This document shows positions 1 to 64,000 of a stretch of DNA of 64,000 bases, piece by piece. The position numbers and the translations under genes are program-made. Where the stretch lies: the NCBI GenBank assembly GCA_905250025.1, contig CAJNOJ010000001.1, forward strand, positions 248,001 to 312,000. The letters are read 5' to 3'. Position 1 is the stretch's first letter; each line of letters starts with the position of its first letter. The notes under the pieces were generated by a model. That model saw only the letters and a program-made list of their open reading frames with translations, searched no databases and was not told the origin of the DNA. The DNA is from Adineta ricciae. Lineage: Eukaryota > Rotifera > Eurotatoria > Adinetida > Adinetidae.

Positions 1-264
1 AACTCTAAACGAGAAAGACGATAGAATGTGTTTTATTAAAAATTATCACTTACCTAGTTGAATGGCAGGCTATTCAGAATTTTCCGTCGATAGATTTGCA
101 TCGATACAGTGAGGACTAGTGAGAAAGACTAAAAATAAATAGAAAATGAAAAATGCATGGATATTTATAGGGTCTCACCGGACGGTCTATTGAAAACTTG
201 ACGTCGGCTGGTGTAAAGGGCTATGTCTTTCAATGAGTCTTCTCCTTTTCCTAACTGAACCAAC
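1..264. other. non-coding stretch at window edge
   Basis: No gene, RNA or convincing motif is seen here. The sequence is AT-rich and leads into the degenerate tandem repeat that starts near 265. Confidence 0.4.
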
Positions 265-1920
265 GGCAGATATCAATGGTTTGGTAGAGGGTTCGCCGAA
301 CAGGAACAATAATTATGAGATCATTAATTGTTTTGCGGAACTTATACGTAACTACTGACCAGTAGAAAAATATATTTGTATATACGAGTAAATTATGGGA
401 AACCTTGAGCCGCTATACGAAAGTAGGGATAGTTTGGTACAAATACTGCCAAGCCTTCATTCATTCGACGGAGTAGATAATGATTTCCCAAAGGTTATAC
501 TGAACTAATCAGAGGCATACAGAACTCGTCATAGTTTAGTGTATATTTATCAAACCTCTGACTAGTATACAAAGCCAGCAATAGTTTGGCATGAATTCTG
601 CCGAATCTTACGCGAGAAAAATAAACCGATATTAGTTTGGTCTAAATTTCATCAAATCATGAATAAGTACACGGAATCGCTGATGATTTCGAAGAACTTC
701 TGCCGAACAGTTACACGTTCTGCGAGTTCCTTGATAGTTTTGAATAAATCCTACCGAACTTGCGATTACTGTACGAAGCTATTGGTATTTCCGCAGAAGT
801 TTCTCTGAACTATTGATAGTTTTGCAAAGCTATTAACAAATCATGAGGGAGCTCACGAAAACCTTGGGTGATTTTGCTAGAAATCTGGACAACCCTAAGC
901 CAAAATACGACATTAATGATGGTTCTACAGAAGTTATGCACAACGTCTTTGTAGTACATGAAAGTATGTACCGTTCTGTGTAACGAAAACGAAACCTTTA
1001 TACGAGCTGTTGAATTCTAGATAGTTTTATGCTAAAGGTACGGAACCGTTTCGGAGCTGGCAGTATTTTGGATCGTTTCGTATAAAACGCACAAAACCAA
1101 TACCAACTTGACTAAGGCAAAAATGTTCGGTATTATGTTTGCGAAACCTTGCTTTTTCTTACTGAGGTCCTAATCGTTCAGTATAAGTCGTGGGTTAGCT
1201 TTATGAACTTATACGAAGCTATGAATAGTTCTTTGTACATGAAACCGAGCCTTCAAAGACACAGTTGGATGATGAAAAGTTTCGCATGTACTATACTGAA
1301 CCTTCGAAAACATAAATGATATGCCATTGGTTGAGTACGAGACATGCAGAACCATGGTGAGTTTAGTGATGAGCATGCAGAACTTTTGGTTAATTTTCGG
1401 AATTTATAAAGATTCGTACATGCTATGCGAAACTCAGAGCCGATCAGTACTGAAAACACTGAACCTTTGATAGACATACGAAACCCCGCAGGGGTTTGTA
1501 TTGAATGTACTGAGCTTTTAAGAATTTACAAACTCGTTATTGGTTTCGACCATTCCACACGAAACCAAGTCTAGTTTAGTTTAAAATGTTCTAAACTTTT
1601 TGAAAACTGACGAACCATCGATGCGTCGGTGTGAAATCGTCTGATCCATCAACTTGCCTGCTAAACTAGGAATAGTTTCGTAGAAAATTGACCAAACGTC
1701 TCATCACATTCCTAAACCGCTCATGGTTCTGTAGACATGTTACAGAACTACGAATGGTTTCGCATACCGCATTAAAAACCTGTGGATGGTTTTTGCTACC
1801 AATTACCGAACCTTCTCGACGCTACGGAACTTAAAATAGTTCGGTAGTTCAAGCACGGAACATTGTTCGTTTTTCTGAGCTTAAAATCGTTCAGTCGAAG
1901 TATAGGAAACCTTTTAGGTT
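265..1920. repeat. degenerate ~50-bp tandem repeat (satellite-like)
   Basis: A loose consensus of the form ATAGTTTGGTA-n-AATTCTGCCGAAC followed by an AGTACGAAGC-like spacer recurs with a near-constant step. Unit anchors can be placed at about 272, 322, 378, 429, 478, 531, 581, 631, 681, 733, 781 and again at 1782, 1832 and 1883, giving steps of 48-57 nt. About 30 units would fit in the block. Copies differ at many positions, so this is an old, decayed array. Short ORFs inside it follow the repeat and are not credible genes. The array stops abruptly just before the coding fragment at 1948. Confidence 0.7.
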
Positions 1921-1947
1921 CGGTAAAACTCCTTAATTTTTTTGAGT

Positions 1948-2102
1948 GTTCTAACACGACGGCTTGTCGATTTGAAGAGCTGTGTATGAGTGAGCGATTC
2001 TTGATTATCCCATGACAATAAACTTCGTTTGAATGCAACATCTGTGTATAGGTGGACGATTTCTGCATGGGCATGATAATATTCCTCGTAGTATTCACGA
2101 AG
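1948..2102 (-). pseudogene. duplicated coding fragment, copy 1
   Basis: On the minus strand this segment reads as an open frame ending in SLTHTQLFKSTSRRVRTLKK. It is closely similar in DNA and in translation to 6025-6180, with blocks of identical sequence in the half nearest 1948. It lies directly next to the 50-bp tandem repeat, and the downstream part present beside the second copy is missing here. I do not recognise the family. The basic, Ser/Arg-rich stretch next to membrane-like segments in copy 2 would suit an intracellular loop of a multi-pass receptor, but that is inference. Confidence 0.45.
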
Positions 2103-2319
2103 TGTTTTTTTTTCTGTACAAGGAAAGTGAAACTTTCTTGAGATAATGTGAACAGAACGCTTCATGATGGAGAAAGACAGTAGTGCATGTGTTCAATGGG
2201 GTTTTCATTGAACTATCTTTGTTTTTTGCAACAAAACCAAAGAGAAATATAGAGCGCAATATAAAGAAGAACGGCCAGGGCGAGAAATTTAATAAAAAAA
2301 ACTCCTTCCCAGGTTATTA

Positions 2320-2570
2320 TGGCACGGTCGGTTCCGGTCGGAAGTTCAAACGTAGGTTCCAGTCATTTCCTGCAAACTTCGAGCTGGAAAGGGTCAAGAA
2401 CTGATCGGATATTTCCTGTGCAATTCCGGTCGGAATCCGGCGGCAAGGAACCTGCTGGAATCGGCGAAAACTATGCCGGAACCGACTCACATTTGAACGG
2501 ATCCAGTCGCCCGAATGATCGACCCGGGTTGCTCGACACTTGCTTTGAGCCGCCGTCGATCGCACTAAAT
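2320..2570. repeat. GC-rich patch with repeated TTCCGGTCGGAA
   Basis: This patch is visibly richer in G and C than everything around it. The palindrome-like 12-mer TTCCGGTCGGAA occurs at 2332-2343 and again at 2424-2435, with related GGTTCC, CCGGAACC and TCCGGCGG words between and after. Open frames exist on both strands but they are shadows of the repeat and match nothing I know. It may be a remnant of a mobile or satellite element of different base composition. Confidence 0.4.
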
Positions 2571-3757
2571 ATCAGATTGATTGTCACGGCCATGATGGCA
2601 CTCGCTAGTAGCATGTTCACATTCACTAAAATTTCAAAAAAGGAAATTAGTGAAAATTCAGTCATGCAAAATATACAAAAATCATGAAGTAAGTGACTTC
2701 GTGAGCAAAAACACCTCTTTAAGTACTATAAAGCAGTATGGACATGTTCAGCAAATCGGAGATGGGTAAAATACTCATAGGCTAGAAGTGGTTGTGAGTA
2801 TCATGTTGTTATCCATATCTCCATTCTCATCGCTTGGCATTAGAACTAAGCGCATGCCAATTCCAATCACATTCGATTCTATTTCTAGAATAGATTCCAA
2901 TGGGAAGCGGATGTGGTACATCCTCAATGAGAATGGTCAAGCAAAAAGGACAGACAAAGCAGAAGCGTAGTACAAACACACTCTTACCATAAATACCTAT
3001 ACATACTGATTAGATTGACATTTAGTCATCTTTTTGCTTTTCGTACGAATGTCCCATAAACCATCTGTAAATTCGATCAGAAATACTAACACCTAAAATA
3101 GGCCAATTCTGTCAGTAGATGTGTTACACGCCGTCGTCGACAAATTCTCCAGACTCAGGCTAATGTCAGGCGAAAATCTCGTTCTTCGATCGAATCTTTC
3201 GGTGAGAGAGAAACAATCGTGCCAGGGAACGACCCAGTGCTGTCCATGAACTGACGCTTGTTAATCTTTAATTATCCACAAACGTATTTGAATTTGACTA
3301 TGTCGATATTTTCCATTGGTTTCAGTCTCCTAAGCCACTGCTACATCACATAGAGACACATCTACCAACAACAATCATTCCCTATTCTTCGTGCAAAAAG
3401 ATTTTCTACTCCAAAAAAAGAACCTGTGTCATACTTCGCTCTGACTCTTCACATCGAAACCATAGTTCATTTGAAAAGACTTGCTAATCTGACATTCAAA
3501 TGAAGACCACATCCATGAGAATATTTGAGGGGGCAGGCAACGCTCGTCTGTAGATACGTTCTGCTCTTTCTCGTGCAATCTTCGTTCTACCGATCTTTTC
3601 GTTGTTACAACTCCCAAAAGTGTACATTAAATGCGTCATCCTTTACACCGATAATTCTCATAGACAGCGCTGATTTCCAAAAGAACTAATCAATTCGATG
3701 AAAAAACGAATGCCATACTCATGATTCTAACACCTGATTACTTTTTGATGAAAGGTT
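2571..3757. other. region without a supported gene
   Basis: Minus-strand fragments such as a hydrophobic stretch near 2570-2665 and a short open segment near 3430-3617 are suggestive of decayed coding sequence. I could not join them by splice sites into a gene, and no family is recognisable. Confidence 0.35.
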
Positions 3758-4302
3758 TCATGAAAATATTTCGCTTTCTGCTTGCATTGGTATACGAACT
3801 GCGGATACCCAAAGAAGCAGAAAATTCGGGTTGATAAGATTCTTCTGTACGAGAAATCGACCGTGAACAGTCACTTACCCTTATCGAAAGTCAAACAGGA
3901 CGTTATTGCTGACGAAGCCGCTTCATTTGCAGACGGTGGAGTCAACTGACCATCTAAACAAACACTGATATATGTGGATTTTCATCGGAAACTGTTTGAT
4001 CGACTTGCTCGCATATGTTGGAAAATAATCAATGTTTTCTTGCCATTCTTCGTTCGGACCAGGAAAAAATTTCCGTGATTCGTCGTTGAAGTCCAATCTG
4101 AAATAAAGCACGATTCAACTATCAACGCATCCAGTACAACTTACCCGACAATTGCGTGCGCATCGTTGTAATACGCGATCCCTTTCGCCGCTTGAAAATA
4201 ACAATTAAACGTTCCGAGTCTCAGCCCACGATCACTGTCGATAGGAAGCAGGATTACTTGAGTACTACCATGTATTTTGACTCTTATTCTTGCGCAAGTC
4301 AT
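3758..4302 (-). CDS. small protein with TDP-43 N-terminal-domain-like sequence
   Basis: Four short exons can be joined on the minus strand in one frame. The ATG at 4302 lies three bases after a CTTTTCAG acceptor, so there is probably an upstream 5' UTR exon. Exon 1 ends at a GTAAG donor at 4144, the next exon starts at 4097, a 40-nt intron (GTCGAT...ATATCAG) lies within 3950-4020, and the last exon stops with TGA at 3758-3760. The product is about 125 residues. Its first 90 residues (start MTCARIRVKIHG; central VILLPIDSDRGLRLGTF and FQAAKGIAYYND) follow the pattern of the TDP-43 N-terminal domain, with IRV, a D/E-rich turn, L-T-F-A-G-Y-N, then a Trp and a Tyr-rich strand. There is no room for RRM domains. 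In TDP-43 this domain drives head-to-tail oligomerisation; whether this protein does so is unknown. The 40-nt intron is my weakest join; without it a one-base frameshift would be needed. Confidence 0.42.
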
Positions 4303-4602
4303 GATCTGAAAAGAGAGAAATTTTCAATATTCAGCTTTTCTCCCAATTGGGCGAAGAACGAAAAGAAAATAAGAGAAAAACCAAATCCCAATGTCGAGAG
4401 AAAGAATTCTCTTAATACTGCTATTATGCATCCATCAGTGGCTGTTAAATATGTACACGAGAAACATTCAGTTCATATTCCTAACATAGTTTGTTGCCAC
4501 CATATCTATGAAGATCTACAAGAGGGCAAGCGTTTCACATTTCACTCCATGTTCATGCACTTTCATATCATAGTGAAGCAGTACGCTGCCTTGAAATTCA
4601 CT

Positions 4603-5520
4603 TCAATCATCGACTACTTTCGCTTCAAGTTGATCAGCAGCATCGGGTGACCATAAATCTAGGAACAACACATGCCGACATTCATGAATATCGTCTCCTG
4701 TATTTACCAATTCAAATGACATTCGAACAGATTTCTCGCAAATACGAGAAATTATTTGCTCATTTCTGGAAGAGTTGATTGAGCACACCATCGGGTGCAT
4801 TCATTTTCTCATAATCGTTGTTCTGCTTTACCGACAAATAGCTAATTATTAGTCTATCACACCCACTGAAATGAAAAGTTCCCCTGAACACCAAAGAAGA
4901 AAGGCAGTACTGACTTTTGCGTGGCAAAAGCAAGTGTATTCTAACTTGATGAAACGAACATACTAGGTAGATCGGCAAAACCTGTACTGTTATTGTTCTT
5001 CAAGAAACACTAAATCACGTGAAATCACGTCTGGAAAGTTTTGTCTCGTCAGTTCATTACTTGTCCGTCAAAAAGGCATAGTTACAACCAACTAGAAGAT
5101 TCTCTGCATGTGTTACAAAGCTGTCACTGTCAAGGCTAACTGAGAGGTATTTTCATACGTCGAAATCGAACAAATTCGTCTTCTCACTCACTTTTTCCTT
5201 GTTTGGTGAAGGGCGATTATAATTTCTCAGGCGTTCTTCGATGTGGCTTTTTCATTCTGTAAATGGAAGTGTCTGGATTTCGTGGTCATCACGTCGGAGA
5301 ATCTGATTTTTCTGACTGATACCTTCTTTGAAGAAACCACAGTAACATCGAAAGTCGCTTTCACTGAAGAAAAATTTTACTTGGAGCTGTTCATTTTTAT
5401 TCTGTTCATCGATTACCGCTTACTTCAGAGCCATGGCTTGTGTCGAGTCGTAGCAATTTCGCTTCCCAATATGTTATATTTATTCTGGAAGTCCATTTCA
5501 GCACCTAAAAAAAGAAGAAC
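4603..5520 (-). other. coding-like but unresolved minus-strand region
   Basis: Several minus-strand segments look exon-like. One, about 5432-5505, lies between a TTTTTTTAG acceptor and a GTAAGC donor. A cysteine-containing segment follows about 5280-5365. Another, about 4842-4870, ends in a GTAAAG donor. A final segment, 4606-4762, ends in a TGA. An in-frame stop separates two of the segments near 5255, so the gene is either broken or I have misjoined it. I recognise no domain. Its nearest neighbour downstream is the small TDP-43-N-like gene on the same strand. Confidence 0.3.
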
Positions 5521-5599
5521 GATCTTGCATTGTCGAATCTGAATGAAACAGTGCGACTACAAAACAGAGAATGACAGTTACGAAAGCAAAGAGATTTCA

Positions 5600-6180
5600 A
5601 CAAAAGGCTAAACTTTGAACAGCTAGTCCGACGACAAGAACACGTATTGCTTCTCGATAGTTTGGAATGATTCGTTCACGTACCCATTGAATTTACTTGA
5701 TGTAAACTTCGTTGCTGTTGTTTGAACGAGACGGATCTCTCATGACGAAATTTGTTCGTGTCAAGATAACGCCATACAAAACATGAATGTTAGCTGGAAC
5801 GATGTTCAGTGCAATGAAAGAATACGATCGGACCTTTTCCTAATCGTCACATTGAGATTAACGAATTGAAGCATCAGGTTCGTGATACAGATGACTATGC
5901 CGATGAATGAGAAGAAGTTATTCAGCACAAAAGGTCGCTTTGGCAGAGTGAGGATTCCAAGAGACCAGCATCACTCAGTTCACTCCATGCTTCTTCGATG
6001 AATTCGCAATGCATTACATTCAGCGTTCTAACACGACGGCTTGTCGATTTGAAGAGCTGTGTATGAATGAGCGATTCTGGATCGCCCCATGACAATAAAC
6101 TTCGTTTGAATGCAACATTCGTGTGTAGTTGGACGAATTCTGTGTCAGCGGGATGGTTTTTCATTGCCATATTTACGAAG
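5600..6180 (-). pseudogene. frameshifted membrane-protein gene remnant (includes duplicated fragment, copy 2)
   Basis: Read on the minus strand from 6170, an open frame carries the duplicated fragment (SLIHTQLFKSTSRRVRTLN) and continues to about 5945. A frame change then leads into a hydrophobic segment (FFSFIGIVICITNLMLQFVN) that ends in a stop near 5810. A further frame change gives another membrane-like stretch down to about 5610. Alternating hydrophobic spans and basic loops look like a multi-pass membrane protein, possibly a receptor, but no family-defining motif is visible. The frame breaks lack convincing splice sites, so I call it a pseudogene. Confidence 0.4.
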
Positions 6181-8098
6181 TTCTGCTACATATAACGGAA
6201 TAGTTTCATTGTGAAGATGAAACGAAAAATAACAAGGTCAACAAAGAGAAGCGGAGCATGTGTTGATCCTTGTATTACCGTGATTATCTTGTTTGTCCGG
6301 TTCTCTCTCTCTGTCTGTCTGTCTGCAATACTTCGAAATTCCATTGGTTCACAACTAAACCCAGTAATAAGTGTGATTTAGATTCATTTGTGACTGACAG
6401 AGATATCTATTTCCAATCAAAGACTCAAGTAATGGAGAAGACGAAAACAAACGTGGATTAATCGTGCGTATGGAATCGGCTACCATTTCTACATTATATA
6501 TCCGAGAACTTGATGCATAAACGAAGTGCTTTATATTCTTAAGATACGTGTGAATTCTTTATTTCAAGAATCGAATTGGCATTCGTACAAAAATATGTTT
6601 TTTAACTTGTCAATCAGATAAGACGAAGACTTTTTTGTTTATTGAATTGAATACATGACAAAACTGAGGCAAATTAATGGGCACGTGTTCGGTACGACAC
6701 CACCCTTTCGCAGAGCTATGCATCGAAAAAGTAGAGAGAGAGAAGAGAACTCGTGTTTCTTGTCGTTGCTGCCGCTACAGAGTAAAAAAATAGGAGTGTT
6801 AGCATTTCTAACTCCGTTGTTATACAAATCGTCATTGTTGCAAATTAGTTCAGATCATTTTATCTGTTCGAATCATGTTCTGTATAGATAAGATGAACAA
6901 CGGTGGCAGAGAACATACACGAAAACGAGCCACTGTATCGTTTTCTTTTAAATCGGATTTCAATCGATTGATATTAGTACGAGAAATTTCTCTGTTGAAT
7001 TTGATCAATCCAGATGCATGGATTAAAAATGTAGTCATTTACATGTGAGAAAATAGTGAGTATTCTTTCGAATTTTGATGTTTTATTTGAACAATTGAAA
7101 TTTAGTGTCATTGTTTGTAACTTATTTGATCGAAATAGTCCGCGCGAAGCTAAAAAAACTCCAATTCCACGAGCAATAATCATACCTAAACGCTATTCAA
7201 ACGCCATGTCAACTGTGGTCGAACAGCATATAAGAGATCTTTTATTTTTACTGCAGCCAATCGGACATACCCACGGAATGATCTATTGGAAGAACTCGTT
7301 TTATACATATTTTGTAGAGAAATTCAGAGTTTATCTTTTGAGGAATACAATACACTTTGTAGATTCAAGCTGTTTTTTTTTCTCGTTTATAACGACCTCA
7401 AACAGTGATTTTACCATCGATCATTCTCCACTTTTTGCTACAATAAAATACACGCGATGGAATCTCGTCGGAGCATTCGTCAAAAGTACTGAGAGATTTC
7501 TTTTATCCAATGTATCGAATACAGTCATAAAGAACGCACGCTTCCAGAAGATGACGACTAGTTATCTATGCACTGGATTATACCATTTAATCGTATTTAA
7601 GAAACGCCACGAGTGAATGAATGGCAATACGTAGTGCTTCATTACTTTCGTTGTGAAAAACAGTTCTAGGAAATGAAAGGCGTTTGAGCGGCGCTCAACC
7701 ATGCCCGCCCTTGATTACATCGCTAGTTCTCAGAACTTGTTTCAAGTGTTGCTCGTCATTCGTTGTTGCATCGTTATTAATCCATCCCTCACCCTCACAA
7801 ATATCATCTGTATTATCAATACGTCATAATCAACTGATGCAGTAGGAGACACGCTTTTGATGGACCTAATCACATTGCTTAAATCCAGTCTACTTAGGTG
7901 GTTTTGTGATAGGATTTGATCGCTCACTCGCAAGAATCGTCTCATAGATAGCCCATGTGTGTTCTCATGTGATTATGTTTATTTTTCATGTAAATGAAAT
8001 GACAAGACGGAAGAAAACGCAGATATAACGAAGAACATAAGTATATATTAGGAATAATCAAATGCAAATAATAAGAGTCAAAGTTCCGATTTGATTAG
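6181..8098. other. long stretch without a supported gene
   Basis: It holds a short TCTC/TCTG simple repeat near 6300-6325, a plus-strand open frame of 186 codons (7056-7616) with no recognisable motif and unconvincing composition, and a 15-bp inverted repeat TTGAGCGGCGCTCAA near 7684. A minus-strand segment around 7700-7830 has open, acidic sequence but no partner exons I can identify. Nothing here is firm enough to name. Confidence 0.35.
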
Positions 8099-9396
8099 TC
8101 AGTCGGTTTTCGGTAAATATTTCGTAATAAATGACGTGACATCAGTCATTTCCTAGAAGAAAATGCACATTCAATTGACTGATTTGTATCTTTCGAGCAA
8201 ATTGAGTTACCTGATCGCATGATGAGTGACCCATATTTTTATATTCTTGAAAAGAATATTGTTTAAAGCCCATGGCTTTCACACCATCGGCAGTCATACG
8301 TGCCCATCGTAATTGAACCATTGGATCACTGTCACCTACATAGAATGATAAACTATGCATACATAATCGTCTGGTTGGTTTGGTTCATACCATGACATTG
8401 AAGAATGGGTAGGTTTACCTTTTTATCACCGGAAATTAGTGCCTAAGAAGAAGAACAACAATAAAATTTTGATTGTAGCAAGATAAGTTTACTTGAGGAA
8501 ATGTCGTTGACAATGGAAGCCATGTGGATAGAGCCAAAACACCACCAAGTGTATGAGGAGATGTTAATGCTAGAGAAATGAGATACTTGGGAAAACTATA
8601 AGAATGAAACGATCAAGTACCTGCATGAAGAGCGACAGCGCCACCCCTAGAGAAGAACGTTCAATCTCACGAGAGGATATTCAAGTATAGACTTACATGG
8701 AGAAACCGCCAACAATCTAGAATAGAAGGAGTTTATATAAAAAAAAGAATTGAGTCAATGATAGATACTCACGACACGTTCTGGTGGAATACCATTTTTG
8801 ATTTCTTCTTCAATGAGATCTTTTACTAAAAACACAAACGAAATACGATGGTGATGGATGTAACGAACAGAAGGGTTTCGTTACAGAGTTTCGATGATTT
8901 TTCAATGCCTTCTTGATCTTCCTTCGCATTTTGATCGAGACCAGTGATATCGAACCCTATCTCAATAGATAAAAAGCAGGCTCTTTTATGAATGAAATTC
9001 ATTTGCGAAAGAAACTTACATGACGGCATTGGCATACCCATATTTAATGTAACTCTTTGAATTGGACTAAGAAGACAAAGACTTCAACACTTTATTCAAA
9101 CTACACTCAATCTTCTACTAACGCGTGAGGAAATATAAATTTAACATGTGGAGCAGCTTTTGGGATTCGATACATGTTAAACGCTTCGAGCCAACTTGTC
9201 CTAAAAGAGATCGAACAAAAAATATTCCATCGATCTCTGCTCTATGTTCCATACATACCCAACATCGCCGAGACCATGCAAAAAGATTAACTAAATAATC
9301 AAATGAATGAATAGATACAATGCACGTCGACAATATTCCGCTTACACTAGCTGTTTGCTTTACAGCTGCAGGAATGATAGCAGGTGCTTTACTCAT
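8099..9396 (-). CDS. LYPLA1: acyl-protein thioesterase (LYPLA1/2-like), copy 1
   Basis: This alpha/beta hydrolase of the acyl-protein thioesterase family removes palmitate from cytosolic S-acylated proteins and can act as a lysophospholipase. About nine short exons join in frame from the ATG at 9396 to the TGA at 8099-8101, giving about 220 residues, the normal family size. The product starts MSKAPAIIPA and carries LIFLHGLGDVG (oxyanion region), the long lid region GMPMPSWFDITGLD, the nucleophile elbow GGFSMGGAVALH with its catalytic Ser, the acidic residue in GDSDP and the catalytic His in MGHSSCDQ. The full triad is present, so it should be active. There is no signal peptide or membrane span. 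A second, related gene follows upstream on the same strand (9505-10797), so the two are a local tandem duplication. Confidence 0.93.
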
Positions 9397-9504
9397 TGTG
9401 TCAGTTTAGTCCTTTTAGATAATCTGAAACAAATTAGAAAAGTAAGATCTTCAGTTTTCCGAGTTTTTAATTAGCTAATAAAAAATATGAAAATCAAAAC
9501 AAGT

Positions 9505-10797
9505 TTAATCTTTGTTCCCACTTTTCGGTAGATATTTCTGTATGAAATCGACGACATCATGGATCTCCTAAATGAAATCGAGTTCTTCTTCAAATATAAC
9601 TTTAATCATCATTGAATAATTACTTCATCGCTCGACGAATGAACCATTCCTCTATATTCTTTGAAAACATATTCTTTGAAACCCATAGTTTTAAAAAGTC
9701 CCTCAGTCATTCGACCCCATTGTATTTCGACTACAGGATCACGATTTCCTGTGAAAACGAACGAAGGAGAATGTATGTGCCAACAACGTGAAGAGACCTA
9801 CCGTGACATTGAAGAATGGGCAAGTTCAGTTTTTTATCACCAGCTACAAGAGCCTGAAGAAAAGGATCATTCTACTCCAAATTTTCGTTAATACAGAAGA
9901 AAAACGAACATCCGGAAAAGCTGAAGATAAAGGAAGCCACGTTGATAGAGCTAGAACACCAGCTAAGAGATGAGGGGTTGTCAATGCTAAAACGGAAAAA
10001 TACTCGACGACTCTAGAGAAATCGACGAAAACAGATGTGCTCTACCGGTGTGAAGTGCAGCTGCACCTCCTCTACAAAACCGATTTTTTTAAATACGTAA
10101 TATCAACAAATCATTGAAGTCTTACTGTGAAAATCCGCCAATCATCTGCAAATAGAAATGTTTATAGGATTGAATTTCGCAAAGCTTCATTTACATACAA
10201 TACGTTCTGATGAAATGCCATTTCTGATTTCTTCTTCCACAAGACTGTTTACTATGAAAATATGATTGAATGAAGAATAACAGATGAAATGAAGTATATA
10301 AACCGTAAGTTGATGCTTCTAATATGCCATTTTGATCTTCTTTTGAACTTCGATTAAGACCAAAGGCATCAAACCCTTGATATATGTACACAAAACTCGA
10401 GAAGATTCACATTTATTAGCATTAGCTTACAACCGGTCATTGGCATTCCATTGTTCAAGGTAATCCTTCGAATCGGACTATTTATGAAAAATCCAAGATA
10501 AGCAGAGCACCAGACGCATTCGTGACTTACGCAGTTGGAAATATAAACTTAACATGTCGAACAGTTTGAGGAATATTGTACATATCAAAGACTTCGAGCC
10601 AACTTTCTCTAAAATTGCAGGAGAATATGACTGCGTCAATGTCGACAACAATTTTTCTACCCAACATCACCCAATCCATGCAAGAAGATTAACTAAAAAT
10701 GATTCGACAACGTATAAGGAAATCATTGATTTGCATAAGAACATACACTAGCTGTGTGTTTATCAGTTGCAGGTATAATTGCCGATGGTTTATTCAT
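9505..10797 (-). CDS. acyl-protein thioesterase (LYPLA1/2-like), copy 2
   Basis: This is a paralogue of the neighbouring thioesterase with the same order of exons. It starts MNKPSAIIPATDKHTAS at 10797 and stops with TAA at 9505-9507 after KYLPKSGNKD. Visible elements are HGLGDVG, SPIRRITLNNGMPMT, GFDAFGLN, the nucleophile elbow GGFSQGGAAALHT, ALSTWLPL, LPILQCHG with the acidic triad residue in NRDPVVE, and the catalytic His in MVHSSSDE. All three triad residues are kept. Two usual positions differ from copy 1: Gly before the His is Val, and the acidic loop is GNRD instead of GDSD. Substrate choice may therefore have drifted. The two genes lie about 110 bp apart in the same orientation. The expected role is protein depalmitoylation in the cytosol. 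Confidence 0.9.
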
Positions 10798-11323
10798 CTT
10801 AATTGACGTCATCGATTTTTTGTCGCTTTGAGATATCGATCTAAACAAACAATAATTTATGCTGACAATCTTGACTTATTTTATAATGTAATTAGCATAC
10901 GAAGAAATTCTTGACATTGAACGATAGATTATCGTTCCAAAACAAGCGAGACCTAATGTCATAACGAAGAAAAGAAGATTTGTATTCCAGGCCAGAATTT
11001 TTTTTTCTTCGTTTTCTCAGGATACTTTCCTATACAGTCAGCATATGAAGACAGAAAAACAAAAAGTGAGACGAGAAAACGTTGAGAACACATTTCATTG
11101 GTCGTAGATCGACAAATAGCACATGGTATATATTAAAGTAGTAGTCAACGACATATGAATATACGATACATGATCTACTTGTGAGAACTATCGAAGCATT
11201 CTTGGCTTGCAGATATTTATTGCAAGAGAGAAAAATCAACTACAATTCAATGAATTATCTTGCTACAAGAATAGCCTATATGCAAAATTAGTGCCAAAGT
11301 TTTGCACTCATTGGATGGTCTGT
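10798..11323. other. intergenic region
   Basis: This is the upstream region of thioesterase copy 2 and the 3' side of the Ly6-like gene. Only short chance ORFs are present and I see no further element. Confidence 0.4.
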
Positions 11324-12298
11324 TCAGAAGTATTTTATCGTATTGCAAAAGTAAGCAAGCAATAAAAGATATGCCATGCGAATTGACAGGGAACTATGTA
11401 ATAAAGATGCGTTCGATCCTAAAGATTTATCAGAAACTTCAGTAGGTGTGTATGCATCGGGCAAACGTGATGTAAGTAGATAACGTGTATGCGTATTATA
11501 ACGTGGGCGTGGTGTTGTTGCTCTGGTGGTTGACGGCGTTGTTGTTGTTGAAGGTGTTGTGTATGAACTAGACGAAGATTGATACGGATAATAATGATGT
11601 CGATTGTAACTATCATGTTGGGGTTGTGGTTGGTGTTGATTGTGAGTATCGTATTGAGGCTGTTGTTGTGGTTGGTAATTGTTACTATTGTGCTGTTGGA
11701 TAGAGTTATGAGGATTGAACATTGGTTGTGGAGATGGACGACCAAGAGTATCGTAACGTTGAGGAAGTGGATTACCAGCGTCATCATAACGTGGTGGATC
11801 TTGCTGAGAGCCATAAAAGACATTGTATGGTATCGGTTTTGGTGGATCTGCGACTTTGACTATCTTACCAGGTTGATCATTGCACCGGTCTGTATTGCAG
11901 CACGTTAAATTATGATAAACATGGACTTGTCGACGCATTTCTTCACACTTAGCATTTGACGTCCATCCGCGATGCCATTTTATTGTACCATGACGTCGGT
12001 CATCGTCGTTACATTGCGAAACATGATTAGGTCCATCGGATGCAAGTCGACAGACAGCTTGATAGCTGAAACAAACACAACCAACCTGTGCACAGGCTTC
12101 ATTATCAGAAGTTCGAAATTGAGTAGTCTCGGTATGATGATAATTATAGCTCCAAACCATACTCGAGGGTTGAATTCGAGTTTCTTCCGAATCATACTTT
12201 GTATAACAAGTAATCGATTGAGAATGAGTATTTTGACATAACACTTGCGAAAGGATAGGAAAGAGAACAACCAGTGTATACTGGATGTGGGCCAGCAT
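11324..12298 (-). CDS. secreted, probably GPI-anchored Ly6/three-finger domain protein
   Basis: A single-exon gene of about 324 residues. I chose the ATG at 12298 because it begins a typical signal peptide (MLAHIQYTLVVLFPILSQVL, then CQ), although the frame is open to an ATG at 12358. A cysteine-rich domain follows, with about ten Cys spaced as in Ly6/uPAR three-finger proteins and closing in the signature CCNTDRCN. Next comes a long low-complexity tail rich in Pro, Gln, Tyr, His, Ser and Thr. The extreme C-terminus is hydrophobic (AYLLLLAYFCNTIKYF) after a small-residue stretch, which fits a GPI-anchor signal. The protein would sit on the cell surface. Ligand and function cannot be told from sequence. 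A TATA-like run lies near 12381. Confidence 0.75.
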   Translation of the reverse strand: MLAHIQYTLVVLFPILSQVLCQNTHSQSITCYTKYDSEETRIQPSSMVWSYNYHHTETTQFRTSDNEACAQVGCVCFSYQAVCRLASDGPNHVSQCNDDDRRHGTIKWHRGWTSNAKCEEMRRQVHVYHNLTCCNTDRCNDQPGKIVKVADPPKPIPYNVFYGSQQDPPRYDDAGNPLPQRYDTLGRPSPQPMFNPHNSIQQHNSNNYQPQQQPQYDTHNQHQPQPQHDSYNRHHYYPYQSSSSSYTTPSTTTTPSTTRATTPRPRYNTHTRYLLTSRLPDAYTPTEVSDKSLGSNASLLHSSLSIRMAYLLLLAYFCNTIKYF

Positions 12299-12856
12299 TT
12301 TTCTTATTACTAAGTTTAGATGCGTACAAACGACTGATCTGATATATCTATTTGTCAAACACTAACATCAATACTTGTAAATATATATATAGCGCTATCA
12401 TCTGTTACCCCGTCGCCTTTTTTCCTGCTATTTCTGTCCAATTAATGATAAAAGATAGGATCTTCTCTTGCAATAAATAATGAGGAGGAGATAAACAGAA
12501 GTTTTATGTTCTCCTTCGTTTTTCTTGTTTATATCCCTTTTCCAGCTTGAGGACATCACACATTCTCTTGACTTGCATCAGAGATGACATTTAGGTTGTT
12601 ATTTTTATTTTCTTCTATCGACATAAACAACAGAAAGGATCAACGATCGACTTTTTCCATTGATATTTTTATTCCGCAGGTGTTTTCATGTTTGATCTTA
12701 AGAAAATCAGTCGGACATCCAACGAAAACAATTCAAATTAGCCATCAGTCGATAAAAACAAGATATGACTTTTCTTGAAATATGTTAAAAAAGAAAGAAA
12801 TGTTGAGTTTATTTCGGAAAAAAACATATAGAAACATAGATCAATAAACGGATGTT
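12299..12856. other. intergenic, with Ly6-like gene promoter
   Basis: A run of alternating AT at about 12380-12391 lies 80-95 bp upstream of the chosen ATG of the Ly6-like gene on the minus strand and could be its TATA element. The rest, up to the stop codon of the dynein light-chain gene, shows no gene. Confidence 0.35.
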
Positions 12857-13801
12857 CTATTCCCCACCTTCTTGTTCGCGAATGACGTGCAAACCTAAAG
12901 AGAAAGTATTTCAGAAATATGCAGAATACATCGAACTCTTCATTCTTACCGTCGAGTTTCTTCAATGGTTTCAAACGCTTTTGAACTTCAGCTTGCCAGA
13001 TTTCTTGCTTACCATCGTTATTTTCCAGGAACGTCTCATGTAAAGGATTTCCAGTAAACACTAACTCTTGAAGTGTTTGCAACTCTGCCTGTATGCATTC
13101 GAATAAGCAAAAGGAAATCTTCGAGTGCAATGTCTCTTACTAATTTCTGAAACTCAGCCCATTCTTTGACGAGGTTGTTACTCATATAGAGCACACGTAG
13201 CTTTTTCATACCGCCGATACCCTTTAACTTTTCGATTTGGTTATACGAGATCCACAACTCTTCCAGAGTATCGCTGACTGCTTCCTAGAATATACGACAT
13301 TTTCATAGGAAGTTCAAGAAGAACGATGGCACGCACCAGACCAACAAGATTTTTTATTAAATTTCGACCGAGGGAGAGAATTTTCAGATTTTCTAAAAAA
13401 GATTACTTCTCAGACTTCAATCGTTTTCGATCATGTCTTACTTAAACCGTTCAAATTAGCAATCTTTTCGATCATATTTGTCGATAAAGATAATTTTCTG
13501 AAAAGAAATTGATCAGTAGAAGAAAGATTTCACTGGCCGATCATACTCGCAAGCAGTGAGCGTTGAAATTGAAGCATCCATTTTATCAATCGGTGGAAAT
13601 TGTCCATAGAGTAAAACCTCCTTCGCCTCGGAAGGTTTCTGTTGAGTTTTCTCTTCCTAAAGAGTTTTCATTAATTATGTTTTTCTTTTCTCTTAGGAGC
13701 CAATTTACCCATTTTGCTAGAGCTTCCTTTGTTGTCATAGTTGCTTTCGCCTAAATCATCACAATTAGCTATTATCCGAGAAGAAAAATCCACGTTACCA
13801 T
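12857..13801 (-). CDS. DNAL1: axonemal dynein light chain 1 (leucine-rich repeat)
   Basis: This outer-arm dynein light chain binds the motor domain of an axonemal heavy chain and tubulin and is needed for ciliary beating. Exon 1 is only the ATG at 13799-13801, followed by an intron (GTAACG...TTTAG) and [14 protein letters not shown], which matches the conserved start of DNAL1. The leucine-rich repeats are clear: the segment [20 protein letters not shown] and [15 protein letters not shown] are nearly the family consensus. They are followed by [11 protein letters not shown] and [11 protein letters not shown] and a short end [11 protein letters not shown]. The stop is at 12857-12859. The length is close to the usual 190 residues. 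Its presence fits an animal with motile cilia. Confidence 0.93.
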
Positions 13802-15271
13802 GCTGAGATTGTTGCGTGTATATCAGATCAAATGATTGAAACAGTTCGCTGTAATGAAATGTTTGAAGAGACTATGAAGTCTTCACGTCATACCATTCAA
13901 CTTGTCGGTTGTGCTGGATACAACCTCGTTTTGTCAAAGTTCGTTAATCATATCAATCAATCAAAATCCTCGTACTAGTCCTTCGAACTATTATACAAAT
14001 TATTCTTGTGCAAGAAATTATGACATTATCAACTATCGATGTATTCCGATCGCTACTGACATCTATCGGGAGGTCTAATGTACCATATCTCTGGAAACGT
14101 GTAGTACCTGTGAACTGTTAAAGCGATCGGGATGCGTATGTGAAAGTATTCTTGACAGCAGATAAAATCAGAAGAGTACAATCATGTTTCGTGTGGTGAT
14201 AGTTTGGGTTCTATTTACATTGTAATACATATTTAACGTAGTTTATATTGCAATGACGCACCACGAACTTCTCATGTTTTTTTACGTCAAAATATTTACA
14301 ATGTAACGAATTGCTTTTTATCAAACAAACTTTTCTAATCTTTGCGAGGGAGAATGAGGCAAACAAATACTATCTCATTGGTAATATTTTGCTTCGTATG
14401 AAACTATAATTGACACGAAATAGTTGATTCGTGCTGAAGATATAATCTGACGTGAATAAAACGGCAACATCTGTTCGGTCGAGTATGCTTGAATGAAATT
14501 TAGAAGCAGTGAGGAAGTACTGATGTTTTTCTTCTCTTTTCTCTTTTCTACTAAGCATGAGAGTGTACTCCAATTAAATATCTACAGTACTATTCCATTC
14601 ATTTGAATTTAATTCAGTGCTTTTTATGTGTTATGTCTATACTTGTTATTTAGAATAGAATTAAACTGCGCGTCGATGAAAGGTTATGACATTGAAAATC
14701 AACAACAACAAATCTTGTAAAAATAAATGACTGCTATCAACAACGATGGCAATGTTAGATAAACGAAATCAATTCTTATTAAATCAGGTACAATTCGCTG
14801 AGAGATTTCTTCTTGTGCAAATATCTAACATTTCCTGACAAGAAAGTATGTGCATACGAGCAGATATTCATTTTGATTACACTTAGATTAATCTCTGACA
14901 TTTTCTTTTGCCATATAATCCTTCGCTACTTGTACGCCCCCTACCCGTTTAGTTAATACGGTGTATTGCTATTCGATCATTATCCACGTATCTGTTTTCC
15001 GCGTTCCTCTCTTCCTTTTTATTTATCCGATCTGGATATAAGTGTTGACGAATCTCATTCTGTTACATTTATTGCCCATCTTTTACAGTAGACAAAAAAG
15101 AAACACGAATTCGTGAGAACAAAAGAAAAACACTCCTAGAAATCAACAAGCAGAAAATATAGACGAGAATTTTTTTCTTTCTTATTATACGTTTTCCTTA
15201 CTTTAACTTCCTCGTTAACGAACAAAAAAATTCTGCCTTTTCTTATCAATCATGTTCTCTCTATATAAACA
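13802..15271. other. long intergenic region
   Basis: Between divergent DNAL1 and NRBP there are about 1.5 kb with no supportable gene. A fragment near 13990-14070 (plus) reads as Cys- and Tyr-rich for about 25 codons but has no start, splice partners or known family. The 5' ends of both neighbouring genes should lie at the two edges. Confidence 0.4.
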
Positions 15272-18200
15272 ATGAATCAGGAAAAAGACGAAGCACTGAC
15301 AATGGAAGAAGAGGTAAGAAGAATCGATTTCTTGATTATCTCGAATAACCTTCCAGGCACGAATCCAACGATTATATTGAATTTGTTTGTTTTTTAATTA
15401 GACTAAAGAGATCGGTGTAACGAGTGAAACAACAACAAATAGTGGGTCGAACAAACATCAAGCTGAAACCGATGACGACGAAGAGGATGAACCTGTTTAT
15501 ATCGAATCAAGTCCATGTTCCAGATGGCAAAAACGACGTGAAACGGTTGGGATTCAATGAATATCAAATGAATGCTTTTCTACAGACAAATTCTTTTTTT
15601 CTCAGGTTGCTCAACGTGATATTCCTGGTATTGACGCATCATATTTAGCTATGGACACCGAAGAAGGTGTGGAAGTTGTTTGGAATGAAGTTTTATTTTC
15701 TGAAAGAAAAATCACCGATATTCAACATGTAAGATTTCATGAATTTTCCTTAATAATTCATAATCTTCGCTTTGTAGAATAAAATTCGCGAAGTTTTTGA
15801 TAAACTAATCGAATTAAACCATATGAACATTGTGAAGTTTCATGGTTACTGGCAAGATCGTACACTAAATGATGACCGTCCTCGGGTAAACAGCGAATTT
15901 TGTATGAATCTCTCGTTTCTATTGATTCATGGAATTTGAAGGTTGTTTTCATAACGGAATACATGTCAAGTGGATCGTTGAAGCACTTTCTACGCAAAAC
16001 GAAGAAAACGAAACAAAACCTATCGAAAAATTCCTGGAGACGTTGGTGTATTCAATTACTATCAGCCCTCAAGTACGAGAAAAACAACTTTTTACAACTG
16101 ACTGGAATTGATTGACAACAGTTGACATTGTCAATAAAGTCATGTCGAAAAGCTTTTTAAAAAATACGACAGATTGCACCTAAAACCTATGCACAATCAA
16201 CAGAGTGCAATTTAAGCTTCTTTGTTCGTTGTAACACTAGCTAAGACTAAGTTAGATTGAGCTACCTGGCCAAAATAACATATTTAGTCATGGTAACATC
16301 CTATACACTCAAATGTATTCATTTAGCTATCTACATTCTTGTGACGAACCAATAATACATGGCAATCTAACTTGTGATACGATATTCATTCAAAATACTG
16401 GTCTTGTGAAGATTGGATCGAGTAAGTTGACATGCTCGAAGTAGATTTATTGAAAAATCTCTTAGATTATAACTAAAACACTGCTCACCCTTATGTGTAT
16501 CTGTAGTTCATTTTCCTCAGTTGAAAGCATTCGTTGACGTGGGCATCGGTAGGTTAACTCGTTTGAAAACCGTTTTCTTTTCTTGTGCTTCTGTTTTATT
16601 GTACATAATGCTCTCTGCACTAATCGTTTAATTAATTCAATATGTATGATTGTTAAATTGATAGTTTCATGTGATGTTTTTCTCTACGGATTTTCCTATA
16701 TTTATTTAGTTGCACCGGATGTATTGCATCGACATGTGAAGAGCTTTTCTGATTCAGCAGCGAAAAATGTTCATTTTCGAGCACCAGAATTCGATGCAGG
16801 TCTGTAGAGATTGAAAACAAAAGCAAAGGGTCAATGTACTTATGAATTTTAGAATTGAGTCATATTACGACAGCTGCTGATATCTATTCACTTGGGATGG
16901 TAACACTTGAGGTAAGCTGCTCTCATAGGAATATGTTCATTAATTGGTAAAATTGAATGTTTAGATGATCAATCTTGATCTCGGTGGCAATGGCGATACG
17001 CATTCGGTAACTGAAGAAGTTGTGAACGAAGCTATTCAAAGTCTCGAAAATCCTGTACAAAAAGTGAATTGATCCGTGTAGAGTTAACAGTTAATAACAA
17101 ATTAATTTGTTTAATAGGATCTCATTTTGAAATGTCTAGCAACGGATCCAACACGGCGACCAACTGCGCGCGAGTTACTCTTTCATCCGGCTTTATTTGA
17201 AATTCCATCGTTGAAATTACTTGCTGTTCATTCATTAGCAGACGATATTCGTAAGATAATCAATCGAACTCTTCGTTGCATTTCGCTACTTCTGTAGGAT
17301 TGAAGCCTGATCGTTCATTTGTTTCACCTGTTGTACATCCCATATCGAATGATCAAGTCTTTGCAGAATTAGAACCAATACGAGAAGGTGTCAAACCAGT
17401 GATTTATACGTAAAGATCTATTTGCATGTTCGAGATTGTTCCGCTGATATAACTTCTGTTCTAGTTATAAAGATTGTCCATCATTTGACTTAGATAAATT
17501 ACTTGAAGATGTCCAAAATGGTTTATATCCTATAACCGCTTATCACCTCCTATTTCCTACGCAAAGTTCATTATCAGTACCAACGGGAACTAATGTTTCG
17601 GAGAAAAACATTGCATCATCGACATCCTCTCTCTCATCTATAGTGTCGACAACAACTGAAAATGATTTACAGACTCCCGTACAAACCATATCCGATCCAT
17701 CGGTATTTCTTGCGAATAATATCAATGATACGAATTCTTTAACGACAAATCACGAAAGATCAACGTCTATTGTCAATGAAGTTGAACATCATCGTCGAGA
17801 ATCGATCACAGCAGCAACAGCAAATCATATTAACCATTCATCAATACCACCAATAGCTACTATCGATGAGAAAGAAAGTCGACGAATTATTGATATTCAA
17901 TGTAAAATCAAAACCAAAGAAACAGGCTTATGTTTGGTAAATCTAATTTTTCGAATAATTTGAAGATCAATATTTTCCCCGTTGGCATTTAGTTATTCAT
18001 CAGTGTGAAGTTTCAAGATCGATTGCAACGTGATATGACAGCAGAAATCGAACAAGATGAAACACCGAATGGTATTACAAAAGAACTACTAGACCTCGGC
18101 CTCATCCATGAGGTAAGACAATCTTTTTTGCTATACAAATCTTGTTTTTCCATATAACTCAGACATATTTGTATTTATTCTTCCAGTATGATTACGCACG

Positions 18201-18477
18201 GGTTGAACAATCGATTGATAGAGCCCTCAGTACCACAGTCATATCTCCCGATGTTCTCAATGCGACATCCACGTCATTACTTGATGTGAAAAAGACAGCT
18301 GTTGTTGCTGCAACTGCTGCTTTGATTACTGCTCAAGCTCTACAAAATCAATTTAATCCTCCACCTCCATCGATGCCATCAAATGGAACCATTACCGACA
18401 CAAACCACGTCAATAATAGCACACCTACGCCATGGGCTAACCCACCGGCACAGCCTGCTATGTGTTTACCGCCTTAG
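15272..18477 (+). CDS. NRBP1: nuclear receptor-binding protein (NRBP/Madm) pseudokinase
   Basis: A conserved scaffold pseudokinase linked to ER-Golgi transport and growth signalling. The first short exon (MNQEKDEALTMEEE) leads to an acidic segment and the hallmark SSPCSRWQKRRE, then DIPGIDASYLAMDTEEG and VEVVWNEVLFSERK. The kinase-like domain keeps ITEYMSSGSLKHFLRKTKK and a C-lobe ending in PTARELLFHPALFEIPSLK. Catalytic motifs are lost as expected for the family: HRD is HGN (IIHGNLTCDTIF) and DFG is KIGS. The C-terminal region has the family DLDKLLEDVQNGLYPITAYHL and the late conserved helix, followed by an Ala/Pro-rich end before TAG at 18475-18477. Introns are short except one of about 250 nt before the HGN exon. 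Identification is firm; the exact boundaries of the small exons are approximate. Confidence 0.93.
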
Positions 18478-19162
18478 GAGACACCACTCGTGATAAACTC
18501 TTTTATTATTGTATAGATCGGTGCTGACATGTTTGTTTGCGCTAAGCGACTTGTTCTTCACGTATATGTCAATAGTTAACTGTTTTTTAAATTCCTTATT
18601 CTTGCGTAATTTCATTTTGTGCACGCTTAGGAGTCATATGCGACACCGATTGACCTTTTCTATTGTCTTCGATTCTTTAAAGTATGTCTTTCGATATACT
18701 TGTTTTTTCCTTCAATGTTTGTCTATTTTTGTCGTGATATACATACATATATATATTTATGTGTTCGAAAATAAAGATAGAGGAAGAAACGATTCGTGTT
18801 AGCTGCTTGCAGAGGTCGAATCTATCAAAAAAAAAGTAATTCTTTCTGACTGAAACAAAATTATCATTTCACTCTCTTATGTGAACAAGTCTTGCTTCCG
18901 ACTGTTATTTCCCTGAATCCGAAGGAAATAATAGCATCATTTTCATTGATACTAAAGGAAATTAAAACGAAAAAAATTCAAACATCTCCGTTGAGGAAGA
19001 ATGTCTGATTGAAGTGCAAGTTTCTTCCGTGTAGCAAATGTATATCTAATCAATTCTAATTGTATTTAATTACTATAAGTTTCAAAATATAAGTAAAGTC
19101 ACGATAAAATAAGAACATACAAAAACATCTGAATGAAATCATGTATAAAAGAATATCGACGC
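18478..19162. other. 3' regions of convergent NRBP and CAP-G genes
   Basis: The two genes converge here. Low-complexity AT-rich sequence and a poly(A) signal for NRBP (18770-18775) are the only features seen. Confidence 0.4.
18770..18775 (+). terminator. likely poly(A) signal of NRBP
   Basis: A canonical AATAAA lies about 290 nt after the NRBP stop codon on the same strand and is the best candidate for its cleavage/polyadenylation signal. Confidence 0.4.
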
Positions 19163-22100
19163 TTAGAAATAATCATCTGCATCATTTTCGAAATCAAGTG
19201 TTGTGTAACGTTGAGAAGTGATCTTTCGTTTGATCCCTTTCAATGCTGATCGATTGATCGGTTCATTGTTTGTATGAATAGTTTGATTAGTTCGATCTTG
19301 AAGAACAATAGGCGACGATGTGATCGACGGATGGAATTGCGAAGAAACACGTTTAGCATTGTTAGGAGATGATAATGATGGTGAACGAGATCGTTTGTCT
19401 TCGTTACGTTCGCCAGTCTAAAAAGAAAAATTACGAAATAATACTGTGACGATGTCTTTTCTCTCTACTAACCAATCTGTTGATTAGTTTCAATGACGAT
19501 TCAATCTGATCGAAGATGTTTTTTATCAAGTTTGATACAACCGACGGTACATTCGGATACTAAAGAGAATCGTTCTTTATTCAATGAATTACAACGAGCA
19601 ACGTACTTGTTGAAGTGGAAGAAGTGAATCTAAAAGATTTTGTAATTGTTCTTTGGTCAGATATTCGAATTGGAAATGTTTGATGGTAGTCATATAGGAT
19701 TTGATGATAAATGTCGTACGATTATTTGTTGATTGATGAATCGTTTCGAGAAGACGTTTTGCGAGGTGGTAGTATGGATGTTCCTCGATTGGTAACGTTG
19801 GTAATGAAAGGAGTTGAAGACAGAAAGAACACATAGATTCGGTTAGAATCGATTGATATGCTTTCGTACTGCGGTCAAATACAAATGGTAAATAGCGAGA
19901 AACGAGATCGAATGTTAATTCTTCGATCAGTTGAACATTCGATCTAAAGAGTAAAGAATTCAACGTACAATATCGGTTGGAAATGGTTCCTACGTTGATA
20001 AATGAGCGAAGAAATAGAAGAATGAAGTGATGTCATCTTGTTGTTGTTGTTGAGCGATCAAGTAATGATCATTTGAAAAACGATAATCAAGAATCATTTT
20101 CAATAGGTGACTCGTTGGTTCCAAACGAGCAGTCAGAAGTAATTTCATCACATCAAATACGATCAAACTTTTCAGTTCCACGTTCTACGAAATAAAAAAG
20201 ATAATTTCATTGTTTATTTACTGATCCGATAGACGAATTTTACCCGTTCGTCGAATAGATCTAACACGAATTCAGTAGTAAACTGTATTGGTGTCATATC
20301 CAAAAGGTCGATATTTGTTAAAATATCAAGACTATGAACCAAAAGAACATCGAGAAAAGTTGATACTAATTGACATTTTAATGATGGATGATCAATTTTA
20401 TCCTAAAGAAGTAAGATTGTTCATCACTATGTGAAAGGCAATGTTCATCACATACGATCATATGAAGAAGTTGTGAAAGATATTCCACGGCCACTTGTCG
20501 AGAATGGCACATAAGAGTTCGTAGTGTTGCTAATGTTTGAGCTTGAATATCGATTTGATTATGCGATAAACCGGATTTAATCTAGAGAAACAGATTTAAA
20601 CAAATCATGTTAAACTTTCTCTTACTAGTGAATCGATCAATTGTTTGAAATCTGTATTGCTCGATTCGAATTGCTTTTCTTGTTCGATAAAAATTCTTGC
20701 AATAGTCATACATTGAATGAATATCATTTGTTCATTGTGCGAGCTTTGACAACGTTGGATGACATCATTTAACGTGTACGTTATCAATTGGTATCGCTCA
20801 TTTGTTGTCTCGGGCGTTGGATGAACACGGCGAATGAGTTGATAGGCTTGCTGGATAATTGCTTCGTATCGACCATAATGTACGAGAATACATCGACCCA
20901 TGGCTTCCAGACATTTACGACGATAGATATCGAGCATGTCGAATGTGCTGAGAATGGAAGCGTATTGACAAAGGATGAATTCGTTAGTTGAAGATAACTT
21001 TTCGTTGATAGAAGATTTAATGATACGATAGTAATGTGTGATGAACTCTTGAAAGTCCGGATGAATATTGGTATCGTCATCGTCTTCTTCACTGATTAAT
21101 TGACATAAGATACGCCATAGAAATAGATATTCAATATAATTGGTCATATTCGATGATAACAGGCCACCCCTATAAATGATGAACTTGCCTAAACATGTTT
21201 CTTGTGTCACGGAAACTTACTGATTATTTCCAAGAACTTTCTTCATGTTATTGACTACAATGCGTCGAATGTGACTATCAGTTAGGAAATATTTTAAACA
21301 TGTTTCGATCATCAATCGTTCGTTGGTTTTCTTGCTTTCGGTTAAGGATGAGATCTGACATAAACGAAGAATATCGACGAGTTCGTCTCCACTTTGATTA
21401 ATCCATCTGGTAAAGATCAACCGAGATAAATCACGCGACGTTCTTGCGATTTTGAAAATCGTCAATCGACCCTGATCTTCGATTGAGTAGATCGTAAAAC
21501 CTCGTTCGTTCGCTAGAAGACTTTCAAACGCGATTTGAGATACATCTGTGTCCGTTTCAATGGAGGATAAAAGAAATTGGAGAGACGCCGGAGAATACTC
21601 GATCAGTGAGACTATTTGACGTCGTCGATCCACATATGAAGCCCATTTGGCTGAATTGATTCTGTTGAGGAAAGCTACAAAACAAGAAATCGTTGTCAAT
21701 AAATCTTCTTCTTCTTCCGTATATATTTACGAACCATCAATAAATTGAGAATTTTTATGTTGAAATTTCGCCGCTAATGGAATAATTTCATCAAGAACAA
21801 GAAGTGTTGTTTCATTTTGCAATAATTCTAATAGATATTGCTCGAACTGATCAGGTACAAACGGCGATCGAGATAGATCAACAAATGTTTGCAGTTTATT
21901 AAGAATACGAAGTGTCGTATGACGAATATGACTATCGACTGCAATCATCGACTAAACAAACAAGAGAAATCGGTCATGTTCCATTATTTGTTTTCACTTC
22001 GTCTTACTTGACTGAAAACATCAATTAGAGCATCGAAAACTAATGCTAAATTTTTGTTACTTGTGTAGGTTAGATGTGTGACATGTGTGAGTGTAACAAG

Positions 22101-22372
22101 AAAATCTAAGTTTCGCTGATTTTTATTGGTTTGCTGATTGACAAAGATGACTTTTACACATTCAATTAATGTATCTAACATATCTAAGGTAACCTAGAAC
22201 GAAAACAGAAGTAAGAAATGGTACATGAAAAAAGTCGACTGACTTCCGAGAGAGAAAACAAATCGATCATTGACGAAACTTGATCATGAAGTTCTTGATT
22301 TCGTTGAAAGACGAGACGTTCAAAGATTTGAATAATTGGAGATAGATCTTCTTGTTCCTCAATTCCGTCCAT
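19163..22372 (-). CDS. NCAPG: condensin I subunit CAP-G (HEAT-repeat protein)
   Basis: CAP-G is a HEAT-repeat subunit of condensin I that binds DNA and helps compact mitotic chromosomes. Around ten exons read in frame from MDGIEEQEDLSPII at 22372 to FENDADDYF and TAA at 19163-19165. Evidence is the order of conserved patches: helical repeats with SHIRHTTLRILNKL, then a VDRRRQIVSLI patch, ARTSRDLSRLIFTRWI, DELVDILRLCQ, a YLFLWRILCQL segment, AYQLIRRVHPTPE, and late repeats ending in a basic, Ser-rich tail. These line up with the vertebrate protein through its HEAT domain and C-terminal repeats. The length, about 900 residues, is slightly short of the usual 1,000. The ATG lies right after a TTTTTGTAG acceptor, so a non-coding or short coding exon upstream is likely. 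Confidence 0.82.
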
Positions 22373-23440
22373 CTACAAAAAGAAAACACAACGTCGAACT
22401 TCGATTCAAATTCAAATGAACAGTAACGAAACGAAGCGAAATATAAAGAACGAAAATAACAAAAGTCCACCGATAGATGACGTCATTTTCCTGACTTTCC
22501 GATTGATAGCTCGAAATTATCATGTTTACACTATTCATCTTTGCTAATTGTAATTAAAGTTCTACTTCCGTCCAGTGATACACATCGTTTTAATTTTGTT
22601 GAGTGTTTTCGTGCTAATCAAATTAGTTGCTTAGCGCCATTTTCTTTGCCACGAGGAGAAAAAACAAGGTATTCATGAGACAACGAGAGAAGTTTGAAGT
22701 CGTCTCGTGTGTAGTTCGACGCGTCGGGAAGAAAGAAGCAAAAATAATTCTTCTAAGTAGAAACTATGGCATAAGTTTAACATTCTTGCGTCGTTTCTTC
22801 CTTCTTCTCCTTCTTCTTCTTACTGAACACGATGATTGGTAGCATTTTAAGTGAACACATTTTTTCTTCTTCAATCAAACTCAAACACGCTATACCGTGT
22901 AAAGAGACTTCCGAAAATAAAACAAAGTCAATCGTTCGGTCCTGATTCGTTTATATTATGAAAAATATAACGACCATGACAGTTTATCAAAACGTGACGC
23001 TCTCGGTAAATAATAAAAAGCCATGTTATGATATTTTGGTAAACATATCAGGTAGTCATGTAAATTTTTTATTCAAGTAATTCGTATTTATCCTGACAAA
23101 TAACCGACTTTTGTCAATGAACGACATGAATTGACATCCCAACATTCTTTGTAACTATTTGCAGTGTAAGCAGCATCTTTATAGTTGACAGAAGTGTATA
23201 GAAAACGAGAAAAATTGTTTCATTCTTTCAAAACTTCAACTTTCTTTTTTCTTACTCATTCGTCCTTCACATTAGTTCTCTTTCCGACTGACTACCGAAC
23301 ACTTTAAACATGCGCACACATACATATGCACCTATTCTTATGGTAAATAAAAAAAGTAACTCATATTCGTACAATAAGATTGATTATTGTCAAAGACAAC
23401 AGCTTCTTTTTCTTCTTGCTTTCATTTAGATTTGAATATC
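22373..23440. other. divergent promoter region
   Basis: About 1 kb separates the divergent CAP-G and DUF7164-like genes. It holds a short TTC-rich simple run near 22797-22822 and no gene that I can support. A spliced upstream exon of CAP-G probably lies near 22400-22530. Confidence 0.4.
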
Positions 23441-25183
23441 ATGAGACGATTCTCACCAAGATCGTTGTTATCAGCTATTGCTCTTTCGCTTGTCATATTT
23501 ATTATTATTTTTATATTTAATCATCAGAGCCCAGACGAATCTGAACTTGTACAAGAAAAGTGTAACTGTCCACCAGTTGTTGAAACCGTCCCTGTCATAA
23601 ATAAATCCGCTATTGTCAAACAAGAAGTGTCTAATATTACAAAACCTGAAACAACACCTGTTCCAACGACTAAACCCACGACTAGTTCATCATCCAGCTC
23701 GACTATCCCACCACTTCCTCCCTGCCAACCAGTCAATAAGAACTCATCTGTTCAACGTGCGATTATTATTTATTATCCACATCATCAAGGTGAATACTTC
23801 TTTCCTGAAGTGAGATGGTAAGCATCACGATCGGCATGTTTAGCGATCGATTGAAAGTTTCTTTATTAAGGTTGTATCGTTCGTGGGCTGAAATGTTACT
23901 TAGTCAACCACCGACATGGCGGACGGATTTTGTAATATTTACATATAATTTTTCAGCTGAGTTTCGCTCCCTTGGTTGTGTGAATCGTATTCGACAAAAT
24001 AAACAAGAACCATCCGTTTGCCGCTTGTTCCTTTATATTCCAATTCAGTTTCGGACACCGAATTTGACTAGTAATAACTTTGAACATGCATTTGCTGCGG
24101 CGAAAAGTCTCGCTAAAGCTTACAATGAAAGTGTTGAACAAATGGTTACTATCCCGGTAGTCAATGACTCGAAAACATTTGATGTCAAACGTTCACAGTT
24201 GTTATATAACGTTCTTCGAACGTATGGTTATATCGATTCAATCAATACTATTTATGAAGGCTACCACACATTTAGTATGTACGACTTCGTACTGCGAACT
24301 GATATCGGTAGGTGACAATGATTTTATCATATGATCTTTACTTGTTGAACTATTTGCACTCAGATGTTTTTATCTATCGTCATTTTGGAAAATATATTCC
24401 TGAAAATTGTACGCTACTGACCGGTGGTGGTGGGTATGGAACAGATTTTAATCGGAGAAAACTAGCTCGCATTTCTCGTGATATGGGATTTGCGTTTAGT
24501 GGTATGTCTGGTATGGGCTCAACATGGTTCGTATTGCACACAAATGTGTTCTTTTTTTGATTGTAGATGAATTTTTACTCTAGGTATGGATCTGCTCATG
24601 ATGGATATTTGGTAGCTAATCAGACACTGTATGGAATGCTGTGGTTAGCACAGTATGAATTTGCTACACCAGAAAGAGAATCAAAATTAGGAACATTAAT
24701 GTGGCCAGAATGGTACGTGTAACAAAGTCAACATTGATAAAAAAAACTTTCTTTTTTTTTTGCGAAGGCATTATGGTGTTTTGCTTCTCTACGGTCAACA
24801 TTTGGCGATAAATCATTTAGTTGGTACTAATCAAATCCGTGTGGTAATAGGACATAATCTTCTCGATCAGTCCTCGACTGACGCTAGTCAGGCTTACGTT
24901 CAAAATGGTATTCGTCTGAATCTGCATTGCTGGCATACAAATGATCGTTTCTCGAAATTTGCTTTCAAACTCGGTCACTACAATAAAACAGAATTGGAGA
25001 AATATCGAAATGACACAACTGCTCAAGCTTATGTAAGCAATGAAGAGAAAACATAAAGGGTTTTTGTTTATATAAGCTTCCTTTTTTTTGTAGGCAATGC
25101 GGATGGCGCTCGAATCGAAGTACATGACGCTGGAACAAATGGCAAATCTAGTTCGAACTAACTCATCGACGACATCCTCATGA
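23441..25183 (+). CDS. type II membrane protein, DUF7164-like putative glycosyltransferase
   Basis: The ATG at 23441 starts MRRFSPRSLL and a signal anchor (AIALSLVIFIIIFIF), so the protein should be Golgi or ER type II. A Ser/Thr/Pro-rich stem with a CNCPP motif follows. The lumenal domain begins AIIIYYPHHQGEYFFPEVRW, with LYRSWAEM after the first intron. Later motifs are FEHAFAAAKSLAKAY, DFVLRTDIDVFIYRHF with a DxD-type motif (DID), TGGGGYGTDFN, MWPEWHYGVLLLYGQHLAINH and a Cys/His segment LHCWH. It ends at TGA 25181-25183 after about 520 codons. The pattern resembles the DUF7164 family that I recall as common in rotifers and some protists. A signal anchor plus stem plus DxD suggests a glycosyltransferase, but no reaction is known to me, so function is inference. 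Confidence 0.7.
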
Positions 25184-25570
25184 ATGAGAATCAGTTTTAG
25201 ATATACGCTGTCGATTTTGTTTTGAATATTTGTTGTTTTTCTCACCCGGAGTTTTGTATTTTATTAGCAATAAGACGAAAAAGAAGATGGAAAATTTCCA
25301 CAAAGCTAAATTTTCACACAACTATCGATGAACTCATCAATGACATTGATTTCGACTTGTATACTTCTATATGACATACATGAGGTGATCTTTTTCTGAT
25401 TGCTATCGACCTCTATTCAACACTACAGGCATTTGACCAATCATATTAGAACGATTCTAAACACGGTATATGTAATGTACTTGTTTTACTTACTCATTTC
25501 GTCGTTTTTTTTGTCGTTTGTTCACAGCATCTCAGATTTGATTTACAACGTGAATAGTATTTTTCAGAAA
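25184..25570. other. short intergenic spacer
   Basis: A 387-bp spacer between two plus-strand genes. It probably contains the 3' UTR of the DUF7164-like gene and the promoter of PSMC3. No other feature is seen. Confidence 0.4.
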
Positions 25571-27371
<1,801 letters not shown>

Positions 27372-27541
27372 TCTAATCAAGTATCAAATCTTGTTGTCTT
27401 GTTGTTAACACATATACACTCTCTATTTCTTCTCTTCTCTTTCTTTCTTTCTTTTAAAGCATATAAAAAAGACTAAATATATAAAATCGAGAAATCTGGC
27501 CTACAATCAATTTCTTAATCGAATACTTGTACTCTGAAAGA

Positions 27542-27915
27542 TTACTGGAATATCGAGATGTTCCACAGGTCATTCGAAGAGATGGTTGTTCTGTTATTTG
27601 CTGGATAATATTCTAGAACGCATCAAACTAGAGCGATTGAAATCAATCGATGTAAAATACTCACCATAATGTGCGGCATTTCCAACAATTACACCGACAA
27701 CTGCACCGAATGTTAGTATAGCCAGTGCGCGAAGGAGGAAAAGAGCAAATCTGTATGTTGCAGGGTCTCTTGAAAGGAAAAAATCAAGGTTAACACAGCG
27801 ATTGATATTACATTAGAAATCAGCCAATCTGTTGTTACCCTTGGAGAGACGGACGTCCATTTGAATATATTGTTGGCCTTCGATATAATTCCATTTCACT
27901 TTTGTCTATGTACAT
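27542..27915 (-). CDS. small single-pass membrane protein, unrecognised
   Basis: Three short exons join in frame on the minus strand to give 83 residues. Exon 1 starts at ATG 27913-27915 (MYIDKSEMELYRRPTIYSNG), exon 2 is a hydrophobic span (FLLRALAILTFGAVVGVIVG) after DPATYRFAL, and exon 3 reads EYYPANNRTTISSND to a TAA at 27542-27544. The introns have GTAACA...CAAG and GTGAGT...CTAG ends with the right phases. One clear membrane span, a charged N-terminus without a signal peptide and an N-glycosylation sequon (NRT) in the C-terminal tail suggest an N-in, C-out small membrane protein. I do not recognise a family. It converges on PSMC3, 170 bp away. Clean splicing and codon continuity argue that it is real. 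Confidence 0.55.
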
Positions 27916-28694
27916 ACGAGTTTTAGACGATCAACTTCTCTCAAAAGACAATTTCATTTGCACTGTTGTTTACATTTCTTTATGAAAAACGCTCTTTTTC
28001 TTCTGCAATTCGTCACGCGATATCAGTCATTCTATCAAATTTCTTCGCCTTCACATTGTACATCATTTTTCTACAAGTCCTTGTCGCATTTGACAAGGTC
28101 GATTCACGCAAACAAAAAAGTTTAGATTCTCAACAACACCGATTACAATCTTGGATTTACCATATCCGATCATTCGTAAACATACGGAAGATATTAGAAA
28201 CTAATACTTATTGTACATCTACAACAGAACACGAACATTAATAACGAAACAATATTCAGTCAAAATTTTCATTGGCTTCTTTTCTTTCATTTCGTGCTCG
28301 ATGATGAGATGTTTATTATCTTAGTCACATAATTAAGCAAGTTGTCGTACTTGAAAATCAGCAATTAAATCAAGGACTATGATAGTTTGTCAAGCATGTA
28401 ATCTTCCTCAAATTGTTCTGTAATCAGAATTTGAGAGTTTTAGTTCATATATGAGAAGGAGAGAGAGAGAGTGAATAAACAAGTTGCAGTCTAATATTTA
28501 CAACACGTCGTGATGGTAAACTTTGAAGGCTTTCGATATAATTAAGAAAATGAGATTGAAGAATCAGTTTCATGCGCGAGAACATGTATATAAATCTGAG
28601 TACATACACGAAAAAGTGAGGAAGGACAGCGAAGAAATCGAGTCTTAACACTTCATATTTATACTTTCGAACACACTCAGCAAAAGTTCGAAAG
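27916..28694. other. divergent intergenic region
   Basis: This lies between the small membrane-protein gene and the C1orf87-like gene. A 91-codon plus-strand open frame (27966-28241) with a hydrophobic centre is present, but nothing supports it as a gene. A GA-rich run occurs at about 28456-28470. Confidence 0.35.
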
Positions 28695-31460
28695 ATGCGG
28701 TTGACATATATGTCTCCAATTGAAAATCGCAATGGACAATTCACAAATATGCGAATGCATTTAAAACCAAAGGTAGATATCTCATCGATGTTTATCACAG
28801 TTTGTTTTCATTTGTATTAGATACCAATTCCCGTCAATTATGCAACGGCAGCAATTCCAACATACGCACCATTTGGGACAGAATATACTCCTGAACAAAC
28901 AATCAAAATTGTTGCTGGCCGATGTGTCGTTTTACCACGATCAATGGCAAATGTGCCCAAGTTCTCCTACGAAACATTATTGAATCCACCGTAAGTGTTG
29001 ATTGTGTTGTGGTGTCTCACTTCCTTCCTCATTGCTGTAAGGAAATGAATTGATTACATACATGTCTAATCATTGTTTCGATACAAACACATCGGTAACG
29101 ATCAACAAAAAACGAAGTTACCCAAGCAACTTAAGTTACTCTTGATTTTCACCGACGGAATGACAGAATCGTTGCAATAATAACAACACATCAAAAAAAG
29201 GAGTAGTAGAAGAAAGAGAAAGTGTTTGCTGCGTTTGTTTACTAGAGATTTTATTAAACGTGTCTCAGTTTTTCTTTCAATCACTCTATTGTGAAAATAA
29301 AAATGGCGTTTACACAATATTATCCCATATCGAGTCACATTTAGTAGGCTGGAAATTACGGAAAATATCGATTGAGTTTGTGTGTGTTTCTTCTAGTGAT
29401 CCAGCTGTCGCTCCAACAAAGCCTATCCAACACATACAAGAAAATGAAAGTTCAAGATTGCAACATCACCCTTTAGGAAGGTTCGAAACGACTTACCGGA
29501 GAGAGTTCGTCCCTCGCCCACGACAATCGGTATATTATTTGATTATTAGCTGTTTTTCTGTTATGTTTTTTTTGTCATCTTAGAGTCAATTTTCACAGCC
29601 AACTCGACAATTCCAAAATAATTTTAGTTCATATCCTGTGCTACCGAAAATTCCCTCGAATAAAAGCTCAACAGATGGGTCAGATCATTCGAGTATTGTC
29701 GACAATCATCCTCCGCCGCTTCCACAGCCACTGCAACAGCAGCAGCAGCAGCAGCAGCAACAACAACAACAATCACCTCCGAAGACAAGTAATGGTGACG
29801 AATATTTACCTGCAGAACCAATCTTATTAACGGACTATGAGGAAGAACGGCTAGCAGAGCAAATTCATGCTCAATTAGGAAATGATGGTTTAGTAGACAA
29901 ATTAAAACTACTCTACAAAGAACTAGCTGCTTACGATCCAGGTTTGACTAATTATGTCCACTATTCAACTGTTCGATCGGTCGCTTATCAACTCGGAGTA
30001 CATTGAAATAATAGCGATTTTCATTTGACTACGATTTCTATTTTACTTAGGTTTACATGTCCGATGATACATTTCGATTTGCAATGAGTAAATTCGTTTC
30101 ACGTGATCGTCCACGAGGTTTCGTCAACTATGAAGATATGATTCGATATTTCGGAAGATGTATGTCATCCTTAGCACCTAATCAGTATGAGTAAGTTATG
30201 CTCCTTACATGTCTACAAAAATCTAATCGAAGAGCGCAGTCTTTTTGAAAATAGTGTTATATTTCTTGCCTCGACAGTTATCCATTTGTAGGAGTCGCCA
30301 GTACCATCATGGTAAGCATTGGTCAGAGCACTCGAAATACTATGATACTCACATAGGGTATGTACTCATGCATCCCATTTAACGATAGGATTTGCTCATA
30401 AAAGACTATTGACCACTCTAAAACAACCCATATGCTTATGTAGTCTGAATGAGTTCTAGACAATACTTTATTTTGCATAGGCATCATTCCCAACAACAAG
30501 ATCGTTACAGTCCCCAGCGACAAATGATGTCAAATGACAAATTCGATCCTGATGAAACTCAGATTCGTTCCTTATTAAAACAAGATCTTAAACAATTTGA
30601 ACATGATGGTACTATTGATTTTAATGCACTAACTCGAGAATTGAGTAGTACAGATCGAAATCAAAGTGGAATTCTCAATCGACAACAAATAGAAGAAGTG
30701 ATCTATAAAGTTCGCATACCTTTACAACGTTCATTGATCTATCGAATACTTGAAAGACATTGTCGAGCGTATCCAAAACTATACAAGTAAAACTGTTGAC
30801 TTTAATGAAAGAGTCAACTTGTTGATATGTGATTTTAGTTGGAAAGCATTTGTTCAATATTTGCATGAACGCGTATTTGATGCACAACAAATTCAAGATC
30901 GATCAAGTCCAGTTTTTTCCCAAGTAAAACTAGCAAAAGTTGTTCTTTTTCATTCGAAATGTTTGCTTATCATTTAGTATACTCGAACACGAAATCAATG
31001 GCTCGATGATCTTCATAGAGAATTCAACGAGAGAGATCGTATAAAAATTATCGATCGATTCATGGCAAACATTGCTAATAACGACCGAGTGCGGCTGGTA
31101 AATCAACATTGTGTCTCTTTCCCCGCATAGATTGTAAACATTGATTGTCTTCAGGAAAGTACCTATCCGAATGCTTGGTTTACACGTTTTCTTCGTTTCG
31201 CTAATGCTATGTATACACAACGTGCTGATTCCAACGTGATGCGTATGTATCAAAAATGAGAAAACACTCGAATGGACTTTAATTTTGTTTCAATAGAGGA
31301 TTTTCTGTTACCCCGAGAAGAAGCACGACGATTATTCCGAGCTTATAATCAAGTATGGGATTTACAAATAGATGAAAACAAAGTACAACGAGCATTTGAT
31401 ATGTATTCTCGAAATGGACATGTAGTTATCAACGAAGTTTTAAAAGAACTTGCTAAATGA
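28695..31460 (+). CDS. C1orf87: C1orf87-like EF-hand-related protein
   Basis: A metazoan protein with degenerate EF-hand-like modules, reported mostly from ciliated tissues. Exon 1 can start at ATG 28695 or 28710 (MSPIENRNGQFTN) and joins through a 54-nt intron to IPIPVNYATAAIPTY, then YTPEQTIKIVAGRCV, which matches the family N-terminus around its VKII segment. A variable linker with a run of 13 Gln follows. Three helical modules come next: LVDKLKLLYKELAAYDPG to MIRYFGRC; IRSLLKQDLKQFEHDGTIDFN through EVIYKVRIPL; and a last exon EEARRLFRAYNQVWDLQIDENKVQRAF ending VLKELAK with TGA at 31458-31460 (that exon alone aligns well with the human C-terminus). Canonical Ca2+-binding loops are not obvious, so calcium binding is doubtful. 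The family match is from memory of the pattern; exon ends are approximate. Confidence 0.72.
29734..29772 (+). repeat. CAG/CAA run coding for 13 glutamines
   Basis: A pure CAG/CAA trinucleotide run inside the linker exon of the C1orf87-like gene. The mix of CAG and CAA may stabilise it, but it is a likely length polymorphism. Confidence 0.9.
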
Positions 31461-32850
31461 ATCGAACGAGTTTTCTTTTAAATAAATATTTTTCATATCG
31501 TTTTCTTAATTGATGGAATCGTCATCATAACTTATACAATCCGGATACTCCTCCCCAGATGTGCAATATATTTCGATTGGATAACGATACCAGAAAAAAA
31601 AACATATGTACACTTAGTTATCCGATAGATTTTTTCAGGCAATCTTCCGATTCTATTCGAAGCAGTAAGTGCTCAAACGAACATCGATATCATTCTCTCT
31701 TATCTTGTTCAAACAGCATACAAAATATCATTAATTACTTTTCTATGTAAACCTAGCTCGACGTGTTGCATGATGCTATTGGTAAGAAGGTCGTAACCTC
31801 TCTTTCCACATATTCGATTAGTGTTCAGACAGTCAAAAACAGTTCGATCATTTTTAATTGAGCAGACATAAGACAACCTTACGCTTATAATTAGCATATT
31901 AAATGCGATCTTTTTTCTTCTAATAGGCATAGACAGCATGATGGTCAATTTAACTTTCTTTTTTTTTTCTTCACTGTGCTTACGTCTGTGTTATTACAAC
32001 ATCACATCTACATATCTTTTGATCGAAAAGAAATGTCGATTTCGAAGCCGATTGTTATCAGCTAGCGCACTCATCAAGACTGATTTTATCATGTATGTCG
32101 AAAGTTCATTTGATAAGTATAGACATGTAGATGTTCTTTTGCAAAATCAACTATTAACTTTCAATGTCAAATACTATTACGAACACGAGTCCTATTTCTT
32201 TGCGCTTGAACGTGAATATATATATACACACATACACATATACCTATGCAATGCCTTTCTCCTTCTTCTTGAGACCTCTTCATTCAGGAAGGTCAATAAT
32301 ATAAAAACGTTATTTCAAGTGTCCAACAATCCTCTACCCTTTTTTTATAATATACTTCCTTGAAAAAAAACCTTGTCTTATCTTTCGTACATTTAAGGAT
32401 ATTTCTGGTTACGTGTTGCCTTGTGTTTCTACCTCAGCTTTCATCATTAAAATAGTTCGATCAATATTAAAGTGTTACATAGAAAAAGAAAGAGAGAGAG
32501 AAAGAGTGCAGTGGAAGGTGAAAGAGTCACAAACATAGACAGATACTTCACCTGTACAGACAGATATGCATACTTTACGGAATCAGAGAGTCATCAGTAA
32601 ATACCATCGTTGTTGATAACAACTTGTCATCTCAAGTACAACGATCATCTTAATTATTCTCAGAAGAGGAAGTATCTCTCACACTTTTGCGTTGGACATA
32701 ATAGGCTTTTACCAGCGTTAGAGAGGAATGAGAAAAATCATTTCCAGACACTCGTTCGGCGATGATATTAATAGAACTACTTGTACTATATATAGTACTA
32801 TTTGTTTTAGATAAAGACGTTTCTCGAGTATACCGCCTGACTAACTTATT
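31461..32850. other. long intergenic region
   Basis: About 1.4 kb of AT-rich sequence with short ORFs only. It includes the poly(A) signal of the upstream gene and a purine-rich stretch (about 32475-32510) ahead of the laminin-G gene. No gene or RNA is supported. Confidence 0.4.
31481..31486 (+). terminator. likely poly(A) signal of the C1orf87-like gene
   Basis: AATAAA lies 20 nt after the stop codon on the same strand. Confidence 0.45.
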
Positions 32851-33640
32851 ATGGATAATTTAGAATACAGTGTCTCACCAGCGGTGAGTTATCTCAATTC
32901 ACCTGAAGGAATTCCATTTGATGGACGATCGTACGCACTATATGGTATGTTATATTTCTCTTTCTATAGAACTGTGTGTTATATTATGTTTGAGTTTGAA
33001 TAGATCCCAATTTTAAAATTTATGATTCGTTCACGATTAATTTTCAAATGAAAACGTTTGCCGCAGATGGTCTTCTCTTATGGATTAGTGATCCATTACC
33101 AGATTCAAGTTTTACAATCGAAATTCAAAATCGGCAGGTAACTTTTCTTTTGTCAGTATCTTTAAGATTGATTATAACATAAAATAGTTGATCGCACGAG
33201 CTGTTGCACGTGGTCAACCGTACAGTGTTCGAACTAATTTCACTAAAAATCGTCTATGCGATGGTGCATGGCATTTCATTCAAATACGTCTTGATGGTAG
33301 TTCACTTGTTATGAAAGTTGATAAGCGTCAGTATACAAAAACCGAAGCACGTGTTCATTCAGTTGATATGCGTGGCCCACTGTTCATCGCTGGTCATTCG
33401 GAAAAGTATTCTCCAACATATTTATCTGTTCGTACCAAACAGTTCTTCCATGGGGATATACGGCATTTGAAAATCAATGATAATCCAGTTGAATGGCTTG
33501 CACCACGTCCTACGACGGTTACATCGGATTATTATCATTTAACGTCGGCTATTTTATCGACTACGAGTGAACAAGGAGATCTCACTCCACCAAATGTTGA
33601 TGGACATTCGCCAGAACAAATACTAGCTGCTGCAAATTGA
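32851..33640 (+). CDS. short laminin-G domain protein without signal peptide
   Basis: Three exons code for about 225 residues forming essentially one laminin G-like (LNS) beta-sandwich. Exon 1 starts MDNLEYSVSPAVSYLNSPEG with a stop codon (TAA 32842-32844) in frame just upstream, so no further N-terminal coding is possible without another exon. Family features are SYALYDPNFKIYDSFTINFQMKTFAADGLLLWISD, LCDGAWHFIQIRLDGSSLVMKVD and LFIAGHSEKY...FFHGDIRHLKIN in order. This is the layout of an LG module from laminin alpha, agrin or neurexin. It ends with a Thr/Ser-rich tail and TGA at 33638-33640. Free-standing LG modules normally belong to secreted proteins, yet no signal peptide is seen. It may be a fragment derived from a longer matrix gene, or an upstream exon may be missing. 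Confidence 0.75.
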
Positions 33641-33754
33641 TTAAGAAAGAACAGTGTGTATTGCAAAGAAGTTCGAACCGGTTTATGTGCGAAATAGTTA
33701 CTTTTTTCTTCTCATGTATACAAAGTACCATTTTGTTCCTTTTTTTAAAATATA

Positions 33755-33760
33755 AATAAA
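33755..33760 (+). terminator. likely poly(A) signal of the laminin-G gene
   Basis: AATAAA about 115 nt after the stop codon, and about 110 nt before the next gene starts on the same strand. Confidence 0.45.
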
Positions 33761-33868
33761 CAAGAATTGCCAAAAAGAAAAACAAGAACCAGTCTTGATT
33801 TGATAAACAGCTGATTAAATGGCGCTGACTGACTCATTGAATAAACGGCATCTTTAATTGAACAAAAC

Positions 33869-36800
33869 ATGTCTGTCGCTACGCCTTGTGATAAAATCTC
33901 TTCGACTATTACACATGGAATTGGACCAGAATTCATCTATCCGTTCCTTGTCCTTTTCTTTGCTACTATTCTTCGAAAAATCTTCAGGTTGGTTTTGCCT
34001 ATCGTCTGATAAATGTCAGTCATAATTGTTTTCAGGCACTATAACCTGTCTCTTCCATATACAGTTGTCTTAATGCTCGTTGGTGCTGTTCTTGGTGCTT
34101 TTTACCAGTACGAACTTATCAAACGACTCACCTTCATTGCTGATTTAACACCTGTTCAAATTCTTGCTATCTTTTTACCAATTCTGATCTTTGAAAGTGC
34201 TTTTTCTTGTGATCCACATATTTTCATCAAGTGTCTCGGACAAATTCTCATACTAGCCATTCTCGGCATGTGAAATGTATTAATCATCTTCAAATTCCAT
34301 ATAGACTTTTACGTAGGTTTCTTAATTTCTGTGGCATTGACGACTTTAGCTGTGATGTATTGGTATGAGAACGAACATCAAATCGATGTCCAAACATGCT
34401 GGACATGGGATCAAGCTGTTTTGTACTCCGCAGTAGTGTCAGCAACTGATCCCGTATCCGTCGTTAGTCTGTTAAAATCAATGACATCGTTGAAAACATT
34501 ATCAACTGTAATTGAAGGAGAATCTGTAAGTGAACTTGTTTGCCGAGAACCTCTATATTCGTTTTCAGTTGTTAAACGATGCTGCGGCGATTACGATTTA
34601 TACCTTAATCAAAGATTTGATTCACGAAGCTGTGAAATCTGACAAATACGTTCTGCAACAAACACGTGCAACTCTACTTGGTGTTAATTCTGAAAAATGT
34701 GCACATGCAGTCAGATTCCTAATAAAACGGAAGATTACTCCCATCTATCTACTAAAATTCGTACTGAAAACCATTGCTGCAGCGATCTTAATTGGTTAGC
34801 ATCGATCCATCATTTCCATCCTAATTACTTTCTATTTCATTCAGGCTACATCATGGCACATATAACTATATGCATTCTCTATCGCATTGATGCTGGTGAA
34901 TTAGAAACATGTATTACGATCATCATGTCGTATTTTGTTTATCTAACATGTGAAGCCATAGAAGCGTCAGGTGTCATCGGTGTTGTGCTACTCGGTTTAA
35001 CACTAAACATGAATCGTGCTTGTTTTAGTGTTTCGGCCGTAACGATATCAGAGCAAACATGGCAATTACTTGCTTATGTAGCAAACTCATTGATTTTCAT
35101 TACTGTTGGTGTCATTTTACTGAAAACACACAGCGGAAGTGATAAGATGTTATCATTGTTAAGTTCCTTGCCACAACTACTATTGATTTACATCATACTG
35201 ATATCAGTCCGCGCAATTATGATTTTATGCACTCATTTTCTATTGAAACAAATCGCCTATGGGTTTACATGGAAGGATTCTATTGTCACAATTTGGTCTG
35301 GCCTACGTGGCGGTGTAAGTTTGGTTCTCGCATTAACACTTTTCAATAGTCGAATCAAGGAAAACTACCAAGCAGAAATCATGCTGATACATACAACAGC
35401 CGTCGTCTTCCTAACTTGTACAGGTAAATGCAATGATTGTCTACATACAAAACGATGGCGTACTTTTACGATGTTGTTTTTCTCATATCTCAGTCAATGC
35501 ACTGACGATACCGAAGATTGTACATATTCTACGATTGGATCGAACATCTGAATTGATTAAACAGACAATGATGCAGATAATAAAAGAATTGAAAATGAAA
35601 CAGAATGACATGATTCGATCGCTGAAAAAGAATCCGATTTTAGCAACAGCGGACTGGATGTTTGTACAGAAGGCAATTGATATTCGATCACCATTTGACG
35701 AAAATAAAGAGGACAGGATCAAAGAAAATTTACCATCAAAACACCACATTGATACAGTCGAATGTGATCATTGCCAAGCATACGTCACAATTCCAATATC
35801 AAAATCAGAATTTCGACAAACATTCGAAGACTGTCGAATCCGAATTTTAAGGTTTGTTACCCTCAAGTCATTTAATACGAGAAATTTCTTGCTTCAGATT
35901 GCAAAAAACACACTTCTGGTCGAATTATTACAATGGACAGTTGTCATCTTATGGACTTCACACATTAAATGCTCTATGTGATCGAGCGATTGATACACCA
36001 AAAGCGTTTATAGATCTCAAAACTATCAAAGCGCACATTGTCGGTAAAAGTCGAATACGCTCGATATTGAATTTTATACGAACAAGCACACGACAATGGC
36101 AAAAGTCCTTATCTTGGCATGATTATTTCCAAAATCAATCTCCGACAACTCGACGTTGTTTCACGAAATTGTTTCATTGCTTATTTCTTACAATTCTTAT
36201 CATTTTGATCGAATGTACAATCCTTACCTACCAAATTCATACAAATCCTTGCAACAGATCATTCGAAAGCATGTTATCACCGTTGTACATCACATTAGAG
36301 ATCGTTTCCAGTTTACTTGTGTTCTTTGATTCTATTCAATTCTATTTTTGGTTTTCTTACCATCAAAAACGCAAATTATTTGTTTCCAATCTAATTTGGA
36401 TGATCCTATATATGTTTAGTGTTGCCTGTCGTTGTATCAGCTGTATTATTCATTTCATTATGATTAGAATACGATCAACTAGTCAATTATGTTTGAGTTT
36501 TTATATTTTTAAAAGTTTAAGTTTAATCGAATGTTTTATTCTATGTTTCTTTCTTATTGAACCACTTCAATTACTAGTCGATTATATTCTCAATCAATAT
36601 ATCAGTGTTAGTTATGATATTGGCTTAGCGTACATATCATCCGAGGAACAAGTGCTACGAATTATACATCGATTGACAGATAATGGTAAGAAAACTCTTT
36701 CTTGGACGTTCGCACTGCATCTGAAGTTTTCAGAAAGTATCCGAATCCGTATCCATGAATTATCGCTTCAACATATTAAAAGTGTCTTAAACGATGTTCT

Positions 36801-38519
36801 TCTTATGCAGGAAGCTCATCCTGGAACGGTAATAAGCATCAAAACACACCATACGATCAATTTGTTATACAATACTGCTAAGCGAGGTATTAGTCAAATA
36901 CGCATCCGAGGAGTTCTTGATACTGATGATTGTGATCTGCTTGAACAATCACTGAAAAACATGCGTATTCAATTACACATCCCATCGACAATGCCATCTG
37001 TTTCGCCGATGGTTGTCATTCAAAAATTCTCTTGGCTTTACTCTAATCAACGCTTAACCGATGATCAAAAACATGACATTGAACAATTACTGATTCATGC
37101 GCTTCCCAATGAAAATACAGCACGTTTTGAGAATGAAACTCTCTTACATCCGCAAAGTTTCTCTTGGCAAGATTTTCTATGGCATAAAAATGACCAACTC
37201 AATGGAGTTTATTTATTAGTCAATGGAATTGTCGAGGAATGGAAACTTGATCCGTATGATATCGATGCAGCTCATAGTGAAGTCCGATGGAAAGAAAATC
37301 ATCGGACACGGAGAACTACTCTCCCAACACAACAGATCCTAAAACCCTACGGTCTCATCAGATCCAAAAGCAAATACATCGGTAATCATAGTTGACATAT
37401 TCGTTGAGCCAAACAATCACTTTTAGGTTCAACATCAACACGAAATATGAATAGTATTGTTTCCGATTTACGTCCTCAAGAGCGATCCGTATCGTCTATC
37501 GATGGCGTAGATTCTACGAAGTATGATCAACATGTTTTTCGTTTCTTTTTGCATCAGTTTACTTATACTCAGAACTTACGAGAAAAATTCTACCGATGGA
37601 ATCACATCATCGAGTGAACCAATTCGTTCTTCGCCAATCGAACATGTTCGCATTTCATTCGAAGACGGATTCTATATTCGATGGTATCATCGTATGATAA
37701 ATCCCATTGATGACAAGTTCACCGGCAAACTGATTCCCACGGACGATGGTATTCATCAATATTATCATCCGAATCAAAATGATGAGAACTTCGATGAATA
37801 CTTTGACGAAACATTTGAAAAATACCGGCAAATGCATCCAGCGACAAGTGAACGAGTCCATCGCCGTTATTCATCTCGTTCGGGTCATTGCATTGGTCTC
37901 TACGATCTATTGTTCAACAATGGTGAAAAACACGAATCAACAGCAAAATGTGTCACGAATGTTACTGCATTCTTTCTTTCAAAACAAAAACTACTTCAGA
38001 TTTTTAACACATATGCATTGTGGGATATCATTTGGCTAGAAACAAGTACATTTTACCATCTAGCTCTACACCTACCATTGATTTTTCATAGGTATTCATT
38101 TGGCTCTGCGTATTCTACCGAATATTTCATCATTTCAACACTCATCTACAAGAAAATCTGATAAACATCTTACGATGATTAATAAACGATTATTACATTC
38201 TGGTTTACTTATTTACACTGAGGGAACGTGTACAACGAATGATATCATTCAATTGCATGAAGATCTTCTGCTTGTCACTGGCTCTGTACGAAATCAGTTA
38301 ACTAAATGTGTCTATGAAGCTCCTGTCTTCATCAAAAGTTCGTTGACAAAACAAGGTTTGAAATTACTCGAAGGATCGTCATCGACAAAAATTCTTGTTC
38401 TACCACGAACGTCAGCCACTATTAATCTTTTCACAGATTTTGTCTTGATACAAAGCATCCTCAACAATGAAAACAAATATCAATCTCAAAAGTACGGTCA
38501 AGATAAATCAACAAATTGA
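33869..38519 (+). CDS. SLC9C1: sperm-type Na+/H+ exchanger (SLC9C family)
   Basis: A large membrane protein with three parts known in SLC9C: an NHE exchanger, a voltage-sensor-like domain and a cyclic-nucleotide-binding-like domain. About nine exons join in frame from MSVATPCDKISST to KYGQDKSTN. The exchanger keeps the transport signatures: SATDPVSVVSLLK, VIEGESLLNDAAAITIY with the Asn-Asp pair, and IWSGLRGGVSLVLAL with the conserved Arg. Four further spans follow (about 36150-36600), then the family segment YDIGLAYISSEEQVLRIIHRL. The last part has LNGVYLLVNGIVEEW and, about 150 residues later, GLYDLLFNNGEKHESTAKC, which together look like a cyclic-nucleotide domain split by a low-complexity insert. 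The presumed S4 lacks a regular Arg ladder and the phosphate-binding Arg is absent. The exchanger is probably active; gating by voltage or cAMP is doubtful. It ends at TGA 38517-38519. Confidence 0.85.
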
Positions 38520-38899
38520 TTGAGAACATCATTTTTGTAGTAGAGAATAACATTTGACATGAAAAATAAACGACACTTTTCACAGCATTACCTGTGGCTT
38601 TTATCGATGTTTGTATTCATAAAAATAAAAAAGTGAGTTGTAATACGGTGAGGTAGAAAATATGACGAAATAACTAATATACGCATGTTTAGTTATACTA
38701 CTGGTAAATCGGTATATCTAACCTTGCTATTTCTACTTCTACTAGTGCTAGATTAATGGTTACGATAATGAAGTATTTTGATGTTGTTTGTTTTTTCTAT
38801 TTTTTATTATTTCTGTTAGTATGAATTGATACAAAAACAACTGAGAAAACTGTTCGTATTTGTGATTATCTATGGTACATAATCGTATAATGAATATGT
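38520..38899. other. convergent 3' regions
   Basis: A 380-bp spacer between the SLC9C and Grg1-like genes, which point toward each other. It holds an AATAAA at 38565-38570 and nothing else that I can see. Confidence 0.4.
38565..38570 (+). terminator. likely poly(A) signal of the SLC9C gene
   Basis: AATAAA 46 nt after the SLC9C stop codon on the same strand. Confidence 0.45.
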
Positions 38900-39172
38900 T
38901 TAATGAATTGCTTGTTGTTTGTGTGCTTCAGACTTAGCCGCATGTTTAGTTTCATCAATTTTGTCACCTAAATTCAGCAATAGAATGTATCGTGCTTTAA
39001 ATTAAAAGTATTTCTCCTACTAACCGACAGCGTCGACAGCAGCTTCAGCACGAGTGCCTACACTAAGATTCGAATCTTTGGCGATTTCTTTGTTAGCTTC
39101 CTTGCTGGATCCGGATACAGCTTCTTTGACTTTTTCGACACCGGCTTTGCATGCGTCAGTAATTTTTTCCAT
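38900..39172 (-). CDS. Grg1/CCG-1-like small stress protein (fungal-type)
   Basis: Two exons separated by an intron of about 60 nt (GTTAGTAGG...TTTAG) encode about 71 residues from ATG 39172 to TAA 38900. The sequence is strongly hydrophilic and Ala/Lys/Glu-rich with no Cys and no membrane span. The central SSKEANKEIAKDSNLSVGTR and the ending DKIDETKHAAKSEAHKQQA follow the pattern of the fungal glucose-repressible/clock-controlled proteins Grg1 and CCG-1, including ASKEANKEVAKDS, VGTR, AA-DAVGDK-DE and a terminal AHKEA-type motif. In fungi the transcript is very abundant in starvation, stress and conidiation, and its biochemical role is unknown. The hydrophilic, helix-prone composition resembles LEA-type protectants. 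A eukaryotic intron and animal neighbours argue against contamination. A TATA-like motif (39238-39247) lies about 70 bp upstream. Confidence 0.72.
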
Positions 39173-39729
39173 CGTTTGATTTGAATGAGTATGTAAAAGT
39201 GTAGATCAGAGAATGAAGCCAACTGATTTTTTCGCAGGTTTATATACGATCATGAGAGAAGAGACGTGTACGCGGAGGTTCGACCAAGAAAAAGTTTGAA
39301 AAAGCTTCTCGATTCTTCTCCGCATAGAGACAAAGAGTACATGTCTTGATTACGTACGTCTTCGTATACCTTGATTCTTAAAGTTTATATGAAAAATGAC
39401 GATTATTGAGTAAAAATTACGAAAAAGGACGCATGTCTTTCCTATTGCGTCGTATTAGATAATTTAAGTAGCGAAAAATCAATGATGTGTATCAATGATT
39501 TGAAAATGAAGAAGAAAAATGAAGTGCACTACACACACCCCGAGTGACTATTCGCGTCATTTTGTATACATTGATTGTCTTGCGCCTTAAACGACTCTAT
39601 AACATTTGTCATAACAGCACGTGTCAGTGCTTGATAGTCGGTAAGTAAACAAAGATTTGCTCTTCATCGGAAATTATTCTGTTGGGCGTATTTTACAAAC
39701 AGAAAACGGTCAAAACGCACGAGAAATGC
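39173..39729. other. promoter side of the Grg1-like gene
   Basis: A 557-bp stretch holding the upstream region of the Grg1-like gene and the 3' side of alternative oxidase. The minus-strand sequence GTATATAAAC is a good TATA candidate, and GAA/TTC-rich words near 39290-39325 are loosely like heat-shock elements but do not form a perfect one. Confidence 0.4.
39238..39247 (-). promoter_or_regulatory. TATA-like element of the Grg1-like gene
   Basis: GTATATAAAC on the minus strand, 66-75 bp upstream of the start codon. The spacing would give a 5' UTR of roughly 35-45 nt. Confidence 0.45.
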
Positions 39730-40938
39730 TTAGTTTTTATTTGCTGTATCGATTGTTCGTTGTTCATCTAAACTAGGTGGAGGCGGTATTTGATTTTCTT
39801 CAACCAAAAATGGATTCGGTGCATTTGGTCCGACATCAGCTAGTTTATGATTAACTCTGCAAAACATAAAATCATTCGAGAAATTTTATTACGCATGATA
39901 AACATGGATACATACTGTCGATGCGTTGCTTCGTCGGCACGGATAGCTAATAAGACATCTCTTAGCATTGCCTTATCCGATAACTTCCAATAATTTCTAG
40001 CTATTGTCGGTGCTGGTAGATTAGTCCAAGCTGGCAGCTTACCAGCATCGAGATCTTTCAGACATCGGGTATACGTGACCACTGCTTCTTCTTCCAAAAA
40101 GCCAACAAATCGATGACAAGTTTTCGGAGAGAGAAGATAAGATAAAAAGAAAGCACTAAACAAGGAATTTATAATCAAACTAGTTCGTTCGAAAAGAAGA
40201 ATTGCTCACTTGAAGAATACACCTTGGCCCAAAAGAACAAAACTACGAAATATCCAGCCTGGCTGTCGTAATTCCAGAAATGTCAGCAGATGCATTCGTT
40301 CATTTTCGGCTTCAGATAATAATGTATGAATCCATCCATAATCACGACGCATTGTACCTTGAAATATTGAGACTGTTATTCAATTCCTTGTTGAATTATG
40401 CTTACGGAGTGATTTCATATGACGAGTCATTCCACCAACCATGCCGGGCACGCCAGCAACTGTTTCAAGGAAAATGAAACGTCTCAGCCACTGTTCTTCT
40501 GTCATCGAAGGATTTTGATAACCTAATTTTGCCATCGTCGGTCCATGCAGATAACCCGTGAAGGTATCGAAGACTAAACGTAATGTACGAACGGCTGCAT
40601 AAGCTACTCGATCATGCCATGATTTGAGTTTTTTATGAGTCGTTGTGACGTTTTGTAGTTCCTTCTCCGAATATATCTCATGATGCATCATGTAATCTTT
40701 CAGTTCTATACAATTTCGAAATTGTTTTCTGTCTAGCCGTAGCATCATTTCACACTTTCCGCTTACGTTTTATTTCCAACGACTGACGGTGTTCCTTCTC
40801 TTCGTTCATTAACGACGAACTTGTATGAAGTAAGCCACGTGGTTGAATACCAGCCAATTGCGAAACATATTTCGCTGTTGTGGACGTTAAACAAGAATTA
40901 TAGAATACTAGATTTGTAGTTCTTATCATCAAGCTCAT
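39730..40938 (-). CDS. AOX: mitochondrial alternative oxidase
   Basis: A di-iron ubiquinol oxidase of the inner mitochondrial membrane that passes electrons from ubiquinol to oxygen without pumping protons, bypassing complexes III and IV. I chose the ATG at 40938 ([14 protein letters not shown]), which begins a basic, Ser/Thr-rich presequence; the frame is open to 40980 but runs across a possible TATA. The joined product of about 340 residues keeps every iron-ligand motif: [32 protein letters not shown] and RADEATHR. The membrane-binding helices and the conserved YLHGP are also present. It ends [21 protein letters not shown] at TAA 39730-39732. AOX is widespread in invertebrates but missing in vertebrates and insects. 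Its place next to a Grg1-like gene on the same strand may be chance. Confidence 0.95.
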
Positions 40939-41441
40939 TTTGTCTGACGTAGAATGTATGTCGCTCTGTATATATGGCATCGAGTTCTAATGGAGCACTG
41001 ACGTCATTTTGCGTTCTTTACTTTCTGTTCTTTCGCAATACCCTGATGCAACGTTCGAAGAACAAGGTTCACAAGAGTATTGGGTTCGAGACGACTTTGA
41101 GTGCATATGACAGTGTTGAGTTTAGTACAGATACAGCTGAAATTTGTTTTCTTTTTGTCAAGAATTGATCGGAATATATTTTTGTGTTTTGAAATAAAAA
41201 ACTGAATGTATAAATGTAGATGATGTTTGATGGATACATGTATATATTAAAAGCAAAAGAAGAGAATGGCCATCGATAACAAGAAGGTAGAGACGAAGAG
41301 GAAAAAAAAAGATCACCAAATACAATCATTTCATATAAAAACCAATAGCGTTCAACGAAAAGACAAATGTTTTTCTTCTCTATCGATAGATATACATTAT
41401 CAAAGCGTAGCTATTTTATTCATAAGTACTGAATTGTTTGT
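40939..41441. other. AOX upstream region and 3' side of ARPC4
   Basis: The minus-strand CCATATATACA at about 40967-40977 lies only 30-40 bp before the chosen AOX start codon. If it is a TATA box, the 5' UTR is very short. Nothing else is seen. Confidence 0.35.
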
Positions 41442-42179
41442 CTAGTTGAATTTTTTCAAAAATTCTTCGGCACACATTCGAGCACGTGAGCTAACTGCTA
41501 GCTTCATTTCGCTGATTTCTTTGTCGATTTCTTCGAGAAAATAGATTATGAAATCAACCAAACGATGTTTGTACATGGTTTCAGCATGGAAATTCGTAAT
41601 TAAAAAACTAATATCATATTCCTATATCAAAAGAACGTAAAAGAATTTCTTTTGGAAGAATGGTTTACGTACAGGAATGGGTTTACGTCGAAGGATATGA
41701 AAATCATCAGCTCGTTGCATCATAAAACGCATTAAACGTTTGCATAGGATCTTCTCAAGATCATCCGCCTATGAATGAGCGCAAAAGTTTACGGAATCGA
41801 AGCTTCAATGAGAATTTTTACTTGTTTCACAGCGATACTTATTCGGACGGAATTCACAGAACCTTCAATAAGAATTCGTTCATTTTGATTACGACTAATC
41901 ACAACTGGATTGAGTAGTAATTGTTTCGAAGATCTAGAATGAATTTATTCATTGATTTCTTGAGATAATTCGATCGATAACATACTTCACTTCAACTTCA
42001 GGTTTATTATGTCGTTCGACAACTTGGGATTCGAAATTTTCAATACAAAATGCCGCTTGAAGTGTCGCACGGATGGCGTCAAGGTACGGTTTGTGAGCAG
42101 ATGTCTAAAACAATCACATTTTCGATCATTCTAGACGGATAACACGAAATCTCACTCTAGGAGGCACCGGTTGTGTCAT
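41442..42179 (-). CDS. ARPC4: actin-related protein 2/3 complex subunit 4
   Basis: A core subunit of the Arp2/3 complex that nucleates branched actin filaments; with ARPC2 it forms the clamp on the mother filament. About five exons join in frame, starting MTQPVPPR at 42179, then [111 protein letters not shown] and [20 protein letters not shown]. It stops with TAG at 41442-41444. The sequence is very close to the animal consensus throughout, and the length is about 170 residues against 168 in vertebrates; the N-terminus is a few residues longer. It is divergent from NOP58, with 359 bp between the start codons. Confidence 0.96.
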
Positions 42180-42538
42180 AATATTTCGAAGTTGAAAACA
42201 GCCGAATAAAATCTAGTAGATAAAAGCCGCAAATGGACGAACAACAAACTGAAATAGATGATGTTAAACAGAACAAATAAAAAATGAATGATTCTATCTT
42301 TGAAATGATTCGCTCGTTCGTAGTACCGTCAATATAGGCATGTGTTCGTTTACCTGGCGAAAGACAGCGGCCTCTATAGTCTTCATCTGGAATAATTTTT
42401 GAACATATACTCGAATTGTCGATACGCAACGCCCTCTCACTTCCCGTTGTACGCGATTGATGGATGAATGAATAAAACAATTCTGTGCTCATCGTCATTC
42501 ATACTTGTATTTTGATCGAACAGCCGTGAGAGGAAGAT
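42180..42538. promoter_or_regulatory. divergent promoter region ARPC4/NOP58
   Basis: A 359-bp gap between two divergent housekeeping genes, so a shared bidirectional promoter is plausible. No TATA or other defined element is evident. Confidence 0.4.
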
Positions 42539-44712
42539 ATGGTAAGAAAAATGATTTTTTGCGATCTTGACTATAATTCTCTTTCGATTCTTTAGTCAAA
42601 ATTATACATTCTTTTCGAGCATGCATCGGGCTACGCACTATTCCGAGTTCGGGAGTTCGAAGAGATTGGTATGAACATTCCGCAAGTCGAAGCAAGTGTC
42701 GTTGATTTATCGAAATTCGCAACTGTTGTTAAACTGGTTGCGTTTCATCCGTTTCAATCTGGTATCAATGCATTGGACAACATCAATTCCGTTTCTGAAG
42801 GTTTAGTCCATGATGATCTACGGACATTTCTCGATACAAATCTTCCCAAAGAGAAGAAACGTGCAAAAATGATTCTCGGCGTTGCTGATTCACGCGTCGC
42901 ATCAAGTATTAATGAACTCTTTTCAATTACTTGTCAACATACGGGAGTTGTACCCGAACTCCTACGAGGTACAATTAAGATAGCTGAAAATGAATCGTGA
43001 ATCATGTTTGTTTTTCAAGGTCTTCGACTGCATTTCCCAAATTTGGTCAAGGGTTTAACCGATCAGAATCAAAGCAAAGCTCAACTTGGTTTAGGTCATG
43101 CATATTCTCGTGCAAAAGTCAAATTCAATGTAAATCGTGTCGATAATATGATCATTCAGTCCATTGCATTACTCGACCAGCTCGATAAAGATATCAATAC
43201 GTTCTCCATGCGCATCCGGTACGGAAAAGTCCTTCACAAGAGAATTCTTTCGTGCCTTTACCACAGACTTTAGAGAATGGTATGGCTATCATTTTCCTGA
43301 ATTGATCAAAATCATCACCGACAATTACACATACGCACGTGTTGTACATTTAATCAAAAATCGAAAAGATTTCTCCATTGATCGTCAGGAAGAGTTAGAA
43401 ACAATCACTATGGATAGCGGAAAAACAGCAGCAGTCTTCGAGGCAATGAAAACAACGATCGGTATGTTATATAAAGTGTAATTTATATCAGAGTTTGAGA
43501 GAATATTTTAGGAATGGATATTTCACCGATTGATTTGATCAACATCGAATCATTTGCAAATCGTGTCATTCATTTATTCGACTACCGAAAAAGTTTACAA
43601 GAAGTATGTATTTCGATGTTGACAAGTTTCGTTAACTCCTTTTGTTTAGTATCTGAAAAGCAAAATGGGACAAGTTGCGCCAAATCTAGCAATGTTGATT
43701 GGCGAACAAGTAAGTGCTGACAGTCAGCTTTTTTCCTCTCATACAATATTTTATAGGTCGGTGCACGTCTCATTGCTCATGCTGGTAGTTTAACCAATCT
43801 TGCGAAGTATCCTGCGTCGACCATTCAAATCTTAGGTGCTGAAAAGGCGCTTTTTCGGTAAAATATTCGACAAAATTGTATTGACTGAAGTGAAACTTTT
43901 GTCGATTCGTTTAGGGCCTTGAAAACGAAAGGCAACACGCCAAAGTATGGTCTTATTTACCATTCATCACATATTGGTAAAGCAAATACACAAAATAAGG
44001 GCCGCATATCTCGATATCTGGCAAATAAATGTGCAATTGCGTCCCGAATTGATTGTTTTTCAGGTTTGCTTGTCTGCCAAATTAATGGTAAATCTTATGT
44101 TTGCTTCTTGTAGACATTCCGACTTCTGTGTTTGGTGATCATTTGAAACAGCAGGTATCTGATCGTCTGAAATTCTATGATAATGGCGAATTACCACCGA
44201 AAAATGTCGATGTTATGAAGATTGCTTTGGAAGAAGCAGAAGTTGAACGTGAACAAATCTTAGTCAAAGANNNNNNNNNNNTTGAAAACGAAAGGCAACA
44301 CGCCAAAGTATGGTCTTATTTACCATTCGTCACATATTGGTAAAGCAAATACACAAAATAAGGGTCGCATATCTCGATATCTGGCAAATAAATGTGCAAT
44401 TGCATCCCGAATTGATTGTTTTTCAGGTTTGCTTGTCTGCCAAATTAATGACAAATCTTATGTTTACTTCTTGTAGACATTCCGACTGCTGTGTTCGGTG
44501 ATCATTTGAAACAGCAGGTATCTGATCGTCTGAAATTCTATGATAGTGGCGAATTACCACCGAAAAATGTCGATGTTATGAAGATTGCTTTGGAAGAAGC
44601 AGAAGTTGAACGTGAACAAATCTTAGTCAAAGAGAAGAAACGCCGGAAAAAGGAGAAAAAACGGCGTAAGGCAGCCGAAGCAGCAGCCGCTGCTGCTGAA
44701 CTTGCCGAATAG
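42539..44712 (+). CDS. NOP58: box C/D snoRNP core protein NOP58 (with duplicated 3' exons at an N-gap)
   Basis: NOP58 is a core protein of nucleolar box C/D snoRNPs that guide 2'-O-methylation of rRNA. Exon 1 is only ATG (42539-42541), followed by an intron and [20 protein letters not shown]. The middle carries the NOP5/NOP56 N-domain, coiled coil and Nop domain: [69 protein letters not shown], then [15 protein letters not shown] and a basic tail of [18 protein letters not shown] ending at TAG 44710-44712. The segment 43919-44270 is followed by 11 N and then by a near-identical copy, 44282-44633. A normal protein needs only one copy; the tail is present only after copy 2. The true gene is probably intact and the sequence around the gap misassembled. 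Confidence 0.93.
43919..44270 (+). repeat. 3' NOP58 exons, copy 1 (352 bp)
   Basis: This covers the end of one exon, an intron and the next exon of NOP58. It is the same length as 44282-44633 and differs from it at only about ten positions, including changes in both intron and exon. It ends exactly at the run of N. Confidence 0.9.
44271..44281. other. assembly gap (11 N)
   Basis: Eleven undetermined bases separate two near-identical copies of the same NOP58 segment. A short fixed-size gap between such copies is typical of contigs scaffolded without removing overlap. Confidence 0.95.
44282..44633 (+). repeat. 3' NOP58 exons, copy 2 (352 bp)
   Basis: Near-identical to 43919-44270 and continuing into the Lys-rich C-terminus and stop codon that copy 1 lacks. 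The few-percent divergence would suit two haplotypes. Confidence 0.9.
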
Positions 44713-45073
44713 AATCTTGGTACAATCAGTATCCTTAAAGCGAACTTGTTTCTTATGTTATTGTTGTTTAATTGAATGAATTCAAATGCTTTGTCGTAGA
44801 GTCGGAAATTAAAAAATCACATATCAAACTGATGACTTCGGTTTTCGTGCATAAAAAAATCATTTGTAGGACGTCATGTTTTATTTTCTCTGATATCTTT
44901 ACGCATAAGACATAAATTTTGACGATTACGAAAAGCTTGACAAAATAGGAAAGAGAACTACGAGTGAATTGTAACAAATATGTATCACAACATTTATATT
45001 CATAAGAACGAATACGTTTTGTGTCAGAATGCAAAGAGAAATAGCCAATGAACGAACATTATGATTGAGACGC
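44713..45073. other. convergent 3' regions
   Basis: A 361-bp spacer between NOP58 and the SLC35E3-type gene, which converge here. No other feature is seen. Confidence 0.4.
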
Positions 45074-46241
45074 TTAAACTATACTATTGGCAGGATTTGT
45101 ATTCCATCGTTTACATGGCAATTGATTTTGTTCGCCCATTTTAACGAATGAATAAGAAAATAAACCAAATAATGTCAATAAAATACCAATGAATTGTTTG
45201 TAGTTCAACGTGTCATTGAATAGGAACCAGCCACCAATGAGTATCGAAACAGTTTTCAAATGTCCAATCATATTGTACGTCAAGGGTGATCTACAGGGGA
45301 AATACAGATCATATTTCAATGTAAGAAGGAAAAAAGCAAGATAACATTATCAACAACTACTTACGTGTTTTTAATCACCCAATAAACGGACAGGTTGACT
45401 GCGAATGCCACGAAGCCAGATGCAACAACTGCAAAGAATGCAGTTCGCTGTTCTTCACTTGTTTTGTACGACGGCAAACTTTCCATTATCAGAATACACG
45501 GTATCAATAACATCGCGGATAGAGGTGCTTGATAAAATAGTAACTGTTGTGAATTCATTTCTAACTCTTTCAAACGTTCACCAACCCAAACTTGGTAGAG
45601 TGATGCTGCGAGTACACCGATCGATGCAATGATTGTACCAAAAAATGTCAGTTTAATATCGTTAACTGAATGTGTGCAAACACCTACGACAACAGGTATC
45701 AATGTAGCGATAACCATTCGTGAATATTTCTCTTTGTAATATTGCCAGGAGATCAATGCGACAACGGGCGTTGTTAAGACTTTGAATAGTTGATATGTAC
45801 CGATCGTATTGTATTCAAGGGAAAGATTAGTAAAGACCACGAACGCACAAAAAGCGGCAGCTAACGGTAAAACTTTCATCAATGGCACACTTTTGCGTAC
45901 GAACGTATTCATTTTCAAGCAGATGACCAATCCCAATGAAGTGATCGCCATTTGAATAGCTGTTAACGTCATCGTTTTGATCTGGCAATGGGAGAAGATA
46001 TATTTGTTAAGGAATATAATACCAATTGAAGACAAGATATTGGATGCACATCCTAATACAATGCGAATGTGTTCTTGTAGTGCGTCTGACGGAGGTTGTC
46101 GCTTATTTGATGAGTAAGACGTTGGTGGATCAGATTTAACCTACGAAAAATAGGCAAAAATATTAACTTCGATGAAATAATAATCAAAATACATACAAAT
46201 GGCGCATCGCCTGCATTAGTTTTGCCATTATTTATAGCCAT
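45074..46241 (-). CDS. SLC35E3: nucleotide-sugar/triose-phosphate-type transporter, SLC35E3-like
   Basis: A ten-span drug/metabolite-superfamily transporter of the SLC35E subfamily, normally in Golgi or ER membranes; the substrate is not established. Three main exons give about 350 residues. A soluble N-terminus begins MAINNGKTNAGDAPF at 46241; the frame continues upstream only to a TTG codon and an acceptor, so this ATG is preferred. Conserved family stretches are SIGIIFLNKYIFSHC, MTLTAIQMAITSLGL, NLSLEYNTIGTYQLFKVLTT with the typical YQ-K-TP region, YSRMVIATLIPVVVGV, QLLFYQAPLSAMLLIP and SPLTYNMIGHLKTVSIL. The last exon ends SFVKMGEQNQLP and TAA at 45074. Everything expected is present. Confidence 0.9.
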
Positions 46242-46673
46242 AGCTGAATTAAACAATCCCAAGCAAATATTAGTGTAAGTAGGTTAGATCATATCTACAA
46301 AGCACCGGAACTTTTTTGAAAAAAAAAACTTTACTTTATGTGACATGTTGATGATTAGTTGATATGATTTATGGAAGAGAGTGGAAGGGATGGAGAGAGA
46401 AATTGAAAAAGAAGAAGAGTATGTAAACTAGGTAGGTAAAGAAATCGCCGTGTTCATGATAATTTGATAAAATGTTACGCATCGCTTCATCTTTTCTTTT
46501 CCAAAGGACGGCGAAATGTTACTCTTAGGTACGGCGACACGTAAAGCGAGAAAAATAAACTTGCACATGGCAAGATTACCTGCATGTTGAATGTGAAACG
46601 TAAGAAATAGAAAAAAAATACGTGACATTAGTAGAAAAAAAAGAGAAGGAAGAAAGAAAAATGTCCTTCGAAA
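46242..46673. other. upstream of SLC35E3 and 3' side of the ankyrin gene
   Basis: No gene is seen. Purine-rich runs on the plus strand near 46370-46420 and 46600-46665 are low-complexity sequence. Confidence 0.35.
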
Positions 46674-49454
46674 TCAAGTCGACGAATGATTGGGTTCACT
46701 ATTTGAAAAGAAAAAAGCAAATAACAATCGAATGTACGCTTGTTTAACAGAAACCTTATGGAAATTGGCGAACGAGTAGGAGGTACACTTAGATTATAAC
46801 CGCGCTGGATCTGAGTGTGAATTAATTGTTCCACAGCAGTGCGCCCATGAGTTTGGTCATATTTTTCTTTCGCAATTTTTTCATCGCAAGGACGGCAGCG
46901 GATAATGCCAATACCTGTGTAGATTGAGAAAGTTTGTTAATCTAGAAAAATGAAATCTGCTTACGAGCTCGTTCGATTTGGTTATTTTTGCCACTGCGTC
47001 GAGCGACATCAATAACTGAGTCTTGCCGATCGAATGTATACAGATCAAGAGGCGCATTATGCATCAATAAACAAGCAAAACATGTTCCATATCCTCGACT
47101 AGCTGCGAGATGAGCCATGGTATAACCATCATCTAATGGTTAAGGAAAGGCAAATGTTATTCTGCTCTCTGTTGAAATCATTAACTAACTGTCTGCTTGT
47201 TCAATGTCGATTATCTTCAATTCTAATAGCCAATGTAAAACATTCGCTGCACCAAACAGAGCTGCCTAGAACGATTAAGGACAAAAACAGAACGGTAGAG
47301 TTTGTCTATCAACATCAATAATATACCATATGCATTGGCGTTCGGCCAAGATTGTTTTTGTATGTAAATAAATTTCGTTTATTTTTCCATATCAATCGAA
47401 CACAATCAAGTTGATCGTATTCACTTGCTTCATGTGCAATCGTATTTCCATGAGCATCTGTCGCATCGATCATTAATTTTGATTGAAAACAAAAATTGAG
47501 TACACTCCTAGAACCATTTTTAGCAGCATAATGGATCGATAATTTCGTTTCGTTCGTAGCAATAGTTAGATCAATGTTCTTAGCATTTATCAGATATTTA
47601 AAGGCATCCACATGATTATGCATTGCACAGTAATGAGCAGGTGTTCGACCAAAATTATCTTGAGCATTGATATCACATCCTAGTATAGACAATAACTGAA
47701 GTCAATCGAACACGAAGATAGAAGAGCGCAAAGCAGTAGTAATCATGAGAAAAAGTAGCATATTGTTATCCTACCATTGTACAGACAATCGACGTCTTAT
47801 TCTATAACGATATCTGATTATTTGAAATTGTTCCTATTTACCTTTTTCGATTAGTACCCGCACACACTTTGTCGATCCGTGACTAGCAGCAATATGTAGC
47901 GCTGTCATTCCTTGAGCGTCTCGTTGGTCAATCAACGCACCATTGTTCAGCAGTTCGGCAACTAGCTGATGATTACCACTAGCAGATGCTTCATGCAATG
48001 GTGTACGTTCCAAAAGATTTTGTGTATGTACACTTTGACCGCCCTAGAAAGATGGAAAATTTCTTTTAGAGACATGTAGTATGAAAAGTACGAGGTGGGT
48101 AACCTCAATCAACTCTCGAACGACATCGCGATGTCCATATGATGCTGCTTCATTGATAATTGGTTGAAATGATTCGCGCAATTGAAGTACTTTACTCGCA
48201 TCGTATTCACCTTTTGCATTTCTCAATTGTAATGCATTGACTGGTTCAGGTGAAATGGGTTGTTCATCAAACATTTCTAGCGTTTCGTTGAAAACTGAAC
48301 ATGTATGTTCTGATTTAACTGGAGTTTCAACAGGAAGCATTTGCCCCTCAGTGTCATTCAAATCTTCGTCTGACAAGTGTTGAGAATCATTCTCACTACG
48401 CAGTAAGGCGGACGTGTTGATCGATGAACTGGACGCAGACGAGAGCCGTGATGATTTACCTTCTTCTGTTCCAGTGCGAGATCGCGACGAAAAAGCGGTT
48501 TTTGGACGTGATGAGGATGATTTTATACGCTCTTCTTTTTTGTTGCTCGACATGGGCGATGACTTTTGTCGTTGTGTAGCTCGAGATGAAGAAACTCGAT
48601 CGATGGATTTTCGTTGTTCTTCCACATCATTGATGTCTTCAACGCTAGGTGGCATGTGTGTTCGTTGTGATTCACGAGACGGGTTCGTTGATGTGATCGT
48701 ATCATTATTCTTTGGTGTGGAAGATTTATCAGCAGAATTTAATGGTGATTTAGTAACCTGCTGTTGCGGATTTTTGTCAGGAATATTCTTGAATGAAAAA
48801 AAAAAGAAATATACATCGATGATGAAATCGACCCATTCTATGTAGACTTACCACAGGTTTATCCGATTGAAGTTCTTCTTCGTCATCTACTTCAACCGTA
48901 TTAGCATCATCTAATCCAGTTAGATGACTATCGGCAAGTTTTGACATCGTACCGAACGACGTACTATCAAATTTTACTGATTGTTTACCACTGGTCGATG
49001 AAGTTTGCCGTTTATTAGTTGCTGATGTTCGAATACTCGAAGGTTTCTTATATTCGATCATTTTCACTTCATCACTGGAAATTGGCGGATTGTTTTCATT
49101 GTCATCATCATCGTCATCATTACTGTCTTTGTTGTCAACAGGCACATCTTTGACTAAGGCAACAATATTCGGATTTCGAACGCCATACAACGTGGATGAT
49201 GGTGGCACTTTTTCTTTTGATTGTTTTTTTAATTTCAGTCGATCGCTTTCAATCTGTCGTTGTAAGAGATGATCGCTGACACGGCCATGTCGACGACCAT
49301 GTTCATCCAAATAGACTACAGGTTTGAATTGATCAAGTGATCCTCGTAACGGTTGAGCGAACAAATGATCTTGTACGCAGTTAGAAAATGTTGAATTAGC
49401 TGGAGCAGTTAGTTTAGTTCGGCGTTTACTTCGAATTGGACTGGCCATCAACAT
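46674..49454 (-). CDS. ankyrin-repeat protein with long disordered N-terminus
   Basis: Many exons on the minus strand. The start is MLMASPIRSKRRTKL (49454) or MASPIRSK (49448). The first 350-400 residues are disordered, acidic and Ser-rich, with an Asp run (NDDDDDDNENN), then RPKTAFSSRSRTGTEEG. A helical segment YDASKVLQLRESFQPIINEA leads into at least seven ankyrin repeats: GHRDVVRELIE, RTPLHEASASGNHQLVAELL, GMTALHIAASHGSTKCVRVL, GRTPAHYCAMHNHVDAFKYL, LSIHYAAKNGSRSVLNF, GNTIAHEASEYDQLDCVRLI, GRTPMH-AALFGAANVLHWLL and GYTMAHLAASRGYGTCFACL. A C-terminal segment follows (GIGIIRCRPCDEKIAKEKY). The end is uncertain: a weak donor (AG|GTTTCT) gives a stop at 46674, while simple read-through reaches 46628 in low-complexity sequence. 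Ankyrin arrays bind partner proteins; I cannot name the orthologue. Confidence 0.75.
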
Positions 49455-50310
49455 AAACTAGAATAAATCAATGTAATAGCTAGGTATCGACATTTTGCTA
49501 TAGGTCCCTATTGACAACACTGAATATAGTATCTCCTTTCGTCCTGTTCTACTTGATTGACCTGTTTGCTCTCTATTTTGCGTTCGTTTGATAGATACTA
49601 GTCACCTTTGTCACTAACATCCATCAAGCGAATATACGAGACAGAACAAAGAGGTGTCATACGTGGATGGTATGATTATTCTTATATACTATTTAAACTA
49701 TACGGCATCTGAACCAATGTCGATTGTATTTCATAGGGAACTTTCTTTTGCAATTGATTGCTAGGTAACGATAATCATGTGAAAGTGGTTGAATGATTAT
49801 GATAATAAACAACAAATACTGATTAATTTATATTCAGAAAGTTATCCATTTGGTCTACAGTTGTTGAACTGAACTAAAATTTGATATCTTTTATATATTA
49901 ACGACATCTATGATAGAAGTGACTCTGTTAGAGAAATTTCCCATAGAAAAAGGAGAAAGTGTTCATCGTCGCTGTACATTCAAAGAATCATTCCTCATAT
50001 TTTCTGCTTATTAGGTGTATTGCATCAGTAGTACGACGAACGTTTAAGTTAGGAGTGGTCAGTATCCATGATCAGTTCGAACGGTTCAAATGTCTTACTA
50101 TCTTTCTCGATTGTACATCATTCGCATTCAAAAGCGCATAAAAACCGATGTGACCGTGCCTTTAAGTTCATGAGAATAGTATCTCGTCGAAGTTTTTTTT
50201 AATTTAAGATGTACTGAGATGCGACATGTCTATCTGATCAACGTTTGATGAGAAAAAAAAAGTGTTTTCGTGATATTATTTTTTGAATGAGAGACTTTAT
50301 TTTCTTAGAA
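49455..50310. other. intergenic region
   Basis: An 856-bp AT-rich spacer between the ankyrin gene and the amine oxidase gene. Only short chance ORFs are present. Confidence 0.4.
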
Positions 50311-52077
50311 TTAACTTTTATACAATCCGACAATTCGTTTGCCTTCGCGTATACCGGTAAGAAAAGCACCATGTGCTGTTCCATAGAATCTTTCATGTGT
50401 GCCTTCACCTGCAAAGAGAACCAATGGTTCTGCTGACTTATCCGGCCATGGCATTGCTAATCGTTTGATATCATGAACAGTCGAACCTATTTTGATAAAT
50501 GTATGTGAACCATACGTCAATGGATTATGAAACCATGTCGATCGAATTAATTTCTTCGGTTTGGGTATTTGATTGTCAGGATAAAACCTGCCGAACAATT
50601 CTTGAAAACAATTCGACAGTAAGCCATCGGGAATAGTTTCGATATATTCGCCCGCCTCGCCGCTAATTTGTGTTACAAGAGTATTGGACAAACGATGATG
50701 AACGCACAAGCCCGTTAGACTTTTACACCATCCACTCTAAAAGAAAATATTTCTAACTTTTTAAAACAAAGTTTTGTAAATTACATGATAAGGTGTATTT
50801 TCAAGACAAGTTAATTTGCCCTCGGTGTTTGTATTCCACAAGAAATTGAACGAATTGAAATCAACATCCCAAAATGGTTGAGAAAAAACCAGATAAATCT
50901 ATCATAAAGGAATATGTTAATCGAACGGGAGAATGACAAACATACTTTATTGACTGTTCCAAAGCCGAGTTTTTCAATCGAAACTTGTTTCGAATACGGC
51001 AATGGTGGTACAAACATTTCGTGCATTGTTTTCTTCAAGCAGCCAATGGATTGTGTACAAACAACATGTTTTGCTTGGTAAGTAACGATTTGATGATTTT
51101 CTTTGATAATTTCAATGTTAACCGATTGATTAACTTCGTGAATAGCAACACGTTTCACTTTTGAGTTGAAATGAAACTTTTCTTTAGCAATTTTATTTTC
51201 AAAGATCGTTTGCAAAAATTTGCAAACACCGCCTTGAATATATTTGTCATTTGTCGATAAATTCTCAAATGAAATCCATCCTAGAACGATAGACAATAAG
51301 TTCTAAAGCCAATTATAAAGAGAAACAAACTGACCTTGAACTGATACGTCGGTTAATTTCTCACTACCGATTGTATTTAAAACCGGATGCTGTTTTCCAA
51401 GCCAGTCGATGACTTTTTCTCTTTGATCAATCTCGTTCTTGTCCAGTGAAACTTTTTTCAATTGTAAATACTGATCAAATTCCGCTAGAATGAATTCACC
51501 TAGTGACAAATCGGGATAGTTCTCATACGGATAAGTCGGAACTTTCTTTTCTAAAATTTCGTCGTAGATCGTTCGAATTTCGTTGATGATATCTTCGTCG
51601 ATCGATTCGCCATCTTCGTCATGATAACAATCATCTCGATCCAATCCGTCTAGCAACAGCAAAGAAAAAACAAAGTTACCCTGGATGAGTTAGATAATTG
51701 GATATAATTATCGGCGGATAACGATAGTTTTCGCGTTTATAACATCAAAGAAAGAGCAAAATAACAAACTTACCATCATTCTGATCGAGTAAATGCTGTC
51801 CTTCAGCTAATTGGAACAAAGGATTGTTCGACGAATTACCTTGGAGTAACTCAGTGCCTAGTTCGATCGATTGATCCACTAAAATATGATGTTTTACCTT
51901 TAGTTCGTTAACACTCATAAAACACGTACTGAATTCAACCGTTTGACAACGTCCACCAATTTGATTGTTTGCTTCCAATATGACAAAATCTTGTATATCA
52001 TTATCGGCCAGATATTTTGCACAAGACAGTCCTGCAACACCTGCACCGATGATCACGACACAATAATGATTTTCCAT
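50311..52077 (-). CDS. SMOX: FAD-dependent spermine/polyamine oxidase
   Basis: A flavin amine oxidase that oxidises spermine or acetylated polyamines, giving aldehyde and hydrogen peroxide. About five exons cover roughly 500 residues from MENHYCVVIIGAG at 52077 to GLYKS at 50311. The N-terminal dinucleotide fold is VVIIGAGVAGLSCAKYLAD followed by FVILEANNQIGGRCQ. Later come the substrate-domain segments LSLGEFILAEFDQYL, NDKYIQGGVCKFLQTIF, VVCTQSIGCLKK and EKLGFGTVNK. The C-terminal FAD-contacting block is LVLFAGEGTHERFYGTAHGA followed by FLTGIREGKRIVGLY. Spermine oxidase and N1-acetylpolyamine oxidase are hard to separate by eye, so the symbol is provisional. There is no clear signal peptide, so a cytosolic location is likely, and the end (YKS) is not a classic peroxisomal signal. 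Confidence 0.9.
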
Positions 52078-52161
52078 TCCAGTAGTTCGATGAACGTGAG
52101 TATGTGTAAAGATCGATGAATGTCAACGCTAACGAAGAAAAAGAAAAAATGCTACTTTGAT

Positions 52162-52479
52162 TTAGTCATTCGAAGACCGCAAAAAAATCTTCTGAAATAA
52201 CAGGAATCCGACATAGATAATACACACCGGAAAATGATGATCATATGTTATTAGATTCTGCTTTGAGAGATGCATCATTTGACTATAGTAATGACTGTCA
52301 TTGATGAAAGACTGAAATAAAGGTAAAAAGTCATGCGTGATGTCTAGAAGATTCATCAATATACCGATAAATGCGCACAGGTTTTCCAGTTTATAAAGAG
52401 CTCCATGATCATAGTAGATCACTCGATAGACGTCCTTTGAAAGCATTTCGCATCGTGATTTATTGCTGACTGTTCGCAT
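52162..52479 (-). CDS. hypothetical small protein upstream of the amine oxidase
   Basis: A single 105-codon open frame from ATG 52479 to a stop at 52162, on the same strand as and 85 bp upstream of the amine oxidase. The N-terminal two thirds is mixed, and the end is hydrophobic (HFPVCIIYVGFLLFQKIFL) followed by a short charged tail, which would fit a tail-anchored membrane protein. No domain is recognised. It could also be an upstream exon or a chance frame. Confidence 0.3.
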   Translation of the reverse strand: MRTVSNKSRCEMLSKDVYRVIYYDHGALYKLENLCAFIGILMNLLDITHDFLPLFQSFINDSHYYSQMMHLSKQNLITYDHHFPVCIIYVGFLLFQKIFLRSSND

Positions 52480-53696
52480 TCTAACTAGTGATTAATTGTT
52501 GCAAAAAAACTGTATGATTAACATGAAAGGCGGGGGAATGATGACATATGAGTTAGCACTCTTATCATTTTTCGTCTCTTCAAGAAAATGAGTGCCCGTA
52601 TAGGTAACGTCATTACAGAATAAAATTATATCATAATTTCGAGTGTGACACTATTAGACGTGGGCGACATCTATTTGAAAACTTTGTCAATTCGTATGAG
52701 AAAATCATGCTAGACATGTTAAAAGTACATTTCTCTGTCGTAATTGTTTTCTTGTAATTTTTTTTTTGGTGATTCATTGGAAATCAGCAACGTTCATTTT
52801 ACCTGTGACGTGAACAAACTATTGACACAGTTCGTCAGTCAGTGATCTTGACAACATGCACTTGGTAAAAATTGGACGTAAGTATTTTAGTGTTCTGTAT
52901 TCTTTTTAAAGAACAGTCGACCTTAATGGCATTGAAAATTTATTGTTGATCATATAAAGCACTTTTCAAAACTAATGACTATTATTGTTGTTTAGTCGAA
53001 TGAAACCGTTGGAGAGTTCATTTTTTCTGCATCGATGTCGAATGAGCGAGAATCTGTTGATTTTTCACACTCATTTGCTTTTGTTGCGTTCGGTATCTGG
53101 TTTTGATCGTCTAACCAACGGACATTTGCCAAGCATGCGTTTTTTATTCGTTCGATAGGTTCTTATAAAAACGGAAGAGAAAAAAAGCACATTGTGAGAT
53201 AGAATGTGTACATCGTGTTCGATTTCAACCTTATTTTTCTTATTCCGCTGAAGCATATGAGATATTTTATATCAATAGGTATTTACTAACCATCGTTTGA
53301 TTTCGTACAGCAGCAGGAGAATAAGAGGCGAGTATTCTTTTCACGTTTTGCATTTTCTTTCCTTTTCATGATTTTTTTCTTTGACTCACGCATAACACAA
53401 TGTTCTGCATGAGTGAACTAGCACCTGAAACGAAAAAACTGTCTAACATCATTGTGAAATTGACTCTCGAAATCACAGTTCTTGCTTCATTTTTAATTTG
53501 GTTCATTACGTATATTTTCGCACTGATCAATTATTCATAGGTTTGATAAACGCTTCTTTTCGTAAACTTCTACTCTTTAGATCAAAACGTTACGTAAGCG
53601 ATATGGTATGGATGTGGGTGCTTATTATTATTTTTCTTGCGTTGAAAACAAAAATTTTGAATTTATGTGGAATTTCCGTTTCAGATAGACGAGACG
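52480..53696. other. intergenic region, possible GLG1 5' UTR
   Basis: About 1.2 kb. An ATG at 52856 followed eight codons later by a perfect donor (GTAAGT) could be a short first exon, but no matching acceptor gives a sensible frame. A TTTCAG acceptor at about 53683 just before the GLG1 start suggests a spliced 5' UTR. Confidence 0.35.
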
Positions 53697-56600
53697 ATGC
53701 GATATCGCCTATTAGGTTTTCTGTATTTGTTTCTCTTATTTACAAGTAGCTTCGCGGAGAGAACTCGTGTTAACGACGATGAAGATGATAAAGATGTCGA
53801 CGATGAAAAAGATCTTAATCAAAATAGTCAAAGGCAACAGGAACCACCGGTAAATAAAGTTCGGTCTCAGAGTCGTGTTTCATCGAATAATAACGACGAT
53901 GATCAACGTGATGCTGTTCAGCGAGATCCGGATCAACAACGAATGGGATTGTCCAATCGAGAGTCACAACAAAACACAAAGCAACGACGTCCAGCATCTC
54001 CCGCCATGCCACTCGCGACAAGCGATGAATGCCGAGCTGATGTTACAAGATACTGTGCCAAAGGTAGCAAACAACCACTGTCGAATTTAAAAGTCCTGCA
54101 ATGTATTGATGAATTGGATAATGTAAGTCTATGGAATTCAATTTCCTGATATTTTAGTCAAAGTATTCTATTTGTATTTAGGCTGTTAATCTCATCACTA
54201 AAGATTGTCAACACGTAAGTAATTGAAGTCTTTTTTCTGTAAAAATGTAATTCGATCGTTTGGCGTGATCTTTTAGTTAATATACAGTTTTAAATACAAT
54301 ATGACTCATGATCCACGTTTTGATGATGCAGCGGAAAGGCAATGCAAGAAAGATATCCAGTTGTTAGATGTCTGTGATGAATTCGTCGGTAAAAAAGGTT
54401 CCGGTCGTCTTGTTTCATGTCTATATGACCAATTGAACAATATCACTGAACCATCATGTCGATATTTCATCAGTCAAATGCAAGTAGTTGTTTTCAACGA
54501 TTGGCGACTATCAGAATACTTCGCCGATGCATGTATCAGTGACATTAGAAAGCTGGATTGTGGCCGATTGGATGATGATGATCAAGCAGTAAGCGAAAAC
54601 AAATCAAATTAACAAATTGAGGAGTTGAACTATCTTTGTTGTAGATTCCACATGAGCAAGGCGCTGTTATTGCATGCTTATCACAAAACTATGGACAATT
54701 AAATGGTGGATGTAGAAAAGAAATTTTTCGCTTAACTGAAATGCAATCAAATGATTATCATTTGGATCGAGCTTTGTTTGCTGCATGTCGTGAGGATCGA
54801 GAACGTTTATGTTCCCAAGTTCCTAGTGGAAATGGTCGAGTCTATCGATGTTTGTATGAACAAAAGCTTAACACCATGATGTCACCTGCCGTAAGTTCTC
54901 CGAACAAATCAATTTGTTTGACTAAGATCATGAGCGTATCTCTTGGTTTTAGTGTCGCAAAGAAGTCCATCGTCGACAATCGTTAGTTGTTGCCAATGTC
55001 AAAGTCGATGTTCCGTTGATTCGAGGTACTACTGATTGAATAGTGTGAATAATTGCATTGAACATTTCATTCGCTATTCTAGCATGTAATAGTGAAATGC
55101 GTGAACACAAATGTTCAGTTGATCCTGATGATAATGACCAACGTTCGTCTCTCATCAAACTACTTCTCTGTCTTGAGGATACGATGAAGAAAGGTAACAG
55201 ATCGATTCGATAAATTTCATCACTTTCATCAAATATTTCAGGCAATCATATCCAAGACGACTGTCGACGTGAAATGCTTGTTCATCGGCGTATGTTAATG
55301 TCCGATTATGCTCTCTCTCCCGAAATTGTGTCGCAATGTAAAAAGGAAATGATCGACCATTGTCCATCTTTACTTCAACAAGGCGCTAGTGGATCCGTCG
55401 ATCAGCGTGGTGGCCGTATGATTCATTGTTTATTGAGTGCAGCGCGAAAAGAGAAAAACTTCAATTCACAATGCTTAGTTGTACTTAAATCATTGATACG
55501 AGCAGTTGATCCAGGTAACGACATCCGATCCGATCCGTTCCTTGAAACTGCATGTCGGCCTGTTATTGATACCTTATGTCCAAGGATAAAGCCAGGCGAT
55601 TCGAATGTAATCATGTGCCTATTGGATAATCTAAAGAATAACCGCATGACGGAAGAATGTGAGAATACATTGATGGAAGTAGCATATTTCATGGCACGAG
55701 ATTGGAGGTAATCAAACAGGAAAAAGTCAATTTGAATTGCTTCATTAATCAATCTTGTTTATTCAATTATAGATTGACACCGAAATTGTTACGATCTTGC
55801 CGAACGAATCTGGTCAGTTTATGTCAACTGCCAACAAATTGGTCGATGTCAACAGATCTAAGTGACGTTCAAGTTGGAATGTATTTAGGCTGCTTGTATC
55901 AACAACGGCAACAGGCATGTCGCAAACAGTATCATTGGGAATATTTTTGTTAACTGAAAGATTTCATTGTTTAGCTCGATAGTGATTGTCGCACTGAATT
56001 GAAACGACTTATGCACATTCGCTCACAAGCCATTGGCCTAATGCCAGAAATCGAAGACAATTGCATGGAAGATTTAGCCACGTGTAAAAACCCTGGCATT
56101 AAAGGAGAAGTATGAAGAGATATTCAAATAGTTTCATCTTGCACGTTTGCTTTTCTAGGAAATGAGGTGTTTGCAAAAGAAATACAACAAACTCGAAGAA
56201 AAATGTAAAGCTGCTGTGCGAAACTTTACACAAATGACTATGACTGATCCAACCCTTGATTTTCTGTTGATGAAAGCGTGTGAACCGATGATTCAACTAT
56301 TCTGTGCAGTAAGATTAACTTGATTATCGATAAAGATGTTGTTTACACATCGATCTGAGTAGAATATTGAAGGTGGAAATGAAAATGATTTAATACGTTG
56401 TCTGATCAGACACAAAAACGAACAAAAAATGGATTTTCATTGTAAAGCTGGTATCGATCATCATCAAATAGTAAGTCACTTTGAAGTCAAAAACCAAATT
56501 TAATTTTGCAAATGCATAGACAAGTATGAAAGATGAAGCTTTTCTCAGTAAACAATTCCGAAGTAGATGTAGCAACGAAGTGAACGATCATTGTAAAACC

Positions 56601-58332
56601 AAGCAAACGAAGTAAGACACGTTTACTGTTCCTGCTCGAAATTCAGTTGAATTCTTGTCTTTCAGAGCAACTGTTATTCAATGTTTGGCTGATTTGATGC
56701 TAGCTGATGTTCTGAAAAACCAAAATCGAATAAATGAAGCGTGCCGTGATGAATTGAAATTTGAACTTCTCCAACGAGTTGGTTTTCTCATCTATTTATT
56801 AGTACGCAAACTGTTAGTTTCTATTTAGAGTGAAAGCATCAACTTTGATCCAATCTTAGCAAAAATATGTCATAAAGATATCAAACGATTTTGTTCCGAT
56901 CGTACTCCAGGCAATGCAGAGGTTTATTTCTTTGCTCGACATACATTCGGTTGATAAATTTCGTTCATTGCTTGTCTAGGTACTCGATTGTTTGAAAGAC
57001 CGACGTAATGATGTATCTCCTCAATGCTATACCAAATTGCAGCGACGAGAGAAACTTGACGTTATCCTACCCGAAAATGATTATAGTTTAATGTCAAAAT
57101 GTGATTCGGTTATCCAAGTAGGTTTACTCAAATGTGACACAATATTTTCCATCTAGCTTGACTGTTATGTCTTTTAGAAATCGTGTGCAAATGAAAAGAA
57201 ACAAAATATCCTGGCATGTCTACGTCGTCATGCAAATCAAGATTCCATGCCTGTTGTTTGTCGACGAATCTTATACCATCGACTAATGATTTTGAACAGC
57301 GGTGAGAACGATATAATTTTCGATGACTGTTCCTAACTGAGGAAAATTTCCTTGGATTTAGATGCTCGTTTCAACAAAGGCTTAATCAACAGTTGTCAAA
57401 CGGATATTTCGAAATATTGTAGTGATGTTGTCGTTGACGATGATGACGACGACAAGGACAGCGACGATGATGCAACTATGAAGAAAGATGACGATGGTAA
57501 AATTCAAATTCGACTAGTTCGCTTCGAATATCTTATTTATTTAGATGATGGAAAAGATGATGACGCTAATGTTTCCGATGGCGGTGATACAAGAGATCGT
57601 GACATGGGTGGTCGAGTGATTCAATGCTTACGTTCGAAATACGCGGATTCAGCAGTCACATTAGATTCTCAATGCGTAACGGAATTGATTGACGTTATTC
57701 AAACATCAAAATTGGATATTAAACTTGACTTAAAACTCTATAAGAGTTGTAAACAAGAACTTACCAACGAATGTACGGGTATCGATCAAGAAGATTGTTT
57801 GAAATTGCTCTACCAAAAGGGTAAACTGCAAGATGATGAATGTCGTGAACAAGTTAAACGCATCATCAGAGAAGGACAAGCCGATATCCATGTAGATCGT
57901 GCATTGGCATTTGCTTGTCAAACTGATGTATTGAAATATTGCAACGACATACCAATCGGTAAGTCAATTCGTAAGGAAAGATCTCTGAAATGCATCTGAA
58001 TGATTTTTAACAGGAAGTGGAAAACAATTACAATGCTTATTGGATATGAGCAATACAGTGACAATTCAATGTCGAAATATGTTGAAACAAAGACAACAAT
58101 TATGGGGACATGTAAGTGACAATGAGCAGATGAAAGTTTGATATGGGCATGTTCGATTCGATTTTAGATTCCGAATGTCGATGGTGTTGTATCGTTAACG
58201 AAAGAAATTCGCAAATCAAACAATAGTATTTATCTTATCAGTGTTATACTTTTGATCTTATGTGTGATGTTCATGGCTGGTTGCATTTGTCGTCCATATG
58301 TTCAATATAATCGTGTCAGAAAATACAAATAA
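53697..58332 (+). CDS. GLG1: Golgi apparatus protein 1 (cysteine-rich GLG1/ESL-1)
   Basis: A type I Golgi membrane protein with many GLG1 (cysteine-rich) repeats; in vertebrates it binds FGFs, E-selectin and TGF-beta precursors. The ATG at 53697 begins a signal peptide (MRYRLLGFLYLFLLFTSSFA). An acidic, Gln-rich spacer follows, then about fifteen repeats of the type C-x-x-(D/E)-(I/V)-x-x-(Y/L)-C with a second helix ending x-C-L: DECRADVTRYC, RQCKKDIQLLDVC, ADACISDIRKLDC, AACREDRERLC, SQCKKEMIDHC, KACEPMIQLFC, KICHKDIKRFC and FACQTDVLKYC are examples. Near the end is one membrane span (IYLISVILLILCVMFMAGC) and a short basic tail (RPYVQYNRVRKYK), as in the family. TAA is at 58330-58332. About twenty short introns, one of which is 48 nt and stop-free in frame (57498-57545). 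Identification is firm. Confidence 0.93.
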
Positions 58333-58770
58333 GCGAGCAAAATCAATCAACAAATGGCAAAAATAGACTGTGAAATTATTTCGTTTTTCTTTTCTTTATC
58401 TTTGACGCTTTCTTTGTTCTACACGTTTTTCTGAATCTCGCTCTTTTCTTGGCATTCCAATTATTGTATCGATCAACGAGGAAGAGATGTAACTACTTTA
58501 AAAAGCGCACAAAAACGTATGATTTTGAAGTATTTATTCTGTTCTACTGTTACCTTTTTTTATCTCTTCTTCGCTGTGATAATCTACATTTTCTTCTCGC
58601 CTTTCTTTTTCGAATGTTTAATCTTCGTTAGTATCAATTTTTATTTATGTGCTTGTCGCCCATCGATATTCTATTCAAATCATTCTTGTTTCATGAATTA
58701 TTAATAAATATATATAGAGACAAAGAGACACAAACAGCAAGTGATTAATCAAGGGGCAAAATAAAACGAA
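58333..58770. other. convergent 3' regions
   Basis: A 438-bp T-rich spacer where GLG1 and the acidic-tailed gene converge. Short ORFs here are low-complexity read-through. Confidence 0.4.
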
Positions 58771-59663
58771 TTACAATAAACTTTGCATTTCCTTTTGACC
58801 ATCCTCAATACCATCATCTTCAAGATCGAACTCATCCAGTTGAATATTAGTCGTTGGTTTCGTTGCTAGTGGAAAGTTTCGCTGATTTTCTAGGAAAAAC
58901 AAAGAATAAAATGCATATGTTGTCATCATGTGAACGCATTTCTTCTTTCGTACTTGATTGTTCATCCTCCGATTCATCGTCGTCGTCGTCGTCATCATCA
59001 TCGTCACTATCAGCACCTGTTGCACCACTACTATCGCATGGATCCTCATCTTCTAAACAACCGCATGAATCAGCTGGAACATCGGAACAATAGATAATTT
59101 CATCTTGACTGCAATCTTCTATTCATACAAAGTACTTGTGTAAAAGAACTTTCTAATAAAATGACAAACCTTCATCGTCGAGGAGCATACGAGCTTTTGA
59201 GTTCTGGAAACAAGGATTTCTCTCGTTCTGTGCGCTTCCCACCGGTGTAAGAGTTTGCCGAATACCAATTGGTACATCTTGACTTCGTATGATATCGCAA
59301 ACTGAATGAAAATAGAAACTGATTTTTAAATATTTTCCTATACAATGTCAACATACCAACAGTATCACATAGACCAATGCGTTCTAATTGTCGGTAGACC
59401 AATAAATGACTATTGTTCAGAGCAAACCATTGATTGTTATGTGCACAGACTTGTAATTTCGGTGGCGAAACACTTTCGATTAGTTTTGTTGATATGTCAA
59501 TCATTAGTTGCTCATCAATCACTGAATGTTTCAGATCGCCGAGACTTGAATCCGTAAAATTAATAATCGATGGTGCTAACGTTAACGTTTGTGTATGCGG
59601 AGCATTTGCCGACGACTTCCAGAATGGTTTCCAAGACGAAAAGTAACTTTTCATGTTTTGCAT
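58771..59663 (-). CDS. unrecognised protein with acidic C-terminal tail
   Basis: Four exons in frame give about 240 residues, starting MQNMKSYFSSWKPFWKSS at 59663 and ending DGQKEMQSLL with TAA at 58771-58773. The folded part is residues 30-130: SVIDEQLMIDISTKLIES, then PPKLQVCAHNNQWFALNNSH and LLVYRQLERIGLCDTV, then VCDIIRSQDVPIGIRQTL. The pattern of a basic or polar turn, W/Y-FALNNSHLLVYRQLE and a short strand recalls the ParB/sulfiredoxin-like fold seen in small eukaryotic proteins of unknown role, but that is a guess. A Cys-containing linker and a long Asp/Glu tail (ADSDDDDDDDDDDESEDE) follow, coded by GAT/GAC repeats. Acidic tails of this sort often bind basic nuclear proteins. No signal peptide or membrane span is present. 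Confidence 0.6.
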
Positions 59664-61511
59664 GGGTTACTCTCGATAATCTGAAGAGGAGAAACATATC
59701 TCATCAAATTCTTTTTTTCTTTATATACATCTATACATAATCACAAAAGATTGTGTAACGCTCCTAACTGGTCACTAGTGTCAGTTATCAATGCAATGCT
59801 CCTATCAAATTGAGTGTGAAATTGTCTGTTCAATGTATTGAGGATAAGATAGAAGTCGTCTAATATCTCTCAATGAGATTGATATTATGTATCTCAAGTA
59901 GTTCGATGGTCATATGTGTTGTACTATAATAAATTATCTTACTCGTTAGATGAAATGGATACATTTCCGAAACACAAACGAGTGTCGATCAAAGTTTTTT
60001 GTTCGAATGTACTGAGGTCATGTTTTATAGAGAAGACTCTTCTTTCTTCTTCTTCTTCTTCTTCTTTATTCTCATCATCAGTAATATAGTTACGAGAGAT
60101 AGAAGAGGAAAAAAGAAGTCAAAACGATTGGGAGAACAAGTTCTTCTCCTATTCTGTCTCGCATTTTTTCCCTATACTCATACTTGTAACAATCGAATAG
60201 AACTATTTAGAAGCGAACGATAGTCAAATTGGAATAATTTGATAATACGAACTGTTTATGGATAAACATCGATTGTTATTTTTCATCACAAAATTCACTA
60301 GTTGACATGTCGATGAGGAATCCATCAGACATACAATAGATATGTTTACAAGAAATAATTGCTATCATGTTGTGATCAACGATCATTTGTTGTTGTTATT
60401 GTAATTCTTCAAGAAGAGAATGTGTTGTCGAAGCAGTTTTCTTAATGACTGACACTTTCGTAGATTTGACTAGACAGTAGTATCATGATCAAGGCTCTTT
60501 GGGTTATTTTATTTTTGTTTCGAAAATTCGGTCAAACTGATCTGTACAATAATGGAAAAATCCAGTCGTCAACACAGTTTTTCTTAATAGATTTTTACGC
60601 TATTCGTATTCGATCAATGTATAAAAGTGCTTACGCATGCATTCTGATGTCAACTATACTATGCAATCTTCTAATCAAATTTATGCTCGTTTTCATAAAG
60701 TTCATTGGCATTCTCTCTTCGTGAGAGAATGACGAAGGAAATAAATGTATCGATAATTGTAGCTCGAAGAAGTACGTTGAAATCATCGACGAACATATGT
60801 GAAAATCTAATGAACTTGTCCATATAAAAAAAGAAGAACTCTTTTCCCCAGTGAGATAATTCCTAATCGAATTTTATCTCGTTCTCGATGAATATATGCA
60901 CGTGCGTCAAAGATCAGATGAATGCATTGATTATTAACAACATAGAGTTAATGAACATTTCCGCGAATGTCACTAACTGAACAGATTTATTGATATTCAA
61001 CCTGGAATACGATTAAAAGTTGAATAGCCTTGGCAGGAACGGACAGACACAAGTTACACTGATTAACAACTAATGTCAATTGGGAGAAGATGAAAAGTAT
61101 TGATAAAGGAAGATGAAGAAACAAGGATACGATGTATGTTTGCGCAAAGATACACGCATAGCATTCACTCGCTATTCTATAACAGATTTTGACTTCTCGC
61201 CTTACTCTAATCGATTGACAGCTACGTCAGCAGCATCATGCCAGTAATTACTGTTCTTTTCACGAGACAGGAAACAAAGAATTGATACAGATAACTGTGT
61301 TATTCTCCTCTTTCCACTTCTATCATTCCTGATAGTATGCTAGCGTAGTCTTGATGATACTTGATGTATTAATATCCGCTCGGGATGATAGAATAGAACT
61401 TAGTTTCCAAATCATCGACGAGATCAAGACATCTGAAATTCTATTGCATTGATATTCTTGATGTTTTATATTTTAAAAAGTAACTTGTAAAGAAAAAGAA
61501 CAATTTCATTA
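59664..61511. other. long intergenic region
   Basis: About 1.85 kb without a supportable gene. It holds a TTC simple repeat near 60040-60068, a 79-codon hydrophobic frame at 60485-60724 that looks like chance in AT-rich DNA, and many short ORFs. It is the largest clear gene desert in the second half of the window. Confidence 0.4.
60040..60068. repeat. TTC microsatellite
   Basis: A run of TTC triplets (with one interrupted unit) in intergenic DNA. Confidence 0.8.
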
Positions 61512-62257
61512 TTATGTACAGAAGCACGAACGTTTTTTCGTTTGAGACAATTTGTGAAGTAATTTCACTGAAGAACGTTTTCGACGTTTGTCTTGGCCAG
61601 TCAGTACGTTTAGAACAGGTGATTTGGGATAAAATTTCTGCATTGACGCATCCATAAATCGAAAGATGTCTTTGATCAACACACGAAAAGTTTCTTGAAC
61701 ATTCGTCCCAGTCACTGCACTTGTTTCAATGTACGAGATTCGAAGTTCATTTGCTAATCGTTGAGCACGAATCGTATCCACAATTCGATTGGTAACTAAA
61801 TCAATTTTATTGCCAACAAGTAGAACTGGTGGACAGATTTCATCATCCACTCGCGTGTATGCATCAATATACGTCAACCATTCTTGTATGGACAGAAACG
61901 ATGATTCGTTAGTCACATCATATAAAAGTAAAAAACCCATACTGTCACGAAATAACGATTTTGTTAAACTACGATAGCGTTCCTGGTAAAAGAAAACAAT
62001 GCAGTCGTGAGAGAAGGAAAGAAGAGATAAAATTCGAGTGTAACCTGTCCAGCAGTATCCCAGAGTTGTAAGAGAATACGTTGGTCATTATCACCGGTAA
62101 TGTGCTTTTCGAAGACATCGATTCCAACGGTTGAACGGAAATTTGCAAAATTATCATGAATGTACTGATGAAGAAACGTTGTTTTACCGACATTTGCTTC
62201 GCCGATGCATAATATTTTGAATAAATAATCGTGCGAGTCTTTCACTGGAACATCCAT
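61512..62257 (-). CDS. RAB27: Rab-family small GTPase, Rab27-like
   Basis: A vesicle-traffic GTPase. Two exons, split after WDTAGQ, give about 215 residues from MDVPVKDSHDYLFKILCIGE at 62257 to RSCFCT at 61512-61514. All G motifs are present: P-loop GEANVGKTT, switch I STVGIDVFEKH with its Thr, G3 WDTAGQERYRSL, G4 VGNKIDL and G5 ETSAVTG. The stretch SLFRDSMGFLLLYDVTNESSFL and the EKH after switch I resemble Rab27, which controls secretory-granule and exosome release. The C-terminus CFCT has two Cys for geranylgeranylation, in a CxCx arrangement. The glycine at the second P-loop position is Glu-Ala-Asn in place of the usual Asp-Ser-Gly, a mild oddity. A frame open further upstream to 62314 is not needed. 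Confidence 0.87.
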
Positions 62258-62603
62258 GTGATGATGAATGTAGAAGTTGAGAGAGAAAAACGGTGTGCGT
62301 ACAGATCTCAACAAAGAACATATCCAGGGTATTAATGTAGATTTAGATTGGAGAAATGAATTTTGTAGTTCTTATCGCGATTCTCTTCATCGTAAGAGGT
62401 CACCAGTAAAAGCAAACATAACTATTTATTGGATTGGTTATGCTTTTTGACAAATTAATCAGTTGACCAGAAGAAACAGCTGTAGATATCTTTTTCAGTT
62501 TATATCTTATCATGAAACAGAAAGTTATAGTTTACTTGTAATAACATTTTTTTTTCTCTCGCGACTTCATCTAATGATAACAGATCTTACAATAAACTCC
62601 CAT
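62258..62603. promoter_or_regulatory. divergent promoter region Rab27-like/DEPDC5
   Basis: 346 bp between the two divergent start codons, so a shared promoter is possible. No defined element is evident. Confidence 0.35.
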
Positions 62604-64000
62604 ATGGCTACGGAAGAGTCTGTATTCGAAGGAGCACCGTACGTGTTAGAAAAAAAAAACTTCAAACGTAATTCGTGTTTTTATATTTAGATTCAAATGT
62701 CGACTGAGTTTTTATGGGCGTGGTCAAAGTTTGTTGACATTATCAAATAATCTATTTTCTTTTCGAATGTATCTATGTTTAGACGCAACTCCAACTGCAC
62801 CAACATTGGTTACGAATAAAACAAATCTTCGTAAGGGAGACATTGTTGTCATTAGCTTAGATAAAGACGAAACTCAGCAAATTGTCATGCAAGTCGATGA
62901 TGAACGTCCAGGACCATCACCAGATCCAGGTACTTCATTTAATGATGAATTATATTTGGATTTTCATTCATGAACTTCTCTTTCAAAGAAATTCTCGTTG
63001 ACGAATCAATCAAACGAATATTTTCTGTCAATAGTTATATGAGAAATTTTCACACAGTTCAAAAGGTTCTTAAAAAAGAGGTAAGCTTCGTGATCGAACC
63101 ATTCGCATTCATGAATAATGTTAATAATGTAATTCAGTCTAACCTATGTAACACGTGCTTTGGCTGTTAATAGATCTATTTATTCAGTTGGACTGTATAT
63201 GATAACATTACGTAAAGAAATGGGGAAATATACTAAAAATATCATAATCAGTAGAACGATCAATGAGATATGTCACAGTTAACTAATTAATGTTTGGTTT
63301 ATTTAGAAATTCGCACTGTATCTAGTCGAATTACAAGTCAAAGAGCAGTATTTAAGCCGCGGCGATATGTGGCGGTTTACTCGGAAATTGGTAAGTTTGA
63401 AAGATGAAGGATACAATCGAACATTTTTCTATTGTTCAGTTGAACACAACTGTCTATTACAAAAAACCGTTAGAAATGTACAGCATGCGGTAAGATATTC
63501 TTGTGGTTATCATTGTCTAAAGGAAAGTTTAGATGTACGGCAACGGTTTACGGCTTATGGGTGGATGCTGCACCCTACCGTGTATCATCTGGGTATATTA
63601 CAAAGGATACAAAAGTAATTGTGATGGTTTGAACGGATGAGGATAGCGAGAGAGACTGATCTTTCGTTTCCATTAGATTGTTTTTCGCTCGTTGAGTGCT
63701 TGTTGTACCATCTTTCTTCAAATGTCCAAAGAGATGTGGGATTTCGATCACCACGGTGACACGTACTATGAGAAAGCTGTCGATGGATTTCTCTTTGATT
63801 TATTTACTCGATGGAAAGTGAGTGATCGACAATGAGAGTACCCGCAGGGTTCATCCATTTGAATTGCTAATTTATATTCTAGTCAATGAGTTGCCAACAT
63901 GATGTAACAATGACATTATTCTCACGTGTGTTCTACGATGCCAAATCTTTAGAAGAGTTCCCTGTAAGTTTACGTCAAAATATCAATACAGACCATCGAG
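62604..64000 (+). CDS. DEPDC5: DEPDC5 (GATOR1 subunit), 5' part, cut by the window end
   Basis: DEPDC5/Iml1 is the GATOR1 subunit that, with NPRL2/NPRL3, acts as GAP for RagA/B and restrains TORC1 when amino acids are low. The ATG at 62604 begins [12 protein letters not shown], then by splicing [12 protein letters not shown] and [19 protein letters not shown], which match the start of the family (a short strand, then GDIVEI). Later exons read [19 protein letters not shown], a tyrosine-rich segment, [28 protein letters not shown] followed by [27 protein letters not shown] and [20 protein letters not shown]. These lie in order along the N-terminal and SABA/longin-like region of the human protein. 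The final exon runs to a GTAAG donor at 63964, so the gene continues beyond the window. Exon joins around 63060-63560 are approximate. Confidence 0.85.

Follow-up and report, generated by a model that had tools for sequence, protein, structure and literature searches.

The question raised by this locus is how a small protein resembling the fungal Grg1/CCG-1 proteins, a family that includes the Neurospora gene grg-1/ccg-1 and is known chiefly from fungal spores, comes to be encoded in the genome of an animal, most likely the bdelloid rotifer Adineta ricciae. In the window, by which we mean the whole stretch of 64,000 nucleotides that was analyzed (G+C about 36%), a preliminary description had pointed out a hydrophilic Grg1/CCG-1-like product, specified by two exons behind a TATA box and integrated between animal genes. 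Three things have to be settled: whether the likeness is real, whether the gene belongs to its host, and how old the family is in the bdelloid line.

The 71-residue product matches the Pfam Grg1 family (PF11034) with an E-value of 2.8e-24 and 85.5 bits (cut-off 25), its residues 1–67 spanning positions 1–67 of the 67-position model, and the similarity that had been claimed is thus significant. Since none of ten scrambled controls (nine shuffles and the reversed sequence) matched Grg1 at E ≤ 10, the match is not a mere effect of composition. Although a protein rich in A, K, E, and S might be suspected of being a low-complexity, LEA-like peptide that resembles the model by chance, the failure of all of these composition-matched controls, the match over the full length of the model, and the 12 invariant columns across nine aligned units (of 16) make such a coincidence practically negligible. 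The window gene is a genuine single-domain member of the Grg1 family, and its product has the size and composition of one (about 70 aa, hydrophilic, single domain): 71 aa, one Grg1 stretch, and a GRAVY of −0.71, with no W, F, Y, or P, in agreement with the hydrophilic character first proposed. Membership in Hsp9/Hsp12 (PF04119) was not found (E 0.28, 12.1 bits, cut-off 26.3), and at E ≤ 10 this weak match and Grg1 were the only Pfam results, with no LEA model among them; an NCBIfam search of the protein returned nothing, and no solved structure was significantly similar (best E 0.37).

The gene itself is a real two-exon gene on the minus strand, at 38900–39172. Exon 1 (39025–39172, minus strand) starts with the ATG at 39172 and encodes residues 1–49 plus the first base of codon 50, while exon 2 (38900–38967, minus strand) includes the TAA and carries the second genome-search match (C1:286915–286971, C1 being the contig of the window). 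Between them lies a GT...AG intron of 57 nt in phase 1 (38968–39024, minus strand), just the ordinary short intron that had been described; without splicing, the frame reaches a stop after residue 50, and the 71-residue product depends on its removal. A TATA-like box, TATATAAA (39239–39246, minus strand), is indeed present 74 nt upstream of the ATG; by chance, such a box is found in 7.8% of 5000 random 120-nt segments of the window. A possible polyadenylation signal, AATAAA, can be read at 38803–38808 on the minus strand.

Upstream of the gene and on the same strand is an alternative oxidase domain (39912–40673, minus strand; C1:287912–288163 and 288191–288673, with 161 and 134 bits), and on the other side is an ORF with a Na+/H+ exchanger domain (34697–35548, plus strand; PF00999, E 3.8e-19). 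Both neighbors named in the preliminary description were thus recovered as domains, but the assignment of the exchanger to the SLC9C subtype is no more than possible, the cyclic-nucleotide domain in the adjacent ORF reaching just E 0.24. The exchanger gene (34697–37392) may belong to the sperm-type SLC9C group, and its host is probably an all-female asexual animal. For the ORF encoding the C-terminal part of the exchanger, no second match was found in the genome.

The family name alone might suggest fungal contamination of the assembly, but the gene lies between the exchanger and the alternative oxidase on a contig of 1.7 Mb, this contig has an ohnologous block on contig C17, and ten more Grg1 copies occur in the same genome. 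Because the 11 copies are spread over eight loci, the window gene is not a contaminant, an explanation to which we assign hardly any weight; it is integrated into the animal genome, as had been claimed and as a case for transfer requires. The block on C17 is collinear with the window from 25.7 to 44.7 kb (nine matches, 66–76% identity), except that about 6.4 kb containing the exchanger and Grg1 (33498–39910) correspond there to about 1.3 kb (L032:5815–7149), in which neither a relic nor a counterpart of Grg1 was found. The simplest reading is that one segment was lost from C17, although an insertion on the window side is a possible alternative. Elsewhere in the window, 43919–44633 consists of two 363-bp tandem copies (97% matches), and 42445–42700 is 91% identical to two sites on contig C153 that lie 10 kb apart (256 and 227 bases).

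A search of the genome (130.46 Mb in 1033 contigs) gave 18 six-frame Grg1 matches, which were assigned to the 11 gene copies, designated here by their contigs. Seven of the eight loci exceed the Pfam cut-off; the eighth (L043, on contig C54, match 243494–243679, minus strand) is Grg1-like but diverged, has no intron, encodes 68 aa, and scores 21.2 bits. In the same genome, a bdelloid spliced-leader sequence had no exact match, which counts against the bdelloid reading unless the letters used are wrong or the gene is missing from the assembly, and the telomere repeat TGTGGG was set aside as a diagnostic, with 28 matches against 30 for its backward control.

Many of the Grg1 copies are paired. 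Over about 10 kb, C5 and C2 are 94.6% identical, C50 and C33 93.0%, and C27 and C1:1.57M, the second copy on the contig of the window, 93.6%, as homologs would be. The pairs C50/C33 and C27/C1:1.57M resemble one another at 72–73% in the gene and 72.6–74.1% in one flank, and C20 resembles C39 at 86% in the gene and at 70% and 67% in two flanks; from these gene and flank identities, both sets are taken to be putative ohnologs. C159 and C5/C2 are likely ohnologs as well, with an ohnolog-like dS of 1.18, although no matching flank was found within the 10-kb regions compared. With 45 to 96 synonymous sites in each comparison, dS amounts to 0.22, 0.12, and 0.08 in the three homolog pairs and to 1.24, 1.36, 1.39, and 1.18 in four diverged comparisons. 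According to the available part of an earlier study (PMC5916493), mean dS in A. ricciae is 0.14 between homologs and 1.27 between ohnologs, so that one of our homolog pairs (0.22) lies above the published mean; the same source gives 0.05 and 0.61, respectively, for A. vaga, and 0.70 for the ohnologs of two Rotaria species. On this comparison, the host is most likely A. ricciae or a species close to it.

In all seven of these comparisons, dN/dS is between 0.03 and 0.11, and the paired paralogs are thus under purifying selection. The window gene, which has no close partner, is compared less readily: dN/dS is 0.20 against C39 and 0.48 against C54, with dS saturated or nearly so, and no dS could be obtained against C20 owing to saturation. 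Since two gene lines have each been kept as ohnologs, the bdelloid line probably possessed Grg1, in duplicated form, before its tetraploidization. Given this probable age, and 11 copies at eight loci, the window gene is not a recent import of a single gene.

The family has also been remodeled internally. The profile scan detected two Grg1 stretches in each of three copies (C159, C50, and C1:1.57M), and C33 and C27 are presumably two-domain proteins likewise, judging from their near-identity to their partners. C5, from which C2 differs by one residue, has a single Grg1 stretch near its end, preceded by a region with a repeated segment. In a tree of 16 units, constructed from a short alignment and without an outgroup, the first domains cluster together (support 0.80), as do the second domains (0.92), and because of this grouping the internal duplication probably happened only once; the window gene clusters with the long-branched C54 (0.91).

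The intron position of the window gene is absent from the other ten copies modeled. An intron at codon 16/17, preceding the Glu of K-x-E, is found at six of the eight loci, in phase 1 in C159, C5, C2, C50, C33, C27, and C1:1.57M and in phase 0, one base off, in C20 and C39, and is absent from the window gene and C54. In C50, C33, C27, and C1:1.57M, this intron recurs at the matching site of domain 2, whereas domain 2 of C159, C5, and C2 lacks it and has another intron a few codons upstream. One might speculate that a fungal Grg1 gene was acquired together with its intron before tetraploidization, fused with itself to give two-domain proteins, and gave rise to a class of bdelloid anhydrobiosis protectants. 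The intron common to the six loci, which four copies carry in each of their two domains, might then be a remnant of the donor gene; we consider this history rather doubtful.

As to the source of the ancestral gene, fungi and animals are sister groups, and Grg1 may be an old opisthokont gene that was inherited vertically, lost in most animals, and kept and expanded in bdelloids. Such a history would fit the apparent age of the family, which looks older than the tetraploidization, and, in the available part of the A. vaga study (PMC10809525), the Alienomics pipeline did not call transfer for the Grg1 genes of that species. However, the same text, whose authors hypothesized a transfer from fungi, reports that their best BLAST hits are in fungi, that this agrees with the gene tree of an earlier A. 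ricciae study, and, as far as that text goes, that Grg1 has not been reported from other anhydrobiotic animals (PMC10809525). We view vertical inheritance as possible but clearly the less likely course, and horizontal transfer from fungi as plausible.

A plant, protist, or bacterium could also have been the donor or the recipient. Transcripts named GRG1 or Grg1 appear in the accessible portions of plant desiccation and drought transcriptome reports, where they may be fungal contaminants or a namesake gene, and a weak signal to the Grg1 model (E ≤ 1) was seen in one or in five of 14 well-known prokaryote genomes, depending on which of two scans is considered. Yet none of these 14 control genomes contains a match above the Grg1 cut-off, and pattern searches through 84,980 prokaryote species, in which 62 stretches fitted, produced a single tblastn relative (43% over 47 residues). 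This relative was rejected as a composition match: it is a run rich in Ala, Asp, Gly, and Glu, and the same stretch, identified by its coordinates, reaches just 12.3 bits where the cut-off is 25. Viral contigs contained 250 stretches that fitted a pattern, and no relative. The involvement of such a third party is accordingly improbable.

The composition of these proteins offers some indication of what they may do. The mean helical hydrophobic moment of the window protein was equaled by only four of 500 shuffles; for nine of the other ten copies, it was equaled by zero to eight of 500, and for C54 by 46 of 500. Together with the hydrophilicity, this is in keeping with a protein that lacks order in water and takes the form of an amphipathic helix upon drying or at membranes, and Grg1 is likely to be a protectant of the LEA/Hsp12 kind.

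TATA boxes are found upstream of the ATG, at distances of 74 to 144 nt, at six of the eight loci (eight of the 11 copies); C159, C5, and C2 lack them. The word AAGAAAA occurs at seven of the eight loci, above all 200 shuffles, and ACGAGAA at six, and for 8-letter words the observed value was reached by one of 200 shuffles; as the leading words are mostly A-rich, we draw nothing from them. Heat-shock elements (at most one mismatch, within 400 nt) are unconvincing against a background of 0.72 per kb: one is located at −146 in the window gene, two in C1:1.57M, three in C27, and one in C20, and the remaining seven of the 11 copies have none.

Expression data exist for relatives. In the available part of the A. 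vaga study, six members of a set of eight Grg1 genes are over-expressed following rehydration, and five of these six are also up at entry into desiccation; one gene is constitutive rather than induced, which counts against the explanation favored below (PMC10809525). An earlier study had found over-expression of the family in A. ricciae at the start of desiccation (Boschetti et al. 2011, as cited in PMC10809525), and in one proteome study, as far as its accessible text goes, Grg1 ranked first in abundance among the proteins of dormant conidia of Aspergillus fumigatus (PMC3424117).

Taken together, we favor the following explanation, with a probability of roughly 0.6: the window contains a single-domain Grg1 gene of a bdelloid, most likely A. 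ricciae, whose ancestral gene was probably acquired from a fungus in the bdelloid line before tetraploidization and was then duplicated, in some copies internally too, the pairs being held by purifying selection; and its product would serve as a desiccation protectant. The protein would probably be disordered in water and adopt an amphipathic-helical fold when it dries or meets membranes, and in its folded form it may shield membranes and proteins as LEA proteins or Hsp12 do, with the gene presumably being induced upon entry into and exit from desiccation.

The survival of drying by bdelloids, which are microscopic animals, is not fully explained, and Grg1 is a good candidate protectant because it is abundant in dormant fungal spores and because drying and rehydration induce Grg1 genes in bdelloids; the age, the copy number, and the two-domain forms make the family testable. 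For bdelloids, the literature already covers the family, the way it responds to drying, and the possibility that it came from fungi, and the window gene, while sound, is not new but one more copy of this known case. Within the library searched, no other rotifer papers on Grg1 were found; Grg1 terms do not occur in the main texts of the space-station paper on A. vaga (PMC12220480) and of a survey of foreign genes in bdelloids (PMC3499245), nor does "glucose-repressible" in that of a compendium on gene transfers in animals (PMC13342648). Among known systems, the Grg1 genes of A. vaga and A. ricciae are the closest, being of the same Pfam family in the same animal group, and the 2011 study probably concerned the very species examined here; the A. 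vaga study counts eight genes, as compared to eight loci here (seven if the Pfam cut-off is applied), and in its available part we saw no mention of the ohnology, the two-domain copies with their internal duplication, or the introns described here (PMC10809525). The window protein is also close in mass to A. fumigatus Grg1 (AFUA_5G14210), at 7,461 Da for 71 aa as compared to 7,367 Da in the accessible text on that protein (PMC3424117).

From its computed composition, the window protein is likewise comparable to Hsp12/Hsp9 (PF04119) and LEA proteins, which are small, hydrophilic, helix-prone, and stress-related. Its likeness to the fungal Grg1/CCG-1 proteins, among which Podospora PaGrg1 is also named, consists in the full-length match to the family model; in contrast to these fungal counterparts, it is encoded in an animal genome, at a locus of animal type, and is accompanied by several copies that carry two Grg1 domains.
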